Assembly: GCA_029237685.1 (NCBI GenBank)
Contig: JAQZBV010000005.1
Location: 1 to 61,271, forward strand
Direction: 5' to 3'
Origin: Cytophagaceae bacterium
GTDB taxonomy: Bacteria; Bacteroidota; Bacteroidia; Cytophagales; Cytophagaceae
DNA length: 61,271 nt
Shown: piece after piece, positions 1 to 61,271 of the stretch
Layout of the letters: every line of letters starts with the position of its first letter
How positions within the stretch are numbered: the first letter of the stretch is position 1
The notes under the pieces: model-generated
What the model was told of the DNA's origin: nothing
What the model saw: only the letters and a program-made list of their open reading frames with translations
The model's database searches: none
Made by a program: the position numbers and the translations under genes

Positions 1-1
1 C

Positions 2-217
2 ACTTCGGTTTCATTAGAAACGGCTGAAGCAGGAGAAGTAACAGTAGCAGTGTACAATAAAAACGGTCAGCTGATACAAACACTTGCGCAAGGTTACCTG
101 ACCGCAGGATCACATGAGTTTGTATTTGATGCTTCTGCTTTACAAGCCGACATTTACCTGATCAAGTGCAATACACCGAATGGCGTGATCACGAGAAAGA
201 TTGTCAAGACTGAATAG
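2..217 (+). CDS. 3' end of a T9SS-secreted protein (C-terminal sorting domain only)
   Basis: The open frame enters from the left edge and ends at a TAG at 215-217. The visible 71 residues form a type A T9SS sorting domain: beta-strand segments TVAVYNKNGQL and HEFVFDAS, then the AlQADIYLIKC and RKIVKTE ending. It closely resembles the tail of the GH5 protein at 43110-46241, so the missing part is probably another secreted polysaccharide-active or adhesive protein. That is inference; no catalytic domain is visible. A strong terminator follows 30 bases downstream. Confidence 0.85.
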   Translation, partial: TSVSLETAEAGEVTVAVYNKNGQLIQTLAQGYLTAGSHEFVFDASALQADIYLIKCNTPNGVITRKIVKTE

Positions 218-246
218 AGTTTTTGTTTTGGGTCTTTTAGCTTTGT

Positions 247-279
247 AAAAAAGGACGAGTGTATGCTCGTCCTTTTTTT
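247..279 (+). terminator. Rho-independent terminator
   Basis: Stem GGACGAG/CTCGTCC with a six-base loop, extended by an A-run on the left and a T-run on the right. It closes the transcript of the T9SS gene that ends at 217. Confidence 0.85.
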
Positions 280-332
280 GTGTTCAATTTTTTTGGATGT
301 AAAACGCATAAAAATCAGTCGCAGCATGATTA

Positions 333-455
333 GGGCGTTACCGCCAATCCATCTTAGGTTCTTTTACATCCTTGGAGTGGCGGTCGGGCTCTCGCTCCAA
401 GTCCGCCAACCGCACTCATCCACGCGCTTCGGGCTTTCTGCTCGATCCCTAACGC
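333..455. repeat. Structured intergenic repeat, copy 1 (GGGCGTT...CCCTAACGC family)
   Basis: The element begins GGGCGTTA and ends CCCTAACGC. GCGTTA at the 5' edge pairs with TAACGC at the 3' edge to close the structure. Internal stems are visible (CCGCC with GGCGG; TTGGAG with CTCCAA), as are the family words CGGGC and GGGCTTTC. Three more copies lie at 10250, 23364 and 57850. A 67-codon frame crosses it but is not protein-like. Confidence 0.75.
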
Positions 456-527
456 AAAACAACTAGAGTGTGCAAAAGCAAGACTGGCGATGTTTCTTTT
501 TTTGGGTGTCAGGTCTTTCGACCTGTA

Positions 528-667
528 GGAACTGTAATAACAGGTTATTTGGCTACCGGAACATATAACTACTCTTTCGATGCCAGTGCTTTGAAAGCGA
601 TCTTTACCTGATCAAATTCAATGTGAAAAATAAAGTGTACACCCGTAAAGTAGTGAAATCAGAATAG
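528..667 (+). pseudogene. Broken T9SS sorting-domain remnant
   Basis: One frame reads GTVITGYLATGTYNYSFDAS then ALKA and stops at a TGA. Shifting by one base at about 594-600 restores LYLIKFNVKNKVYTRKVV then KSE and a stop at 665-667. A single missing G (expected GCG-GAT-CTT, seen GCG-ATC-TTT) explains the break. What is left is the last 45 or so residues of a type A sorting domain with no upstream body. It lies between repeat copy 1 and a strong terminator, so it is probably the leftover 3' end of a deleted or rearranged secreted-protein gene. Confidence 0.75.
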
Positions 668-692
668 ATTGCTCTTCATTTCTAACCTGAGG

Positions 693-724
693 GGGGGCAA
701 AGCAGAAGCTTTGTCCCCTTTTTT
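693..724 (+). terminator. Rho-independent terminator
   Basis: Stem GGGGCAAAGC/GCTTTGTCCCC with loop AGAA, followed by seven T. It still marks the end of the decayed sorting-domain gene. Confidence 0.8.
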
Positions 725-1104
725 ATTAAGGTTTAATTATTGGTAAAACACAATTTTTAACCTCCCTTTAACAACAAGCTTAAATTCGTTCAAACATCAT
801 TTTTTTAAGTGAAGATTCAACAAAAAAATTACACGTTCACTTTTCACTTTAATCCTTCATAATTCAGCCTGATTTAATATTTTCAACTTAAAAAGACCAA
901 AAAACTTGAAAAGCCACCTGGCTATTTATACGGAAAAATAATCAGCTTACATGAAAAATAGGAATGCAAACAACAATTTCTAATTTAGTATTAAACCAAT
1001 ATAAAATATCACTATCTAATCAAAAATAGACTCTTTTGAACGGTATGACTCAAATCGTTCATTTTGACTAGAATCAATAAATAATACAAAAAAGACTCCG
1101 CCTT
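725..1104. other. AT-rich leader region upstream of the first chitinase
   Basis: No gene is visible. The region is very AT-rich. A short inverted repeat TGAACG...CGTTCA at 1037-1061 lies about 45 bases before the chitinase start and could be an operator; this is weak. No convincing TTTG/TAnnTTTG promoter pair was found. Confidence 0.3.
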
Positions 1105-2769
1105 ATGAAACCAGGAATAACCCTTGTTCAAAAAAAACTTTTCGGTACGATCTCCTTTCTACTCGTCCTCTTATTATTCCTAACTCCATTTGTACATGCC
1201 CAAAGAATCATCGGGTATTTCCCCAACTATAATTATTCCGCGGCCAACGCTTCAGGAATACAATATGCGAAAATGACTCACCTCTATTATTTTGCTTTGA
1301 ATCCAACTCAATCCGGCTATGGTCAGTCAACAGGCTCCTTATGGTACAATGATTCTTTTTCCTGGTTTACAACCACAAGCTTTAATGACGTAGTCACAAA
1401 AGCAAGAGCTGCCAATCCAAACATTAAAATTCTGATCGTGACAGGTGGTGCTCCGGGAAGTGATTCTGATTTGTCCCTTAGACTTCAATACATAGGGAGC
1501 AATGCCGGACCACTCAATACTTTTTGCAACAACATCATCAACTTCATGGTAGCGAATAACCTCGACGGCTGGGACCTCGATTGGGAGTTCCCGGATAATG
1601 CGGCAGCCCGTACGGCGCATCAGAATCTATTAGCAAAAATGCGATTCAAAGTGGATTCACTAAAAACAGCCAGTTGCAAATATTATGAAATCACTGCGGC
1701 TGTCGGCGGAGGTTATACTGATCGTTTAACACATACCTGCTGGAATCCGGCACATACCGATTACATCACACAAACAGCCATCAATTATTTGGATCAGCTC
1801 AACTTAATGACTTACGATGGAAACATCGGAGCAGCACCTTGTTCCTTCTCCAGCCATCAGCATTACGATTTGGTGACCAAAGCCTTTACCGATTGGAGGT
1901 CCAACTATACCATTCCTGCTTCCAAGATCAATATCGGTGTTGGGTTTTATGACAACGCACATACCGCTTTCAATTCCATAGGCAATGTCAACACACGCTA
2001 CAACAATGCCACCTATTGGAACGGCGGCAGCGGTTGTGCCAACATGCGGGCCAAAATTGATTACATCCATGCACAAGGCGGCGCCGGTACTATGATTTGG
2101 GAGTTGACGCAAGATAATCTTTGCGCAGGAACCACTCCGGCTTGTTATTCTCTATTAGACTGTATGTACCAGCATACGCAATCTACCTGGGGTACGTGGG
2201 TATCGCCGACTGTATCTTGTACGGCACCGGTAGACCTGGTTTCCTTTGTTGGCTCGTCAGGAGAACAAGGAAATGAATTGAATTGGTCAACAGCCAGTGA
2301 AGTCAACAACGATCGTTTTGAAATAGAAAAATCAATTGACGGTAGTACATTCACCATTATTGGCAGTGTAAATGGCGCGGGTAACAGCAACAGCTTGCTT
2401 ACCTATCATTTCACCGATGCAACAAACAACACCGACAAAAGTTATTACCGCTTGCATCAGTTCGATACCGATGGCAAAGCGACCTACAGCAAAACGATTG
2501 TCATACACAGTGTAAAGAAAGAATTGGCGCTGCTTGCAAGTCCCAATCCTTTTCGTGATCAATGCACGGTTAGCATTACTGGTGTGAAAGGAGAAGCCAC
2601 AGCACAATTGATCATCTACGATTTGATCGGCAATGTATACGACAATGAAATTAGGCAAGTAGGTAACGGCTCTATTGAAATCGGCAAAAATCTTCCGACC
2701 GGTATTTACATCTGCGCTTTGAAATCAGAGGATAAGACAACGCATTTGAGAATTATAAAAATGAAATAA
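1105..2769 (+). CDS. GH18 chitinase with T9SS sorting domain (paralog 1)
   Basis: Secreted endo-acting glycoside hydrolase, expected to cut beta-1,4 linkages in chitin. The 554-residue protein has a signal peptide (1-33, ending VHAQ), then a GH18 barrel. The family motif DxxDxDxE is intact as DGWDLDWE at 154-161, with E161 as catalytic acid. The downstream MxYD (LMTYDG) and closing MIWE strand are also present. Residues 380-470 form the linker module common in T9SS cargo (LNWSTASEVNNDRFEIEKS), followed by a type A sorting domain to the C-terminus. No chitin-binding module is present. The paralog at 5825-7459 has the same architecture. Chitin specificity is inferred from the family. Confidence 0.92.
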   Translation: MKPGITLVQKKLFGTISFLLVLLLFLTPFVHAQRIIGYFPNYNYSAANASGIQYAKMTHLYYFALNPTQSGYGQSTGSLWYNDSFSWFTTTSFNDVVTKARAANPNIKILIVTGGAPGSDSDLSLRLQYIGSNAGPLNTFCNNIINFMVANNLDGWDLDWEFPDNAAARTAHQNLLAKMRFKVDSLKTASCKYYEITAAVGGGYTDRLTHTCWNPAHTDYITQTAINYLDQLNLMTYDGNIGAAPCSFSSHQHYDLVTKAFTDWRSNYTIPASKINIGVGFYDNAHTAFNSIGNVNTRYNNATYWNGGSGCANMRAKIDYIHAQGGAGTMIWELTQDNLCAGTTPACYSLLDCMYQHTQSTWGTWVSPTVSCTAPVDLVSFVGSSGEQGNELNWSTASEVNNDRFEIEKSIDGSTFTIIGSVNGAGNSNSLLTYHFTDATNNTDKSYYRLHQFDTDGKATYSKTIVIHSVKKELALLASPNPFRDQCTVSITGVKGEATAQLIIYDLIGNVYDNEIRQVGNGSIEIGKNLPTGIYICALKSEDKTTHLRIIKMK

Positions 2770-2779
2770 TTAGTACTAC

Positions 2780-3448
2780 TTATGGAATATCAATTCTTTC
2801 GTACGCTATGGTATCAGTACTTGTCCTGTAAGCATATTTTACTAAACCATATTGCTTACTCCAATGAACAATGTAAGGTGTAATCGAATCTCTGTATTCT
2901 TCTCCGGATTTTGTATCACTTATCAATTTACTGGAAATAGTAAGCGTTAAACTTTGATTAAATCGCTGAAGAAAATCCTGACTGTAAATACGATTGAGAA
3001 TTAATATGTTTCCCCACGAGCCTTTCATCCAAAAGCCTTCCGCATCGGTAAAGTAACTGTTAAAATGATTCCACGTCGTAGTCGAATGCACATCCAAATT
3101 GCGGTTGCTTTTTTCATAGTAATAGTCGCTGCAGCATTTCCCTTTGTCCATCACAGCACAATCTCCTTTTTCAAGCGGATAAATTTCTTGAGCAGACAAA
3201 AAAATGGTGTCTCGGTCATTATTAGTAACATCTGCAGAAACACGTTTAAATACCCAATGCGTATCGGCGGGAAAACCCAGAATAGAAGTTTTTATTGCTG
3301 GTGTTAGTAATTGCTCCGTTTTTGAATCCAATCCCTCACATCCTCTTTTGCATTTACAGGAAGCAACTAAAAACAGGCATAGCACAGTGAGCATCAGTAA
3401 CGAGGTGAATTTATTTAGTACGCTGGAAATAGAAAAACACATTTTCAT
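2780..3448 (-). CDS. Hypothetical lipoprotein
   Basis: A 222-residue protein with an N-terminal hydrophobic stretch and a lipobox ending LVASC, followed by a Cys-rich segment (CKCKRGC). The body contains Trp- and Tyr-rich beta-like stretches. I do not recognise the family. It is convergent with the chitinase, which ends 10 bases away, and divergent from the membrane sensor at 3597. The shared 148-base region carries two palindromes (3471-3500 and 3550-3572) that could regulate both genes. An outer-membrane or periplasmic lipoprotein is the only safe call. Confidence 0.7.
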   Translation of the reverse strand: MKMCFSISSVLNKFTSLLMLTVLCLFLVASCKCKRGCEGLDSKTEQLLTPAIKTSILGFPADTHWVFKRVSADVTNNDRDTIFLSAQEIYPLEKGDCAVMDKGKCCSDYYYEKSNRNLDVHSTTTWNHFNSYFTDAEGFWMKGSWGNILILNRIYSQDFLQRFNQSLTLTISSKLISDTKSGEEYRDSITPYIVHWSKQYGLVKYAYRTSTDTIAYERIDIP

Positions 3449-3470
3449 CTGAGTCTATAGAACACAAAAA

Positions 3471-3500
3471 AAATTTATACCTTTATAAAGGTATAAATTT
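3471..3500. promoter_or_regulatory. Perfect 30-bp palindrome in divergent promoter region
   Basis: The two 10-base arms AAATTTATAC and GTATAAATTT flank the self-complementary core CTTTATAAAG, giving 30 bases of perfect dyad symmetry. It starts 23 bases upstream of the lipoprotein start and about 97 bases upstream of the sensor start. An operator is the most likely role; a hairpin in the lipoprotein mRNA leader is the alternative. Confidence 0.55.
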
Positions 3501-3549
3501 TAAGTTTAATTGACTATTCATTGACAAAAAACCATACCTTATTACACCC

Positions 3550-3572
3550 TTGTACGTACAATGTTCTTGTAC
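3550..3572. promoter_or_regulatory. TTGTAC palindrome with third half-site upstream of the sensor gene
   Basis: TTGTACGTACAA (3550-3561) is a perfect 12-base palindrome, and another TTGTAC half-site lies at 3567-3572, 17 bases from the first. It sits 25-47 bases before the ATG of the sensor/zinc-ribbon gene, where a repressor or activator would act. The assignment rests on symmetry and position only. Confidence 0.4.
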
Positions 3573-3596
3573 ACTAAAGAATAGGCTTATTCCTTC

Positions 3597-5504
3597 ATGA
3601 AAAACACGTGGCATCTTTCTGTCGTTTTATTTCTTTTCCTTTTAGGAAGGCATGCCATTGCTACAGATACAGTACTTGTCACCCATCAGACGTCCTCAAA
3701 AGATTTTAAACACATCACCCACCAATACCTTGATATTTTGCCTGACGCAGAAGGGCAATGGACTTTTGATGTTGTTCGTACTAAAACATTCAGACCATTA
3801 GAAGCAAAAGAAATCAGCAGCAACGGGGAATTTCTCTTCTCTAAAAACAAGGCCTGTGTATGGATCCGTTTTACCATACAAGGCACAAGCAAAAATAACC
3901 ATTGGCTCCTGGAGTTTTTAGATTTCAACATCAAGGACATCAAATTATACCTTCCGGATGAAAAGGGAATCTATACGGAATTTCAATCGGGTTATGCCTA
4001 TCCTTTTTCCTCGCGTGAAATCATTCATAAAAATCTGGATTTCTCCATTACTCTTTCCGAAGAGCCCCAAGTCATCTATGCGCGCATTGAACCGGGCAGT
4101 TCTACGGTACTCTCCGCTGAAATCAAATCATACGAAGGCTTCATTCAATATTCCCTGACGGAGTACATGTTGCTCGGCTTATTCTACGGCATCATGCTCG
4201 TCATGATTATTTATAATTTGATTTTATACTTTACGGTAAAAGAAAACTATTATGCCTATTATGTTTTCTATGCGCTTTGTGTAGCGCTTGCCAGCATGTG
4301 CCACGACGGCATTGGTTTTCAATACGTGTGGCCCACTCATCCCAACTGGAACAAAAGCATTCAGCTCTTCGCGCACTTCGGTTTAGTGCTGTGGACCTTG
4401 CTGTACTCTAAATGGTTTCTGAATACAAAAAACAACAGTCCAAAAATTGATCTGGTGATTAGAGTCATGATCGTATTGACGATGGTGTTACTCGCCGGTA
4501 TATTGATTTTCAAACCGGCACAATTGGGTTACCTCATTGTAGCAGCCACTGTTCCCTTTCTGATTGTGTACGGAGTAGCCATCAAAATCTACCGCAACGG
4601 GTTCAAGCCTGCCCGTTTTTTCCTGATGGCTTTTAGTTTTTTCTTTATCGGTTTTGTCATCCGCATCCTTACTTATTTTGGCATCATCGATAACTCTATT
4701 GTAGCGGTATATAGCTACAACATCGGTGTAGTATTGGAAATGATTTTATTTTCTGTAGCCATCGGCGATAAAATCAAAACCATCAAAGAAGAACGTGAAA
4801 TGGCACTGGTCGAGAAAGATGCCATTCAGCAAAAGATCATTGAACAATTGCATGAAAACGAAAAGCTGAGAACGAAAGTCAACCGTGAATTGGAAGACAA
4901 AGTCAGAGAGCGTACAGAAGAAGTAGAACTCAAAAACAAAGCGCTCCACGATGCCAATGCGAAACTGAAAGAACTCACCGAGCAAGCCAATCAATGGAAC
5001 ATCAAACTGGATCTCGACAATCGTCAGTTGCAAACGGAGATCAAAGAGATTGAAAAAGCACGCATCCTTTTAAAAGATGTGCGATTCGATGAATTCAGCA
5101 GTGTATTCCCGGATGAAAGATCCTGTTTGCAATACCTCGCCGAATTAAAATGGAAGGATGGTTACCATTGTAAAAAATGTGACAATACGACGTTTGGGAA
5201 AAGTAAAACACCATTTGGCCGTCGCTGCACGAAATGCAATTACGACGAATCACCAACGACCGATACGTTGTTTCACCGCTTGCGTTTTCCCATTACCAAA
5301 GCCTTTTACATGGTCTATCTGGTGAGCATTAAAGACAATTCGCTCACAGTAGATGAGCTCTCCGAAATCCTCTCCTTGCGCAGAGAAACGTGTTGGAGTT
5401 TCCGCAAGAAAATCCTGGAATCAAGGAAAAATTCAAAAACAACCCGTAAAGGAAACGAGGAAGACGGTTGGTCAGCCTTGGCCTTGATCTCCATTCAATC
5501 CTGA
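3597..5504 (+). CDS. 7TM-DISM membrane sensor fused to an IS1595-type transposase zinc ribbon
   Basis: A 635-residue protein. Residues 1-22 are a signal peptide and about 23-185 a 7TMR-DISMED2-like extracellular domain (beta-rich, with WIRFTI and WLLEFLDFNIKDIKLYLP). Residues 190-390 contain seven membrane segments of the 7TMR-DISM type. About 392-492 is a charged coiled coil. Residues 497-610 match the N-terminal zinc-ribbon/helix-turn-helix part of IS1595-family transposases: FPDERSCLQYL, then W-K-D-G-Y, Cys pairs C525/C528 and C544/C547, then TLFHRLRFP and a helical segment. In this family the output position usually holds a kinase, cyclase or GGDEF domain. No DDE nuclease domain is present. 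I infer a membrane-tethered DNA-binding sensor. Confidence 0.85.
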   Translation: MKNTWHLSVVLFLFLLGRHAIATDTVLVTHQTSSKDFKHITHQYLDILPDAEGQWTFDVVRTKTFRPLEAKEISSNGEFLFSKNKACVWIRFTIQGTSKNNHWLLEFLDFNIKDIKLYLPDEKGIYTEFQSGYAYPFSSREIIHKNLDFSITLSEEPQVIYARIEPGSSTVLSAEIKSYEGFIQYSLTEYMLLGLFYGIMLVMIIYNLILYFTVKENYYAYYVFYALCVALASMCHDGIGFQYVWPTHPNWNKSIQLFAHFGLVLWTLLYSKWFLNTKNNSPKIDLVIRVMIVLTMVLLAGILIFKPAQLGYLIVAATVPFLIVYGVAIKIYRNGFKPARFFLMAFSFFFIGFVIRILTYFGIIDNSIVAVYSYNIGVVLEMILFSVAIGDKIKTIKEEREMALVEKDAIQQKIIEQLHENEKLRTKVNRELEDKVRERTEEVELKNKALHDANAKLKELTEQANQWNIKLDLDNRQLQTEIKEIEKARILLKDVRFDEFSSVFPDERSCLQYLAELKWKDGYHCKKCDNTTFGKSKTPFGRRCTKCNYDESPTTDTLFHRLRFPITKAFYMVYLVSIKDNSLTVDELSEILSLRRETCWSFRKKILESRKNSKTTRKGNEEDGWSALALISIQS

Positions 5505-5824
5505 TTTTTAGTAAAAAAATACCTTTCGCCCACTAAGTGCAATAAGCTCCCTTTTAGGAGTGGTTAATGCCCTGCCTTTCAATAAAACTTCCCCTTTAAC
5601 GGCTTTTTTTATCCGCAATTTCATGCGAGTAAATCACTGAAAACCAGTGAGGAAATTGTCATTTTTTAATTCATTCGATTGCAATCGATGTAGGAACATT
5701 TGATCTTCATGTAATGGCAGCTCAAAATGAAGCGCTGAGAGAAAGACTCCATTCTCTGCTTCAATTTAGGCTGTCCGCCAAGCATTCTGTTTTGTTAGAA
5801 AAATACAATTAAACGGTATTTCTT
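5505..5824. other. Intergenic region with a possible 32-codon ORF
   Basis: No clear gene or terminator. An ATG at 5714 opens a 32-codon frame ending at 5812 (MAAQNEALRERLHSLLQFRL at its start). The same frame stays open upstream to 5651 without an ATG (IDVGTFDLHV precedes the Met). The amphipathic composition is protein-like, but no ribosome site is seen. It may be a decayed gene fragment or a very small protein. Confidence 0.25.
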
Positions 5825-7459
5825 ATGCTACACTACAAGAAGAGAATTATTCGAAGCATCCTTGTCCTGGTTTTGCTATTCCTCAGTACTGCTGTGCATG
5901 CCCAAAGAATCATTGGCTATTACCCTGACTATGCCTATACGGCTGCCAGTGCAAACAACATACAATACGCCAAGTTGACACACTTGTATTATTTCGCCAT
6001 CAATCCCACCCGAACCACAACCGGTCAAAGTGCCGGCGCTTTAGGATATAACGATGTATGGTTCACTACGGCCCGTTTCAACGATGTCATCGCCAAAGCC
6101 AGAGCAGCGAATCCTGCCATCAAGATTTGTATTGTTACCGGTGGAATGCCAGGTTCTGATTGGGACTTGTCTGACCGCTTGGAATACATCGGCAGTAATC
6201 CCGCAATACTCAATACGTTCCTGGACAATATTATCTCCTTCATCACTACGCATAATTTGGACGGTTGGGATTTGGATTGGGAATTTCCAAGAACAGCATC
6301 CGCACGCACTGCGCATGAGAATATGTTGGTCGCAATGCGTATCAAAATAGATGCTTTAAAAACAAGCAGCTGCAAGCATTATGAACTAACTATTGCAGTA
6401 GGAGGTGGATATACAGATCTCACTTCCCCAAGAGAATGCTGGGGAGAATCGCATACTGAATTTATCACTCAAAATGCTGTCAATGCATTGGATTTTATGA
6501 ACATCATGTCCTATGATGGACCAGTCGGAGCAGCACCTTGTTCTTTTTCCAGTCAACAGCATTACGACCTTTTCGTTAAATCTTTCAACGATTGGCGTGC
6601 AACGGTTTCCATTCCCGCTTCCAAAATTAACATGGGTGTGGGATTCTATGATAACTCCGGTACCGCTTTTAATAGCATTGGAAATGTCAACACACGCTAC
6701 AACGCTACGTATTGGAACGGCGGCAGCGGATGCCCCAACATGCAATCAAAAATTAACTTCACCCGCGCACAAGGCGCTGCCGGAGTTTTTATCTGGGAAT
6801 TGATACAAGATAATTTGTGCGCTGGTACCACTCCTTCCTGCTATTCTTTATTGGATTGTATGTATCAATATACACAGAGCACATGGGGCACATGGGTTTC
6901 TCCCGGCAATCCCTGCTCATTGCCTGTAACCCTTCTACAATTTACGGGACGCAACAACGGAACATCACGTATGTTGAACTGGACCACTGCCACAGAAAAA
7001 GACAACGAACGCTTTGACATTGAAAAATCATTCGATGGGAAATCATTCGAGACCATAGGAAGCATACCTGGAAATGACAATTCCAATACCGCCATCCACT
7101 ACGAATACACCGACCACTCCAACAGTAACGGCACCGTATATTACAGATTGAATCAACACGATTTCGACGGCACTTCTTCACGCAGTTCCATCATTTCTAT
7201 TTCCTCTTCCATTGCTACACATACCATTTATCCCAATCCATTTGAAGACTTCTTTGAGATTACCTGTCCGTCTGATGAAGAGACCACAGCACGAATTATC
7301 TTTTCTGATTTGAGCGGCAGAATCCTCTCTGATGAACTACTCAACACCAATGCCGGTAAAATTCAAACCGGACATGCACTTCCTGCAGGCGTATTCCTTT
7401 GTACACTGGTCACTTCAAACACTACACTCAGCCTACGCGTTGTGAAAACAAAACAATAG
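5825..7459 (+). CDS. GH18 chitinase with T9SS sorting domain (paralog 2)
   Basis: A 544-residue secreted chitinase with the same order as the gene at 1105: signal peptide (ending AVHAQ, 26-27), GH18 barrel with DGWDLDWE at 146-153 and E153 as acid, MSYDG segment, FIWE closing strand, linker module (LNWTTATEKDNERFDIEKS) and type A sorting domain ending RVVKTKQ. The catalytic domains are close paralogs, while linkers and sorting domains diverge more. Four bases separate its stop from the next secreted protein gene, so the two are probably co-transcribed. Substrate is inferred from the family. Confidence 0.92.
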   Translation: MLHYKKRIIRSILVLVLLFLSTAVHAQRIIGYYPDYAYTAASANNIQYAKLTHLYYFAINPTRTTTGQSAGALGYNDVWFTTARFNDVIAKARAANPAIKICIVTGGMPGSDWDLSDRLEYIGSNPAILNTFLDNIISFITTHNLDGWDLDWEFPRTASARTAHENMLVAMRIKIDALKTSSCKHYELTIAVGGGYTDLTSPRECWGESHTEFITQNAVNALDFMNIMSYDGPVGAAPCSFSSQQHYDLFVKSFNDWRATVSIPASKINMGVGFYDNSGTAFNSIGNVNTRYNATYWNGGSGCPNMQSKINFTRAQGAAGVFIWELIQDNLCAGTTPSCYSLLDCMYQYTQSTWGTWVSPGNPCSLPVTLLQFTGRNNGTSRMLNWTTATEKDNERFDIEKSFDGKSFETIGSIPGNDNSNTAIHYEYTDHSNSNGTVYYRLNQHDFDGTSSRSSIISISSSIATHTIYPNPFEDFFEITCPSDEETTARIIFSDLSGRILSDELLNTNAGKIQTGHALPAGVFLCTLVTSNTTLSLRVVKTKQ

Positions 7460-7463
7460 ATCT

Positions 7464-10106
7464 ATGAAATCTCTATTTACTACTCATCGTCCTTCATTTT
7501 TCCTGTTGCTTTGCCTCGGCTTGGTACTAGGGACATACAGCAGTTACGCACAAAACGAAGCGAACATCTGGTGGTTTGGAAACAAAGCCGGATTGGATTT
7601 CAATACTAATCCTCCTACGGTACTCAATACCACTATACCCATCAATACTTATGAAGGATCAGCTACCATCAGTGATCCTGTAACAGGACAACTGATCTTT
7701 GCTACAGACGGTATTACCGTTTGGTATCCTAATGGCACAGTCGTTCCCGGAGGTACCGGATTGAGAGGGAATTTTTCTTCCGCTCAATCTGCTTTGATCG
7801 TGCCTAATCCCGGCAACGCGAATCAATGGTTTATTTTTACCGCCAATGTCAATCCTCCGAACGGTACACCTTACGGTCACAATTACTACGTCGTGACAAG
7901 AACAGGATCTACCTTGGCTGTAGGGAGTGTCACTAATTTATTGGGACCTACAGTAACTACTGAACAACTGGCAGCATTAGGCGATGGTGCAGGTGGTTAC
8001 TGGATCGTTGCGCACGGCGTAGGAAATAATAGGTTCTATGCATTCCATATCTCGGCAGCCGGAGTCATCAATACTACTCCCGTCACAAGTAACGTAGGCA
8101 CTGCGGTTTCGGCAACAGATTTCATCAGCTCGATGAAAGTGAATACTTGCCAAACAAAACTCGCCTTGACGAACTTAGGTTCCGGGCATGTGGAAATCTT
8201 TAATTTTGACAACGCGAGCGGTTCTGTCACTTCGTTGCAATATTCCGTAACAGGCATCTCTCAACCTTACGGTTTAGAATTTTCTCCTAACGATGCTTAC
8301 CTCTACTACGGCACATTAGGAGGACAACTTTATCAATTGGACATGGGCACAGGTACAGCAACACTGACCGGATGGCTGCCTCCTCCAAATGGTGTTGGAA
8401 ATTTCGGTCAGATGCAATTGGCACCTGATGGTAAAATATATGTAACCAGTGAAAATACTGCAACCAATTCTTACCTTGGTATCATCAGTGCGCCCAACAA
8501 TGTATACACCGCTGCAGGTTACAGCAATACGGCCTTGCAGATTGCCTCTGTGAATTCATACTATCCTTTATTAGGTTTGCCTACATTCAGCCGAACATTC
8601 GTGTCCGGTGCCTTGAATGTGTTTCCGGGGAGTGGCGGTTACTGCGTAAACACTGACATTCCCCTGAGCTATAGTTATACCGGTGCAGTCACTTCACAAA
8701 CCTGGACGGTGACTCCTGCTACCGGATGGTCATTCACCACCGGTACAAGTACAGATCCAGCACCGACCATTCGATTTACTACGAATGGAACGTACAACGT
8801 CAAACTCGATGTGGTGAGTTGTGGCAGAACCTACACTGAAAATATGTCCTTCATTATTTCTGCTCCATTGAATGCCACCGGCACGGTGAGTTGCACGGCA
8901 CCTAATCTGGTGCTGGACAACCCAGCCGTTGATCCAAACGAACCCTTATACCTTTGGTACGACGGTCCTGCACCGACTGGTAAATTGATCGGAATAGGAA
9001 CGCCTTACAATTACTCCGTAGGGAATGATGCCTCAAAACCTGCCAATGTATATGTGGAAGTTGCTACGGCTGCTTCTGCCAGCGCCAATGCATCAGGCAG
9101 TGTAGGTCCGGCAGCCACTGCCTTAACGTGGAGTGCCATAGCCATAGGCGGTGCCGGTTATACCAGTCCTGCGATCAATGTCTTTACTGATATTCTAGTA
9201 TTGAAAAGTTTTGACATCAAACCAAGAGCAGGTTTTTGTTCAGGAACATTAAACGTTGTCATCACAAACGGAGCTGGCACTACGGTGTTCACCGGCAGTT
9301 ATTCACCGGTTTGTGTCGGCGGTATTTTTACGGTTCCTGTCGATGTAACATTGCCTAAAGGAAACGGTTATAGAATTACACTGACATCACCCACCATGCA
9401 ATTGGATGGCAACCTCGCTGCTACGACTGTGTTCTCGAATGCTCAGGCCTCATTGGGTGCGGCGGCGGCAGGCGCTTTGGAAATAGCGAACCTGGTCTAT
9501 GATTATCAAAATTTCACCATCACCACTACTTGTTCCAATAGAAACGCGATACCTGTACTTTGCTCTTTACCGGTAGAACTTTTACAATTCAACGGGAAAT
9601 GGGAAGGAGAGGACATTCGCTTATATTGGAGCACCGCATCTGAACACAACAACAATTATTTCGAAGTGGAACATTCACTGGATGGTATTCATTTTACTTC
9701 TATAGGAAAAGTATTTGGAGTGGGTAATAGTTCTCGTGTCAACACTTACGAACTCTACGACACGCAACCTTCACAGGGCATCAACTATTATCGATTGGTG
9801 CAATACGATTTCGATGGCACACGCAGCATCAGTCAGATCATTGCGATCAGCACATCAGGAAACAACAGCAATTTGTTCACTGTAGTGCCCAATCCAAGTT
9901 CCAATCATTTTACCGTATTGTTCGCTACTGATTTTATGAGTGCATCACTTACCATCACAGATGCCTTGGGCAAAATAGTGTATACCGGAAAAGTTGAAAC
10001 GGGTACAAACAGTCTGGAAGTCGGAGGATTTCTGTCTAAAGGAGTGTATGTTCTTCATGCCACCACATCTACTCAATCGGAAAGTAAACTCATTATAAAA
10101 GAATAA
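7464..10106 (+). CDS. Large T9SS-secreted protein with propeller-like N-terminal half and PKD-like domain
   Basis: 880 residues. Signal peptide 1-29 (ends SYAQ). Residues 30-380 are repetitive and beta-rich, with segments such as NIWWFGNKAGLDFN, GLEFSPNDAYLYYGT and MQLAPDGKIYVTS that look like blades of a beta-propeller. A PKD-like domain follows (about 395-467, with TYNVKLDVVS). A second beta region leads to the T9SS linker module (702-797) and a type A sorting domain (806-880, YVLHATTSTQSESKLIIKE). No catalytic motif is recognised. The four-base gap after the chitinase suggests it acts with that enzyme, perhaps in binding or adhesion; this is inference. Confidence 0.75.
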   Translation: MKSLFTTHRPSFFLLLCLGLVLGTYSSYAQNEANIWWFGNKAGLDFNTNPPTVLNTTIPINTYEGSATISDPVTGQLIFATDGITVWYPNGTVVPGGTGLRGNFSSAQSALIVPNPGNANQWFIFTANVNPPNGTPYGHNYYVVTRTGSTLAVGSVTNLLGPTVTTEQLAALGDGAGGYWIVAHGVGNNRFYAFHISAAGVINTTPVTSNVGTAVSATDFISSMKVNTCQTKLALTNLGSGHVEIFNFDNASGSVTSLQYSVTGISQPYGLEFSPNDAYLYYGTLGGQLYQLDMGTGTATLTGWLPPPNGVGNFGQMQLAPDGKIYVTSENTATNSYLGIISAPNNVYTAAGYSNTALQIASVNSYYPLLGLPTFSRTFVSGALNVFPGSGGYCVNTDIPLSYSYTGAVTSQTWTVTPATGWSFTTGTSTDPAPTIRFTTNGTYNVKLDVVSCGRTYTENMSFIISAPLNATGTVSCTAPNLVLDNPAVDPNEPLYLWYDGPAPTGKLIGIGTPYNYSVGNDASKPANVYVEVATAASASANASGSVGPAATALTWSAIAIGGAGYTSPAINVFTDILVLKSFDIKPRAGFCSGTLNVVITNGAGTTVFTGSYSPVCVGGIFTVPVDVTLPKGNGYRITLTSPTMQLDGNLAATTVFSNAQASLGAAAAGALEIANLVYDYQNFTITTTCSNRNAIPVLCSLPVELLQFNGKWEGEDIRLYWSTASEHNNNYFEVEHSLDGIHFTSIGKVFGVGNSSRVNTYELYDTQPSQGINYYRLVQYDFDGTRSISQIIAISTSGNNSNLFTVVPNPSSNHFTVLFATDFMSASLTITDALGKIVYTGKVETGTNSLEVGGFLSKGVYVLHATTSTQSESKLIIKE

Positions 10107-10142
10107 AAGACACATCCCTTCTGGAGATTTTTTTTAGGGATT

Positions 10143-10175
10143 AGGGATGAAGCAGCTGGCTTCATCCCTTTTTTT
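10143..10175 (+). terminator. Rho-independent terminator
   Basis: Stem GGGATGAAGC/GCTTCATCCC with loop AGCTG and a trailing T-run. It closes the transcript of the chitinase-propeller gene pair. Confidence 0.85.
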
Positions 10176-10249
10176 ATAGATAGAGTTTATTAGGTATTTA
10201 ATAATTGTACAACTATTTGGATAGAAGAGGTGAAAATGTCTGAATATAT

Positions 10250-10432
10250 GGGCATGCCCCCGCTACCATCATACTAAGTTAAAATAACTTGTCTGGCGGC
10301 GTCGGGCAGCACTTCGTCCGCAATCTTGCACTCTCGTGCGCAATTGTGCTACAAGTCCTCGCTCGGATCCCATCTTAGTAAATTATTTAACATAATGGCT
10401 CGCTGTGGGCTTTCCGCTTCTATCCCTCATGC
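10250..10432. repeat. Structured intergenic repeat, copy 2 (co-varied ends)
   Basis: This is the longest of four copies. It begins GGGCATG and ends CCCTCATGC, so the closing stem is GCATG/CATGC instead of GCGTT/AACGC; both strands of the stem have changed together. Internal words CGGGC, ATGGCTC and GGGCTTTCCGCT recur in other copies. A hairpin built on CTTGCACTCTCGTGCG lies inside. No gene is visible between 10176 and 10626. Confidence 0.7.
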
Positions 10433-10626
10433 AAAAATCCAACATTTTACATGAAGGAGGTTTTGAGGGTTTAAAATTCACTTATTGAATTCAAAAGCTA
10501 TAATTTTCTTTTTTTCACTTTCGTTGTTTTCTTTTCCCTCCCTCGTTTGTCTTTAATCACAGAGAGAAAACTCCTCGCAGCATTTCTCCCAGAATTCGCA
10601 TTATTCTCAAACAAATACTTCTCTTT

Positions 10627-13600
10627 ATGAAAAAACTAGTCCTCATTTTTGCCGGTATGTGCCTGTTGTGTATGCAGCTTATGGCGCAGACAGGTACCAC
10701 CAGCTGGGTTTCCGTCGGACCCGATGGCAAATTAAAATACACGCCTGATGCGAAGGGAAACACGATCCCTGACTTTAGTGCAGTAGGTTATAAAAACGGT
10801 GATGTGGCCATTCCGACTGTTCCGGTGGTGAGAACCATTTCCGCAGTATCGGGAGACAACACCGCCAACATTCAAAACGCGATCAATGCGGTAGCAGCTT
10901 TACCAATGGATGCGAATGGATTCAGAGGTGCCTTGCTATTGAAAGCAGGAACCTACAACATCAACAATAACTTATACATCAGAAGCAGCGGTGTTGTTAT
11001 TCGTGGTGAAGGCAACGGAACCGTTTTAATGGCTACCAAAACTTCTCAATACAGCTTGATCACGGTAACCGGTAGCGGTGGATTCTCCGCGGTTTCTTCT
11101 ACCAGCAAAAAAATACAAGGAGCTTACATTCCCATCGGTGCCAAAACAGTTACACTGCCTGCAGGTCATGGTTTCATGACCGGAGACGATGTCATGCTGC
11201 AAAGAAGACCAAACCAAGCCTGGATCAATATGCTTGGAATGAACGTGCTTAGTCAGATTCCATGCGATAACGGTGGTTGCAATGTCGATTGGACGCCGGG
11301 AGAATACATTGTTAATTACTTGAGAAAGGTAGTGGCTGTGAATGGTAATACCATCACACTTGACGCTCCTAACGTCGACGTGATCGACTCTAAATACGCG
11401 GAAGGTTTCATCCTGAAATATAACTGGTCAGGTAAAATTGAAAACTGCGGTGTTGAAAATTTGTACATGGATTCCAGATACACCAATGCCAACGATGAAA
11501 ATCACGGCTGGCATGGTGTTTCTTTTTCGAACGCTAAAAACGGATGGGTAAGGAATGTAGAGGTACATCACTTTGGTTATGCCGCGGTAACAGTAAACGA
11601 AAGTGCAGCCTGGATCTCGATATTAAATTGTAAAAACATTGATCCCATTTCTCAAACCATCGGTGGCAGAAAATATTCGTTCAACATCAATGGTCAGAGA
11701 AACTTAGTGAAAAACTGTTCTACCAATGGCGGTCGCCACGATTATGTAACAGGCGCTAAAACTGCAGGACCTAATGCGTTTGTCAATTCAACAGCTGCAA
11801 ATCAAAAAGCAGACATCGGTCCACACCACCGTTGGGGTACGGGCGCTTTGTTTGATAACATCAAAGGAAACTTCGAACAGAATGCTCAAAACAGACTAGG
11901 TTATGGAACAGGTCACGGATGGTCTGGTGCACAGACCATGTACTGGAATTGCACCTCTCCTACCTTCAGAATACACAGCCCCACTCAACACATCAACTGG
12001 GCAATCGGTTGCAAAGGAAACGTCACTTCCTCCGGCAATCAATACACAGGCAGCCCTGGTGTCACACAATCTACCAACAACTTCATTGCCGGTATCCAAT
12101 ACTTATACGATAAACAATTGGCCGATCGCTTAAATACTTCTGTACCTCCCAATCCGGTACCTGATAACTTGGCAAAAGGGAAACCGGTTACAGTCTCTTC
12201 TACAGAAGCAAACACTAATGTTTCAACAGCCGCGAGCAATGTAACAGACGGAAGCTATGAAACAAGATGGGCATCTGTTTTCGCGGACCCACAATGGTTG
12301 TCTGTTGACTTGGGTGCAAACTACACCATCAACCGTGTGAAAATCTCATGGGAAACAGCGATGGCTTCAGCTTATGAAATTCAAGTGTCAGCCAATGGAA
12401 CGTCAGGCTGGACAACCATTAAATCGGTTACAGGAAATACTGCTGCCAAAAACGATCAAACCGGTTTGTCCGGCACAGGCCGCTACCTGAGGATTTATGG
12501 TACTTCCAGAACAACCCTTTATGGATATTCTATTTTTGAATTGGAAGTATATGGTACAGCAGCCACTAATGTTGCGCCTGCTGTCAGCCTAACTGCTCCG
12601 GCTTCAACAGATGCATTCACGGCTCCGGCAGCCGTTACCATCGCTGCCAATGCTGCAGACACAGACGGCACCATCAGTAAAGTAGATTTCTATAACGGAA
12701 CAACTTTATTGTTCAGTGATGCGACGGCACCATACAGTTATACCTGGACCAATGTAGCAGCCGGTACTTATGCCATCACAGCAAAAGCAACCGATAACTC
12801 CGGTGCGACTGCCACTACTCCTGCACTAAGCATTACAGTTGCTCCTGCCCCTCCACTTTGTCTTCCGGTATCAGCCAGCGGCGACGATGGAAATATTCCA
12901 GGCAATGTACTGGACAACAACACCGCGACAAGATGGTCTGCCAACGGTGACGGACAATGGATACAATTCTGTCAGGGAACAGCCCTAAACGTAAGTGGTG
13001 TACAAATTGCTTTCTATTCTGGAAACGTCCGTCAAAGTATGTTTGATGTTCAACTTTCACAAGATGGTTTGATATGGAGCAATGCATTAACCAACGCTAG
13101 AAGCAGTGGAACATCCCTGGCGCTAGAGAACTTTACTTTTGCTTCGCAATCAGCAAAATTTGTTCGAATCTTGGGTCATGGCAATACTGTCAATACATGG
13201 AACAGTTTTACCGAAGTTAAAATACTAACCGGCGAACCTCCGGTAAATCAACTTCCAACAGTTACTCTTACTGCTCCTACAAATAATGCCTCGTTCAACG
13301 CACCGGCAGCTCTAGCGATCACAGCGACCGCTGCAGACGCTGATGGTTCCATTGCTAAAGTTGAATTCTACAATGGCACTACTTTATTAGGAACGGATAA
13401 TACTTCTCCCTACTCTTATACATGGACCAATGTCCCAGCAGGTACTTATAACATCTCTGCTAAAGCCACAGACAATAGCGGTGCATCGGTAACCTCAGCT
13501 GCTGCTGTAAAAGTAAACACTGTGGTAGTGACAAATCCTTGTTCAAGCTTACCGGTATACAAAGAAAACGGCGGTTATGCAGCAGGCGGAAAAGTTCAAA

Positions 13601-14019
13601 ACGCGGGTAAACAATACCAATGCAAACCTTATCCTTATTCAGGATGGTGCAATGGCTCAGCTTGGGCCTATGCTCCTGGTGTAGGTTCTTACTGGGCGGA
13701 TGCCTGGACATTAGTAGGCTCTTGCACCGCAAACCGTGAAGCAAACGATGCAGCTGTTAATGAATCGTTACTGACCAACGCTCCTAACCCATTTACCGCT
13801 TCTACTCGCTTAACCGTAGTAGTAAGTGAGTCAGGAAATGTTTCTGTAGCCATTTACAACAAAGCAGGCTTGATGGTTAAAACCGTAACAGAAGGATTTC
13901 TCCCTACCGGCACGTATGAATTCACCGTAGACGCATCCGATCTACCGGCAGATTTATACCTTGTAAAATACACGACAGAAAGCGCAGTCATCACTAAAAA
14001 AATCATCCGCGCTCAGTAA
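10627..14019 (+). CDS. Secreted beta-helix (pectate-lyase-like) protein with F5/8C, Ig-like and CBM5/12-like modules
   Basis: 1130 residues. Signal peptide 1-21 (ends LMAQ). Residues 25-510 look like a right-handed parallel beta-helix (NIQNAINAVAAL, GALLLKAGTYNI, GVVIRGEG), a fold of pectate lyases and other polysaccharide lyases or hydrolases. Then: F5/8-type C domain (about 514-641), Ig-like Big_7 domain (648-737), a second F5/8C-like domain (743-866), a second Big_7 (872-965), a CBM5/12-like module with paired Cys and many Trp (971-1033, YQCKPYPYSGWCNGSAWAY), and a type A T9SS sorting domain to 1130. The substrate cannot be assigned. The CBM5/12 plus sorting-domain cassette also ends the GH5 protein at 43110. 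Confidence 0.82.
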   Translation: MKKLVLIFAGMCLLCMQLMAQTGTTSWVSVGPDGKLKYTPDAKGNTIPDFSAVGYKNGDVAIPTVPVVRTISAVSGDNTANIQNAINAVAALPMDANGFRGALLLKAGTYNINNNLYIRSSGVVIRGEGNGTVLMATKTSQYSLITVTGSGGFSAVSSTSKKIQGAYIPIGAKTVTLPAGHGFMTGDDVMLQRRPNQAWINMLGMNVLSQIPCDNGGCNVDWTPGEYIVNYLRKVVAVNGNTITLDAPNVDVIDSKYAEGFILKYNWSGKIENCGVENLYMDSRYTNANDENHGWHGVSFSNAKNGWVRNVEVHHFGYAAVTVNESAAWISILNCKNIDPISQTIGGRKYSFNINGQRNLVKNCSTNGGRHDYVTGAKTAGPNAFVNSTAANQKADIGPHHRWGTGALFDNIKGNFEQNAQNRLGYGTGHGWSGAQTMYWNCTSPTFRIHSPTQHINWAIGCKGNVTSSGNQYTGSPGVTQSTNNFIAGIQYLYDKQLADRLNTSVPPNPVPDNLAKGKPVTVSSTEANTNVSTAASNVTDGSYETRWASVFADPQWLSVDLGANYTINRVKISWETAMASAYEIQVSANGTSGWTTIKSVTGNTAAKNDQTGLSGTGRYLRIYGTSRTTLYGYSIFELEVYGTAATNVAPAVSLTAPASTDAFTAPAAVTIAANAADTDGTISKVDFYNGTTLLFSDATAPYSYTWTNVAAGTYAITAKATDNSGATATTPALSITVAPAPPLCLPVSASGDDGNIPGNVLDNNTATRWSANGDGQWIQFCQGTALNVSGVQIAFYSGNVRQSMFDVQLSQDGLIWSNALTNARSSGTSLALENFTFASQSAKFVRILGHGNTVNTWNSFTEVKILTGEPPVNQLPTVTLTAPTNNASFNAPAALAITATAADADGSIAKVEFYNGTTLLGTDNTSPYSYTWTNVPAGTYNISAKATDNSGASVTSAAAVKVNTVVVTNPCSSLPVYKENGGYAAGGKVQNAGKQYQCKPYPYSGWCNGSAWAYAPGVGSYWADAWTLVGSCTANREANDAAVNESLLTNAPNPFTASTRLTVVVSESGNVSVAIYNKAGLMVKTVTEGFLPTGTYEFTVDASDLPADLYLVKYTTESAVITKKIIRAQ

Positions 14020-14032
14020 AATATACCCATTC

Positions 14033-14071
14033 AAAAAAGGACAATGCCGAAGCGATTGTCCTTTTTTTTTG
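14033..14071 (+). terminator. Rho-independent terminator
   Basis: Stem AAGGACAAT/ATTGTCCTT around a nine-base loop, with ten T after it. It closes the beta-helix gene transcript. Confidence 0.85.
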
Positions 14072-14235
14072 CCTTATCGTTTGACCTTGCTGAGTATTCT
14101 TTTCCGCATTTCGGGCATATAAAAAACATCTCCTGTTGGAGCATTATTCCTTTCTAGCTGAAAACCTTTCATTTACTTTTCTCCCAAACAAGGTCCGATC
14201 CTTGTCACGATATAGGTGTATAAATCCATCATGCA

Positions 14236-14430
14236 ATGAAAAAGTATTTGATGCCCTTTGCCTTTATTTCCTTCCTATTCTTCTACGGTTGTTTCTTTTT
14301 ACTGTTGATTGGAAGTTATACAACCAAAACTATAATTCCTTCCTCTAAAAATAAGCCTGATTACTCGAATTCATCTTCATCAAACCAGAACGCTCAGCAA
14401 TCATCTTCCGCTTTTTTATCTTCAAAATAA
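14236..14430 (+). CDS. Small membrane or lipoprotein-like peptide
   Basis: A 64-codon frame starting ATG-AAA-AAG, with a hydrophobic N-terminal segment containing FFYGC (a loose lipobox) and a low-complexity Ser/Asn/Gln tail. No family is recognised and no ribosome site is visible. The typical Met-Lys-Lys start with export-type hydrophobic segment supports a real small envelope protein over chance. It stands alone between a terminator and the porin gene. Confidence 0.45.
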   Translation: MKKYLMPFAFISFLFFYGCFFLLLIGSYTTKTIIPSSKNKPDYSNSSSSNQNAQQSSSAFLSSK

Positions 14431-14450
14431 TATCCGCACCCATTCGGTTA

Positions 14451-14462
14451 ACGTTTAAACGT
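14451..14462. promoter_or_regulatory. Short palindrome upstream of the porin gene
   Basis: ACGTTTAAACGT is a perfect 12-base palindrome about 108 bases before the porin ATG. It could be an operator; symmetry is the only evidence. Confidence 0.25.
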
Positions 14463-14569
14463 ATAATATTAAAGCTCGAATCACTCGGAGTTTAGACGTT
14501 ACACAATAGAATTTTCGAATAAGAATAGTATATTAAAATAGTGATTAACCATTCACCGCAAAATCAGCT

Positions 14570-15790
14570 ATGAAAAAACTACTCATTATTCTTATTTCAC
14601 TCTCCCCTTTTCTCGCCCAGGCACAAGGCTTTCAGGTGAACCTGCAGGGGCAAAAACAGCAGGCGATGTCAAGTGCAGGCACGGGTTTAGCCCTTGACGA
14701 AGCGAGTGTGTTTTTTAACCCGGGTGCTGTTTCGCACCTGGAAAAAAATGGTGTAAGCGTAGGTGTAAGTCCAACCATTGCACACTCAACCTTTCAATCC
14801 ACCAGCAATCAATCACAAGCAAGATCAACTTCTCCGGTAAGTACTCCTTTTACCGCTTATTCGGTATGGGGACCGGAAGAAAGTAAACTAAAATTCGGAC
14901 TCGGCATCTATACGCCCTTTGGAAGTACGATACAATGGGAAGACGGATGGTCGGGTCGTTTCCAACTAACCAGACTTCAGCTCTTTTCAGTTTTCATTCA
15001 ACCCACAGTGAGTTATAAAATCAGCGACAAAGTCGGAATCGGGGCCGGGTTTGTTTATGGTATAGGTAAAATCGATTTGAGAAGAGACCTTCCCGTTGTA
15101 GATGCGAATGGAAATTATGGTAACGCTAAATTGACAGGTAATGCTAACGGTATAGGATTCAATGCCGGTATTTACCTGAAGCCTATTGAAAAATTATCGA
15201 TCGGTATTACCTACCGTTCGAGAGTGGACATGAAAGTAAATAAAGGCAACGCGGAATTCAACGTGCCTTCTTCGCTATCTTCTAATTTTCCGAACGGGGG
15301 GTTTAGTTCTTCATTACCCTTGCCAAGAGTCATCACGTTAGGAGTAGGATTCAGAGCCACCGATAAGTTGCTCCTTGCTGCAGATGTGAACTTCATTGGT
15401 TGGTCTGCCTACAAGGAATTGGCTTTCGATTATGAAAACAATACCTCTACCTTGCAAGACACCAAATCAGAACGTAACTACAAAGACACTTATGCTTTCA
15501 GACTAGGGGGTCAGTACAGCATCAAAGAAAACTTTCATGTGCGTGCAGGCGTAGCCTACCAATTGACTCCGGTGCAAGACGGCTATGTCACGCCGGAACT
15601 TCCGGATGCGAATAAAATGAATTACTCTGTCGGTGTAGGATATACCTTTGCAGAAAAACTCACGGTAGATGCCTCCTTCACGTTCGAAGATTTTGATAAA
15701 CGAACGGACACGAACAAAGAAACTAACTTCAGTGGAAGTTATAAAACATACATCGCCATTCCTGGTATTTCTCTTTCTTATAACTTCTAA
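14570..15790 (+). CDS. OmpP1/FadL-family outer membrane porin
   Basis: A 406-residue beta-barrel of the FadL/OmpP1 family, whose members move hydrophobic compounds such as fatty acids across the outer membrane. Signal peptide 1-18 (ends AQAQ). The mature N-terminus has the family hatch sequence (GFQVNLQGQKQQAMSSAGTG, then DEASVFFNPGA). Alternating aromatic beta-strands run to a terminal Phe (LSYNF), as expected for a barrel recognised by BAM. The next gene is an SGNH esterase lipoprotein starting 11 bases downstream, so porin and esterase form a two-gene unit that plausibly releases and imports lipids. Substrate is inferred. Confidence 0.88.
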   Translation: MKKLLIILISLSPFLAQAQGFQVNLQGQKQQAMSSAGTGLALDEASVFFNPGAVSHLEKNGVSVGVSPTIAHSTFQSTSNQSQARSTSPVSTPFTAYSVWGPEESKLKFGLGIYTPFGSTIQWEDGWSGRFQLTRLQLFSVFIQPTVSYKISDKVGIGAGFVYGIGKIDLRRDLPVVDANGNYGNAKLTGNANGIGFNAGIYLKPIEKLSIGITYRSRVDMKVNKGNAEFNVPSSLSSNFPNGGFSSSLPLPRVITLGVGFRATDKLLLAADVNFIGWSAYKELAFDYENNTSTLQDTKSERNYKDTYAFRLGGQYSIKENFHVRAGVAYQLTPVQDGYVTPELPDANKMNYSVGVGYTFAEKLTVDASFTFEDFDKRTDTNKETNFSGSYKTYIAIPGISLSYNF

Positions 15791-15801
15791 CATTGAGCAC
15801 C

Positions 15802-17133
15802 ATGAAAAAGATATTCTCTAGAACGTTATATACCATTGCATGCATCAGCTTAGCTTTTTCTTGCAAACCCAAACTTGAAACACCGGCTATAGATAAAGGG
15901 AGTTTAAATCTTACTACTTATGTTGCCATAGGAAATTCCATTACAGCAGGCTATGCGGACAACGCTCTCTACCGCAACGGCCAGGAAAATTCTTACGCCA
16001 AATTGCTAGCGGAGCAATTCCAATTAGCCGGAGGTGGCGCTTTTAAAATTCCTTACGTAGATCCTAACTCTGTAGGAATAGGATCTACCGGCGGTGCCAG
16101 ACTTGCACTTACATACGTAACGGATGCATGCCAAGGAACATACCTTACACCTAGACCAGTAGAGGCTTCAGGAGACGTTACCATTTTTGCTTCTGTATAT
16201 GCCGCACAAGGCCCTTTTAATAGTTTCGGAGTACCAGGAGCAAAATCCTTCCATGTACCGTTTGCAGGATATGGTAATAGTGCCAACGGAGTTGGCAACT
16301 ATAATCCTTTCTTCACACGAATGGCTGCTGACGAAGCCACATCATCGATGTTGACCGATGCACTGGCACGCAATCCAACCTTCTTCAGTCTATTCATTGG
16401 GAACAATGACGTCTTGCTTTATGCATTAAGTGGAGGAGCACAAGATGCCATTACACCGACAGGAACATTCGATGCCAGTATCGATGCTACGGTAAATGCA
16501 TTGACAGCTGTTAGCCCACAAGGTGTAATTGCAAACGTACCCGATATTACATCGCTCCCTTATTTTACTACCGTTCCTTACAATGGATTAGTTCTGGATG
16601 CCACTCAAGCAGCTGGCTTAAATGCTCTGCATGCAGGATCAGATGCCAGTTTCCATGAGGGTGCTAATGGATTTCTTATTGCTGACGCCGCAGCTACAGG
16701 AGGGAAAAGGAATGCCGTAGCAGGAGAATTCATTCTATTGAGTACGCCTCAAAATGATTTGAAATGTACTGGATTAGGATCGCAAACAGCCCTTCCTACT
16801 CAATATGTATTGACGGCGACGGAAGTAGCCGCTATTCAAGCGGCTACCATACATTATAACAATAAACTAAAAACTGTTGCGGAAGCCAAGGGATTAGCTT
16901 TCGTTGATGCCAATGCCTTCCTTAAATCAGCCATTAAAGGCATTACATTCGACGGCATAAATGTCAGCACAACATTTGTATCGGGCGGAGCATTTTCTTT
17001 GGACGGTGTACACCTCACACATTTGGGAAATGCCCTATTGACCAACGAATTCATACGATCTATCAATGCGAAATATCGATCGACTATTCCTGAAGTGGAC
17101 ATCACAAAATACCACGGTGTAGTATTCCCATAA
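15802..17133 (+). CDS. SGNH/GDSL-family esterase lipoprotein
   Basis: Predicted serine esterase or lipase anchored as a lipoprotein. I chose ATG at 15802 (443 residues) over an in-frame TTG nine bases earlier, because it begins Met-Lys-Lys and puts the lipobox (LAFSC) at Cys21. Block I is GNSITAG with the nucleophile Ser46 (GNS replaces the classic GDS). Block III appears as FIGNND, and block V as DGVHLTHLG with the catalytic Asp/His pair near the C-terminus. It follows the FadL-type porin by 11 bases and a terminator comes after it. The true ester substrate is unknown. Confidence 0.85.
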   Translation: MKKIFSRTLYTIACISLAFSCKPKLETPAIDKGSLNLTTYVAIGNSITAGYADNALYRNGQENSYAKLLAEQFQLAGGGAFKIPYVDPNSVGIGSTGGARLALTYVTDACQGTYLTPRPVEASGDVTIFASVYAAQGPFNSFGVPGAKSFHVPFAGYGNSANGVGNYNPFFTRMAADEATSSMLTDALARNPTFFSLFIGNNDVLLYALSGGAQDAITPTGTFDASIDATVNALTAVSPQGVIANVPDITSLPYFTTVPYNGLVLDATQAAGLNALHAGSDASFHEGANGFLIADAAATGGKRNAVAGEFILLSTPQNDLKCTGLGSQTALPTQYVLTATEVAAIQAATIHYNNKLKTVAEAKGLAFVDANAFLKSAIKGITFDGINVSTTFVSGGAFSLDGVHLTHLGNALLTNEFIRSINAKYRSTIPEVDITKYHGVVFP

Positions 17134-17152
17134 TAAGAGTCCTCTGTTCTTA

Positions 17153-17197
17153 TACAAGCCCATCATCTTACTCAGGTGATGGGCTTGTTGTTTTGTA
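17153..17197 (+). terminator. Rho-independent terminator
   Basis: Stem CAAGCCCATCA/TGATGGGCTTG, followed by TTGTTTTG. It ends the porin-esterase unit. Confidence 0.8.
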
Positions 17198-17207
17198 ACC
17201 ACCGGTA

Positions 17208-17237
17208 TTGTATAACACCGTCCTTTTACTTAATTTG
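17208..17237 (+). promoter_or_regulatory. Candidate Bacteroidota-type promoter
   Basis: TTG at 17208-17210, a 19-base spacer, then TTAATTTG at 17230-17237 (one mismatch to TAnnTTTG). The ATG of the downstream regulator lies 24 bases after the -7 element. Spacing fits the family sigma factor used by Bacteroidota; no transcript evidence is available. Confidence 0.45.
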
Positions 17238-17260
17238 TAGGACAGCTCTATAGATTACCC

Positions 17261-20194
17261 ATGATGAGATTTTCTTTCGTTGTCTTTCTCTTTTCTCTTC
17301 TTTCGCAAGCCTCACAGGCCCAGACATCCAATGCACTGGGTATTTATACCATCAAAAATTTCGCGGCAAAAACCTACGAAATGCATCCCCGCAATTTTTA
17401 CATCATGCAGGATAAACGCGGCATCATGCATTTTGGCAATGAATACGGCCTCATGGAGTACGATGGAAATTATTGGCAAAACACACACCTTACCAATGGT
17501 ACAAGCGGCTATTCTCTTGCACAGGATAAAGAAGGCAAACTGTATATTGGCTGCGATAATGAATTGGGCTATCTGAGTTATGATTCTTCAGGTACTACTC
17601 GCTATCAATCACTCTACGACAAAATCCCGGCAAAAGAAAAAACACCGGAGAGCTTTTGGGAAGTCATAGCTGACGACAATACCATTTACTTTTTTTCCTC
17701 CTCTAAAATATTCGTATACCGCAATGGTAAATTCAGCAGCATCGTACCACTCACCACCAATGGGCGATTGCTTTACGCCAAAAAAATAGGGCCTACGCTT
17801 TATGTGCACGAAGAGGGAGTAGGTTTGCTTAGCCTGAAAAATGATAAACTCTCTTTAGTCAATGGAGGCGCTTTACTGAAAGGAGCAACGATCAAAGCCT
17901 TGCTGGCTCATGGAGCTAACAACTTGCTCATTGTAGAACAGAATAAAATAAGCCTATTTGACGGAAGCAGCATCAAGGCTTTCCCCGGCAATGCGGCTGC
18001 ACTTCTTCAATCTCACACCATCAGTCATTGTATTGAACTATCAGATAAAAATCTATTGGTGGCAACACGTGACAATGGCTTTTACATTGTGAATGCTCAA
18101 GGAGACGTACTCAAAAACATCAACATGCAAAATGGCTTGCAAAGCAATGACATTCACTATGCGTACTTAGATAGTTTCGGAGACCTTTGGCTTGCTTTAG
18201 ACAATGGTATCGCCTACTTAGAAATAAACAGTCCCTTCTCTTTTATCGGTTATTCTTCCGGTGTACCGGGTATGGGCTATTCATCGGTGTTGTTTGATAA
18301 CAAATTATACCTGGGTACTTCACAAGGTTTATTTTATACCGATTGGAACACTCGCTTTGTAAAAAGCAGTATTAAACCCGTGAAAGGCATTGACGGTCAA
18401 GTATGGAATCTATCTGTTGTCAATAACACGTTGATGTGTTGTCAAACCAGTCAATTGTTTCAGGTCAAAGGAGACCAGGCCACAAAAATTGCAGGCCCCT
18501 ACAGTGACGATGACATTTGGAAATTTTCTGCTCTATCTCTATACCCAGGCTACGCCATCAAAGGAACCTATACCGGTTTTGAATTGTACACCTTTCAAAA
18601 TAACAGCTGGAAATATGTACGAAAGCTAGAGGGCTTTAATGAATCCTGTAGAGTATTTGTCGAAGACTCAAAAGGTATCCTTTGGGTTTGTCACGGTAAT
18701 AAAGGGGTCTACCGCATCCAATTATCCAGTGATTTGCAGCGCATAGAAAAAGCAGAGAACTACAATACACTCCATCATTTTGCACCGGATTTTTTTCTGG
18801 ATGTTTCCATCGTCAATCAGCATGTCGTGTTTGCTTCACAGATGGGAGTATACAGACTGGATGCTTCTGAGAAAAAACTCATCAAGGACGAAGAGCTTGA
18901 AAATATTTTTGGCAAAGACCGCTACATCAACAAAATTACGCAGTACGGCAACGGCGACATCTGGCTCTTCCCAGAAAGTGATTTGTATTTATACCGAAAA
19001 ATATCCGATACGGAATACAAAACAGAACACAACATCTTGCACAAATTAAGCGGAAGTCTGGTTGGGAGCTATGAGTTTGTGATGCCACTGGGACAGGACC
19101 TTTCTATCATCGGTTCCCAGGAAGGTTTTGTATTGTTCCATACGCATTATAAAAGTAAAAAGACACAACCTTTTCATGTGCTGGTAAGACAAGTAGAAGC
19201 CAATTTTCAAAATGACAGTCTTCTGTTTGGAGGAAATTATACCCAAACCAACGGCGCCACTTCGCTGATGCAGCAACGTGTAAGCGAATGGGACTATACG
19301 TTAAACTCCTTGCGCATCAGTTTCTCTGCTTTGTTCTATGAAGGCTCAGAAAAAATTACCTATCAATATGCCCTGACACCGGCAGGTGTAAAAACGAAGA
19401 ACTGGTCAGGATGGACCGACAATACACAAATCGTTTTGTCTAATTTATCGGAAGGAGAATATTCATTCCATATCAAAGCCAAAAACATTTACGGTGTCAT
19501 CAGTGAAGAAAGTGTTTATACTTTCCGCATACTTCCGCCCTGGTATCGGTCAGCCTTTGCTTACATGCTGTATGCCCTGCTGATCGCCGCACTATTGTTT
19601 GTGGCAGGGAAATACATCGTGTACCGTTTTAAAAGACAAAAAGAATACCTCGAAAAACAAAAAAATGCGGCGCTCGCGCTCATGGAACAAGAACACCTTA
19701 CAGAAATTCTGAGGAAAGAAAAAGAATTGATCGCGATCCGCAACCAACAATTGGAAGAAAATGTCATTCAGAAAAATAATGAGCTGGCTTCGATGGCCAC
19801 TATGCTCAATCAAAAAACAGAATTCCTCGTTTACCTGAAAGAGAAATTCAAAGACGTAGACAATGATGCCTTACAGGTAAATACCAAACTATTTAAAGAG
19901 GTAGTTAAAACCATTGATCAGCATTTTGACTTTGATGATAACTGGTCAAATTTCCAGGTGCATTTTGACCATGTGCACCACAACTTCTTGCAACGTCTCA
20001 GGGAAAAACATCCTAAGCTGGATCAAAGCTGGTTGTTATTGTGCGCCTATATCCGAATGAATAAATCCAATAAGGAAATAGCCACTCATATGAATATTTC
20101 TGTCGCTGCCGTTGAAAAAAGAAGGTACAGGCTAAAAGAAAAACTCGATATAGACAGTGACAATAAGTTGGTTGATTATATCCTCAATTTTTAG
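17261..20194 (+). CDS. Membrane-tethered regulator: beta-propeller sensor, Y_Y_Y domain, LuxR-like HTH
   Basis: 977 residues. Signal peptide 1-20. Residues 25-680 are reg_prop-type propeller repeats (GYSLAQDKEGKLYIGCDNEL, SFGDLWLALDNG, SKGILWVCHGNKG). A Y_Y_Y/triple-tyrosine domain follows (about 690-757), then one membrane helix (764-787), a charged coiled coil, and a helix-turn-helix segment (920-977, NKSNKEIATHMNISVAAVEKRR). The propeller and Y_Y_Y parts match the sensor of Bacteroidota hybrid two-component regulators, but no kinase or receiver domain is present. I infer direct ligand-to-DNA control by a one-component membrane regulator. Its targets are unknown; the porin-esterase pair upstream is a candidate. 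Confidence 0.85.
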   Translation: MMRFSFVVFLFSLLSQASQAQTSNALGIYTIKNFAAKTYEMHPRNFYIMQDKRGIMHFGNEYGLMEYDGNYWQNTHLTNGTSGYSLAQDKEGKLYIGCDNELGYLSYDSSGTTRYQSLYDKIPAKEKTPESFWEVIADDNTIYFFSSSKIFVYRNGKFSSIVPLTTNGRLLYAKKIGPTLYVHEEGVGLLSLKNDKLSLVNGGALLKGATIKALLAHGANNLLIVEQNKISLFDGSSIKAFPGNAAALLQSHTISHCIELSDKNLLVATRDNGFYIVNAQGDVLKNINMQNGLQSNDIHYAYLDSFGDLWLALDNGIAYLEINSPFSFIGYSSGVPGMGYSSVLFDNKLYLGTSQGLFYTDWNTRFVKSSIKPVKGIDGQVWNLSVVNNTLMCCQTSQLFQVKGDQATKIAGPYSDDDIWKFSALSLYPGYAIKGTYTGFELYTFQNNSWKYVRKLEGFNESCRVFVEDSKGILWVCHGNKGVYRIQLSSDLQRIEKAENYNTLHHFAPDFFLDVSIVNQHVVFASQMGVYRLDASEKKLIKDEELENIFGKDRYINKITQYGNGDIWLFPESDLYLYRKISDTEYKTEHNILHKLSGSLVGSYEFVMPLGQDLSIIGSQEGFVLFHTHYKSKKTQPFHVLVRQVEANFQNDSLLFGGNYTQTNGATSLMQQRVSEWDYTLNSLRISFSALFYEGSEKITYQYALTPAGVKTKNWSGWTDNTQIVLSNLSEGEYSFHIKAKNIYGVISEESVYTFRILPPWYRSAFAYMLYALLIAALLFVAGKYIVYRFKRQKEYLEKQKNAALALMEQEHLTEILRKEKELIAIRNQQLEENVIQKNNELASMATMLNQKTEFLVYLKEKFKDVDNDALQVNTKLFKEVVKTIDQHFDFDDNWSNFQVHFDHVHHNFLQRLREKHPKLDQSWLLLCAYIRMNKSNKEIATHMNISVAAVEKRRYRLKEKLDIDSDNKLVDYILNF

Positions 20195-20219
20195 GTTTTT
20201 GATAAACTACACTACGACT

Positions 20220-20272
20220 AAAGAGCGAAGAAAGAAGAGCGCCGTAATTTCGCTTTTCTTTCTTCGCTCTTT
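20220..20272 (+). terminator. Long terminator hairpin
   Basis: A 22-base stem (AAAGAGCGAAGAAAGAAGAG at the left arm) with one G-U position and a nine-base loop. It closes the regulator gene and may also stop transcripts from the other side. Confidence 0.75.
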
Positions 20273-20285
20273 ATTGAAGTGTTTT

Positions 20286-20482
20286 TCAACCCTTTAATTC
20301 TGCTTCCATCCACTTTTTGACCGACTTGTCCTGATGATGTCCAGTTACAAATGGGCCTCTGTCCTTCATTTGTCTAAGCGAAATTGTTCATCATCACCTA
20401 GCCTGTTTGTATTATTGTTGAAGCGAATCAGAGCATCATCTGCTCCAGTAAGATTACTCTGAAAGCCCAACGGCAGGAACAT
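20286..20482 (-). pseudogene. Two tiny overlapping ORFs, or one small gene with a frameshift
   Basis: On the minus strand, ATG at 20482 opens 38 codons (MFLPLGFQSNLTGADDALIR ... LGDDEQFRLDK) ending at a TGA at 20366-20368. The TGA overlaps, as ATGA, the ATG at 20369 of a 27-codon frame (MKDRGPFVTGHHQDKSVKKW ... MEAELKG) ending at 20286. Both halves look like real protein. One frameshift would join them into a product of about 65 residues. The start codon of the first frame lies within the 20469-20520 hairpin. I do not recognise the family. Confidence 0.4.
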
Positions 20483-20520
20483 TGTTTCTTTTCAATCAAC
20501 GCAAACAATCTCCTGCCGTT
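20469..20520. promoter_or_regulatory. Hairpin: plus-strand terminator or start-masking leader stem
   Basis: Arms AACGGCAGGA and TCCTGCCGTT enclose an inner ATTGTTT/AAACAAT stem. On the plus strand it is followed by TTTTTAATTTTT, as a terminator would be. On the minus strand the start codon of the small ORF at 20482 falls inside the stem, which could hide it from ribosomes. Confidence 0.5.
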
Positions 20521-20589
20521 TTTAATTTTTCTACTAAACATAGAAAGAAGGATCCATCCTATTGTACTTACTAAAATACGAGAAAAACG

Positions 20590-20619
20590 AAAGGGTATCA
20601 GATGCATCTGATACCCTTT
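20590..20619 (-). terminator. Perfect 30-bp palindrome, terminator of the GT9 gene
   Basis: Arms AAAGGGTATCAGATG and CATCTGATACCCTTT are exact complements. It lies 21 bases beyond the stop of the minus-strand GT9 gene. T-runs or A-runs on both sides allow action in both directions. Confidence 0.75.
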
Positions 20620-20640
20620 TTTCATACCCCACCTTTTCTT

Positions 20641-21828
20641 TTAAACGGTTGTTGTTGTTTGCTTTTTTCTCAATACCTCTTCCGCCGCAGCGATGACTGC
20701 TTCAGGTGAAATCGCATTGATGTTGGGATTATAATCCAGTGATAAGAACGTATTGTATTCTCCTTTATCCTTTACCAAAAGTTGAACATCTGCGGGACAA
20801 ATGAATTTACCTTTAGCATATATCTCTTTAGGATACGGAGCGAAGCGGCCGTAGTTTTCTCCCATGAATACACAGATCGCTTCTTTGTCTAAAGCTGCAG
20901 CCATGTGAATAGACGCCGAATCATTGGTAACCAATAATTCCGAATGCTTGATCAGATTGGCGAGATCCAGCAGAGAAGTTTTGCCGGTAAGATCAATCAA
21001 TTGTTTTTGAACCGACACATCAACACCCGCTATGATCGCATTCGCGTGCTTATTGTCCTTCTTACTTCCGGCCAGTACGACAGTGAAATTATACTGATGA
21101 ATCAGATAATTGGCTACTTGCGCAAAGTTTGAAGTATGCCATCTTTTCAGATACGCACTGGAACCTGGAAAGAAAACAACATACGGTTTTTCGGGGACGC
21201 TCTGATAAGAGTGAGAAGGAGAAAAAAGTGTTCTCCATTCAAAATTAGTAATCGGTGTATCTAAAAACAGTTCAAACATTTCTTTATAACGATAGATTTC
21301 AAACAAGTCAGGATGACTGGTATGGATCAACACATTGAAAGGTTCTATAGTGGTCAATGTCTCAAGTGAAGAAGGAGAGAATTTTATCTTCTCTTGTGCC
21401 TGTATCTTCGAAATAAAAAATAATTCTGTATAAGGATCTCCGGAATAGACCGGATAAAAGAGCGTGCTAAACCCCCTGGATAAAATGCTTTTGATCGTGC
21501 GTGATCTATACCCAAGATCCTTGAATAGTTTATCAAAAGAAATCCATATCATTTCATCGTAATACTCTGCATCCAATGTTTCGGCGACATTCTTCCAGGT
21601 GATATTGCCAATGAGTATGATTTTAAAATTTTTGTATTTTTGACTCTGTTTGATGTAAGGCAAAAAATTTCTGAATAGAATATAATCGCCGATGAAATCA
21701 TTCTTTATGATCACTAAGGTGTTGTCCTCTGTTTTCACGCGTTTCCCCGAGCCAAAATCTGTCAAGCTATAAACCATCTGACTTATGATTTGCTTGAATT
21801 TTTTACGTAATTTTTTGAATGGGGACAT
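20641..21828 (-). CDS. Glycosyltransferase family 9 (heptosyltransferase-like)
   Basis: A 395-residue GT-B-type transferase of family GT9, whose members add heptose or other sugars to lipopolysaccharide core or related glycans. The N-terminal Rossmann half begins with VIIKNDFIGDYILFRNFLPY, matching the family start (usually R-x-D-R-x-GD). The C-terminal half has PGSSAYLKRWHTSNFAQVA, then LTGKTSLLDLANLIKHSELL and VTNDSASIHMAAAL, the nucleotide-sugar-binding signatures. It is cytoplasmic and has no membrane segment. It stands alone with its own terminator, so the glycan it builds cannot be assigned. Confidence 0.85.
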   Translation of the reverse strand: MSPFKKLRKKFKQIISQMVYSLTDFGSGKRVKTEDNTLVIIKNDFIGDYILFRNFLPYIKQSQKYKNFKIILIGNITWKNVAETLDAEYYDEMIWISFDKLFKDLGYRSRTIKSILSRGFSTLFYPVYSGDPYTELFFISKIQAQEKIKFSPSSLETLTTIEPFNVLIHTSHPDLFEIYRYKEMFELFLDTPITNFEWRTLFSPSHSYQSVPEKPYVVFFPGSSAYLKRWHTSNFAQVANYLIHQYNFTVVLAGSKKDNKHANAIIAGVDVSVQKQLIDLTGKTSLLDLANLIKHSELLVTNDSASIHMAAALDKEAICVFMGENYGRFAPYPKEIYAKGKFICPADVQLLVKDKGEYNTFLSLDYNPNINAISPEAVIAAAEEVLRKKQTTTTV

Positions 21829-22180
21829 CTATTCTCTGTTTTTGAGCTCTTTTCCGACAGTCCTTAGACGAATAAGCTTGAATTATATTTTAATTTGCCA
21901 GTGATTTGTTCATGGCATCGTTGTTGTTTGTAGCTTCAAAGGAAATCTCGTTTTATATCCCTGATAACAAAACCCATTGGTTTCCTGATAAATAGTGAAA
22001 AGATTTGCTAATCCATCCTTTTGTAGCCCAATATGATGGATTTGAGGCAATTTTAAAGCCAAAATGAGTTAAAAAAAAGGAATAAACTACAAAAAAGGCA
22101 CAGACTTGAGTTTAAGGAAGATTGTCTTTTTTTTTAAAACCCGAATCTTTTTATCAACACAAACCGTTATATTTGTAATA
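21829..22180. other. Intergenic region, no gene seen
   Basis: AT-rich spacer between divergent genes. The only notable element is TATATTTG at 22168-22175, a perfect TAnnTTTG match, but it lies so close to the downstream ATG (22181) that the transcript would be leaderless; no good -33 partner was found. Confidence 0.4.
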
Positions 22181-22510
22181 ATGAAAGCCGTATATCGTTA
22201 CATAGCGTTTCTATTTTTCGTGCTTCTGGCTACCGGGGTATTTGCCCAGGATAATAAGCCGGCATTCCGAGTTGCGCCAAACCCGGCGGACGATTATATC
22301 GAATTGTTTTTTGAATCGGACAACACCACGCCATCTGCTATCCGTGTATTTGACTTGATTGGCAATCAGGTAAGCTCTATTACCGTGCCTGCTAACAATA
22401 CGCACCCCATCAAAATCGAAACGGCTACATTGAAACCTGGTGTTTATTTCCTGAGTGTTTATACATCCTCTGGAAGAATCGAAACATTGAAGTTTCTTAA
22501 AGTTCGTTAA
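22181..22510 (+). CDS. Stand-alone T9SS sorting domain protein
   Basis: 109 residues: signal peptide (1-22, ending GVFAQ) followed directly by what looks like a complete type A T9SS C-terminal domain (RVAPNPADDYIELFFESDN, then IRVFDLIGNQV, LKPGVYFLSVYTSSGR and LKFLKVR). Nothing lies between them. I chose ATG 22181 rather than a TTG at 22106 because it gives a standard signal peptide. It could be a minimal surface protein, the remnant of a larger gene whose body was lost cleanly, or a decoy or adaptor for the secretion machinery. Confidence 0.75.
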   Translation: MKAVYRYIAFLFFVLLATGVFAQDNKPAFRVAPNPADDYIELFFESDNTTPSAIRVFDLIGNQVSSITVPANNTHPIKIETATLKPGVYFLSVYTSSGRIETLKFLKVR

Positions 22511-22661
22511 TCCATCAAAATCCTGTTTTTCCTGTCAGGCATCAAGCGCTATTGCATAGCGTATACTCTGCTTTTACAAAATTAAGCCATTTCTTATTTG
22601 AAAAGTAAGGCAAAAACTGCATCTTCTACTGCACAAGCAATCTTAATTGTTAGACACGGCT

Positions 22662-23045
22662 ATGAAAACAATAGTATCTCTTTTGCTCGTATTCTGCTGT
22701 TATACACTGAAAGCTCAGATCACTACAGCGCAAATTAAAAATGATCTTGCCGGTAAAGAATGGAAAATCGTCAAGTACGAAACCTTTGGTGTAGAAGAAG
22801 AACCCAAACCAGAACAACTCAACGATAAGTTCATCTTGAATAAGGACATGACCTTTTTCATTGTTGAAAATAGCAAAGAATACCTGGGCACGTGGACTGC
22901 AGCAGCAGGCAAAGTAAGTTGCACAAGTAAAACAGGCGAGTGGAGCCGGACTTACAAAGTAATTACCCTGGCAGAAAAAACAGCGGCAATCGAATACCAG
23001 GATCAGGATTTGACCAGGACTCTGTACCGATTGGAAACGAAGTAG
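22662..23045 (+). CDS. Small secreted lipocalin-like protein
   Basis: 127 residues with a signal peptide (ends TLKAQ). The body (LAGKEWKIVKYETFGVEEE ... YLGTWTAAAGKVSC ... LTRTLYRLE) has the Trp-rich first strand and small beta-barrel spacing of the lipocalin-like proteins frequent in Bacteroidota. No ligand or enzymatic residues can be named. ATG 22662 is preferred over a TTG 15 bases upstream. It is probably transcribed alone or with the sorting-domain gene, 151 bases upstream. Confidence 0.65.
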   Translation: MKTIVSLLLVFCCYTLKAQITTAQIKNDLAGKEWKIVKYETFGVEEEPKPEQLNDKFILNKDMTFFIVENSKEYLGTWTAAAGKVSCTSKTGEWSRTYKVITLAEKTAAIEYQDQDLTRTLYRLETK

Positions 23046-23057
23046 AAGAGTATTGAA

Positions 23058-23317
23058 GTGAAAGATAAAAGTATAGATGATATCGTTCAATTTCTGCAAG
23101 AAAAAATAGGCGTTGAAAATTATTTGTAATTGACCATTGGCAAGGAAATCTATGTGCTATAGGATTGACAAATAAATTCAAACAAAAGCTGGTTTACATT
23201 TCGATGTATAACTAGAAAAAATAGGAATGCTACATTGAATTGGAGACTTCATCAAACATAGAATTGGATGAATTTGAAGTCAATAAACTATCGACAATGC
23301 AAACACAAATGATTTGA
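23058..23317 (+). pseudogene. Decayed small-protein gene
   Basis: A GTG at 23058 opens VKDKSIDDIVQFLQEKIGVE, then NYL and a stop. In a neighbouring frame the text continues as DHWQGNLCAIGLTNKFKQKL, then VYISMYN, two stops, then YIELETSSNIELDEFEVNKL to a stop at 23315-23317. The pieces read as one acidic protein of about 85 residues with one frameshift and two nonsense changes. The composition resembles small immunity-type proteins, but I cannot name the family. Confidence 0.55.
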
Positions 23318-23363
23318 AAAAATTGTCAGAAAATACCCCTCGCTATAATCATTAATTTTTTTG

Positions 23364-23451
23364 GGGCGTTTCCCTTCGGGCCGCGCTTTCGCCACTCGCT
23401 TTCCCGCTGAAAAAGCGGGAAGAGCTCAGACAATGGCTCAATCGCTAGCGC
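23364..23451. repeat. Structured intergenic repeat, copy 3
   Basis: The shortest copy. It starts GGGCGTT and ends ATCGCTAGCGC; the closing stem GCGTT/AGCGC survives with one G-T wobble. An internal hairpin CCCGCT...AGCGGG is clear, and GAGCTCAGACAATGGCTCAAT matches copy 4. It ends six bases from the stop codon of the GH3 gene, so it lies in or at the end of that mRNA. Confidence 0.7.
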
Positions 23452-23457
23452 ATGACG

Positions 23458-24672
23458 TTATTCAAACTTTTTGTCCTTCAAGGCCATGATGCGTTGAAAC
23501 GATTCATTCACACGCGCCTCACTGATCTCACCTGACCTGACTAGTTTCATAAGGATAGCATGTATCTCTGTGGCAGTGGTGCGGTAAGACTGCGTTACAT
23601 TATTTCCAAACACCAATACATCTACACCTGCAAGGATGGATAATTTGATGGCATTTTCCAAGCCGTAACTTTTGCTGATCGCATGCATTTGCATGTCATC
23701 TGAAAAAATAACCCCATCAAACCCAAGCACGCCGCGTAGAATATCCGTCATGATTACTTTTGAAAGTGTAGCGGGTAAACAGGTTGTATCCAATCTGCAG
23801 TTGATGATGTGTGCTGTCATGACTGCATCGCATGAGCCGGAGCGTATGACTTCTTTGTAAGGTAATAACTCTATGAATTGCCATTGCTTGGTAATGTCTG
23901 TAATCCCATAATGCGAATCGGTAGCAGAACTACCATGCCCAGGAAAATGTTTGATGACCGTTTTGATTCCATACTCATGATGTGCTTTGATGCAAGCTTT
24001 TGCATGAGCAGAGACAAGTACAGGATCTGCACCAAAACTTCTCTCTACTTTTGCGATCACAGGATTATTGACATTCAAAGCCAGGTCTACATCCGGAGCA
24101 AAGTTAAGGTTGATCCCAACTTCAGACATCAAAGCCGCCAATTGCCTGTTGTAAAAAATAGTAGAGTCTAAATTATTGAGCTTGCCCAGGTATCCCGCAG
24201 AAGGCATCCTGATCATTCCATATTTTTCCTTCAATCGATGTACCTTACCGCCCTCTTCGTCTATGCTGATGAACAAAGGGATCTTTGCCAATGCCTGCAA
24301 GTCAAGGCTCATCTTCTTCAGCATTTCCTTAGCATACGTAGCGTTTATATTTTTCTCAAAATAAATAATTCCGCCTGTCTTGCCGCTGCTGATCTCTCCT
24401 CTCAATGCATCTTTTTCCTCGATCAACTTGCGATCATTGATGCCCATCATGATCATCTGACCTACTTTGTACTCTAAAGAAACATCCGCGTACTGCGTTT
24501 TCTTTTTTACAGAAGTCTGCTGTTCCGTTGGCTTCTTTTCTTCCTTCTCACTTTCTTTTACCTGTTTCTTCTCTGTACTCAACGCCGTGCTTTTTACCGG
24601 CTGTTTGGGTTGACAAGCATATGCCAGAAGAACACAAAAAATAAAAACAAGTAATTGACGGAACAAATGCAT
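23458..24672 (-). CDS. GH3 beta-N-acetylhexosaminidase-like lipoprotein
   Basis: 404 residues. Lipobox LAYAC with Cys20, then a Lys/Glu-rich linker (21-60) and a GH3 barrel. The NagZ-type signature is intact: KHFPGHGSSATDSH at 241-254 with the acid/base Asp/His pair, and the nucleophile in FSDDMQM (323-329). IDEEGGKVHRL at 137-147 is also conserved. The family removes N-acetylglucosamine from chitooligosaccharides or muropeptides. Lipoprotein anchoring sets it apart from cytosolic NagZ and suits trimming of chitinase products at the cell envelope. A role in cell-wall turnover is the alternative. Confidence 0.88.
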   Translation of the reverse strand: MHLFRQLLVFIFCVLLAYACQPKQPVKSTALSTEKKQVKESEKEEKKPTEQQTSVKKKTQYADVSLEYKVGQMIMMGINDRKLIEEKDALRGEISSGKTGGIIYFEKNINATYAKEMLKKMSLDLQALAKIPLFISIDEEGGKVHRLKEKYGMIRMPSAGYLGKLNNLDSTIFYNRQLAALMSEVGINLNFAPDVDLALNVNNPVIAKVERSFGADPVLVSAHAKACIKAHHEYGIKTVIKHFPGHGSSATDSHYGITDITKQWQFIELLPYKEVIRSGSCDAVMTAHIINCRLDTTCLPATLSKVIMTDILRGVLGFDGVIFSDDMQMHAISKSYGLENAIKLSILAGVDVLVFGNNVTQSYRTTATEIHAILMKLVRSGEISEARVNESFQRIMALKDKKFE

Positions 24673-25017
24673 AGGGTTTAGTTTGTTTAACCTTAAATCT
24701 TATTAGGAAGTTAAACAGCTAAAATACTCGAATTTTAAGTTTAAAGAGAATAAAAAGACAAATAAAATCATACTGCTCTCCCTTCTCAAACATACCTGTT
24801 CCCTTCGACTGAAAAAATCTATACCCTATAATTCTCTAAAAGAGACTGTCTGATGTAATGACACGTTGAATGATGGGCAATAACTACACACCACACATGG
24901 TTGAACAATTTGCTCAATTTTAATTTTTTTTATTTTCCCTGTAAGACCTCTCCTCTGAATCACTACTATACTAAAGCATGTACCAGTATGCTTATGACTA
25001 CTAAACAATCAACAGCT

Positions 25018-27960
25018 ATGAACACATTTACAAGTCAACTTCTTCGCAGAAATCATTTTCTGCATCGGACATCCAATGGTATTAGAAAAGTGCTTTTAAT
25101 ACTTTCACTTGCCATGATTACCATGGCTACAGCCTTCGCGCAACAATCCCAAAATCTGGGATCTGTGGATGATTTCAAAAATCAGCTTAGCTCTTCTAAA
25201 AACCATCGCGGCATGCAGCCTCAAATTCAAACGACTGATGCGACCTTTCCGGCTGTGCTCAATCGAAGCATGAAGGTGAATGGTGTAGAAACATTAGTCG
25301 GTGAATTAAAAGAAATTCTGGGATCACATTTTATGTTTACGATCATGGATGGTAAACTGGAAGGTTTATTATTAATTCCTGCACTTAAAAAATCCTACCG
25401 ATTTTATACCGCTGCCAGCGGAAATGTAAAGGTAGAAGCGACAGACATCAATGGCGTAATCTGTACTGACTTTAGTAAGTTTCAGGATTCCAATACTAAA
25501 CTCGGAGTTATTGCGGAAGCCGTGCCTCCTCCCACTTCCGATGTATACAAATTACAAAGTTTAGCCGGCGCGAACGCCGTGGCTTACCTGGATTTTGACG
25601 GCGAGGTTTCTACTACTAGCTATTGGAACGGTGGAAATACCATCAATGCACAACCCGGCAATTTTACGGAAACAGACATCATCAACATCTTCAATTTAGT
25701 CAGTGAAGATTATCGTCCGTTCAAAGTGAACATCACTACTGATCTTGCGGTATTCAACGCAGCGCCAGTGAATAGAAGAATGCGCTGTATTTTCACACCC
25801 AATGATATTGCCGCACCCGGATCCGGTGGTGTAGCCTACCTGAAATCTTTCTCTTGGAACAATGATACTCCATGCTGGGTATTTAACAGTGGATCGAAAG
25901 CTGCAGGTGAAGCGGCTTCGCACGAGCTTGGACATGCATTTGGCTTGGCACACGATGGCAGAACAAACCCCGCGCAAGATTATTATACAGGTGCAGGCAT
26001 CTGGGCTCCAATCATGGGAGTCGGTTATTCAAAAGGTTTAGTACAATGGAGCAAGGGAGAATATCCCAATGCCAGCAGAACGGAAGACGATGTCGCCATC
26101 ATTGCTAACAGTACGAATGGCTTCGGTTATAAAGCCGATGAAGACGGAGGCACACCAGCCACAGCAAAAACATTGACCATCGTTGCAACAGGCACAGTAA
26201 CGGGGTCGCAGAACTACGGCATCATTACCACAAGAACAGATGTTGATGTTTATTCTTTCACCACTTCCGGTGGAGCAGTTACACTCACTGCCGCACCTGC
26301 CACCACCTATGCCAATTTGGATATTATTTTAACACTCACTAATTCTTCCGGAATTACAGTAGCTTCAGCAAATCCAACAGCCACAGCATCGGGTAGTCAA
26401 ACCGGTACAAATCCTTTAACCGGTTTATCCGCTACAATCAGTACGACACTAGCTGCCGGAACTTATTACCTGCAGGTCGACGGTACAGGCCAGGGTGATT
26501 TGACAACCGGCTATTCGGATTATGCTTCTTTAGGAGAATATAGAATTTCCGGAACAGTGCCGGTAAGCACTACCAATCAGCCACCGGTTGTTGCAATCAC
26601 ATCACCTGCTGCTAATAGTACTTTTACAGCTCCCGCTACTATAACCATTACCGCTACCGCAACAGACGATGGCAGTGTGACGAAAGTAGATTTCTACAAC
26701 GGCACTACATTGTTAGGTTCTGATGCCACAAGTCCTTATAGTTTTACCTGGACCAATGTAGCCGCCGGCAACTATACGATCAATGCCATAGCAACAGACA
26801 ATCTTAATGCTGTCAGTACCACAGCAAGTATAGCGGTACAAGTCACCAACACCAATCAAGCTCCTGTTGTAGCCATCACTTCTCCTGCCAATAATGCAAC
26901 TTTTGCAGCTCCAGCTTCTATAACCATCAACGCTGCAGCTTCGGACGATGGTTCTGTAGCGAGAGTTGATTTCTACAATGGAGCTACCCTCTTAGGATCT
27001 GATACAACAAGTCCATACAGTTTCTCCTGGACAAATGTTGCAGCCGGTACGTATACCATCAATGCCATTGCCACAGACAATCTGGGATTGACCGGTAATA
27101 CAGCGAGCATAACAGTTACGGTGGCCAATACCAATCAACCGCCAATCGTTGCCATTACTTCCCCGGGCAATAACGCGACCTTTACAGCGCCCGCCAGCAT
27201 AAGCATTACAGCTACAGCTTCTGACAATGGTTCTGTGGCCAAGGTAGAATTTTACAACGGAACTACTTTCTTAGGGAGTGATGTGACTAGTCCCTATACC
27301 TTTACATGGGCAAATGTAACAGCAGGTACTTACACCATCACGGCTAAAGCTACGGATAACCTGGGAAGCAGCAGTACTGCTTCCATTACTGTGAATGTCA
27401 TCACACCGCCGGCAAGTGTTGTTACCGTTTACAAAGATTGCAATTTCAGTACAAGCGGATACGCTGTGCCATTGGCTGTTGGTAATTATACGCTGACGCA
27501 ACTCAGAGCATTGGGTATTCTTAATGATGACATTTCATCTTTAAGAGTGCAAAGCGGTTATGAAATTGTTTTGTACAGAGACGACAATTTTACAGGAAGT
27601 GCGCTCATCGCCAGATCAAATGTTTCCTGCTTGGTAAACAACAACTTCAACGATGCAGCTTCTTCAGCAAGAGTAAGACTATCTACTGCAGCAGCGGAGG
27701 CCGTCATTAGCACAGAACCGGTTGAAAAATCCTTCAGTGCATTTCCTAATCCTGCAGATCAATGGGTTACTATAGCCTTTCACAACATTGACCAAAACAC
27801 GATTACATTAACTGTATTAGACAGCTACGGAAATCAAGTCGGATCAATCGATGTAAAAGATGGAGGACAACTTGATGTCTCTCGTTTGCCAACGGGAATA
27901 TATTCCTTGAGAGCCTTTGCTGATCAGAAGTTACTGATCACAAAAATTATAGTACGATAA
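25018..27960 (+). CDS. T9SS-secreted metzincin zinc protease with Ig-like and crystallin-like domains
   Basis: 980 residues from ATG 25018 (earlier in-frame starts exist, but this one best fits a signal peptide ending AFAQ). The zinc site is H302-E-L-G-H306-AFGLA-H312-D, the extended metzincin motif, with a possible Met-turn at IMGVGY. After the catalytic region come a PPC-type domain (about 395-515), three near-identical Ig-like Big_7 domains (519-612, 613-703, 704-795), a beta/gamma-crystallin-like domain (800-891, VTVYKDCNFSTSGYAV ... ISSLRVQSGYEIVLYRD) and a type A sorting domain (900-980). It likely degrades extracellular protein. The region 24673-25017 upstream shows no gene. Confidence 0.85.
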   Translation: MNTFTSQLLRRNHFLHRTSNGIRKVLLILSLAMITMATAFAQQSQNLGSVDDFKNQLSSSKNHRGMQPQIQTTDATFPAVLNRSMKVNGVETLVGELKEILGSHFMFTIMDGKLEGLLLIPALKKSYRFYTAASGNVKVEATDINGVICTDFSKFQDSNTKLGVIAEAVPPPTSDVYKLQSLAGANAVAYLDFDGEVSTTSYWNGGNTINAQPGNFTETDIINIFNLVSEDYRPFKVNITTDLAVFNAAPVNRRMRCIFTPNDIAAPGSGGVAYLKSFSWNNDTPCWVFNSGSKAAGEAASHELGHAFGLAHDGRTNPAQDYYTGAGIWAPIMGVGYSKGLVQWSKGEYPNASRTEDDVAIIANSTNGFGYKADEDGGTPATAKTLTIVATGTVTGSQNYGIITTRTDVDVYSFTTSGGAVTLTAAPATTYANLDIILTLTNSSGITVASANPTATASGSQTGTNPLTGLSATISTTLAAGTYYLQVDGTGQGDLTTGYSDYASLGEYRISGTVPVSTTNQPPVVAITSPAANSTFTAPATITITATATDDGSVTKVDFYNGTTLLGSDATSPYSFTWTNVAAGNYTINAIATDNLNAVSTTASIAVQVTNTNQAPVVAITSPANNATFAAPASITINAAASDDGSVARVDFYNGATLLGSDTTSPYSFSWTNVAAGTYTINAIATDNLGLTGNTASITVTVANTNQPPIVAITSPGNNATFTAPASISITATASDNGSVAKVEFYNGTTFLGSDVTSPYTFTWANVTAGTYTITAKATDNLGSSSTASITVNVITPPASVVTVYKDCNFSTSGYAVPLAVGNYTLTQLRALGILNDDISSLRVQSGYEIVLYRDDNFTGSALIARSNVSCLVNNNFNDAASSARVRLSTAAAEAVISTEPVEKSFSAFPNPADQWVTIAFHNIDQNTITLTVLDSYGNQVGSIDVKDGGQLDVSRLPTGIYSLRAFADQKLLITKIIVR

Positions 27961-27973
27961 ATTCTATTGAAAA

Positions 27974-28014
27974 TAAAAAAGGTGACTTCGTAAAAAGAGG
28001 TCACCTTTTCTTTT
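27974..28014. terminator. Bidirectional terminator between convergent genes
   Basis: Stem AAAAGGTGAC/GTCACCTTTT with A-run and T-run flanks. It serves the metzincin gene on the plus strand and the VOC gene on the minus strand. Confidence 0.8.
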
Positions 28015-28027
28015 ATAGCGTTTGCTT

Positions 28028-28378
28028 TTAATTTTGATGCAGGCTAAATCCATTACCATCAGGATCGGTCACTTGCGCAAATTTGCCCCAAGGTGTTTGA
28101 TCGATTTCACTTACGCTTACTCCTTTTGAAAGGAAAAACGCTCTCTCTTTTTCAATGTCATCTGTAGCAATGACCAGACCTTGCAAATTACCTGCAGCCA
28201 TTTTCGGGAACCAATTGACCAGTGTAATAGAAGGGCCGCCACCAGGCAAACCCAGTTGTATCCACAAAGCATCACCCATTGGTGCTTCTGTGATCAAGTT
28301 AAATCCTATGCTCAAATAAAAGGCTTTTGCCCTTTGCTGATCTGTTACGGGAACAGATATGATTTCTATCGCTCTCAT
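28028..28378 (-). CDS. VOC (glyoxalase/bleomycin-resistance fold) family protein
   Basis: 116 residues, one VOC domain with two beta-alpha-beta-beta-beta halves: IEIISVPVTDQQRAKAFYLS in the first and GLVIATDDIEKERAFFLSKG in the second, ending TDPDGNGFSLHQN. The conserved glutamate-bearing end strand is replaced by a Ser-Leu-His ending, so a metal role is uncertain. It lies nine bases beyond the thiolase stop and may be co-transcribed with it. The substrate is unknown. Confidence 0.85.
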   Translation of the reverse strand: MRAIEIISVPVTDQQRAKAFYLSIGFNLITEAPMGDALWIQLGLPGGGPSITLVNWFPKMAAGNLQGLVIATDDIEKERAFFLSKGVSVSEIDQTPWGKFAQVTDPDGNGFSLHQN

Positions 28379-28387
28379 TCCTTTTGT

Positions 28388-29671
28388 TTATTTTTCCAAA
28401 ATCACTGTAATACCCTGCCCACCAGCTGCACAAACGGAGATGAATCCTTTGCCGGAGCCTTTTTCGTGCAAGAGTTTTGCCATCACAGCCAACAGTCTTC
28501 CACCTGTTGCGGCAAAAGGATGTCCTGCCGGGATGCTGCTTCCGTGCACGTTCAACTTTGACCGATCAATAGCACCGAGTGGTTTATCAAAACCAAATTG
28601 CTTCATCAACTCCGGACTTTGCCATATTTTAAGGGTAGCCAATACCTGCGCGGTGAACGCTTCGTGTATTTCATAAAAATCAAAATCCTGTAAGCTTAAT
28701 CCGGCTTTCGCCAACATGCGTGTAGCGGCATACACAGGAGCCAGTAATAAATTTTCTTTGTGTTGAATATATTCTACTGCAGCCAGTTCAGCGTGTGTCA
28801 GGTAAGCCAAAACTGGTAAGCCTTTTGCTTTTGCCCATTCTTCGCTGGCCAACAAAATACAGGAAGCACCATCTGTCAAAGGCGATGAATTACCGGCGGT
28901 CAATGAACCATTGAGTTTATCAAAGGCTGGTTTCAACTTTGACAATTTATCCAAACTTGTATCCGCGCGCAAATTGTTGTCTCGTTTCAACCCCAGGTAG
29001 GGAGTGATCATGTCGTCAAAAAAACCGGCCTCGTAGGCCTTAGTCATTTTCTGATGACTTTCTAAAGCAAACTGATCTTGCGCTTCTCGACTAATGCTGT
29101 AATGTTTGGCGGTATACTCTGTATGTCCACCCATCGAGAGGCCTGTACGAACTTCAGAATTAGCCGGAACAACAGGGGTGAAATCTTTCAAACGGATTTT
29201 GAGGAATTGCTTGATCTTACCCATCGTTGTTTTCTCTCTTCTAGCCGCTAATAATACCTGTCGCAAATTTTCTCCTAAAGCCAACGGTACATTACTGGAA
29301 GAATCCACACCACCGGCTATGCCTACTTCAATTTGACCCAATGCAATTTTATTGGCGATGTAAACAGCAGATTCAATACCTGTATCGCAGGCTTGTTGGA
29401 TATCACAGGCGGGTGTGCGAGGATCGAGTGAGGTACTGAGTACAGACTCGCGCATGAGATTAAATTCATGGCTATGCTTGATGACCGCACCACCGGCTAC
29501 TTCCCCAAGTAGTTGATTTTTCAGGCTGTAGCGTTCAATCAAACCGTTCAATACAGCGACCATCATGTCTTGGTTTGTAGCTTGTGCGTAAAACGTATTT
29601 TGTCTGGCAAACGGAATACGATTGTACCCTACGATAGCCACTTTGCGAGCAGTGATCTGTGTTGACATCAT
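28388..29671 (-). CDS. Thiolase (acetyl-CoA acyltransferase, FadI-like)
   Basis: 427 residues. Catalyses thiolytic cleavage of 3-ketoacyl-CoA or the reverse condensation. The nucleophile Cys95 lies in QQACDTGIES. The C-terminal catalytic motifs are NVHGSSIPAGHPFAATGGR (His) and VCAAGGQG (second Cys). Length and insertions fit the FadI/trifunctional beta-subunit group better than biosynthetic PhaA. No partner hydratase/dehydrogenase gene is adjacent, so the pathway cannot be fixed from context. Beta-oxidation is the likely role, and the FadL-type porin at 14570 could supply substrate. Confidence 0.88.
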   Translation of the reverse strand: MMSTQITARKVAIVGYNRIPFARQNTFYAQATNQDMMVAVLNGLIERYSLKNQLLGEVAGGAVIKHSHEFNLMRESVLSTSLDPRTPACDIQQACDTGIESAVYIANKIALGQIEVGIAGGVDSSSNVPLALGENLRQVLLAARREKTTMGKIKQFLKIRLKDFTPVVPANSEVRTGLSMGGHTEYTAKHYSISREAQDQFALESHQKMTKAYEAGFFDDMITPYLGLKRDNNLRADTSLDKLSKLKPAFDKLNGSLTAGNSSPLTDGASCILLASEEWAKAKGLPVLAYLTHAELAAVEYIQHKENLLLAPVYAATRMLAKAGLSLQDFDFYEIHEAFTAQVLATLKIWQSPELMKQFGFDKPLGAIDRSKLNVHGSSIPAGHPFAATGGRLLAVMAKLLHEKGSGKGFISVCAAGGQGITVILEK

Positions 29672-29710
29672 TCTATTGTTTTAGTGGTAACAATAAAAAT
29701 TCAATAAAAG

Positions 29711-30385
29711 TTAACGAACTTGTTGAGCCAATATACGGATGTCGTTCGGATCAATGATTTTCTTTTTGTAACCCGATTTGGTCACTGCAATCATTGCTAA
29801 TCCTAACTCTTTCAAGGTCGAAACGGTATTAGGGAAAAGCTTAAGCAATACCGGATACATCCAGGTCATGTACCTATAAAAATTATGTACTCGTTTTAAT
29901 CCTTTCGTAGGATGAATGTAGCCGGGACGGAAAGCAAAGGATTGTTTGAAGGGTAAAGCGAAAATGTCATTTTCTGTTTTCCCTTTTACACGCGCCCACA
30001 TGGATTTGCCTTTCTCTGTGCTGTCTGTTCCCGCACCGGAGACATAACAAAAGGTCATGTCAGGATTGAGTTTGCTCAATGTACCGGCTACGTGAAGTGT
30101 TAAAGTATGTGTTTTCTTAAAATACTCAGGCTCTTTCATTCCGATAGAAGAAACACCCAAACAGAAAAAACAGGCATTATAACCACTCAACAGACTTTCG
30201 ATCGCAGAGAAATCAAAGAAATCGGTGTGAATGATTTCCTTCAGCTTAGGATGAGAAACTCCACAAGGCTTCCTATTGATCACGAGCACGGCTTCAACTT
30301 CTTGACTTTCCAGGCATTCATGCATCACGCCTTCGCCAACCATACCGGTGACACCTGTAATGATTGCTCTTATTTTAACTGACAT
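29711..30385 (-). CDS. NAD(P)-binding epimerase/dehydratase-like protein
   Basis: 224 residues from ATG 30385; an upstream TTG at 30418 adds 11 unlikely residues. The N-terminus is a Rossmann fold with GVTGMVGEG (GxTGxxGxG), then SGYNACFFCLGVSS and YVSGAGTD in the positions of the nucleotide-binding strands. It resembles atypical short-chain dehydrogenases of the NAD(P)H-binding, HTATIP2-like type. The usual YxxxK pair is not evident, so enzymatic activity is uncertain. It starts the minus-strand run of epimerase, thiolase and VOC genes. The 30386-30675 spacer shows no gene. Confidence 0.75.
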   Translation of the reverse strand: MSVKIRAIITGVTGMVGEGVMHECLESQEVEAVLVINRKPCGVSHPKLKEIIHTDFFDFSAIESLLSGYNACFFCLGVSSIGMKEPEYFKKTHTLTLHVAGTLSKLNPDMTFCYVSGAGTDSTEKGKSMWARVKGKTENDIFALPFKQSFAFRPGYIHPTKGLKRVHNFYRYMTWMYPVLLKLFPNTVSTLKELGLAMIAVTKSGYKKKIIDPNDIRILAQQVR

Positions 30386-30675
30386 AAGTTGCTTAATTGT
30401 TTGAAACTCGTGAATCAATATAGTGTAATTTCATAAAGCTGCTATTCGTTTGCGGTAGAACTATTTCTACAAATTGCGAAAGAAATAGGTGGTTTCCTCA
30501 TTTGGGCATTCTAACCCAAGCGTATAATTGTTTAAACTTCCTTCGTGAAAAGGCGACTTATAGCATCTATAGCAGACTAAATAGTATGATCCGTTGAACA
30601 TTTATGTTTTAACTGGTTTTCAGCTGGTTAATGGTTCTGATTTTGCTATAATCGCATAGAACTCATAATACAACT

Positions 30676-32628
30676 ATGCTATTCCATCAAAGCGTAAAAT
30701 TTGTTGCTTCCATTTGCCTCATCCTGTTATCATTTAGTCTTCCATATAAAGGTCTATCAGAAGGCACCAAACAATTGAGAAAAAGCAGCCAGGAGAAAAG
30801 TTGCCTGCAAATCTACGATAGAAGTGACAACAACGGTCCGCTCCGCAAGTTTGCCACTTATGAAGCAGATTCCTCCGAGCGATTATACTTTACCATCGCC
30901 AACTACCAGCAAGAGATTGTCTTATTTGGTTTTCAGCAAGCCATTTTTCATCAAGACCTATACGTCAGAATCAAAGACGCGCAAGGTCATGTGGTGTATG
31001 ACCCTAAAAAAATCCCTGGTTCCGGCCAAGGATATATAGCCTCTTATAACCAAGCCGTAGCAGGTCCTTCTCTTTCTCCTTATATACATGCACCCGGCGG
31101 ATACGATCCTTTTGTATTTAATCCTTTGCACAATGGAGATTACTACATGGAATTTAATCCCAATGATCCTTTATTGATTGCTCCTGCAGATTCACAGAAG
31201 TATAGACAGATCTTTGAGCTGTTCGATATTTCAGTCATCGACAAAAACACACATCTATCTATTGAGGGACGGCTGTGGTCAAGAGCATGGGACTTTACGA
31301 CACAGGATTATGGCAATGCGTTTACCGCTGACTTGTTCATCTATGCTGACGATGGTATTGTAACCAAGGTTAATTTCAATGGCATGCAGCCTTATGGTTT
31401 TGTCGTATCCAGCAACAGCACCGGGACAAGAAATGATCTTGATCCTTACAGCAACCAACAATCTGTAGAAGGAAATAAAACCTACCCTCAATATAAAATT
31501 TTCTTGACCTATCCGGATAGTAATGTATTCCAATCGGGTCAACTGGGACTTCTTCTCAAAGGCATAACTGTCAAATGCACCACCGGTGGTTATTGTTTTT
31601 CATGCCGTGCCAGTTCGGCCGGCGTATTGGAATTGCTACTAGACCTTAATCACACACCCGGTTATCAACCGGGAAGTACCGATGTGCTGCTGAGTGCAAC
31701 AGTAGAGGCTTCCGGAGAGATCTGCGTGCCATGGAATGGATTAAACGGTTTAGGTCAACCCTATCATAGCGATTCTGCTTTTCTTGTTATCGCCAACTTT
31801 AGAAAAGGTCTAACTCATTTACCTTTATACGATGTTGAGGGACATCCTAACGGTTATATCGTAGAAATGGTAGTGCCCGAATATAAAAAGTTAAAGTTGT
31901 ACTGGGACGACAGTCAACTTCCCGAAGGCACCACTGAATCGGAAGGCTGTACACCTACGCTTACCGGAGAAGGCTGCCACCGCTGGAGCGGACCATTAGA
32001 CAGCAATTCCATTATTGTAGACAGTGCATCTCAGCCTATGTTTGGAAACAACAGAACCATTAATACCTGGTGGTATGCCAATTTACAAACGGATACAAAT
32101 TATGTAAGCATGCCTACTCCTCCTCCCATACAGATCACATCAGACCACCAGATCAAAGCGGACACCGCGCGGCTTTGTGAAAAAAGCAGTATACAACTAT
32201 TTGCCTTATTTGGCGATCAGTATGCGCAATCGCCTCGTGCATGGTATATCGGCAATACCTTATTCTCCACCGAAGCATCACCTTCCTTATCTGGTCTGCA
32301 GCACGATACAGAAGTCCTTCTTCAAATGAAAGACCCTGTAAGCGGTTGCCTGGTGACCACAGACTATCTGATTGAAGTACGCAACATTTTTATACCGAAT
32401 CTCATCACACCGAATGGTGATGGTAAAAATGACACGTTCGAAATCTTAAATGTTTTCCCACACACCTTCCTGGAAATCTATAATTCCTGGGGTTCTCCCA
32501 TTTACAGAAACGATAACTACGACAACAATTGGGACGCGGCAGGCGTATCTGATGGAACCTATTTCTTTCAAATCAATTCCGGAGACCAATGCGGGAATGT
32601 CAATGGATGGCTTCAGGTATTGCGTTAA
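30676..32628 (+). CDS. Secreted protein with type B (gliding-motility-associated) T9SS sorting domain
   Basis: 650 residues with a signal peptide (1-29). The N-terminal 550 residues are beta-rich, with no recognised enzyme motif. The last 80 residues are a type B sorting domain: FIPNLITPNGDGKNDTFEIL, then LEIYNSWGSPIYR, YDNNWDA and DGTYFFQI. This class differs from the type A domain of the other cargo here and often marks adhesins or very large surface proteins that move with gliding. The gene is convergent with the next one, only three bases away. Confidence 0.8.
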   Translation: MLFHQSVKFVASICLILLSFSLPYKGLSEGTKQLRKSSQEKSCLQIYDRSDNNGPLRKFATYEADSSERLYFTIANYQQEIVLFGFQQAIFHQDLYVRIKDAQGHVVYDPKKIPGSGQGYIASYNQAVAGPSLSPYIHAPGGYDPFVFNPLHNGDYYMEFNPNDPLLIAPADSQKYRQIFELFDISVIDKNTHLSIEGRLWSRAWDFTTQDYGNAFTADLFIYADDGIVTKVNFNGMQPYGFVVSSNSTGTRNDLDPYSNQQSVEGNKTYPQYKIFLTYPDSNVFQSGQLGLLLKGITVKCTTGGYCFSCRASSAGVLELLLDLNHTPGYQPGSTDVLLSATVEASGEICVPWNGLNGLGQPYHSDSAFLVIANFRKGLTHLPLYDVEGHPNGYIVEMVVPEYKKLKLYWDDSQLPEGTTESEGCTPTLTGEGCHRWSGPLDSNSIIVDSASQPMFGNNRTINTWWYANLQTDTNYVSMPTPPPIQITSDHQIKADTARLCEKSSIQLFALFGDQYAQSPRAWYIGNTLFSTEASPSLSGLQHDTEVLLQMKDPVSGCLVTTDYLIEVRNIFIPNLITPNGDGKNDTFEILNVFPHTFLEIYNSWGSPIYRNDNYDNNWDAAGVSDGTYFFQINSGDQCGNVNGWLQVLR

Positions 32629-32631
32629 CTG

Positions 32632-33657
32632 TTAAAGATACTTAGCTGTAAAATTCTGACAAGCATTATTCCACTCATTAATCAATGCCGTGCGTCTTTT
32701 ATTCAATTCAGCGTTAGTGGTGTTAAAATCGTTGGAGGCTTTGTTGAATTCATCAATGAGTTTATTGTAAGCATTGATGTCATCGTTGGTCTTACTCTTA
32801 TTGGCTTCGAATGCTTTCTTGCCTTTATCAAAGGCATCCTTTTTCGCGTAGAAATCAATGAGCTTTGCAAACTTGACATCTGCTTCTTCCTTATAAAAAT
32901 TAACCAATTCCGTAGCCGCTCCGCGAATGGAATTGTCATTTCCTCTGAATGGTTTTATCGCTTTTAGTTTAGCCTGACTTTCCGCGCTGACTTTAGACAA
33001 GGTCACTTTGTTTTGCTCAAGGGCGGCCAAGTCTCCTTTATTCATGGCATCTAATACATACAACTCTTGCTTGTAAGGCTTGAAAAAGATCAAATAGACT
33101 TCATTGTAATGTCCGTATACTTCATCAGCGATCGCCAGTTGTTGTGTGATTTTATCCTTCTCTCCTTCTTTTATGGTTACATTGTTTTCTTTGGCAAAAG
33201 CATCATAGGTATCAGACACCAGTTGAGAAGAACTTTCCATTTTATCACTGGCGATCTGCTTCGCTTTAATGTAAGCCTCCATGGCATCGTACGAACTTTC
33301 TGCAATATCTTCCAGGTCCATAATCTTGCCGTAATCTTCTTCGATAACAATTTTTTGAATTTTCAAAAAAGACAATACCGAATCTTTCAGGTATGTTTTT
33401 TTATTAAATGCAGGAAGTCTGTTTACATTTTTAATAGAGGCGTCAATTTGTTGAATCAACTCTAATCTCCTCTTATTGATCTTACCTGCATTGCGATTAT
33501 TGGCTGCCGCTTTGGTATAATCCCATGTCGCGGTCTGTATCGCTTTAAATTCTGTACCCATCTTATTCATGTATTCTACAGCAGAACCTGCGTCTTGCGC
33601 CAATACAAGGGAAGAACTAAATAAGAGTCCTATGATCAAAGTAAAAATTGCTTTCAT
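32632..33657 (-). CDS. Exported helical protein (LIC11966-like)
   Basis: 341 residues. Signal peptide ends VLAQ at about 21. The remainder is Lys/Glu/Ala-rich and almost wholly helical, with long amphipathic segments (EYMNKMGTEFKAIQTATWDY; ELVNFYKEEADVKFAKLIDF). The pattern recalls the LIC11966-like surface proteins also found in Bacteroidota, but the assignment is tentative. It follows the S41 protease gene by 12 bases on the same strand, so they probably form an operon. A periplasmic role is likely. Confidence 0.7.
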   Translation of the reverse strand: MKAIFTLIIGLLFSSSLVLAQDAGSAVEYMNKMGTEFKAIQTATWDYTKAAANNRNAGKINKRRLELIQQIDASIKNVNRLPAFNKKTYLKDSVLSFLKIQKIVIEEDYGKIMDLEDIAESSYDAMEAYIKAKQIASDKMESSSQLVSDTYDAFAKENNVTIKEGEKDKITQQLAIADEVYGHYNEVYLIFFKPYKQELYVLDAMNKGDLAALEQNKVTLSKVSAESQAKLKAIKPFRGNDNSIRGAATELVNFYKEEADVKFAKLIDFYAKKDAFDKGKKAFEANKSKTNDDINAYNKLIDEFNKASNDFNTTNAELNKRRTALINEWNNACQNFTAKYL

Positions 33658-33669
33658 TGTTTGTGTAAT

Positions 33670-35690
33670 TTATGGTTGACGGATATAATCAGATAAAATA
33701 TTTAAAGCTTCATACAAGCGAATGTCCTTTCGCAATTCGGCCTTTTTAAATTCATTGGGCTTCGTATACATCTCGTGTTCTTTCAAAAAACGATTGTATA
33801 AAGAGGTATTAGAAATAGGATACGCCGTAAACACCACCGGATTCTTTAGTTCCTGTGCTTTCAGAAATTTATCCTTGGCATCTTCCCAAGCAAAAATAGA
33901 CAGTTGATTCAAAACTACCGGTTTGGGATTGCATTGGTAATAATTCAGACTATCTGCGAGGGTTTTAAACTTCATGGCCCAATCGCCAGACTTTACACGC
34001 GCTTCGGACTGTTGCTTGATTTTCCCTAAGTCCAGCTTCGATGGGATAGTCAACTCTACCGTTTTTACGATAGAGTCCGGTTTTAAGTAATACAAAGAAG
34101 TGGACTCACTCTCTACTCTCATGTAATCGTGCATACTCGGCAGGTAGATGTCCGGTTGAATACCATAAGCCTGGTGTGTCTTTTTATTGACCATGTAAAA
34201 TTTACCCATGGTCACATTCACGTAATAGTTGTTTGTATTTCTTCGCTCGGCAGCCGTATCAATAGGCAAAAAGACTTGCATGGTAGCTTTGCCATACGTC
34301 CGATTGCCTACAATGATCGCTCGGTTGTATTGCTGTAAAGTTCCAGCCAATAACTCCGAAGCAGAAGCCGAATAACTATTGACCAAAATAATCAGCTTCC
34401 ATCGTATAAAGTACCGCGATTAGGATCTTTGAGGTAACGCGGTTTGTCTCCTTTCTCTTGTTTCAGGGCCAAGATTCCTTCATCGATAAATAACCCGGCA
34501 ATGCTTAACGCTTCGTGCATGTAACCACCGCCATTTCCCCTTAGATCAATGATTAATCCATCGATGGAGTCCTTTTTCAATTGAAGGATTTCTCTCGCCA
34601 AATCGCTGGCGCAACCGCCGCCGCCATAGGGGTTTTCAGCCGAGTAAAACGATGGTAAATCAATGTATCCCAATTTCTGATTGTCCTTTTGGAAAATATA
34701 ACCATTGATGACATTGTCAAAGACTTCCACTTTCCCTTTGGTGAGTCTGGTTTTTACTTTTGTGCCGTCCGGTTTGGACAAGTAAAAAGTCAGTGTTTTA
34801 TTTACTTTGGATTGAAAGGCTTCGTAAAAATCATGGTCTGAATCAATGCCGACCAAATACTTTTTCCCGCTCTCCAATTCAATTTGCTCAATGAAGTCAC
34901 CTACTTCGATTTGTTTGGAATTCCACGCAGCCCCGCCTGGAATCATTTCTTTTACTTTGTATAATTCATTCTCCGTAATTTCTATTTCAAAACCAAAAGA
35001 CAACTCTTCTTTAGAAAGTTGCGTCATCCATTGTTGCTTTTCATTGGCATCGAGAAATACTGAGTGAGGGTCATTCCTAAAAACAACCGATTTTAGGTAC
35101 GCATTTAACAAGGCCTTTTCATCGGTAATAAAATCACTCAGGTAAGCCGTCCTTTTTTGTACTATAGAATTCAATACCTTTTGTGGCTCCAGCGATACTC
35201 CGGCTTCTTTGAGCAAGTGATTTTTTTCGATGAAAAGATACTTGTAATATTTTTTATCGTAAGCCAGCAAAGCCTGTTGATCCACTTGCCGGATAGAAGA
35301 ATTGTAACAAGGTAAATTAAAGGTCTCTTTCAGGTTGGCATTGGACAGGTAAGCGAGGTCCAATGCTTTTACCAGGGAATCATGTGATTTGATTTTTTTG
35401 ATGATGTACTCTTTCGTAAAGCGATAAACTTCACACAAAGAAAGTGCTTTCGTTATTTTCTGGTGCAGAAGGTTGCTGTCGGCCAATGAAAAAATCAGTC
35501 CTTCTGAATCTATGGAGCCAATATAGAGGTCCAGAATTTCATGGTAGGCCACCATGTTATACGTGGCGGGCTGAATATGTTGACGTTGAATCAAAAGTTC
35601 GGTTTTTCTAATGACCTCACAGGATTCCTGTGCAAAAACAGGAACGGTTACACCCATTAAAAAAATAAAAAAAACCAATTGAAACCTCAT
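33670..35690 (-). pseudogene. S41-family C-terminal processing protease, frameshifted
   Basis: Two frames make up one protease. The first (35690-34392) has a signal peptide, helical N-domain, PDZ-like region (FGFEIEITENELYKVKEMIP) and the S41 core GLIIDLRGNGGG, and stops after TLYDGS. The second (34386-33670) continues with VNSYSASASELLAGTLQQYN, the catalytic-serine segment, and GNRTYGKATMQ. Restoring one A in a short A-run at about 34396 (GGA-AGC to GGA-AAG-CTG) reads DGKLIILVNSYSASASE and joins them into about 673 residues. Both halves keep good coding character, so this is either a very recent mutation or a sequencing error. Confidence 0.85.
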
Positions 35691-35794
35691 GAAATAAAAT
35701 ACAGGGTGATAGAACTGTTTTTACGTAGTTAGACAATAAAAGTTGGATTGTCAACCGAGGTTTTTATTTTAGCTTTATCCGATGAAGGATATGA

Positions 35795-36235
35795 TTATTT
35801 ATTGATAAAAACAGTATTCATCCTGTGGGTCACGCCATTTATTCTATACCCTTCCAGCACATCGTAAAAATCGCTTTCTCGTCCAAACGGAGCACAAGAA
35901 TTACATGCCTTCCTTCCCATTTGAAAATCTGTAAGGGTATACGATTGATCGATGCCAGGAAAATAGATCTTATAGTCTTTGTTAATGTCAATTTGACCTT
36001 CTGTATAAAGAGTTGAGGAGCCATCGTTATTGAGACTAGTCCACGCAACCGTACTGTCGATTAAATGGACAAATCCACTATTCTTCTCATACCTCGATAC
36101 TACAACAGTATCTACCTCAGAAAAGCTGAAGCCTTTCAATTCCATTTGGTATAAACCTGTATTGCAATCCTTTTTGGTACAGCAGGCTTGTAATAAAAAG
36201 ACAATGGCTATATTGATAAAAACAGCAACTTTCAT
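35795..36235 (-). CDS. Hypothetical lipoprotein
   Basis: 146 residues from ATG 36235 (a TTG start nine codons upstream is less likely). The lipobox is LLQAC, followed by CTKKDC. The rest is beta-rich (VDTVVVSRYEKNSGFVHLID). No known domain. It appears monocistronic between the S41 gene and the pseudouridine synthase gene. A small envelope lipoprotein is all that can be supported. Confidence 0.65.
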   Translation of the reverse strand: MKVAVFINIAIVFLLQACCTKKDCNTGLYQMELKGFSFSEVDTVVVSRYEKNSGFVHLIDSTVAWTSLNNDGSSTLYTEGQIDINKDYKIYFPGIDQSYTLTDFQMGRKACNSCAPFGRESDFYDVLEGYRINGVTHRMNTVFINK

Positions 36236-36299
36236 ATCCTTATTATGTACTTTCTGCAATATATAAAATCCGGATTAACCCGATGTTAAATATGACGGA

Positions 36300-36965
36300 T
36301 CACGTATTGAATTTTTCATTGATTTCAATGACTAACTCTTGATTGGTTACAGGATGGTGAAAAATTAATTTACAGGCACATAAAGCAATGCTATCAGGGT
36401 TATAAGCTATGGAAGAACCATACAATAAATCTCCAATAATCGGACAACCAACGGAAGCGAGTTGAGCACGGATCTGATGAAACTTTCCTGTATGAAGTTC
36501 AATGTTCCACAAATAACGATCCGCAGAAACTTGCTCTGCCTGATAGCTCAGTTTTACCTGTTCTGCATAAGGAAATTCTTCTTTATGCAATACCGCTTTC
36601 TTCTTCTCTTTACGAAGCCAATGTTCTAATATACCTTCACGCTCAGAAGGCGCTTGGTCGGTCAATGCTTGATAATATTTTTTAACTTTACGTTCCGCAA
36701 ATTGCTCGCTCAAATTTTTCAAGACACTTCTCTGTTTGGCAAATAATATGATACCTCTGACAGGACGATCGAGTCGATGAATGTGCTGCGCATACACCTC
36801 TTCTCCCACGGTTACTGAAGGCTTCAGGTATTGTTTCACTTGCTGCAGTAAATTAGGATATCCGTTCCTGTCAGGCTCAACCATTAAGCTTGCCGGTTTG
36901 TCGAGTACAAGAATGTACTCGTCTTCTAATAGGATGTTATCGGGGATGTGAAGATGTAGTGACAC
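36300..36965 (-). CDS. RluA-family RNA pseudouridine synthase
   Basis: 221 residues. Converts specific uridines in rRNA or tRNA to pseudouridine. The catalytic motif is HRLDRPVRG with Asp66. Other family segments are present: LVLDKPASLMVEP near the start, KYYQAL, and LHTGKFHQIRAQLASVG followed by PIIGDLLYG. There is no S4 domain, so it belongs to the short RluA/TruC-like subgroup. The exact target position cannot be deduced. Confidence 0.9.
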   Translation of the reverse strand: MSLHLHIPDNILLEDEYILVLDKPASLMVEPDRNGYPNLLQQVKQYLKPSVTVGEEVYAQHIHRLDRPVRGIILFAKQRSVLKNLSEQFAERKVKKYYQALTDQAPSEREGILEHWLRKEKKKAVLHKEEFPYAEQVKLSYQAEQVSADRYLWNIELHTGKFHQIRAQLASVGCPIIGDLLYGSSIAYNPDSIALCACKLIFHHPVTNQELVIEINEKFNT

Positions 36966-36987
36966 GAAGGGCTAATTAGAGGACAAG

Positions 36988-37446
36988 TTAAACTATTCCG
37001 ATCAATCCTTCAATTTGTTCTTTCTTTATCGTCTGTTCAAAAGCATTCTTAGAGACCAGTTGATAGGTATCTTTAAAAGCATGTAAAAACAATATGCCTG
37101 CCTCTGCCATGGACGGCACTTCCGTTGTATAACTAGTTACAGTAAATGATTTACTGGGGCCGCCTGCATAAGCTTCTTTATGCTGACTGAAAGATCGCCT
37201 CCAATTTTCATGAGGAACACGGATGCGTGTATCGACAGCCATTGGATGATCAGTGGTGTTTTTCAAAATACTTGTGACTTGATATACCAAACCTTTTTTG
37301 ATAAAAGGTTTTACTCCCTCTTTCTTATCGTCAGATAAAACAAGCACTTCTTCTTCGAAAGTGTCGATGCACCGCACTTCTACAATCAGGTTGGCTTGTA
37401 AAATAATAGTGGGTAGCGATACTTCTTGATCTTTTATAATGCTCAT
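36988..37446 (-). CDS. Hypothetical protein
   Basis: 152 residues, no signal peptide or membrane segment. Beta-strand segments (TIILQANLIVEVRCIDTF; DTRIRVPHENWRRSF; KSFTVTSYTTEVPSMAEAG) and a C-terminal helix suggest a compact soluble domain. I do not recognise the family. It precedes the pseudouridine synthase gene on the same strand with 22 bases between them, so the two are likely co-transcribed. Confidence 0.7.
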   Translation of the reverse strand: MSIIKDQEVSLPTIILQANLIVEVRCIDTFEEEVLVLSDDKKEGVKPFIKKGLVYQVTSILKNTTDHPMAVDTRIRVPHENWRRSFSQHKEAYAGGPSKSFTVTSYTTEVPSMAEAGILFLHAFKDTYQLVSKNAFEQTIKKEQIEGLIGIV

Positions 37447-37480
37447 TTTTCTAATTTGTGTCGATGTTATCTTTATAAAT

Positions 37481-37511
37481 GAAAAACTCCGGTAATCAGC
37501 CGGAGTTTTTC
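37481..37511 (-). terminator. Rho-independent terminator
   Basis: Stem GAAAAACTCCGG/CCGGAGTTTTTC around a seven-base loop. It ends two bases from the stop of the 64-residue gene at 37513 and separates it from the 36988 gene. Confidence 0.8.
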
Positions 37512-37512
37512 A

Positions 37513-37707
37513 TTAAGAACCACATCCTTCGCAGAAGTACTGAATCGACCCGTAAGGTTTTACGCCATTCATGATCATCTGCATGTTGTGAATTTTATCT
37601 TTGAGTTCTAGCTTTTCGCCAAAATCTTCTGTTTTTGCTGCAGCTTCGTGCAACTTGTCTAATTCCAGTTGAACGTGCTCTTTTTCTTGTGTAGTTAATT
37701 CTGCCAT
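37513..37707 (-). CDS. Small hypothetical protein with CEGCGS tail
   Basis: 64 residues from ATG 37707, chosen because the body begins MAELTTQEKEHVQLELDKLH and is a charged helical pair. The C-terminus ends FCEGCGS, a Cys pair that could bind metal or form a thiol switch. No family name can be given. It has its own terminator. Confidence 0.65.
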   Translation of the reverse strand: MAELTTQEKEHVQLELDKLHEAAAKTEDFGEKLELKDKIHNMQMIMNGVKPYGSIQYFCEGCGS

Positions 37708-37778
37708 TGTGTTGGGGTGTTTGTTCTTCGTTAAAATTAACAAAGAGTCCGAACAAATAATTCCATGTTGAAAAAAAA

Positions 37779-37862
37779 TTAGGCCACAAGCAATTTTTTC
37801 AAAGGCTCTATTTTATCTCCAAACATACGGACTTCCCGGACAAAGAATTGCGGTAAAGCCAC
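37779..37862 (-). pseudogene. Possible C-terminal gene remnant
   Basis: On the minus strand a GTG-led frame of 27 codons (VALPQFFVREVRMFGDKIEP, then LKKLLVA and stop) reads like the end of a real protein. It is preceded in frame by a TAG. No body gene remains; the DoxX-like gene and its terminator lie upstream. It could be a decayed gene end or chance. Confidence 0.25.
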
Positions 37863-37887
37863 CTATGCCTTATTGATTTTGGAAAAC

Positions 37888-37920
37888 AAAAACCCGGCTA
37901 CTTGTAGTAACCAGGTTTTT
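37888..37920 (-). terminator. Likely terminator of the DoxX-like gene
   Basis: Stem AAAAACC/GGTTTTT with an inner CTAC/GTAG stem, downstream of the DoxX-like stop. The loop is large, so confidence is moderate. Confidence 0.45.
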
Positions 37921-37962
37921 ACCAAAATCTGTCCCCCTATTTTAAGAAAAGGCCCCAATTCA

Positions 37963-38325
37963 TTAAGCCTTTTTTATCTTGTGCAGAAAGATATTCGATA
38001 CAACAAGTATCACAAACAATACCATAGGGAAGATCGCACCTTTCGTATCCGACATCGTAAAATGAAGGATAGCTGCAGAAATTAAATTAATTCCCAAACC
38101 TGCATAAGCCCATTCCTTTACTCTTAAAGGAACTTGAGGAACAATCAATACAAGGGCTGCAATGCCTTTCGCTATGCCTAGCTCTATGCGAAACCAATTG
38201 GGGAAACCCATTTTAGGAAAGCCGTCCACGATCTTGGGATCCGTAAAATACGCATAGGCGCTAAACAGCATCATCAATGAAATGATACCGGTTGAAATCC
38301 AGTAAATGATTTTATCTTTTTTCAT
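37963..38325 (-). CDS. DoxX-like integral membrane protein
   Basis: 120 residues with four predicted membrane helices. Family features include FSAYAYFTDPKIVDGFPKMG and ELGIAKGIAALVLIVPQVPL, ending HKIKKA. DoxX-like proteins are linked in other bacteria to redox or thiol stress, but no activity is shown. The gene is divergent from an HxlR-family regulator at 38414, across an 88-base region with back-to-back promoter elements and GTTACC half-sites. That layout strongly suggests regulation of this gene by its neighbour. Confidence 0.82.
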   Translation of the reverse strand: MKKDKIIYWISTGIISLMMLFSAYAYFTDPKIVDGFPKMGFPNWFRIELGIAKGIAALVLIVPQVPLRVKEWAYAGLGINLISAAILHFTMSDTKGAIFPMVLFVILVVSNIFLHKIKKA

Positions 38326-38345
38326 GGTAGTAATTTTTTATGTTT

Positions 38346-38363
38346 CAAATTTAGTTAAATTTG
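38346..38363. promoter_or_regulatory. Back-to-back -7 promoter elements
   Basis: CAAATTTA (38346-38353, i.e. TAAATTTG on the minus strand) and TAAATTTG (38356-38363, plus strand) are both perfect TAnnTTTG matches, two bases apart. They would drive the DoxX-like gene leftward and hxlR rightward. Confidence 0.55.
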
Positions 38364-38397
38364 GTTACCAAAGAATAGCAGTTACCTAAAGGTAACC
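38363..38397. promoter_or_regulatory. Candidate HxlR operator with three half-sites
   Basis: GTTACCTAAAGGTAAC (38381-38396) is a 6-4-6 inverted repeat. Another GGTTACC half-site lies at 38363-38369, 17 bases upstream, right after the plus-strand -7 element. Binding here would cover the hxlR transcription start and the upstream part of the leftward promoter. Confidence 0.55.
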
Positions 38398-38413
38398 AGT
38401 AAACCCCTCTAAA

Positions 38414-38758
38414 ATGATCAAACACAACCATACGGAATGCAGATCCGCGATGATGCCGGTCAGGGATGCATTAGATGTTATAAGTGGTAAATGGAAATTG
38501 CAGATTATCATTTCTATTCAATCCGGCAATAAACGTTTTCGTGAAATAGAACGAAGCATTCCGAAGATCACCTCTAAAGTTTTGGCCAAGGAATTGAAAG
38601 ACCTTGAAGAACATCAATTGATCAAACGCACGGTTTATGACGAGTCTCCGGTATTGGTAGAATATACTCCTATGCCTTATGCAGAAACTTTACAAGACGT
38701 GATCATCGCTTTGCAAAAATGGGGATTGAATCATAGAAAGAAAATTCTAGGCAAGTAA
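38414..38758 (+). CDS. HxlR-family transcriptional regulator
   Basis: 114 residues, a single winged-helix domain of the HxlR type. Features: a Cys near the N-terminus (HTECRSAMMPVRDAL), the family core VISGKWKLQIIISIQSGNKR, and FREIERSIPKITSKVLAKEL followed by LKDLEEHQLIKR. The Cys position matches thiol-sensing members such as YodB, so a redox signal is plausible. It is divergent from the DoxX-like gene and probably controls both itself and that gene. Confidence 0.88.
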   Translation: MIKHNHTECRSAMMPVRDALDVISGKWKLQIIISIQSGNKRFREIERSIPKITSKVLAKELKDLEEHQLIKRTVYDESPVLVEYTPMPYAETLQDVIIALQKWGLNHRKKILGK

Positions 38759-38835
38759 TCTTGCTGCGTACCATTGGTAAAGGATTCCCCGCACAGTGAA
38801 ATAAAATTCATACATCAGAACTGTCATTCGATACG

Positions 38836-38868
38836 AAAAAAAACTCAGGCTTTCACCTGAGTTTTTTT
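38836..38868. terminator. Bidirectional terminator
   Basis: Stem AAAAACTCAGG/CCTGAGTTTTT with A- and T-runs on the two sides. It lies between the convergent hxlR and PNPOx-like genes. Confidence 0.8.
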
Positions 38869-38870
38869 CT

Positions 38871-39407
38871 TTACAGAATCACTGTTCCTTCTATGGAATC
38901 GTCCATCGTTTTTCCCACGATTGCTCCGGCTAATCTTTTCAATCCTGCTACGACCATACCGTGCTTGGTATCCCAATAATAGCCTTCCCATGGCTCTACT
39001 TTAATGACGGATATTCTTGGGTCATCTACTCCTTCCGTAAACCATGTTTTCAAGGTAGGATCCCAAAGTTCTTTGATCTTTTCTTTATCGTAAGTGATTG
39101 TTGCATCACCATACAGCGTAAGAAAATCGGAATAGTGCGACCCTTGAAACAACAATTGCACATAAGGATCTCTTAATAACTGAGAATTTTTCGCACTGTC
39201 TTTAGCACTCAGGAACCAGAAGTTTCCTAATTCATCAATTTTCTGTGGTGACATCGGTCGCGTGGCAAAAGATTGCCCGGAAATGATGTTGGTGCAGAAG
39301 AAGCAAGAACTTGCTTTTTTTGCCAATGCTGTTATTTTCTTCACTGCTTCAGGTCCCGAAAGATCCTTGAAGTTATTTTCCTCTTGTTGTTGATTGATAC
39401 TGTCCAT
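38871..39407 (-). CDS. Pyridoxamine 5'-phosphate oxidase-like (general stress protein 26) family
   Basis: 178 residues. The split-barrel flavin-binding fold is suggested by FATRPMSPQKIDELGNFWFL, AKNSQLLRDPYVQLLFQGSH and DFLTLYGDATITYDKEKIKE. These match the general stress protein 26-like branch, which binds FMN but is not an established vitamin B6 enzyme. The C-terminus is hydrophobic (LKRLAGAIVG) but not a clear membrane anchor. It is cytoplasmic and monocistronic. Confidence 0.82.
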   Translation of the reverse strand: MDSINQQQEENNFKDLSGPEAVKKITALAKKASSCFFCTNIISGQSFATRPMSPQKIDELGNFWFLSAKDSAKNSQLLRDPYVQLLFQGSHYSDFLTLYGDATITYDKEKIKELWDPTLKTWFTEGVDDPRISVIKVEPWEGYYWDTKHGMVVAGLKRLAGAIVGKTMDDSIEGTVIL

Positions 39408-39576
39408 AGCTGTAAGATTAATTGTCCATCGGAGATTTGTATGCTCCTACTACTTAACAGACAAATCAAATGCCATTTAAACTAGTCAAGCGGTGCTTAA
39501 CAACCGAGATTTCTTTTTGTTCAGCAAATGACTGTTTCCTTTTTCGCTTATCTCCTTTTAATTATTATCTTAAAGG

Positions 39577-40098
39577 ATGCAAAAGATCCTGGGCCTGCTC
39601 CTACTCACCACCTTTTCCTTTTCCTTTCTCGCCACTGCGCAAGACTCCCTCAAAACAAAAGCATTTGTATTGAATGTACAGGGCTATCCCGATAGCACGG
39701 CATTTGAGCATGACTTTACCACCGATAGAGTAAAAGGATTATGGATTAAAAATTATGCCTTGGAAGAAGCAGATACTTCTGTCCGTTATTATTTGATCGA
39801 GCGAAAAGGCAATGCCATCATAGAAAAGGTGCCGGGTAGTAAGAATGCTTTTTACATTACACCCATCGGCAAGAAGTTGAAGCGAATGAAAAATCCGATC
39901 ATTGAAATACAAGTGCTCTTAGTGATCAGTAAAGACAATCTTTACTTTCCTATAAAAAAATCTTCTGATTTGCGTTTATTGGATGAGAATAGAAAAGTGA
40001 TCGAAGAAAATGTGACGTGGAAAAATTACAACGCCTTGAAAAAAAGAAAAGGGAAACTGTGGCAAGGATCGTTGTTCTATAATGTGAGAATAGAATAA
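39577..40098 (+). CDS. Exported protein of unknown function
   Basis: 173 residues with a signal peptide (1-21, ending ATAQ). The mature part is beta-rich and basic near the end (LKKRKGKLWQGSLFYNVRIE), with motifs such as KGLWIKNYALEEADTSVRYY. It may resemble DUF4833-type secreted proteins, but I cannot confirm this. Its stop is two bases from the stop of the convergent gene at 40101. Confidence 0.65.
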   Translation: MQKILGLLLLTTFSFSFLATAQDSLKTKAFVLNVQGYPDSTAFEHDFTTDRVKGLWIKNYALEEADTSVRYYLIERKGNAIIEKVPGSKNAFYITPIGKKLKRMKNPIIEIQVLLVISKDNLYFPIKKSSDLRLLDENRKVIEENVTWKNYNALKKRKGKLWQGSLFYNVRIE

Positions 40099-40100
40099 GT

Positions 40101-40760
40101 TTATTGAAACTTGATTTTGTTCTTTTCTTTAGACAATACCATGACTTCATCAAGCTCCACCACTAAGCCTTTATCTGAGTGATTTACCGATGTCAAGATA
40201 GCCCTTACTTTTATTGCTTGCGCACAAAAATTATGCAGCCTATACTGAATGGTTTTGTTTTTTGACAAACGACAATCTTCAAAATAAGAAAAATCCAATC
40301 GCTTGTCTGAATCAGCATTTACAACGTCTCCGCTAAAAATGACCGGTACTGCTGCAGGCTGGAAATTATATTGACGACCATACATTAAAATCAATGAATC
40401 ACAGGCTGTAAGTGCTGATTGATTTTTAACAGTCAGCCAATCCGGTTGTTGCCCTACTAAATACGACGTATCCGTTTGCATACCACTTGTGAAATAAACG
40501 GTTGTTGCACCTTGCGTATTGACCACATTGAGCAGCACGCCTTCCAATTCGATGAACTTACCTGTTAATTTCGAAACGAATAAACTGTCTTTGCCAGCTA
40601 GTGCAGCCCATTCATAGGTCGTGCCTTGCCAAGATACTACAGCATTTGCATGCTTCCTTTCATAGTACCAATTTTTGATACAAATAACGCCCACGATAAT
40701 AGCGATGATTACTCCCGCCACTAAAAGAAAACTAAAGAAAGATGCTTTTTTCTTACTCAT
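40101..40760 (-). CDS. Membrane-anchored hypothetical protein
   Basis: 219 residues: short basic N-terminus, one membrane helix (about 8-27) and a long periplasmic beta-rich domain (VVSWQGTTYEWAALAGKDSL; SGDVVNADSDKRLDFSYFED). No family is recognised. It starts four bases after the plsC stop, so it is probably the last gene of the phospholipid operon. Confidence 0.65.
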   Translation of the reverse strand: MSKKKASFFSFLLVAGVIIAIIVGVICIKNWYYERKHANAVVSWQGTTYEWAALAGKDSLFVSKLTGKFIELEGVLLNVVNTQGATTVYFTSGMQTDTSYLVGQQPDWLTVKNQSALTACDSLILMYGRQYNFQPAAVPVIFSGDVVNADSDKRLDFSYFEDCRLSKNKTIQYRLHNFCAQAIKVRAILTSVNHSDKGLVVELDEVMVLSKEKNKIKFQ

Positions 40761-40764
40761 ATGA

Positions 40765-41406
40765 CTACTGTATCGTTGAATCTTTTAATCGGTTCAAATC
40801 ACGCTCTATCTGCTGCAAGATATCTGATGTATCTAAACTAGCGGCCTGCCTGGGCCTGCCATAAGTCAGTGAAGAAGTAAAAGGTACAATTAAGTTATCG
40901 TCCTTCGGCATCGCTTTTCCCATACCCTTCATGTAAGCGGGAACATATTTGATATGTGGTCTTTGAATCAACACATAACTGATTCCTGGTTTCAACGGTT
41001 GCTGTACTTCCGGTTCTCCTCTTGTTCCTTCCGGAAATAAAATCAAAGAATAACCTTCATCCAATGCTTTTACCATTCTATTAATAGGATCGTTCTCGGG
41101 ATTTTCTTTATCGCGTTTTCGCTGAATCAATACGGCATTGATAAAAAAGTTACTCAGCATCTCTTTCCACTTGGTTTTTCCGAAGTGATCCGCAGCAGCT
41201 ACCGGTCTAACCTTATGAACGATCTTACGAGGCAATGAAGCCATAATGGTCAATGTATCCAAGTGACTGTTATGATTGGCAACAATGATGAATTGCTTTT
41301 CCTTTAGCAAAAAATCTGCCTTGTCAAATTTTACACCAACGAATACACGAAGAAACCATCGGATGATAAAACTATACAATAACTGAAGTGTAATTTTTTT
41401 CATCAA
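40765..41406 (-). CDS. plsC: 1-acyl-sn-glycerol-3-phosphate acyltransferase (PlsC-type)
   Basis: 213 residues. Acylates lysophosphatidate or a related lysophospholipid at the inner membrane. The catalytic HX4D motif is H45-NSHL-D50 (in VANHNSHLD). The second motif, FPEGTRG, lies at 124-130. The start codon overlaps the cdsA stop by four bases (41403-41406). Because the operon also carries a divergent CDP-alcohol transferase, this copy may serve a specialised lipid rather than bulk phosphatidate. Confidence 0.88.
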   Translation of the reverse strand: MMKKITLQLLYSFIIRWFLRVFVGVKFDKADFLLKEKQFIIVANHNSHLDTLTIMASLPRKIVHKVRPVAAADHFGKTKWKEMLSNFFINAVLIQRKRDKENPENDPINRMVKALDEGYSLILFPEGTRGEPEVQQPLKPGISYVLIQRPHIKYVPAYMKGMGKAMPKDDNLIVPFTSSLTYGRPRQAASLDTSDILQQIERDLNRLKDSTIQ

Positions 41407-42359
41407 TACGCCATGTAATACACCAAATGAAAAAAGACAGGCGCCGTGTAGGACAAGGAATCAATGCGATCCAGAATACCACCGTGCCCGGGAATGGAAG
41501 TTCCCATGTCCTTTACTCCTATATCTCTTTTTACAGAAGACATTACAATGTCTCCTACAAAGCCGGATACCGCAATAGCAAAACTCACAAACAATACTTC
41601 ATACGTGGATAGAGGTGTTAGGAAACCTAGGAAGTAACCGAATGTTGTCGTACTGATCACACCTCCAATAAAACCTTCCCATGTTTTATTCGGACTTACT
41701 TTAGGAATGATCTTATGTTTGCCGAATAATTTACCCCAGGTGAATTGCATCACATCGTTGATCTCTGTCAGAAAAACCAAAAATAACAACAAGCCTCTGC
41801 CTCCGCTACTGAAACCAGAAATCTCCGGCAGAGAAAGTAAATAAGCCATGTGACTGATACCGAATACGGTCAGCATCAAGACCCACTGCAAAGTAGACAT
41901 CGACTGAATGATGCCGTCTGTATTGCCTTTCAATACCAGTCGCATAGGCAAGAATAAAAACATACCGACTGGAATAAAAATAATATACGCTCCATACCAA
42001 CCGATATAAGCCAAATAATATTGAATGGGAATAGCCACGAAAGCCCAAAAGATCGCTCTACGGTCTGAGGCTCTGAAATCAAGAACAGAATATAATTCGC
42101 GGAAGGCAACGAAAGACAACATACCAATGGCGATGTAGGCCAAGGTGTGGTTGACAATAGTAGCACCGATAAATAAACTTGCCATTACCCACCAGGAATT
42201 GGTACGCGCTTTTAATTCTCCCAGCTTTGCTTGAGGTTTGATCCATCCCACTATAAAAAATAAAGTGGAAGCAAAAATCAAAATGCCAAAGATGAGCAGA
42301 ATGACAAAGAGGATGTCGTCGTTATGTATAAAATCTAAGCGAAGTAATTTTTCTATCAT
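41403..42359 (-). CDS. cdsA: Phosphatidate cytidylyltransferase (CDP-diacylglycerol synthase)
   Basis: 318 residues with about eight membrane helices. Makes CDP-diacylglycerol from phosphatidate and CTP. The PROSITE-type signature is complete: SVKRDIGVKDMGTSIPGHGG followed by ILDRIDSLS near the C-terminus. It overlaps plsC downstream and the CDP-alcohol transferase upstream, four bases each, so the three genes are translationally coupled. Confidence 0.92.
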   Translation of the reverse strand: MIEKLLRLDFIHNDDILFVILLIFGILIFASTLFFIVGWIKPQAKLGELKARTNSWWVMASLFIGATIVNHTLAYIAIGMLSFVAFRELYSVLDFRASDRRAIFWAFVAIPIQYYLAYIGWYGAYIIFIPVGMFLFLPMRLVLKGNTDGIIQSMSTLQWVLMLTVFGISHMAYLLSLPEISGFSSGGRGLLLFLVFLTEINDVMQFTWGKLFGKHKIIPKVSPNKTWEGFIGGVISTTTFGYFLGFLTPLSTYEVLFVSFAIAVSGFVGDIVMSSVKRDIGVKDMGTSIPGHGGILDRIDSLSYTAPVFFHLVYYMAY

Positions 42360-42997
42360 GAGTTATGCTGTTTTAAATGAGCAACAATTTTAGCTAATCT
42401 TCTCCAACACGTTACCAATTGCCCTATGTTCATGACGATCAACACGTAATAAAAAACAGGAACGTAGAAGATAGCGACAATACAACCTGCGCATACAAAA
42501 GCCATGCGGTGTTGCTTAGCCATGGGACCTATGAAATAATGTGGAGAACCCAAAGAAGCTCCTAATGTTCTGATGTATGCAGTAGTGACAGCAAGAATAA
42601 TAGCCAGATAAGCCAAATCCATTCCATAAGGCATGTCACGTACCAGCAATCCTACGCCAAATAAAGTAAAAGTATCGCTGATGCGATCCGGTACTTCATT
42701 GAACAAACCACCTATGACAGACTTTTGATGGTGCTCAACAGCCACCATGCCGTCAAATAAATTCATGATCAGACGAAGCTGTATAAAGGCAATCGCCAGG
42801 ATCATCCAAAGCCAATGGAAGGTGTGATAATATAGGTCGCCGTAAAAGGCGAGAAAACTCAGTAATGAGAAGAAGATACTTAAAACAGAAATCGTATTGG
42901 GAGTAACTCCCTGCTTAGCCAGATAGGCTGCTGTTCGCCTGGCCCAACCGGCATCTCGCGTTGCGATGGGTCTGCGGCTTTCAGAAGATTGATCCAT
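42356..42997 (-). CDS. CDP-alcohol phosphatidyltransferase, divergent subfamily
   Basis: 213 residues, about six membrane helices. The family joins CDP-diacylglycerol to an alcohol, or uses related CDP-linked substrates. The canonical motif is DxxDGxxARxxxxxxxxGxxxDxxxD. Here the first Asp is Asn (NLFDG), the AR pair is AV (GMVAVEHHQKS), and the second half is GLFNEVPDRISD. The variation is patterned, so it looks like a coherent subfamily and not a decayed enzyme. It is the first gene of the operon with cdsA and plsC. The alcohol acceptor is unknown. Confidence 0.8.
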   Translation of the reverse strand: MDQSSESRRPIATRDAGWARRTAAYLAKQGVTPNTISVLSIFFSLLSFLAFYGDLYYHTFHWLWMILAIAFIQLRLIMNLFDGMVAVEHHQKSVIGGLFNEVPDRISDTFTLFGVGLLVRDMPYGMDLAYLAIILAVTTAYIRTLGASLGSPHYFIGPMAKQHRMAFVCAGCIVAIFYVPVFYYVLIVMNIGQLVTCWRRLAKIVAHLKQHNS

Positions 42998-43052
42998 AGA
43001 AGGGGATAAGCGTTATGTTTTTTTTAACGAATAACAATATAACGCTTTTATA

Positions 43053-43092
43053 TCAAAAAAAAGACCTTGCCCAAACGAACGGGCAAGGTCTT
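43053..43092 (-). terminator. Rho-independent terminator of the GH5 gene
   Basis: Stem AAGACCTTGCCC/GGGCAAGGTCTT with an eight-base loop. On the minus strand it is followed by a run of eight T. It lies 18 bases after the GH5 stop. Confidence 0.85.
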
Positions 43093-43109
43093 GACTAGTA
43101 AAGGAAAGC

Positions 43110-46100
43110 TTATTGTATTTTCACAATTTTTCGTGAAACAGTACCTTGGGCCGTGTTGCATTTTACAACATACATACCCGGTGTTAAAGAGGCCGCATCA
43201 ATAGTAAACTGATGTGTACCTTCGTTTAATGTTCCTTCCAGCACTGTATTTACTAGTTGTCCTGTTTTATCAAACAGTTGAATGCTCACGTTTCCGGCTT
43301 CGGCAAGTGTCACTTGCAAAACGGTTGAAGCATCGAAAGGATTTGGTGAATTGCTTAACAATTGATCGTTTGCTTGAGCTTCTGATGCACCGACACGTGC
43401 GCTACAAGAACCAATCAATGTCCAGGCATCTGTCCAGTAAGCACCGGTACCAGGAGCATAAGCCCATGCCGAGCCGTTGCACCAGCCTGAGAATGGCCAA
43501 GGTTTACACTGGTATCTGCTGCCGGCATTCTTTGTGATAGAACCCGCTACGTAACCGCTGTTCTCTACATAACTCGCAATACCAGCACAACCATCCGTAG
43601 TTACTGTATTTACCTTTACCGTAATGGCAGAGGAAGTAGCAATTGCACCAGCGTTATCCGTTGCTCTAGCAGTGATGGTATAAGTACCGGCCGCTACACC
43701 TGTCCACATATAGCTGTATGGAGCAGAAGCATCGCTGCCTAAGAAACTTGAACCATTGTAAAAATCTACTTTAGAAACTGAACCATCAGCATCGGCAGCA
43801 TTTGCTGTGAATGTAATGCTGGCCGGCGCATTGTAATTCGTGTTATTTGCCGGGCCAGTTAAACTCACTGTTGGCAATTGATTATTCGGAGCATTTACTG
43901 TTACTGTAACCGCAGCTGAAGTCGTCGCAGCACCTCCGTTGTCCGTTGCTTTAGCCGTAATGACATAAGAACCGGCGCTGACATTAGTCCATACAAAAGA
44001 ATAAGGAGAACTGTTATCAGAATTTAATAATGTACTTCCATTATAAAACTCCACTTTAGAAACCGTTCCGTCAGTATCTGCTGCATTCGCAGAAATCGTA
44101 ATGCTAGCAGGAGCAGTGGAAGAAGAATTGTTTGACGGTGAAGTAAGATTGATTGTTGGCGCCTGATTGTTAGGAGCATTTACAGTCACTGTTACCGCAG
44201 CTGAAGTAGTCACAGCACCCGCATTGTCCGTTGCTTTGGCAGTGATGACATAAGAACCGGCACTCACATTGTTCCAAGCAAATGAATACGGTGAAGCATT
44301 GTCTGTATTCAATAAGGTGCTGCCGTTATAAAACTCTACTTTAGAAACTGTACCGTCGGCATCTGCTGCATTCGCAGAAAGGGTAAGGTTTGCAGGTGCA
44401 GTAAATGAGCTATTGTTAGCCGGTGAAGTAAGATTAATTGTTGGTGCCTGGTTTGGATTGCTTGCAGCAGCAAACAGCAAGTGATCCAGGTTGAAGTCAC
44501 CTGCTATCGCAAAAACACGAAGGATTTTTTGTCCACCTGTTACTGTCACATTATTAACAGATACAGTCTGCCAGTTTTGCCATCCGCCTGTATTAGGCAC
44601 TGTAAATGTGGCAATGGTAGCACCATCTAATTCAACGCGGAATGTTTTACCTGCAGTAGTAGCTGCTACTCGTGCGTCTATTTTATAAGTACCGGCTGTA
44701 ACATTCACAGAGTATTCTAGCCACTCATTTGTTACGATCCAACCTACATTGAATCCGCCACCTGATATCGCTTCGATGTCTACTGCTTCCGTTGTTCTGA
44801 AAGCACCGCCTTCGTTTGCTGTCGTCACATCGTTAAACGCGATACCTTGTCCACCGAGGTCATATTGTTCTGCCTGTAAAGTTCCAGGGATCGTTGCTCT
44901 TACTCCTCCATAAGGACTTTGAGTAAGCGGTGCGTTCGTTACCGTTACAGATACCGCATTCGACGTTGTAGAGGCATTGGCATTGTCTGTTGCTTTCGCT
45001 GTAATGCTGTAAGTGCCTACACCTACATTTGTCCAATTGAATGTATAAGGTGCAGCGTTATCGGTGTTTAGTAAAGTGGTTCCATTATAAAACTCCACTT
45101 TAGCAATAGAGCCGTCAGCATCCGCTGCATTCGCAGAGATGGTAATGCTTGCAGGTGCTGTGAAAGAAGCGTTGTTAGACGGAGCCGTTAAGCTTACAGT
45201 AGGAAGCTGATTGGTTGTTCCGCCCGGGAAATCATCCGCAGGACTCAACATTTTATCTCTCACCCATAAACCGGCTTCTTTTAATCTCGCTGGAGTCCAA
45301 GGTCCATTGGAACAGGTTCCGGAAGTCCATACAGCACCTGTTCTATTGTCGTCTGAATAGTTCCAGTTACACCAGCTGATTTTTTTTGTGCGCATCAAGT
45401 CAATGTATCGTTGCGACATGGTGAAGTTATTTGCACCGTCGCCTGATGCTGTTTGCGTACCGAATTCTGTAACGAATACAGGCAGACGATCAGAAGCCCA
45501 GTTCAACTCATTGTAATATTGATCACCATGAGAAGCGGCATAAAAGTGAAACGTATACATGATGTTTGTAGCGTTCACAGGAGCATTTACAATGTCTTGT
45601 GCGGTTCTTCCGTCTGAGATCCCCATAGATCCCCAACCGTGTGTACCTACTAAAATAGGAGCATCACCATCGATGGCACGAATCACAGGAATGATCTGAT
45701 CTGCATATGTTTTGATTCGAGACCAGGCTACACCATTTGGTTCGTTGCAAATATCATATAGAATATTGTTTTTGTTTTTATGGGTGTTCGCGATAGACGT
45801 AAAGAAGTTCTTTGCGTTCTGCAAGTTCGCGTTTGGATCTCCTGGTGTCAACTGATGAAAATCCACCAAAGCATACATGCCTCTGGCAGTAGCTGCTTCA
45901 ATCAGGGTGTTTACCTGGTTGGTAAATGCGGTAGGATTGGTTTCATATCCACCTTCCTGCACATACATGGAAATTCTCAGGATATCACCTCCCCAGTCAT
46001 TGGCTAAGGCGTCCAACGAAGCATTCGTTAGACAATCTCCCCAACCGTACCACTGAATACCGTGTGTACTCATTCCCCGAAGCTGAATGGGATTGTTGTA

Positions 46101-46241
46101 CTGATTGCATAATTTAAGGCCAATTACTTTTAACTGACCATTTTTAGAAACCGGGGTTTGTGCTGCTGCTGAACCGATGGTCAGGAACAGAGCAAAAATA
46201 ACCCCCAGCATCCTCAATGAAAATAGGTTTTTGTTTGTCAT
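43110..46241 (-). CDS. Multidomain GH5 endoglucanase with CBM6 and CBM5/12-like modules, T9SS-secreted
   Basis: 1043 residues. Signal peptide 1-28 (SAAAQ). GH5 catalytic domain of the Bacillus Cel5A-like (GH5_2) type at about 35-335: RGMSTHGIQWYGWG, acid/base E167 in CNEPNG, nucleophile E259 in VFVTEFG. Then Big_7 (342-434), CBM6 (442-591, LQAEQYDLGGQG ... NEWLEYSVNV), three more Big_7 domains (596-689, 690-784, 787-876), a CBM5/12-like module (884-945, YQCKPWPFSGWCNGSAWAY) and a type A sorting domain (950-1043). Beta-1,4-glucan is the likely substrate. The last two modules match those of the beta-helix protein at 10627, pointing to domain shuffling. Confidence 0.92.
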   Translation of the reverse strand: MTNKNLFSLRMLGVIFALFLTIGSAAAQTPVSKNGQLKVIGLKLCNQYNNPIQLRGMSTHGIQWYGWGDCLTNASLDALANDWGGDILRISMYVQEGGYETNPTAFTNQVNTLIEAATARGMYALVDFHQLTPGDPNANLQNAKNFFTSIANTHKNKNNILYDICNEPNGVAWSRIKTYADQIIPVIRAIDGDAPILVGTHGWGSMGISDGRTAQDIVNAPVNATNIMYTFHFYAASHGDQYYNELNWASDRLPVFVTEFGTQTASGDGANNFTMSQRYIDLMRTKKISWCNWNYSDDNRTGAVWTSGTCSNGPWTPARLKEAGLWVRDKMLSPADDFPGGTTNQLPTVSLTAPSNNASFTAPASITISANAADADGSIAKVEFYNGTTLLNTDNAAPYTFNWTNVGVGTYSITAKATDNANASTTSNAVSVTVTNAPLTQSPYGGVRATIPGTLQAEQYDLGGQGIAFNDVTTANEGGAFRTTEAVDIEAISGGGFNVGWIVTNEWLEYSVNVTAGTYKIDARVAATTAGKTFRVELDGATIATFTVPNTGGWQNWQTVSVNNVTVTGGQKILRVFAIAGDFNLDHLLFAAASNPNQAPTINLTSPANNSSFTAPANLTLSANAADADGTVSKVEFYNGSTLLNTDNASPYSFAWNNVSAGSYVITAKATDNAGAVTTSAAVTVTVNAPNNQAPTINLTSPSNNSSSTAPASITISANAADTDGTVSKVEFYNGSTLLNSDNSSPYSFVWTNVSAGSYVITAKATDNGGAATTSAAVTVTVNAPNNQLPTVSLTGPANNTNYNAPASITFTANAADADGSVSKVDFYNGSSFLGSDASAPYSYMWTGVAAGTYTITARATDNAGAIATSSAITVKVNTVTTDGCAGIASYVENSGYVAGSITKNAGSRYQCKPWPFSGWCNGSAWAYAPGTGAYWTDAWTLIGSCSARVGASEAQANDQLLSNSPNPFDASTVLQVTLAEAGNVSIQLFDKTGQLVNTVLEGTLNEGTHQFTIDAASLTPGMYVVKCNTAQGTVSRKIVKIQ
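43888..44457. repeat. Two tandem 285-bp units encoding near-identical Ig-like domains
   Basis: Units 43888-44172 and 44173-44457 each encode 95 residues (one Big_7 domain) and share long identical DNA stretches, for example GAGCATTTAC at the start and AACTCCACTTTAGAAAC-like stretches inside. This points to recent duplication or ongoing gene conversion within the GH5 gene. Confidence 0.75.
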
Positions 46242-46414
46242 AGCTCAATTGTTTTGGTTTATAATGCCTGCTTTTAAAAAGCCCCTATTCCTATAAGAGT
46301 TGGAATGAGAAGATTCGTAAACAACATCGAGATAAAAATAAGGCAGATAAACCCGCCCAGCTATTTTAATGGCTAGACAAATCAGGGACAGGCCCTTTCT
46401 AAACAGCTAAAAAA

Positions 46415-46579
46415 CTATGGGGTTTTAATTCCTTTGGCGTTCATCTCTTCCAACAATTTTGCCGGTATTGGACGGCATTGACAATGCTTCCGGTGTTCCA
46501 TATGCCATTTGACCCGCTGCTCAAAATTGGCATTTTTAGGCATACGGTGTTTTTCGTGCCATGCTCGGTTGATTGCCAT
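46415..46579 (-). CDS. Small His/Cys protein
   Basis: 54 residues from ATG 46579. The core is FEQRVKWHMEHRKHCQCRPI followed by PAKLLEEM. The spacing H-x-x-H-x-x-x-C-x-C, then an invariant-looking RPIP, suggests a small metal-binding or disulfide-stabilised conserved protein. I believe similar short proteins occur in other Bacteroidota, but this needs a search. It lies alone upstream of the GH5 gene on the same strand. Confidence 0.6.
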   Translation of the reverse strand: MAINRAWHEKHRMPKNANFEQRVKWHMEHRKHCQCRPIPAKLLEEMNAKGIKTP

Positions 46580-46716
46580 GCTTATAAGATTTATTATAGC
46601 CAATAAAACAACTTTAATTGCTTTTTGAAAGTCAAATGCTATTCATCACTTTTTAGGTTGAAAATAACCTAGCTGTTACTGATTTTTCCGCTGGTGCATT
46701 CTATGACAACGATCAA

Positions 46717-48222
46717 TCACTCCTTATAAATCTTATCCAACAAAACCTTAGTCTCTTCTTCTGAATATTCATACTGCTTAGCCGCAGCCAGTACTTTTTC
46801 TTTTTTAATTTCTTTTAATGCACTAAACATTAAATTTTCACTGAAATTTAATTCTCCAAAAGGGTTGCTGCTTTTTACTGCATTTTTTTCGTTCTGGATT
46901 ATAGGCTTCACAAATTCCACCAACACTTTAGTTCCCTCTTCTTTGTCAAATTTAATGATCATTTGCGGGATCATAGGAGGAATCATTGTCATGGGCATGT
47001 TGGCCATAACAGGCAAGTAATTAACCAAGGGAGTCCAGCCTTTCGGATCCTTTACAGTCGCTAATACATCTGCCAGATTGGTGATGGTGCAGGTAGATAC
47101 TTCCCCGCTTAAAAACAAATTGATAACCGGATCAGTAGCTTTTGTTCCGAACTTAATCAAATGCTGGGTGGACTCTTCCTCTATTCCGTTTCCATGATTG
47201 GCATGCATTTTCAAAATGGACAGACAGATTTCAATGGCATCCTTTGCCTCTCTTTTTTTCACGACTTCTTTCAATTTTGCCGATTTTGCTTTCGCGGCAT
47301 TTTTTTCATCTGCGAAGAAAATCAGGAGGTCAAAATTTTCTTTTGTAAACGCTAAACTGGATTGAGAAGGGATCAATTGATAGAAAGACGCTTGCTCCTT
47401 TCTTTCTTTGACTTTTTGGGTGTCTTTCTTTAAGGTGTAAAGGTCAATCAACTTTTCCTGTATCGAGGAATTTCTAGGATAGGCTTCTTCCAATTGCAGT
47501 AAAAGTGTTTCTGCTTCTTCTATTTTCTTTTCTTCCATGTAATTCTCTGCTAAGAACAGTTGAGCTCTTGCCGCATATTCCTCACCACTGTTCTTATCTT
47601 CTATCAACTGTTTAAAATATTTGTCGGAGGCCTCAAAATTCTTTAGCTGCTTTTGGATATAACCTAGTATGAGAATTTCCTGGTAACGGTTGTCATACGT
47701 CTTCACCAAAAAATCAAAATCTTTGGCGGCGGTTTTATAATTTTCTTCTTTGAATTTTGCTTCGTCGTATTTGCCTTTATCCCTACCGGAGTATACCGCA
47801 TTGCCATCAATGTGCTTTTTTCCTGGGCCCAACTCTGCCATTTCCAAACACATGTTTCCTTTACGGCTGATGAGTTCAGGATTGGAACCATACTTCTCTA
47901 TGCCCTGCTCCGCAATGGATACGCCTTCTTCCCATTGCCCATGGCGAAATAAAGCGGTGGCATAAGCGACATAGAGATCCGGACAAGCGGTTGCTTCGCC
48001 TTTTTTAAATAACGTTTCAGCAATCGCTAAGCCTTGTTCGCTGTTATTATTTTCCACAAAGTTCACCGATTCCTCCAGTTGCGTACTCACCTCATCGGTA
48101 CAACCTGCAGTGGCTTTCTCTTCTAAGTTGTAGTAATCAAACTGCTTGCGGGAATAATCCTGCGCGGTCAAGGATAAGGATATTAAAAAGAAACTAAAAA
48201 CGAAATAAAAAACGTGGTTCAT
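46717..48222 (-). CDS. Exported tetratricopeptide-repeat protein
   Basis: 501 residues with a signal peptide (ends LTAQ at 20-21). About 45-310 are TPR-like helical repeats (LYVAYATALFRHGQWEEGVS; LFLAENYMEEKKIEEAETLL). The C-terminal third is also helical (KEVVKKREAKDAIEICLSIL) with a HEAT-like appearance. No enzyme motif. A periplasmic scaffolding role is likely. It marks the left border of the accessory islet at 48223-52020. Confidence 0.75.
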   Translation of the reverse strand: MNHVFYFVFSFFLISLSLTAQDYSRKQFDYYNLEEKATAGCTDEVSTQLEESVNFVENNNSEQGLAIAETLFKKGEATACPDLYVAYATALFRHGQWEEGVSIAEQGIEKYGSNPELISRKGNMCLEMAELGPGKKHIDGNAVYSGRDKGKYDEAKFKEENYKTAAKDFDFLVKTYDNRYQEILILGYIQKQLKNFEASDKYFKQLIEDKNSGEEYAARAQLFLAENYMEEKKIEEAETLLLQLEEAYPRNSSIQEKLIDLYTLKKDTQKVKERKEQASFYQLIPSQSSLAFTKENFDLLIFFADEKNAAKAKSAKLKEVVKKREAKDAIEICLSILKMHANHGNGIEEESTQHLIKFGTKATDPVINLFLSGEVSTCTITNLADVLATVKDPKGWTPLVNYLPVMANMPMTMIPPMIPQMIIKFDKEEGTKVLVEFVKPIIQNEKNAVKSSNPFGELNFSENLMFSALKEIKKEKVLAAAKQYEYSEEETKVLLDKIYKE

Positions 48223-48342
48223 AATAGGAGCTGTTAAAAAGTGCAGGTATTAAAATAGTGATTTATAAAGAATAAACAAAGACCTATTTCTATATAATAC
48301 ATAAGATGGAGCATTTCAATTTGATTCAAAATAAATCTTAAA

Positions 48343-48366
48343 CTGGCGCGGATGTAAACCGGATCA
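48343..48366. repeat. Partial repeat-A arm at the 3' edge of the transposase gene
   Basis: CTGGCGCGGATGTAAACCGG followed by ATCA matches the left half of the A hairpin at 48978. Its last three bases (TCA) are the transposase stop codon on the minus strand, so the gene ends in the repeat. Copies therefore bracket the transposase. Confidence 0.65.
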
Positions 48367-48918
48367 ATATAAAAAAGTTATCGGTAATAGTCCCGGTCTA
48401 TTGTCTTCATAATCTCCTGCACTGCTATATCGGTAGTCCGAGGGCTCAAGAACAATTCCACTCGCTACAGGATTCCGATGTATGTAATTTAACTTTTGCA
48501 TCGCCATGTCATGTGAAAACAAAACCACCGGATGATACTCATTTTGCCAAAACATATGTTTCATGTGTTTGCCACTTTTGTAGCCATATTCTAAAAACAC
48601 TCTCAGCATCCAGTCTCTCCTACTTTCTCTGTTGTTCTCCGCTATTGCCTTCACAATTTGCTTGGAAGTATACTTCTTTAAATCACGAATAATATCTGGT
48701 ATCTCACAAGCACTATTTCTACCAACAATCAAGTGAACATGGTTACTCATAATACACCAGGCATAGACTTCCAATCCCTTTTCCGTTTGACAAAATCTTA
48801 TACTTTCTAAAAGTATATCTACATAACAACGCCTCGAAAAGACATCGACCCACCCCACAACAGCAAACGTAATAAAATAAAGACCATCAGGATTCTTTAC
48901 TTTGTACTTCTCACTCAT
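48364..48918 (-). CDS. REP-associated tyrosine transposase (RAYT)
   Basis: 184 residues, Y1 transposase family (IS200/IS605-like). The HUH metal site is H60-V-H62 in MSNHVHLIVGR. The catalytic Tyr145 is in QKLNYIHRNPV. A basic helical middle and WQNEYHP complete the RAYT pattern. RAYTs nick and join single-stranded DNA at palindromic REP elements and are domesticated, usually single-copy genes rather than full insertion sequences. The gene is bracketed by palindromic repeats: a partial copy at its stop and a 450-base array upstream of its start (48978-49426). No inverted ends or second ORF of a true IS are visible. Confidence 0.88.
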   Translation of the reverse strand: MSEKYKVKNPDGLYFITFAVVGWVDVFSRRCYVDILLESIRFCQTEKGLEVYAWCIMSNHVHLIVGRNSACEIPDIIRDLKKYTSKQIVKAIAENNRESRRDWMLRVFLEYGYKSGKHMKHMFWQNEYHPVVLFSHDMAMQKLNYIHRNPVASGIVLEPSDYRYSSAGDYEDNRPGLLPITFLY

Positions 48919-48977
48919 ATAAAAAATAGTTTAAAAAATTAACTCCTTACTAAAACAACAAAGTCCTTACTAACACC

Positions 48978-49426
48978 CTGGCGCGGATGTTCCACCTTTT
49001 CGACGGATCATCCGCGCCTTAATTAAAAAAACAAATTAGTACTCAGAAGACCTTCGGGATCTGTGATCCCGACATCGGAACTATACTAAGCTTTCTTATT
49101 TTCTAGTTTAAAAAACGGTTTGGTATGGATCACAGATCCATATTGACTTCTGTACTTCTATCTTTGTTTTTATATTAAAGGCACGGATGTTCCGAAGGAT
49201 CATCCGTGCCCTAAATTATAAAGAAAACAAATCTCCAAAGACAATTGGGATCTGAGATCCCAACATCGCAGCAATAATATGCCCTTTCATTTCTAGTTTA
49301 AAAAAAAATTTCTGGTATGGATCACAGATCCATATACACTTCGGTACAGCTATCTATTTTCTATTAAAAGCCACGGATGATCCTGCGCAACATCCGCGCT
49401 AATTGGGGCTAGTTGGGATCTAAAAT
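48978..49426. repeat. Composite palindromic array (BIME-like), period about 200 bp
   Basis: Three palindromes recur in the order A-B-C-A-B-C-A-B. A: GGCGCGGATG...CATCCGCGCC (48980-49018), GGCACGGATG...CATCCGTGCC (49180-49210), degraded at 49370-49399. B: CGGGATCTGTGATCCCG (49055-49071), TTGGGATCTGAGATCCCAA (49245-49263), half at 49413. C: TATGGATCACAGATCCATA (49124-49142 and 49316-49334, identical). The B core GATCTGTGATC is the reverse complement of the C core GATCACAGATC, so B and C are inverted copies of one element, as in bacterial BIMEs. Stem changes in A and B are compensatory. Confidence 0.85.
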
Positions 49427-49445
49427 ATAATGTCGTAAATCTTAC

Positions 49446-50012
49446 TTACTCCGAAAAAAATTCATTGCCAAAAACAATTATACAAATTATTAGTATAAAA
49501 AACACAGCGATCGTCACTACAATTTCAAACTTGAAAAAGGGTTTGATGTCCGTATAAGGAGCGGTGATCAATTCTAGTTTTTTCACTAATAGATCTACGG
49601 CTTCCGCATCTTCCTTTCTGAAATAATACATCTGCGTGGGATACGTATCCAATTGCGCACCGACATGTTTGTCTTCTCTGTGAAAGACAATCTCCTGTTC
49701 CCCCAGTTGACCTTCAAAGCGTGGGATATCAAAAATTCTAATGCTGAAGGAAACACCCGTCTCTCTCCACTCCACAAGGTCTTTGTAATACTTGGCTTTC
49801 TCTACCACCTGCTCAAACTCTTGCTGCTCTTGTATGTCTTGTGCTGCAGCCTGCTTCTGAAGTAAAGCATTCAGCTCGTCTTCTAAGCCACGCTCCTTCA
49901 CTATAGCACGTGCCGCTTCTATGGCCTGAGGTTGGTAGTCCTTAGGGTTTAGGATGATGCTGAAGAGTTTTTCGTTGGAGAAAGAGGAGAAGTGGGTTTG
50001 GAAATCTGTCAT
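49446..50012 (-). CDS. Hypothetical protein with C-terminal membrane helix
   Basis: 188 residues. The N-terminal half is helical and charged (KDYQPQAIEAARAIVKERGL; LQKQAAAQDIQEQQEFEQVV). The middle is beta-rich (ETGVSFSIRIFDIPRFEGQL). One membrane helix is near the C-terminus (EIVVTIAVFFILIICIIVFG). The family is not recognised. It follows the nuclease-helicase gene by 15 bases, so the two are likely co-transcribed. Confidence 0.65.
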   Translation of the reverse strand: MTDFQTHFSSFSNEKLFSIILNPKDYQPQAIEAARAIVKERGLEDELNALLQKQAAAQDIQEQQEFEQVVEKAKYYKDLVEWRETGVSFSIRIFDIPRFEGQLGEQEIVFHREDKHVGAQLDTYPTQMYYFRKEDAEAVDLLVKKLELITAPYTDIKPFFKFEIVVTIAVFFILIICIIVFGNEFFSE

Positions 50013-50027
50013 GATCCTAGTTTCGGT

Positions 50028-51995
50028 TTATAAGACTGGAATACCACATAATTTGAAGTATTCAAAAGTGCCATCGTACAATTCTTTCGGCCTAGTGATA
50101 TCGCTATCATCTCCTTCGGGAATGAAAATAACGAGTCCTTGACGTGCTCTAGTCAATAAAACTCTATACGTATTCTTACTATAAGATTTATTCAAATCGT
50201 TTTTAATTTTATTCCAAACAGTACCTTCAAAATGTTGGTAATTCCATTTTCCTTCTTGAAAATATAAATTGATATCCCAGGCTAAACAAACCCAATCAAT
50301 TTCTAAACCTTGAATATCAAATTCTGTTGCAATGTCTTCCATGTAATTAGAAGAACGCACATCATTTGAATCATTCAAAAACCATAGAGGTGCAGAAATT
50401 TCATTTTTAACATCGATTCCAAATTTCCTTAATCTTCTTGCACCAGAACTAGCTATAATACCCATTCGTTCACTTCCTTTAGTTTTTTTCTTTACCCATT
50501 CTTTAGCCATACCTAGATCACGGGTAACAAGCAAAGGAAATGACGTTCCAATTTCAGTAAGAATAAATTTAGCTTCTGATGACTTACCTTCAAGCATGTT
50601 TGCAACAAAAGAAGAAATTTTTTCTGAACGAAAAGACCTCATAGAAACAGCCAAATGAAGATCTCGCATTGAATTCCCATTATTGGTTAACCAATTTTTC
50701 AACTCTGGATTTGTCAAATAATTATCATCAGATATTATTTGATTAGAATAATAAATATTCCAACCCGAAAAGTTTCCCTTTAATGATGAAATCCATTCTG
50801 AAAGGCCAGCCTCTCCTGTATTAATTTCTTGTCCTCCTCCTATCAAACAAATTACAGTACACCAATCGTCATGTCGATCCATGACTTGAATTAAAAACTC
50901 TGGCTCTGAAATATTAAAATCATCCTTTCCCTTTTTCCGTCTCATAAACGAGCTTGCTTGTTCCTTTGTCCAAGCCCTTTGAGCTTCATCAAAGACAACA
51001 ACTTTTTCAACAGGAGCTTGATCAGTATTTAAATTATCATCTCTGAAGTGATGAATATTCTGAATGAATTTTACTGCCCTAGCTTTCTCATGTTTTTTTG
51101 TAGATATCTCGCCATTCTCTTTTGCAAAAGCAACAGAATCCCTAGTCAATGCTTCTCTTAATACATCTACTAAAGGGCCATTACCAGAAAGAAATACGGC
51201 ATGTTCATCTTCGTCAGATTTCATACGCTCATTAGCAATATTAAGTCCGGCTAAGGTTTTACCTGCACCAGGAACACCTGTCAAAAAGCAAATTGATTTT
51301 TTTTGTTGTGCCTTCGAATCTTCAATAATAGTATTAATACAGTCTGTAGTTATAGAAAGATTTATAGCCCCAGCATCATGTCTGGAAATTTCTTCTACAC
51401 TATGGTTTTTATATAAAGCTTGAGCAGCTTCTATAATTGTAGGAGTAGGCTTATAAATAGATTGTTCCCATTTATTAATGTCTATCTTTTTACCGTTAAA
51501 CTGAGAAACAACTTTAGATAATCCTTCACTAAAATTCTGTTCGTTCAATTTTAAAGTATCAAATAAATTCTCCTGTTCCCAAATAACATAATCTTCTATT
51601 GCTGCCTTAGTACAAATTAGAACAGGAACTAGTTTCTCGTGATGACTTCCTTCATGAAAGTTTTGTAAGTCTAGGCAGTAATCAATTACCTGCTCTATCG
51701 AATGTCTTTGATACTTATTTTCACCAATCTTGAATTCTAATACAAAAATCAAACCGTCAATAATTAAAATATTGTCGACACGTTTACCCATTCTTGGAAT
51801 CGCAAATTCAAAATAAATTTGACCATTCTTAAAATTTAGAAGTGTCTTCTTTAGGATTTCGATTTGTTTAACCCATGCGTTTTTTTGCAGATCTTCCAGA
51901 GCATGATCATGTCTTAGAGATAGCAAACCCAATATTCTATCATTGTCATCTGCCAAAAAATCTGTGATGGAATTTGAATAATAACTTCTCTTCAT
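50028..51995 (-). CDS. DUF2075-type helicase fused to a PD-(D/E)XK-like nuclease domain
   Basis: 655 residues. The N-terminal part carries a restriction-endonuclease-like core: D74 in RVDNILIIDG, then E87-F-K89 in FVLEFKIGENKYQ, followed by a helical SIEQVIDYCLDL. The helicase part has Walker A GVPGAGKT (240-247), DEAQ box VVFDEAQRAW (334-342), and late motifs SMRSFRSEK, GLEIDWVCLAWD and RVLLTRARQGLVI. This matches the DUF2075/Schlafen group 3-like superfamily 1 helicases. By eye it is more AT-rich than the adjacent atp genes, a sign of transfer. Such nuclease-helicase proteins are often anti-phage factors; that role here is inference. Confidence 0.8.
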   Translation of the reverse strand: MKRSYYSNSITDFLADDNDRILGLLSLRHDHALEDLQKNAWVKQIEILKKTLLNFKNGQIYFEFAIPRMGKRVDNILIIDGLIFVLEFKIGENKYQRHSIEQVIDYCLDLQNFHEGSHHEKLVPVLICTKAAIEDYVIWEQENLFDTLKLNEQNFSEGLSKVVSQFNGKKIDINKWEQSIYKPTPTIIEAAQALYKNHSVEEISRHDAGAINLSITTDCINTIIEDSKAQQKKSICFLTGVPGAGKTLAGLNIANERMKSDEDEHAVFLSGNGPLVDVLREALTRDSVAFAKENGEISTKKHEKARAVKFIQNIHHFRDDNLNTDQAPVEKVVVFDEAQRAWTKEQASSFMRRKKGKDDFNISEPEFLIQVMDRHDDWCTVICLIGGGQEINTGEAGLSEWISSLKGNFSGWNIYYSNQIISDDNYLTNPELKNWLTNNGNSMRDLHLAVSMRSFRSEKISSFVANMLEGKSSEAKFILTEIGTSFPLLVTRDLGMAKEWVKKKTKGSERMGIIASSGARRLRKFGIDVKNEISAPLWFLNDSNDVRSSNYMEDIATEFDIQGLEIDWVCLAWDINLYFQEGKWNYQHFEGTVWNKIKNDLNKSYSKNTYRVLLTRARQGLVIFIPEGDDSDITRPKELYDGTFEYFKLCGIPVL

Positions 51996-52017
51996 AAACT
52001 TTTAGACATAAGAATAG

Positions 52018-52060
52018 AAAAAACAAAAAGGCAACGCTATCAAAAAATAACGTTGCCTTT
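52018..52060 (-). terminator. Terminator of the atp operon
   Basis: Stem AAAGGCAACG/CGTTGCCTTT; on the minus strand a T-rich tract follows. It lies just past the atpG stop and separates the atp operon from the accessory islet. Confidence 0.8.
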
Positions 52061-52082
52061 GCAATATCAATTAAAAGAACGC

Positions 52083-52970
52083 TTACCCATTCAACGCTTC
52101 CGCACCACCCACGATCTCGAGGATCTCTTTGGTAATGGCCGCTTGACGAGAACGGTTGTATTCCAGCTTCAAGGCTTTCAACAATTCTTTCGCGTTGTCT
52201 GTTGCTTTGTCCATGGCCGTCATACGAGCACCATTTTCAGAAGCGTAAGACTCCAGCAAGTATTTGTAAAATTTGATTTTCAATGATTTTGGAATCAACT
52301 CTTCCACGATCTCTTCTTTCGATGGTTCGAAAATGTAATCGGTAGAAGTGGTTGATGTCGCTGAGGCTGCAGGAGCAACGATCGGCAGGAATTGTTCCGT
52401 GCGAATGATTTGAGTCGCTACGTTTTTGAATTCGTTGTATACCACCACTACTTTATCGTAGTAACCGGTTACGTAACGGTCCATGATCCACTCTGCTGCA
52501 GGACGAGCCGCATCGAATGACAGGTTACCGAAAACAAAGGCGTGATCGCCGTTCAATGCCGTCACGTCTTTACGTCTTTGCAAGGTTTCAAATCCTTTCT
52601 TACCCAAAGCCATGTATTCTACATTGCCCATGGCAAATGCCGGGCTGTAGTTGGCTTGGATGAAGGTATTGATTCCTTTAAGGACGTTCGCGTTGAAAGC
52701 ACCTGCCAAACCTCTGTCTGAAGTGATGGCCACGATCAATACTCTTTTTATTTCTCTCTCTGAAGCATAGATGTTATCGCTCGCGTCTTCCAAAGAAGCC
52801 GACAAGTTAGACAGGATTCCGTCTAACTTATCCGCGTAAGGTCTGATACGAGTGATGTTATCCTGCGCTCTTCTCAACTTCGCAGCGGCCACCATTTTCA
52901 TGGCTTTCGTGATCTGTTGCGTAGAGTTTACAGATACAATTCTATTTCTTACTTCTTTTAAATTAGCCAT
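52083..52970 (-). CDS. atpG: F1Fo ATP synthase subunit gamma
   Basis: 295 residues, the rotating central stalk. The N-terminal helix is typical (LKEVRNRIVSVNSTQQITKA, then MKMVAAAKLRRAQ), and the C-terminal helix matches (SRQAAITKEILEIVGGAEAL). A middle insertion rich in Ala/Ser/Thr (about 195-215, APAASATSTTSTDYIF) lengthens it relative to the E. coli protein. It is the last gene of the operon. atpD and atpC do not follow, as is usual in Bacteroidota, where they sit elsewhere. Confidence 0.95.
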   Translation of the reverse strand: MANLKEVRNRIVSVNSTQQITKAMKMVAAAKLRRAQDNITRIRPYADKLDGILSNLSASLEDASDNIYASEREIKRVLIVAITSDRGLAGAFNANVLKGINTFIQANYSPAFAMGNVEYMALGKKGFETLQRRKDVTALNGDHAFVFGNLSFDAARPAAEWIMDRYVTGYYDKVVVVYNEFKNVATQIIRTEQFLPIVAPAASATSTTSTDYIFEPSKEEIVEELIPKSLKIKFYKYLLESYASENGARMTAMDKATDNAKELLKALKLEYNRSRQAAITKEILEIVGGAEALNG

Positions 52971-52978
52971 AGAACTAA

Positions 52979-54553
52979 TTAGTATTTTTTAGCCAAATCA
53001 GCGGCAACAGATTTTAATTTACCAGTAACAGTGTCGTCCAATTTACCTGCTCTCAAATCAGCCAACACATCTTTGTGAGTAGCTCTTAGGTAAGCAAGGT
53101 ATTCTTTTTCGAACTCACGTACTTTTTCAACCGGTACGTTATCCAGTCCACCGACAGTAGACACGTAGATGATCGCTACTTGTTCTTCTACAGTTACCGG
53201 AGCATTTACCGGTTGTTTCAGAATTTCCAAGTTTTTACGTCCACGCTCGATGGTCAATTTAGTAGAAGCATCCAGGTCAGAACCGAATTTAGCAAACGCT
53301 TCCAATTCTCTGAATTGCGCCTGATCCAATTTCAAGGTACCAGCCACTTTCTTCATCGATTTGATTTGCGCGTTACCACCTACACGAGATACTGAGATAC
53401 CTACGTTGATCGCCGGACGCACACCTGAGTTGAACAAGTTTGTTTCCAAGAAGATCTGACCATCCGTAATAGAGATTACGTTGGTAGGGATATAAGCAGA
53501 AACGTCACCTGCTTGTGTTTCGATGATCGGAAGAGCTGTCAATGAACCGCCGCCTTTTACGATGCCTTTGATAGAATCAGGCAAATCGTTCATGTTTCTA
53601 GCGATTTCATCAGACTTGTTGATTTTCGCGGCACGCTCTAGTAAACGGCTGTGCAAGTAGAATACGTCACCTGGGTATGCTTCACGTCCCGGAGGTCTTC
53701 TCAACAAAAGAGACACTTCACGGTAAGCTACTGCTTGCTTAGACAAATCATCGTAAACAATCAAAGCCGGACGACCTGAGTCACGGAAGAATTCACCGAT
53801 GGCCGCACCAGTAAACGGAGCGTAGAATTGCATCGGAGCAGGATCAGAAGCAGCGGCAGAAACCACTACTGTATAAGGCATAGCACCTGCTTTTTCAAGC
53901 ATGTTTACCACACCGGCTACTGTACTTGCTTTTTGACCGATGGCCACATAGATGCAATATACAGGTTCGCCTTTGTCATAAAATTCTTTTTGGTTGATGA
54001 TCGCATCGATCGCCACTGTTGATTTACCAGTTTGACGGTCACCGATGATCAACTCACGCTGACCACGACCGATTGGAATCATCGAGTCAATCGCTTTGAT
54101 ACCCGTTTGTAACGGTTCGTTTACCGGCTGACGGAAGATTACTCCGGGAGCTTTTCTTTCCAATGGCATTTCGTAAAGAGTGCCAGTGATAGGACCTTTA
54201 CCGTCGATCGGGTTACCCAATGTATCAACGACACGGCCTAGCAAACCGTCACCAGCTTTTACGTAAGCGATTTGGTTGGTTCTTCTCACCGTATCACCTT
54301 CTTTGATACCTGCAGAATCACCCAACAATACCGCACCTACGTTATCTTCTTCGAGGTTCAATACCAATGCTCTCAATCCGTTTTCGAATTCAAGCAATTC
54401 ACCTGACTGCGCTTTAGAAAGGCCGTAGATACGAGCCACACCGTCACCGATTTGGAGTACAGTACCTACTTCTTCAAGTTCAGCTTCAGTTTTAAAGTTG
54501 GAGAGTTGCTGTCTAAGGATCGCAGAAACTTCATCCGGTCTAACGTCTACCAT
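52979..54553 (-). CDS. atpA: F1Fo ATP synthase subunit alpha
   Basis: 524 residues. Non-catalytic nucleotide-binding subunit of the F1 head. Walker A is GDRQTGKS at 171-178; the Walker B region is [17 protein letters not shown], and the family segment [20 protein letters not shown] is complete. It starts two bases after the atpH stop and ends eight bases before atpG. Length and motifs are standard. Confidence 0.97.
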
Positions 54554-54555
54554 GA

Positions 54556-55113
54556 TTATATTTTAGGAGTATATGTGTTATCGTTTAATTTACTTTTCAA
54601 GCGAGTCAATTTGTTTTGAATCGACTCATCGATCATTCTGTCTTCGATTTTCAGGATGTAGCCACCCAGGATAGAAGGTTTTACTTTTTCAATCAACTCT
54701 ACTTTTCTGCCGGTCTTTTGGATCACCAGGTTTATGAATTGTTTGCGTTGATCGTCCTGCAAAGGATAAGCTGTCGTTACTTCTGCCAGATCAATGCCTT
54801 TGTTGGTACGGTACTGTGAAGCGAACTCCTTTGCCATAGACACCAGGTAGCCTTCTCTTTGTTTATCTGTGATCAACACGAACATCGACAAGGTAAGGTC
54901 ACTTACTTTACCGGTGAACAATTGCTTCAGGATTTCTTTTTTCTTAGGGTGTGGAATGATGGGATTGCTCATTACACGCACGAACTCAGGACTTGCATCG
55001 CATACCGCAAGGAAATAAGTCATGTCTTTCTCTACCTGATCCAATACGTTTCTTTCGATTGCCAATTCAATCAAAGACTTCGCATACCTGGATCCTACTC
55101 TTGCTTCATTCAT
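54556..55113 (-). CDS. atpH: F1Fo ATP synthase subunit delta
   Basis: 185 residues. Peripheral stalk protein linking F1 to subunit b. The N-terminus ([20 protein letters not shown]) and the C-terminal signature ([20 protein letters not shown]) fit the family. It lies 15 bases after atpF and two before atpA, within the operon. Sequence conservation is low, as usual for delta. Confidence 0.93.
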
Positions 55114-55128
55114 CGGAGTCTGTAGCGA

Positions 55129-55623
55129 TTAGTTAAGTGTTGATTCTTTCAGATATTCAGAAACCAATGCTTTCTGAGCATCCGTATCTTTCAATTCTTT
55201 TTTCAATATTTTTTCAGCGACTTCCAAAGCGATGCTTACCGCGTGGTTTTTCACTTCAGCCATGGCTGCGTTTTTCTCTGTTTCGATGCCTCTGCGTGCA
55301 TTTTCCAACAACATATTACCTTCTTTCAAAGCTTTGTCTTTCGCTTCGTTCAATAGGTTTGTCGCTACTGTTTGCGCGTCGCGTAGCATTTTATCTCTTT
55401 CCAATCTTGCTTCCTGAAGCAAGGCTTCGTTAGCCGCTTTCAAAGAAGCCATTTCAGCTTTTGCTTTTGCAGCCGATTCCAACGCTTCTGTAATGCTGTC
55501 TTCTCTTTCTTTCAAAGAGCTCATGATAGGACCCCAGGCAAATTTGCCAAGGATGAACAACAAAATACCGAAGGTGATGAATTGCCAGAAGAATAAACCA
55601 AAATCAGGTGTAACTAAACTCAT
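55129..55623 (-). CDS. atpF: F1Fo ATP synthase subunit b
   Basis: 164 residues: one N-terminal membrane helix (FGLFFWQFITFGILLFILGK) and a long charged Ala/Glu/Lys-rich helix (REDSITEALESAAKAKAEMA onward) forming the peripheral stalk. It is separated from atpE by a 114-base spacer containing a hairpin (55688-55714), the only large gap inside the operon. Confidence 0.95.
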   Translation of the reverse strand: MSLVTPDFGLFFWQFITFGILLFILGKFAWGPIMSSLKEREDSITEALESAAKAKAEMASLKAANEALLQEARLERDKMLRDAQTVATNLLNEAKDKALKEGNMLLENARRGIETEKNAAMAEVKNHAVSIALEVAEKILKKELKDTDAQKALVSEYLKESTLN

Positions 55624-55687
55624 AGTAGGAGTTGTTTTGTTTGAAAATAAATGAGGATTGTTTAATTCCGTTTAATTGTATCAATTA

Positions 55688-55714
55688 CCCCTGAAGGCCT
55701 AATGCCTATCAGGG
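55688..55714 (-). promoter_or_regulatory. Hairpin between atpE and atpF
   Basis: CCCTGA...TCAGGG with an inner GGC/GCC stem lies in the atpE-atpF spacer, just 3' of atpE on the mRNA. It has no T-run, so it is more likely an mRNA-stabilising or processing element than a terminator. Extra atpE message would suit the need for many c subunits per ring. Confidence 0.5.
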
Positions 55715-55737
55715 ATAATCAATGTTTTTGTTTGATA

Positions 55738-56013
<276 letters not shown>

Positions 56014-56040
56014 TTAATCTTTTTATGCTCGCACTAAATA

Positions 56041-57111
56041 CTAGTGAGCGGCTTCATGGCCCTGAGCGTGATCGTCATGGTGCTCGTGTTCAGCTACAGC
56101 AGACCCGAAGTACAATGCCGTAAGCAAAGTAAATACATAAGCCTGCAAGATCGCAACGAACAATTCCAATACACTAATGAATAAAGCGAACGGTATACCG
56201 AATGCCGACATGAACACAGTCTTGAAGATGAATATCAGACCGATGAAACTCAATACGATGATGTGACCCGCCGTGATGTTAGCAAACAATCGGATCATCA
56301 AAGAGAAAGGCTTTGTAAACATACCTACGATCTCCAATGGTAGGATGATGATACGCAACGGAAGCGGTACACCCGGTGTCCACAAGATGTGCGCCCAGTA
56401 AGATTTGTTGGCTTTGAAGGTTGTGATGATGAAAGTAGCCAAGGCTAAAAACATCGTGAAGGTAATGTTCCCTGAAACGTTAGCGCCTGAAGGCATAAGG
56501 CCTAACAAGTTATTGAACCAAATGAAAAAGAAAATAGTCAACAGATAAGGCATGAATGTAGCATACTGAGGACCGATCATTGGTTTCGCTACATCGTCTC
56601 TGATGTAAAGAATGATGGGCTCAAAGAAAGACTGCGCACCTGTAGGAGCAAGACCCTGACGCTTTTTGTAAGAGTTCGCTATGGTAAGTAACAAGACCAA
56701 CAACAACACCGCGCTCAGCATCATGGAAGCTACGTTTTTTGTGATCGACACATTATAGAAGTGTGCACTGTGGTCTGCTGCACCAGAAGCATCTACTGCT
56801 ACGATATGATGACCTTCCAATTTGTAGCCTTTGTAAGTAGCATGTCCGTGTTCAAATTTGGAAGAAGAAAATACGTCCAGCCCTTTTTGAGAAGAGTATA
56901 AAATAACAGGAAGTGGAATCGAATAAGAATGACCATCGATATCAAACAAATGCCAGTCTGGGGCATCTGCGATGTGGTCTTGAATCATTTTGCCTGGGTT
57001 AAAAGGCTCATCTGCTGCAGGAGCACTGTTAGCGAAAGCATTGCCATTATTGAACAAAACAACAAGTGCGAGAGACGCTGTTAGGAGGAATTTATGAAGG
57101 TTCGTTGCCAT
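56041..57111 (-). CDS. atpB: F1Fo ATP synthase subunit a
   Basis: 356 residues, longer than the usual 240-270. Residues 1-28 look like a signal peptide, and about 30-125 form an extracytoplasmic domain (FNPGKMIQDHIADAPDWHLF), an extension I believe is common in Bacteroidota. The membrane part has five or six helices with the essential Arg274 in MIRLFANITAGH. The C-terminal tail is His/Asp-rich (AEHEHHDDHAQGHEAAH), which could bind metal or be structural. Its start overlaps the upstream membrane gene by 20 bases. Confidence 0.94.
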   Translation of the reverse strand: MATNLHKFLLTASLALVVLFNNGNAFANSAPAADEPFNPGKMIQDHIADAPDWHLFDIDGHSYSIPLPVILYSSQKGLDVFSSSKFEHGHATYKGYKLEGHHIVAVDASGAADHSAHFYNVSITKNVASMMLSAVLLLVLLLTIANSYKKRQGLAPTGAQSFFEPIILYIRDDVAKPMIGPQYATFMPYLLTIFFFIWFNNLLGLMPSGANVSGNITFTMFLALATFIITTFKANKSYWAHILWTPGVPLPLRIIILPLEIVGMFTKPFSLMIRLFANITAGHIIVLSFIGLIFIFKTVFMSAFGIPFALFISVLELFVAILQAYVFTLLTALYFGSAVAEHEHHDDHAQGHEAAH

Positions 57112-57499
57112 TTTTCTCGGAATCGGGTCGCAAGTTAGTCAATAAGTAATAGATTTCAAATCCGGTATAAGCAAAATATGCTACAATAAAATTAATAACG
57201 AATACCTTTTGATTTTCAGATAGATACAATACAAAAACCAATAAAAAGAACATCGCTGCCAACATCCGAATTGTCATAGAACCCATGAAATACAAATGAA
57301 AGTCATTACGCTTAGATAACCCTTTGGAAGTAATCCAATGCCCAAGCAAAGCGATCGCCACGGAATAAGCCTGAATCCACCAGAAAAAGGAGGAAACATA
57401 CTCGGGTTTGCCCAATTTCACCAAAGCCAGTTGGGCCAGGTAAAACAAAGACAGGATCAGCAGGATCCCATAATAGAAATTATTTTTTGTTCTGGGCAT
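57092..57499 (-). CDS. Unknown membrane protein in the atp operon
   Basis: 135 residues with four predicted membrane helices (YGILLILSLFYLAQLALVKL; FWWIQAYSVAIALLGHWITS; SMTIRMLAAMFFLLVFVLYL; NFIVAYFAYTGFEIYYLLTN). It overlaps atpZ upstream and atpB downstream by 20 bases each. The place and topology recall AtpI, a c-ring assembly or cation-handling factor, but the sequence is too different for me to name it. Assembly of the Fo sector is the best inference. Confidence 0.7.
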   Translation of the reverse strand: MPRTKNNFYYGILLILSLFYLAQLALVKLGKPEYVSSFFWWIQAYSVAIALLGHWITSKGLSKRNDFHLYFMGSMTIRMLAAMFFLLVFVLYLSENQKVFVINFIVAYFAYTGFEIYYLLTNLRPDSEKNGNEPS

Positions 57500-57704
57500 T
57501 CATCAGGGATTTAATGAGGCGATACATACTGCCGATCACAGCAAATACCAGCAAGAAAATGGTAAAGAGGCCTTTTTCAACTCCATACTTAGCGTCAAGC
57601 CAGCGTCCAAGCCAAGCCGCAAGGCAAAGTATCACCACCAATTCAACTCCCAAACTGGAGTATTTCATGAGGCTGCTTGGCTGCTTGATTTTCTTATCGT
57701 CCAT
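57480..57704 (-). CDS. AtpZ/AtpI-family protein
   Basis: 74 residues with two membrane helices (LGVELVVILCLAAWLGRWLD; GLFTIFLLVFAVIGSMYRLI), matching the short AtpZ-type proteins found at the head of atp operons and linked to Fo assembly or magnesium supply. It is the first gene of the operon, with a strong -7 promoter element 20 bases upstream. Confidence 0.85.
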   Translation of the reverse strand: MDDKKIKQPSSLMKYSSLGVELVVILCLAAWLGRWLDAKYGVEKGLFTIFLLVFAVIGSMYRLIKSLMNAQNKK

Positions 57705-57723
57705 AGTCTAGCGGATTACGGTG

Positions 57724-57731
57724 CAAAATTA
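57724..57731 (-). promoter_or_regulatory. -7 element of the atp operon promoter
   Basis: On the minus strand TAATTTTG followed by CACC, a perfect TAnnTTTG match with the downstream bases common in Bacteroidota promoters. Transcription would start about 10 bases before the atpZ ATG. The -33 partner is not clear. Confidence 0.55.
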
Positions 57732-57849
57732 GCAAATAAAAAACGGAAAGCAGGAATATGTTCAAAATACCTTTTTCAGGTTAGAATGGTTTTTTTTGTA
57801 AGTAGAGAATGGGGTATAAGCCATAGAAAGGAGCATGTTTCTTGGATTT

Positions 57850-57963
57850 GGGCGTTTCCCTGCGGGCCGGGCTTCGCCACTCGCTTCTCGCCGACCAATC
57901 CGAAGTACTTACAAGATCTTGCTAGCGGCGAGAGAGCTCAAACAATGGCTCAATCCCTAACGC
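57850..57963. repeat. Structured intergenic repeat, copy 4
   Basis: Begins GGGCGTT and ends ATCCCTAACGC, with the closing stem GCGTT/AACGC intact. An internal stem (CTCGCCG...CGGCGAG) encloses a variable loop. GAGCTCAAACAATGGCTCAAT is nearly the same as in copy 3. An open frame across it (57786-58031) is not a gene. It lies about 155 bases before porW. Confidence 0.75.
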
Positions 57964-58117
57964 GAGACATTCTCTTAGCAAGAATGCATTTAAACCTTCA
58001 CAGACTTACAGATGAAATAAAAATAGCTTAATTTGCGTTAGGAAATAGCTTTGAGAATTATCCTTTGTGTCAACAGTTAAACGTCAACCCTTGTTTTTTT
58101 CCGCCTCTTCTGATCGC

Positions 58118-60484
58118 ATGCAGTCTTCAGTTTCTTCTGCTAAGAAAGCCCTGTCGCTTCTGCTGGTTGGGGTCGTACTTTTTCTGTTTTCTTCCTGCTC
58201 TCAAAACAGTAATTCTTTCGTAGCTGTTACTTACCACAACCTGCTGGCCCGCGACAATGCTTTTTTCCTCGCACGCGAACGCATGAAGGAAGTGGAGAAA
58301 ACAGTCTATGACCAGCGTCAGGATAACTTCAATGAAATCCTGGAAGTTATTCCTCCCTTTGACAGCACGAAGACCAAAAGCATTGCGCAGTTGGACGATA
58401 TCATCAAGAAAGCATCCATGCCTATTCGTCGTCATAAAAACAGCATGTATGTCGACGATAGTTATATTTTGGTAGGCCGCTGCCGCATGTACAAGGCGGA
58501 TTTTAAGCTCGGCATGGATACGTATAAATTCGTCAACCATTCCAGTCCCGAAAACGAAGAGAAAGCGGAAGCCATGATTTACCTCATGCGTGCTTACATA
58601 GCACAAAATGAATACGACAACGCGTTTACCGTTTCCGAATACATTGAAAAGCTCAATCCACAACTGAAGAAAAACAAACGAGAGTTTTACCTCACCAGAG
58701 CTCAATACCACAGGCACTTTGAAGCCTACGACAAGTGTGCCGAAGATTTGAATCTTGCCTTACCGGAGATCAATAAAAAAGACCCCAAATCACGTTCGCA
58801 TTTTATACTCGGACAAATCTACCAGGAACAGGGTAACGATACCCTGGCTTATAAAAACTACAAGAAAGTCTTAAAGCAAAACCCTCCTTACGATATCTAT
58901 TTTTACACCAAGCTTTACATGACGCAGGTAGGGCATTTCAGCAAGAAAAATAAGAAGGAAGTCGATAAATACTATAAAAAATTGCTGGCCGATGAAAAAA
59001 ATCTGGAGTACAAAGACAAGATTTATTATGAAATGGCACGCTATGAAATCAAGCAAAAAAATTATCCCGGTGGAGAAGCCAATTTAAAAAAAGCGCTTCA
59101 AAACAAAGGCAACAACAAACACCAAACAGCCAGTTCTTACCTGGCCATGGGAGAATTGTATTTTGAAAAACTCAATAATTTTCAACTGGCAAAAGTGTAT
59201 TACGACAGTGCGGTGATCAATTGGGATCCCAAACACAAACGCTACAAAGAAATTTCCAGACGACACAAAATCTTGACAGAACTCGCGGAGCAAGCGGAGA
59301 TCATTCGTCGCAACGACAGTTTGCTGGTATTGGCTGCCATGGATACAATAGCGCTCAACAAGTTTGTGGACAAAGCCATTGAACGTGACATTGCCGCAGC
59401 AAAGAAAAAAGCGGAAGAAGAAGCAAAACGAAAAAACAGAGCCGGCGGTGATGATTTTTCATTTACCGGTTTGCCTAATGATGGCAACAGTTCGCCTACT
59501 TCTACCTTTTACTTTTCCAATCCGGGACAAGTCAGTCAGGGCTATAGCGATTTCTTAAGGACTTGGGGCAAACGAAAAAACGAAGACAACTGGAGACGTT
59601 CCAAGAAAGAAGAACAGGAAGAAGTAACACTGGAACCAGGTGACACTTCTCTTGCGTCAACAGATAACAAGACGGTCGTTTCAAACGTGGACGACCCTAA
59701 ACAGAAAAGCAAAGAAGGCGATGCGCCAACAGTAGATCGTAGTCTTTACTTCAAAGACATTCCCTTTACACCGGAAGCGAAAGCATTGGCCAATACAGAG
59801 ATCAAAGATGCCCAATACAAATTGGGTAAAATCTACGACTTTAAACTTTACCTGAAAGACAGTGCTGTCGTAACCTTCAAAAAGCAAATTAAACGTTACC
59901 CGAACAATGATCATGAGCCCGAGGAGTTGTACCTGATGTACCTCATTGCAAAAGAAAAACCGGATGCAAAACTATTGAGCTATACTAAAAACGAATTGTA
60001 TACCAAACATCCTAATTCGACTTACACGAAGTTAATTGACAATCCCAATTATTTGGTGGAAAATAAAACGAACAGCAAAAAAGCAGCCATGCTGTATAAA
60101 GACGCTTACTCGTTCTACACCGCTAAAGATACGGCCGCAACTGATTCTTTGATCGCTTCCTATTATGTCACCTACCCTGAAGGTACCAGTGTCGATGACA
60201 AGTTTGCCTTATTGAACATCTTAAATGAGCTCAACAAAAAAGCTGACCGCGCGCCATTAGCAGATAGTCTCGATCAATTCATAGAAAACTACAAAAGCAG
60301 TAAACTGGTCGGTTATGCTGAAAACATTCGCGATCAGATTACAGGAAAGAAAACAGAGAAAGCCAAGGAAGAAGAACCTCAAATAGAAACGCCCATTATT
60401 CCTTTGGAAGAAAAACCTAAAGAGCCAAACAACGAAGTCCAACAGCCCGATGGTATGCTAAGACCTCCGGCAGACGAGAAATAA
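58118..60484 (+). CDS. porW: T9SS lipoprotein PorW/SprE-like, TPR-rich
   Basis: 788 residues from ATG 58118; a GTG at 58067 is in frame but spoils the export signal. Lipobox FSSC, then SQNSNSFVAVTYHNLLARDN, typical of the PorW/SprE family. TPR-like helical repeats fill 80-420. The hallmark segment FYFSNPGQVSQGYSDFLRTW followed by GKRKNEDNWRRS lies at about 477-508. The C-terminal part is helical, with a charged Pro/Glu-rich tail. In Flavobacterium and Porphyromonas, this lipoprotein is needed for T9SS export and gliding. It should help export the cargo proteins in this window. A PBP1A-type gene follows by 15 bases. Confidence 0.85.
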   Translation: MQSSVSSAKKALSLLLVGVVLFLFSSCSQNSNSFVAVTYHNLLARDNAFFLARERMKEVEKTVYDQRQDNFNEILEVIPPFDSTKTKSIAQLDDIIKKASMPIRRHKNSMYVDDSYILVGRCRMYKADFKLGMDTYKFVNHSSPENEEKAEAMIYLMRAYIAQNEYDNAFTVSEYIEKLNPQLKKNKREFYLTRAQYHRHFEAYDKCAEDLNLALPEINKKDPKSRSHFILGQIYQEQGNDTLAYKNYKKVLKQNPPYDIYFYTKLYMTQVGHFSKKNKKEVDKYYKKLLADEKNLEYKDKIYYEMARYEIKQKNYPGGEANLKKALQNKGNNKHQTASSYLAMGELYFEKLNNFQLAKVYYDSAVINWDPKHKRYKEISRRHKILTELAEQAEIIRRNDSLLVLAAMDTIALNKFVDKAIERDIAAAKKKAEEEAKRKNRAGGDDFSFTGLPNDGNSSPTSTFYFSNPGQVSQGYSDFLRTWGKRKNEDNWRRSKKEEQEEVTLEPGDTSLASTDNKTVVSNVDDPKQKSKEGDAPTVDRSLYFKDIPFTPEAKALANTEIKDAQYKLGKIYDFKLYLKDSAVVTFKKQIKRYPNNDHEPEELYLMYLIAKEKPDAKLLSYTKNELYTKHPNSTYTKLIDNPNYLVENKTNSKKAAMLYKDAYSFYTAKDTAATDSLIASYYVTYPEGTSVDDKFALLNILNELNKKADRAPLADSLDQFIENYKSSKLVGYAENIRDQITGKKTEKAKEEEPQIETPIIPLEEKPKEPNNEVQQPDGMLRPPADEK

Positions 60485-60499
60485 CTATTAACTAACCGC

Positions 60500-61271
60500 A
60501 TGATAAAAAGCAGTACCGTCAAAAAAATAGTATGGGGATCTTGGATTACTTTCTTTTCTTTCCTGCTCATGCTGGGTACTTTCGTTTACATGGTATCCGT
60601 CAATGCTTTCGGATGGTTTGGGGCTATGGTAGATGTACCTACATTGGAAAATCCCAAACACGAATACGCCTCTGAACTTTATACAGAGGATATGGTGTCC
60701 TTTGGGAAATTTTTTAGAGAAAACAGAACACCCGTTAAGTACGAAGACATTTCTCCTGATATGATTCACGCCTTGGTGGCTACAGAAGATGTTCGTTTTG
60801 AAAATCATTCCGGTGTAGACATGAGAGGCACCTTCGCCATCGCCTGGTATTCTCTGCGCGGTGTAAAAAGAGGATCAAGTACTATTTCTCAACAACTCGC
60901 CAAAAACTTATTTGACACACGCAGCAGTCAGTACGAAGGCAGCCTTGCGAAGAAAAGTGAGAAAATAAAAATGCTCATCAATAAAACCAAGGAATGGATG
61001 GTAGCCATTACCCTGGAAAAATATTACACCAAAAAAGAAATCATGACCATGTACCTCAACACGGTGCATTTCGGAAGCAATGCTTATGGTGTTCAAGTAG
61101 CAAGCAAAACATTTTTCAACACCACGCCCAATAAATTAAAATTACACGAAGCCGCCTTGTTAGTAGGTGTATTGAAAGGGCCATCCATATTCAGTCCGAT
61201 ACTTAATCCGGACACATCACTTTCCAGAAGAAACACCGTGCTGGATCAAATGCAAAAATACAAATACATCA
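60500..61271 (+). CDS. PBP1A-type penicillin-binding protein, N-terminal part (runs off the edge)
   Basis: 257 residues visible, start ATG 60500. One membrane helix (about 10-33), then a GT51 peptidoglycan glycosyltransferase domain with motifs: ALVATEDVRFENHSGVD (catalytic Glu), RGSSTISQQLAKNLF, KTKEWMVAITLEKYYTKKEI, and MYLNTVHFGSNAYGV. The transpeptidase half lies outside the window. It polymerises lipid II at the inner membrane. It is 15 bases from the T9SS lipoprotein stop, so they may be co-transcribed. Confidence 0.92.
   Translation, partial: MIKSSTVKKIVWGSWITFFSFLLMLGTFVYMVSVNAFGWFGAMVDVPTLENPKHEYASELYTEDMVSFGKFFRENRTPVKYEDISPDMIHALVATEDVRFENHSGVDMRGTFAIAWYSLRGVKRGSSTISQQLAKNLFDTRSSQYEGSLAKKSEKIKMLINKTKEWMVAITLEKYYTKKEIMTMYLNTVHFGSNAYGVQVASKTFFNTTPNKLKLHEAALLVGVLKGPSIFSPILNPDTSLSRRNTVLDQMQKYKYI

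Follow-up and report, generated by a model that had tools for sequence, protein, structure and literature searches.

A membrane receptor of Bacteroidota ending in an IS1595-type zinc ribbon, a probable regulator of glycan-use genes

The window studied here, that is the whole stretch of 61,271 nucleotides of Cytophagaceae bacterium contig JAQZBV010000005.1, carries a gene for a 7TMR-DISM receptor whose C-terminus is a zinc ribbon and an HTH segment related to IS1595 transposases. We propose, with a probability of about 0.8, that this protein regulates the transcription of glycan-use genes as a membrane one-component system whose output is a domesticated IS1595 transposase DNA-binding domain. 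The computational evidence comprises the architecture of the protein, its homology and conservation, the swapping of sensors in front of the same module, the gene neighbourhood and a recurrent promoter motif.

Domain organization of the receptor

The coordinates of the features are collected in Table 1. The reading frame is open and uninterrupted, as stated in the original prediction, and the 7TMR-DISM sensor proposed there was readily recovered, with PF07696 and PF07695 both far above cut-off in Pfam. At the C-terminus, the Zn_ribbon_IS1595 profile matched with 28.0 bits as compared to a Pfam cut-off of 25.4. The profile check proposed for residues 497–610 indeed gave a significant PF12760 match. 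Further downstream, positions 3–55 of NCBIfam NF033547 (IS1595 transposase) matched residues 563–614 (4.3e-5); the match is far under the 75-bit cut-off of the complete model, which a fragment would not be expected to reach. The HTH segment is collinear with the stretch of IS1595 transposases located between the zinc ribbon and the DDE domain. Overall, the C-terminal intracellular output module of the 7TMR-DISM receptor consists of a helix, a zinc ribbon and an HTH segment, in agreement with the IS1595-type ribbon and HTH that had been predicted.

Table 1. Features of the window around the receptor gene, with strand and supporting evidence.
Feature	Position	Strand	Evidence
Candidate operator-like site CATTTTTTTAAGTGAAGA, upstream of GH18 gene 1 (tentative)	798..815	+	score 12.9, top three in 61 kb
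Secreted GH18 chitinase-like protein, type IX secretion tail	1105..2769	+	PF00704 7e-28, Por_Secre_tail 8.3e-7; synteny L168, L169
Perfect 32-bp palindrome between divergent gene starts; speculative operator	3470..3501	.	repeat search
7TMR-DISM receptor gene with zinc-ribbon/HTH output, complete, 635 aa	3597..5504	+	open frame and Pfam/NCBIfam, orthologues
7TMR-DISMED2 extracellular sensor domain, residues 43-176	3723..4124	+	PF07696 2.9e-22
Seven transmembrane helices (7TMR-DISM_7TM), residues 189-392	4161..4772	+	PF07695 1.1e-49; AlphaFold2 helices
Long signalling helix, probable coiled coil, residues 393-494	4773..5078	+	AlphaFold2; conserved KVxERTxEL motif
IS1595-type zinc ribbon, residues 505-549 (C525, C528, C544, C547)	5109..5243	+	PF12760 2.1e-6
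HTH segment, residues 563-616	5283..5444	+	NF033547 positions 3-55; modelled helices
Candidate operator-like site GCTTTTTTTATCCGCAAT, upstream of GH18 gene 2 (tentative)	5602..5619	+	score 12.3
Second GH18-like protein, 59% identical to first	5825..7459	+	BLAST and synteny

The AlphaFold2 model had a mean pLDDT of 84 for the full protein and of 82 for the module. It shows seven membrane helices, the last of which extends as a single helix over residues 368–492, with low confidence at 468–493. Past this helix, the ribbon strands are followed by helices 566–578, 585–592 and 596–616. Foldseek returned no significant structural match in the PDB (best E 0.64), the non-significant list being rich in Lrp- and MarR-type regulators, and the search of the PDB by sequence gave no solved DNA-binding relative.

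The original prediction also held that neither a DDE nuclease nor insertion ends accompany the module. Indeed, Pfam did not detect the DDE nuclease domain (PF12762) in the protein, no DDE_Tnp_IS1595 match was found across the whole genome at E ≤ 1, and no inverted-repeat pair resembling insertion-sequence ends flanks the gene within 3300–5900. The idea of an intact IS1595 element elsewhere in the genome was rejected on the same absence of a DDE match. Histidine kinase, receiver, AraC-type HTH and anti-sigma domains were found neither in the window protein nor in the four beta-propeller relatives described below.

Conservation and distribution of the module

The zinc-binding cysteines had been correctly assigned: C525/C528 and C544/C547 are kept in 73 of 73 aligned homologous modules. 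In the same alignment, K518 and E551 are also invariant, while W519, R542, R543, K568, T598 and K605 are nearly so. Basic residues are retained in nearly all sequences at K518, K527, R542/R543, K/R563, K568 and K605, and homologues have just 21–46 residues beyond K605. Between orthologues, dN rose from 0.02–0.04 in ribbon and HTH through about 0.06 in the helix and 0.09 in the membrane region to about 0.19 in the outer part; since dS was close to saturation, rate ratios are rough. The zinc-ribbon/HTH module is therefore the most constrained part of the protein and the outer part (residues 1–185) the fastest evolving.

Orthologues of the window protein are 83–84% and 59% identical to it and many paralogues have the same architecture, which places the fusion beyond chance. 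Six receptor-module fusion genes occur in the source genome, on six contigs, and the module was found in 19 of 19 sampled genomes of the window's family, many of them with several copies. Related fusions are present in Pedobacter, Albibacterium and Mongoliitalea, as well as in Flammeovirga, Persicobacter and Aureibacter. In the latter three, the copies are publicly annotated only as '7TM diverse intracellular signaling domain-containing protein'. The fusion is thus not confined to one genome beside a broken IS1595 copy, the outcome against which the original prediction was to be checked, but forms a large, old and expanded family, widespread in Bacteroidota and present in many genera. In locus L179 (6658–10558), two module receptors, 48% identical, stand in tandem near secreted proteins with type IX tails.

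The module is not restricted to 7TM sensors. Four Reg_prop/Y_Y_Y beta-propeller receptors (L148–L151) end in the same module, helix included, and a PAS-PAS protein of a Chitinophagales genome (L018, 4161–5552), with no membrane-domain matches, also carries it at its end. On the module tree, the propeller forms require at least two changes. Being found on three unrelated sensors (7TM, propeller and PAS), the module behaves as a portable output domain. The propeller proteins are HTCS-like, with the transposase module where kinase, receiver and AraC domains would stand. Stand-alone zinc-ribbon/HTH proteins devoid of a nuclease domain were also observed, one of 137 aa (L068, 1197–1649) and one of 171 aa on contig C148 of the source genome (L025, 7112–7624).

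Gene neighbourhood

Module genes often adjoin SusC/SusD or glycoside-hydrolase genes across the family. In the window, the receptor gene is flanked on both sides by GH18 genes, and the same holds in the orthologous loci. These two GH18 genes are the likely targets of the receptor. This link to glycan use, which is absent from the original prediction, gives the likely function.

In Pedobacter and Albibacterium, the module gene is followed by SusC and SusD. We examined 40 further loci, taken from hit lists and including orthologous loci that are not independent. In 20 of them, SusC was the next gene downstream of the module gene and on the same strand, and in 23, SusC or SusD was at most two genes away. 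None of the five window-family loci among the 40 had a SusC/SusD link; with this family left out, the module gene was directly upstream of SusC in 20 of 35 loci. As a control, any SusC or SusD was found in 3 of 20 arbitrary 16-kb regions from genomes of the same set. Several distinct clades show this linkage to SusC, as does the propeller protein L149, and the gene of the PAS protein L018 is oriented divergently from a SusC/SusD pair. Under independent annotation, plasmids of Persicobacter and Aureibacter have the module gene among GH2, GH3, GH16, GH43, GH97 and SusC/SusD genes.

The window's family is almost devoid of SusD, with 0–2 matches per genome in the five genomes searched. In this family, module genes frequently adjoin secreted glycoside hydrolases instead. 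Besides the GH18 loci, and with the neighbours to be scanned chosen by us, copies were observed near GH81 with GH16, GH30, a legume-type lectin, GH20, GH3 and GH97; about half of the family's loci had no obvious carbohydrate neighbour.

A candidate operator motif

A recurrent 18-mer, roughly TTGTTTTTTAAGTGATAA, was found in the gaps between regulator and SusC genes and constitutes a candidate operator. Its log-likelihood ratio was 107 as compared to at most 68.7 in 20 shuffles, and 87.7 as compared to at most 56.2 in 15 shuffles once near-duplicates were removed. The motif is often doubled in the same direction, with a spacing of 65–66 bp in four loci of one family and of 80–81 bp in seven loci of another, some of these seven being closely related. 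In held-out tests, p was 0.014 for f19 and 0.0005 for f18, the latter only with motif-seeded training, and the motif was not significant in the f13/f23 group (p 0.5). The 'control' promoter L264 used in the motif test is actually linked to a module gene. Unsupervised training on some subsets or on one family alone gave other patterns, including a LacI-like palindrome, so that cross-clade support for the motif is uneven.

In the window's family, which was never used in training, the motif was enriched upstream of regulator genes (p 2.4e-4, with orthologues that are not independent). The window gene's own upstream region gave a weak score (5.9). Both GH18-linked candidate sites of Table 1 are within the five best matrix matches of the 61 kb, and the site upstream of the second GH18 gene is kept in two orthologous loci as part of a conserved alignment block (scores of 12.3 in L168 and 11.6 in L169). 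Overall, we consider the TTGTTTTTTAAGTGATAA motif as a lead rather than a proof.

Several other elements were observed. The 18-bp core of the palindrome upstream of the receptor gene has a single mismatch-free occurrence in the genome, and the palindrome is partly kept in one orthologue and lost in another; because of this weak conservation and the lack of a second exact copy, it was left out of the evidence. A half-site, AAAAAATACCTTT, is present at 5514–5526, upstream of the second GH18 gene. LacI-like palindromes, AATCGATT and AAACGTTTGC, in the regulator-SusC gaps of L188, L190–L193, L200 and L218 suggest a second regulator. In L270 (G453 contig 1 near 957395), a SusC-type promoter located some 40 kb away from a module gene has two motif copies 77 bp apart and is a possible distant member of the regulon. 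Finally, repeats around L290, L291 and L293, considered as sister-transposon ends from which an operator could derive, had no likeness to the motif when compared by eye.

Function and relation to known systems

Sensor swapping, the constraint on the module, the SusC/SusD and glycoside-hydrolase neighbours and the paired promoter motif support the originally proposed reading of the module as a transcription-factor output. For the working of such a regulator, including its dimerisation, its DNA binding, its ligand and the genes it controls and in which direction, we infer the following scheme. The DISMED2 domain, outside the inner membrane, would sense a glycan fragment or a related envelope signal. 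The signal would cross the seven helices and the long, presumably dimeric helix to reach the cytoplasmic pair of zinc ribbon and HTH. This pair would bind DNA beside the inner membrane, near promoters of neighbouring genes, and switch glycan genes. In many relatives the targets would be SusC/SusD operons; in the window's family they would be secreted glycoside hydrolases such as the GH18 pair.

Zinc ribbons frequently mediate protein contacts. The module could accordingly have lost DNA binding and act as a protein-protein interaction or signalling adaptor, with a partner through which the receptor would control the glycan genes indirectly. The PDB searches, with no solved DNA-binding relative by sequence and no significant fold match, agree with such an adaptor. 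We nevertheless regard it as unlikely, because the HTH segment is kept together with the ribbon and basic residues are retained, because the module is C-terminal in three unrelated sensors, as expected of an output, and because many copies read straight into SusC with the recurrent motif in between.

Returning to direct transcription regulation, the window receptor would belong to the broad class of transmembrane transcription regulators (TTRs; ToxR and CadC types), with a new type of DNA-binding part. Like TTRs, it combines membrane segments and a predicted cytoplasmic DNA-binding domain in one polypeptide, but this predicted domain is of transposase origin. Bacteroidota are described as rich in TTRs in a study (PMC10269533) from whose main text the words 'transposase', 'zinc' and '7TMR' are absent. 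The same membrane part is present in the ChiS-type proteins of Proteobacteria, which are a precedent for a 7TMR-DISM fused to a DNA-binding domain (PMC8092284). ChiS-type proteins have the cryptic HTH of the ChiS family, whereas Pfam and NCBIfam assign to the window receptor a zinc ribbon and HTH of IS1595 kin; moreover, module receptors are from Bacteroidota and are often SusC/SusD-linked.

A review of hemicellulase regulation names HTCS, ECF/anti-sigma systems and catabolite repression (PMC10766802). HTCS and ECF sigma/anti-sigma systems are also membrane regulators of polysaccharide-use genes, and the Reg_prop/Y_Y_Y sensor typical of HTCS is used by four module relatives. In contrast to them, module receptors have no kinase, receiver, AraC or anti-sigma domain and a helix joins the sensor directly to the DNA-binding part. 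IS1595 transposases have in common with the module the zinc ribbon and the following HTH. Unlike them, the window protein has no DDE domain or terminal repeats, and the stretch is the C-terminus of a receptor. In the open-access literature, we found no published description of a receptor-transposase zinc ribbon fusion as a signalling output.

A wider proposal, for and against which we see about equal chances, is that a single IS1595 domestication in Bacteroidota gave rise to a class of polysaccharide-locus regulators standing beside HTCS, ECF/anti-sigma and SusR-like systems. The module would serve as a portable output for 7TM, propeller and PAS sensors and would act on paired TTGTTTTTTAAGTGATAA-like operators, 65–81 bp apart, between regulator and SusC.

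Public annotation gives only the membrane part of such receptors, and their probable role as gene switches is thereby missed. They are probably a class of membrane-bound switches for sugar-use genes that has largely escaped attention. If so, many Bacteroidota genomes would gain glycan regulators with a candidate operator (six in the source genome, a dozen or more in some relatives). This would also suggest how the window's family, with so few SusD genes, regulates its secreted enzymes. Moreover, a bacterial transposase DNA-binding domain would have been turned into a signalling output and then shuffled among sensors.

Origin of the module

Full-length Bacteroidota IS1595 transposases are up to 48% identical to the module over about 120 collinear residues. 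An unrooted tree of 122 sequences was built from 121 alignment columns. In it, 83 of the 84 fused modules lie on one side of one branch (SH-aLRT 84), beside groups of Bacteroidota IS1595 transposases. Grouping all 84 fused modules as one clade was not rejected (p-AU 0.77). The tree is compatible with a single capture from Bacteroidota IS1595, short of proof. The original prediction had proposed the capture of a transposase domain. This reading is supported, but the capture was probably a single ancient event in Bacteroidota, followed by duplication and domain shuffling, and not one that took place in the window gene. The DNA-binding part would then be the N-terminal domain of an IS1595 transposase minus its nuclease, later moved onto propeller and PAS sensors.

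The direction could also be reversed or shared, transposases and receptors having both drawn the domain from an older host zinc-ribbon regulator. Stand-alone zinc-ribbon/HTH proteins such as those of 137 and 171 aa do exist, and the unrooted, short alignment leaves room for this scenario. We hold it to be quite improbable, since the tree shows more diversity among full IS1595 transposases than among the fused receptors, which group together next to a single group of transposases of Bacteroidota. An accidental or recent functionless fusion between a receptor gene and part of an insertion sequence would account for the module being clearly of transposase kin, but it was rejected as almost certainly wrong in view of the distribution of one architecture across many families, strong purifying selection and a genome without IS1595 nuclease.

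Two further observations concern relatives of the module. In L166 (2929–4806), the module of a fused receptor falls outside the main fused group of the tree and has a very long branch, reflecting either a second capture or fast evolution. In addition, some 15 diverged genes resembling IS1595, each of roughly 310 aa, are present in genome G217 (L064, L161, L280–L288, L292 and L293). The one copy scanned, L064, has a weak DDE match only, and several copies have no clear terminal repeats; some of these genes may be domesticated.

What the first reader, a model, noticed from the sequence alone, without database searches (positions are those of the whole stretch)
48343..49426. RAYT transposase bracketed by a three-part palindromic array
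The RAYT (HUH H60/H62, Tyr145) has a partial repeat at its stop codon and, upstream, an A-B-C-A-B-C-A-B array with a period near 200 bases. B and C are inverted copies of one core (GATCTGTGATC/GATCACAGATC), like a BIME. A is a separate palindrome with compensatory stem changes. The tandem three-palindrome layout differs from the simple REP pairs described in enterobacteria and pseudomonads.
Basis: partly seen in the sequence, partly recalled or inferred. Interest (0 to 1): 0.78.

Follow-up and report, generated by a model that had tools for sequence, protein, structure and literature searches.

The report
Bacteroidota RAYT with double-hairpin REP units
A single-strand-DNA transposase gene in an uncultured Bacteroidota bacterium sits beside mirror-image repeats in which each half carries two hairpins; the same repeats recur elsewhere in this genome and its relatives, which makes it a distinctive variant of the known RAYT/REP system rather than a new kind of element.

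Summary
A RAYT (48364-48918, minus strand; H60, H62, Y145) is preceded by palindromes reading A-B-C-A-B-C-A-(half B), with a degraded A at its stop codon. All stems except A3 and the stop-codon copy fold well, and the stems covary.

On the RAYT strand the unit is a mirror, A-C-linker-B-A'. C and B are the inner hairpins of two inverted arms and A/A' the outer ones. Neighbouring units in the window share one A, which gives the apparent three-part period of ~190-200 bp. I found 22 arms in four congeneric genomes. They include both close RAYT orthologues and loci without a RAYT. Conservation starts at a CT just outside the A stem.

The protein fits the Bacteroidota RAYT subclass 2.6 (group 5), which the literature describes only as having 'atypical' hairpins. 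In 60 related loci with matched flanking hairpins, 36 outer feet carry CT-NN-YGC (2.1 expected), often after CCCC; polarity is CGC...GTG.

Best explanation: a REPtron with REPIN/MITE-like double-hairpin dimers acted on in trans by its RAYT. Tandem REPIN clusters beside RAYTs and double-palindrome ends are already described. This is a new variant of a known kind. Cleavage and mobility were not shown.

The parts
48364..48918 (-). RAYT / TnpA_REP, 184 aa, HUH H60-V-H62, Y145, WQ, YIHRNP
   Evidence: ORF; Pfam Y1_Tnp; NCBIfam REP_Tyr_transpos above cut-off; best fold match E. coli TnpA_REP 4er8
48343..48366 (-). degraded A' copy overlapping the RAYT stop codon (A4); CTGG foot kept, stem lost
   Evidence: no hairpin, z +0.40
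48927..48938 (-). RAYT leader motif TTTTTTAAACTA, also present in the linkers of both units
   Evidence: 10 copies in 4.02 Mb, 5 of them at RAYT leaders or units:
48978..49020 (.). A1 outer hairpin (A' of the RAYT-proximal unit), long loop, CT foot facing the RAYT
   Evidence: fold z -6.0; alignment
49054..49072 (.). B1 inner hairpin
   Evidence: fold z -3.8; covariation
49104..49115 (-). linker 1, TTTTTTAAACTA
49124..49142 (.). C1 inner hairpin (inverted counterpart of B1)
   Evidence: fold z -3.0
49180..49210 (.). A2 outer hairpin shared by the two units (no CT foot on either side)
   Evidence: fold z -6.7; flanks
49245..49263 (.). B2 inner hairpin
   Evidence: fold z -4.2
49294..49305 (-). 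linker 2, TTTTTTAAACTA
49316..49334 (.). C2 inner hairpin
   Evidence: fold z -3.2
49369..49402 (.). A3 outer hairpin, partly degraded
   Evidence: fold z -1.3; matches model R1 as arm 49311-49402
49413..49426 (.). half of a further B (TTGGGATCT...), end of the array

Best explanation
This is a REPtron: a RAYT of the Bacteroidota subclass 2.6 (Bertels group 5) with its cognate repeats. The repeat unit is a mirror-symmetric dimer of about 200 bp, A-C-linker-B-A', a REPIN/MITE-like element whose arms each carry two hairpins. The outer A is a long imperfect hairpin with a conserved central mismatch and a CT just outside its foot; C or B is a shorter inner hairpin. Inferred mechanism: when the DNA is single-stranded, the RAYT recognises the folded arm on one strand (polarity set by the CT foot, the foot wobble and the T-T mismatch), nicks near the CT, and Tyr145 handles strand transfer, so that units are copied or excised in trans. 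The gene-less unit most likely arose from the REPtron by loss of the gene between its ends, because sister RAYTs are bounded A-H2-gene-H2'-A' and the linkers keep the RAYT leader motif TTTTTTAAACTA. The array next to the gene then grew by tandem duplication. Shown: RAYT identity, unit structure, covariation, recurrence at unlinked loci and at orthologous RAYTs. Inferred: binding, nicking, movement, and the role of the inner hairpin.
For: RAYT: NCBIfam REP_Tyr_transpos 106 bits (cut-off 80); best structural match 4er8, E. coli TnpA_REP bound to a REP, E 2.6e-6; NHVH/WQ/YIHxNP, 83 residues from H62 to Y145 and a C-terminal SS, as described for subclass 2.6. Unit: the same A-C-B-A' at C76, G007:C128, G005:C260, G006:C134 and next to the 86% (G005) and 83% (G007) RAYT orthologues. 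Covariation. The matches strong enough to be clear (E 1e-12 or better) are confined to this genus. Sharp conservation boundary at CT (19 and 18 of 22) while bases further out vary. RAYT paralogues in the same genome have their own stems with the same A-H2...H2'-A' plan. In 60 Bacteroidota loci with a flanking hairpin repeated inverted on the other side, 36 outer feet carry CT-NN-YGC against 2.1 in shuffles, 1 reversed and 1 at the other foot; 34 have CGC...GTG polarity against 1 in reverse. TTTTTTAAACTA: 5 of 10 genome copies lie at RAYT leaders or units.
Against: No clean empty site was found: orthologous loci lacking the element also differ in gene content. Copy number is low (about 10 arms at 3 loci in this genome), unlike high-copy REPs. 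Several window copies are degraded, and A2 and A3 lack the CT foot. The window family lacks the CCCC box. Nicking, binding and strand choice are untested. The leader match is only 12 bases.
Confidence: 0.8

Rival explanations
1. Decayed relic: the RAYT is domesticated or inactive on these repeats, and the array is a fossil kept or expanded only by replication slippage and homologous recombination.
For: Low copy number, degraded A3, A4 and half-B. In G007:C151 a 129-bp tandem array repeats the RAYT 3' end plus H2'-A', which looks like plain tandem duplication. The C181 unit sits at an orthologous site in G000 and G007, so it is old.
Against: The RAYT frame and catalytic residues are intact and 83-86% identical between species. 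Stems are maintained by compensatory change. Units occur at several unlinked loci. The sister family on C192 has near-identical copies, implying recent spread.
Confidence: 0.2
2. The palindromes act mainly as RNA: terminators or mRNA-stability hairpins between the 188-aa gene and the RAYT, recruited for regulation rather than transposition.
For: They lie between co-directional genes. One terminator-like site falls in B2 (2 sites found in the region, 0.7 expected by shuffling). REPs are known to have such effects.
Against: Mirror units recur at unlinked places and beside RAYTs specifically. Feet carry a strand-polar tag. Most hairpins lack a T tract. No Rfam match. This does not exclude a secondary regulatory role.
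Confidence: 0.1
3. A true IS200/IS605-type insertion sequence with subterminal hairpins rather than a RAYT/REP system.
For: Shared Y1 HUH fold; sister copies have hairpins on both sides of the gene.
Against: Better match to the REP_Tyr_transpos model than to IS200, which stays below cut-off. The ends are inverted rather than in the same orientation. No near-identical multicopy gene: the closest paralogues are 42-44% identical. Gene-less repeats outnumber the gene.
Confidence: 0.05

Closest known systems
Subclass 2.6 TnpA_REP (Bertels group 5) of Bacteroidetes (Quentin et al. 2018, PMC6006769)
   Same: NHVH, WQ, YIHxNP motifs; HUH-to-Tyr distance about 82; C-terminal SS; gene flanked by secondary structures without GTAG, copies of which occur elsewhere in the genome
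   Different: The paper's main text gives no layout and no consensus for these structures. Here the two-hairpin mirror unit and a CT-NN-YGC...GTG foot are defined. Its supplementary table could not be read.
REPINs and tandem REPIN clusters of P. fluorescens SBW25 (Bertels and Rainey 2011, PMC3116915)
   Same: Inverted REP pair as the unit; gene-less units; ordered tandem clusters beside RAYTs; compensatory changes
   Different: Each arm here has two different hairpins rather than one REP; no GTAG; low copy number; adjacent units share an outer hairpin
TIRtrons and double-palindromic TIRs (Di Nocera et al. 2013, PMC3733652)
   Same: RAYT-like gene bounded by inverted ends, some made of two palindromes, with gene-less copies in dimers or clusters
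   Different: Their double TIRs in Pseudomonas join degenerate GTAG-1 REPs to other stem-loops; their shared GGGGWSAS box is not the tag found here; different RAYT group
E. coli REPtron and BIMEs, TnpA_REP 4er8 (Corneloup et al. 2021, PMC8266576)
   Same: Long imperfect hairpin with a mid-stem mismatch; strand-specific recognition expected; CT is the common cleavage dinucleotide there
   Different: GTAG guide replaced by CT-NN-YGC; different RAYT subclass

Membership tests
RAYT / TnpA_REP (Y1 HUH) | HUH motif and single catalytic Tyr in a Y1 transposase fold | tested here: met
   H60, H62, Y145; Y1_Tnp; fold match 4er8 and ISDra2 (model pLDDT 79.8)
RAYT / TnpA_REP (Y1 HUH) | Scores as REP-associated rather than IS200 transposase | tested here: met
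   REP_Tyr_transpos 106 bits (cut-off 80), IS200 29 bits (cut-off 55)
Subclass 2.6 / group 5 | NH[LIV]H, WQ, YIH[QN]NP, HUH-Y median 82, SS in tail, Bacteroidetes | tested here: met
   NHVH, WQ, YIHRNP (R in place of Q/N), 83 residues, SS; related loci essentially all Bacteroidota; no tree built with reference classes
REPtron | Gene flanked by REP-like palindromes repeated elsewhere in the genome | tested here: met
Canonical REP | 5' GT[AG]G tetranucleotide at the hairpin foot | tested here: not met
   Foot is CT-GGCGC in this family; CT-NN-YGC across relatives
REPIN (REP doublet forming a hairpin) | Inverted REP pair as the unit, found without the gene | tested here: met
   A-C-B-A' units; whole array folds with z -9.75
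REPIN (REP doublet forming a hairpin) | High copy number and evidence of excision or transposition | tested here: inconclusive
   About 10 arms at 3 loci in this draft genome; no clean empty site; no read data
IS200/IS605 insertion sequence | Subterminal hairpins in the same orientation at both ends; near-identical multicopy element | tested here: not met
   Ends inverted; paralogues only 42-44% identical
RAYT / TnpA_REP (Y1 HUH) | Binding and cleavage of cognate single-stranded REP | not testable with these tools
   needs purified protein

The most novel reading that the evidence does not exclude
The double-hairpin REP dimers of Bacteroidota RAYTs act as boundaries of exchangeable gene cassettes. 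Beside the paralogous RAYT on contig C192, REP hairpins occupy 12 of 18 gaps between mostly co-oriented genes over about 18 kb. The C76 and C181 loci gained or lost accessory genes next to units that orthologous sites share. RAYT-made nicks or recombination between units would then shuffle genes, a single-strand HUH analogue of an integron array.
Probability: 0.07. Interest if true: 0.88.

Novelty: new variant of a known kind. Interest (0 to 1): 0.5.

Why it matters
The Bacteroidota RAYT group is the one whose repeats were called atypical and left without a consensus in the main literature read here. A defined unit (mirror dimer with two hairpins per arm) and a strand-polar foot tag (often CCCC, then GCT-NN-YGC...GTG) give a concrete substrate to test: which hairpin is bound, where the nick falls, and whether CT replaces GTAG as guide or cut site. 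It also supports the idea that gene-less REP dimers descend from the ends of the RAYT element.

Tried and rejected
Tandem A-B-C triplet as the unit: rejected, because isolated copies are A-C-B-A'. Known structured RNA: no Rfam match in the window. High-copy REP family: not found; a covariance model over 19 family genomes gave strong matches only in this genus, and all were already known (the first look scored only 150 candidates per genome). Clean empty sites: sought at C181 (G006), C76 (G005) and the G007:C151 RAYT site (G006); all differed in neighbouring genes, so none is decisive. GGATGTTCC hits: 51 in the genome, most not A elements. Gene cassettes: array genes on C192 had almost no counterparts in the relatives' loci fetched, so exchange could not be tested; near-identical dimers there are also explained by local spread around the RAYT, as reported for Marinomonas REPtrons (PMC8266576).

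Full report
What is there. The window is contig C113 of a 4.02-Mb draft genome of 199 contigs. The ORF at 48364-48918 (minus) encodes a 184-aa protein that matches Pfam Y1_Tnp and the NCBIfam REP-associated tyrosine transposase model at 106 bits against a cut-off of 80; the IS200 model stays below its own cut-off. Its predicted fold (mean pLDDT 79.8) has E. coli TnpA_REP bound to a REP hairpin (4er8) as best match, ahead of ISDra2 transposase. H60, H62 and Y145 are at conserved columns. A C-terminal sorting-type domain in the neighbouring ORF at 43110-46241 and the related loci point to Bacteroidota.

The palindromes. Between the RAYT start and 49426 lie A1, B1, C1, A2, B2, C2, A3 and half a B; a degraded A overlaps the RAYT stop codon. 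A1 and A2 fold as long hairpins with a mid-stem mismatch, and the B and C copies as perfect 8-bp stems; A3 and the stop-codon copy have decayed. The whole array folds far better than shuffles, z -9.75.

The unit. Printing all copies in one orientation shows A-C-linker-B-A', with A and A' as inverted outer hairpins and C and B as inverted inner hairpins. Isolated units occur at contig C76 (two, plus a lone A'), and in related genomes at G007:C128, G005:C260 and G006:C134; the RAYT orthologues in G005 (86% identical) and G007 (83%) carry one or two units upstream. C181 carries a truncated A-B-C. In the window A2 serves both neighbouring units, which makes the string look like A-B-C-A-B-C. On 22 arms from four genomes the two stems keep 94.5% of pairs, with 25 cells changed on both sides against 8.8 in shuffles, 0 of 500 as high. 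A covariance model of the arm found strong matches (E 1e-12 or better) only in this genus, and only the arms already known.

Ends. Conservation across the 22 arms begins at a CT directly outside the A stem (C in 19, T in 18); bases further out are not conserved. This fits CT being a boundary or cut site; CT is the common cleavage dinucleotide of studied TnpA_REP enzymes (PMC8266576). That it is cut here is inference.

Relation to the gene. RAYT paralogues in the same genome (42-44% identical) are bounded A-H2-gene-H2'-A' (C66, C13, C80) or preceded by A-H2-H2'-A' (C192), with different stems. The 12-mer TTTTTTAAACTA just before the RAYT start also lies in both linkers of the window array; of ten copies in the genome, five are at RAYT leaders or units. 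The simplest reading is that units are REPtrons that lost their gene. In G007:C151 tandem copies contain the RAYT 3' end plus H2'-A', so local tandem duplication also occurs.

Across Bacteroidota. Of 80 named relatives, 74 had usable flanks; 60 have at least one upstream hairpin repeated inverted downstream, against 32 of 361 when flanks are swapped between loci. 23 have two or more, of which I judge by eye about a dozen to be two distinct hairpins per arm. At the outer foot of the outermost hairpin 36 of 60 carry CT-NN-YGC, against 2.1 in shuffles, 1 reversed and 1 at the other foot. 34 of 60 read CGC on the 5' side and GTG on the 3' side, against 1 in reverse. 16 of the 36 have CCCC just before, against 1.7% background. 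The window family keeps CT-NN-CGC but not CCCC. The motif was noticed in these same loci before it was counted, so it needs a fresh set.

Genome context. The window RAYT sits in an island next to a syntenic block (window 52086-57500) shared with G005, G007 and G006; G006 keeps only a remnant C-A' there. At C76 versus G005:C260, and at C181 versus G007:C128, units lie in corresponding intervals while accessory genes differ. No clean empty site was found, so movement is inferred from dispersal, not shown.

Comparison with known systems. Motifs, length and phylum fit subclass 2.6/group 5, for which the paper reports atypical structures lacking GT[AG]G, repeated elsewhere in the genome (PMC6006769). 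Tandem REPIN clusters beside RAYTs (PMC3116915) and double-palindrome TIRs (PMC3733652) are precedents. What is added is the mirror unit with two distinct covarying hairpins per arm, the shared-A array, and the foot tag. Verdict: new variant of a known kind.

Noticed in passing
G000 contig C192:1911-20299 (L283, L225): About a dozen near-identical A-H2-H2'-A' dimers of another RAYT family sit in 12 of 18 gaps between mostly co-oriented genes, ending at that RAYT (20299). Resembles a cassette array, or local REP spread around its RAYT.
   Followed up: partly
G000 contig C76:13160-15235 (L068) versus G005:C260:5464-5681 (L215): Where G005 has one unit, G000 has two units enclosing a methyltransferase-like gene, a lone A', a GNAT-like gene and a SnoaL-like gene (names by eye from the translations, no family search).
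   Followed up: partly
60 Bacteroidota RAYT loci among L098-L177: Shared foot tag CCCC...GCT-NN-YGC with CGC...GTG strand polarity at the outer hairpin.
   Followed up: partly
L169 (Cyclobacteriaceae bacterium YHN15), RAYT flanks: Larger tandem arrays with several palindromes per period of about 130 bp on both sides of the RAYT.
   Followed up: no
G000 contigs C39, C143, C33 (L017-L019): Three more RAYT-like genes, 26-30% identical to the window RAYT, flanked by quite different palindromes.
   Followed up: no
L299:10725-10760 and about 60 places in G000: Dispersed heptanucleotide tandem repeat (TTAGTTG)n, here directly upstream of a RAYT element.
   Followed up: no
window 49446-50012 and G006:C134:15964-16545: The 188-aa gene beside the window array has a 45% identical relative near a unit in G006; another gene there resembles a C192 array gene.
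   Followed up: no
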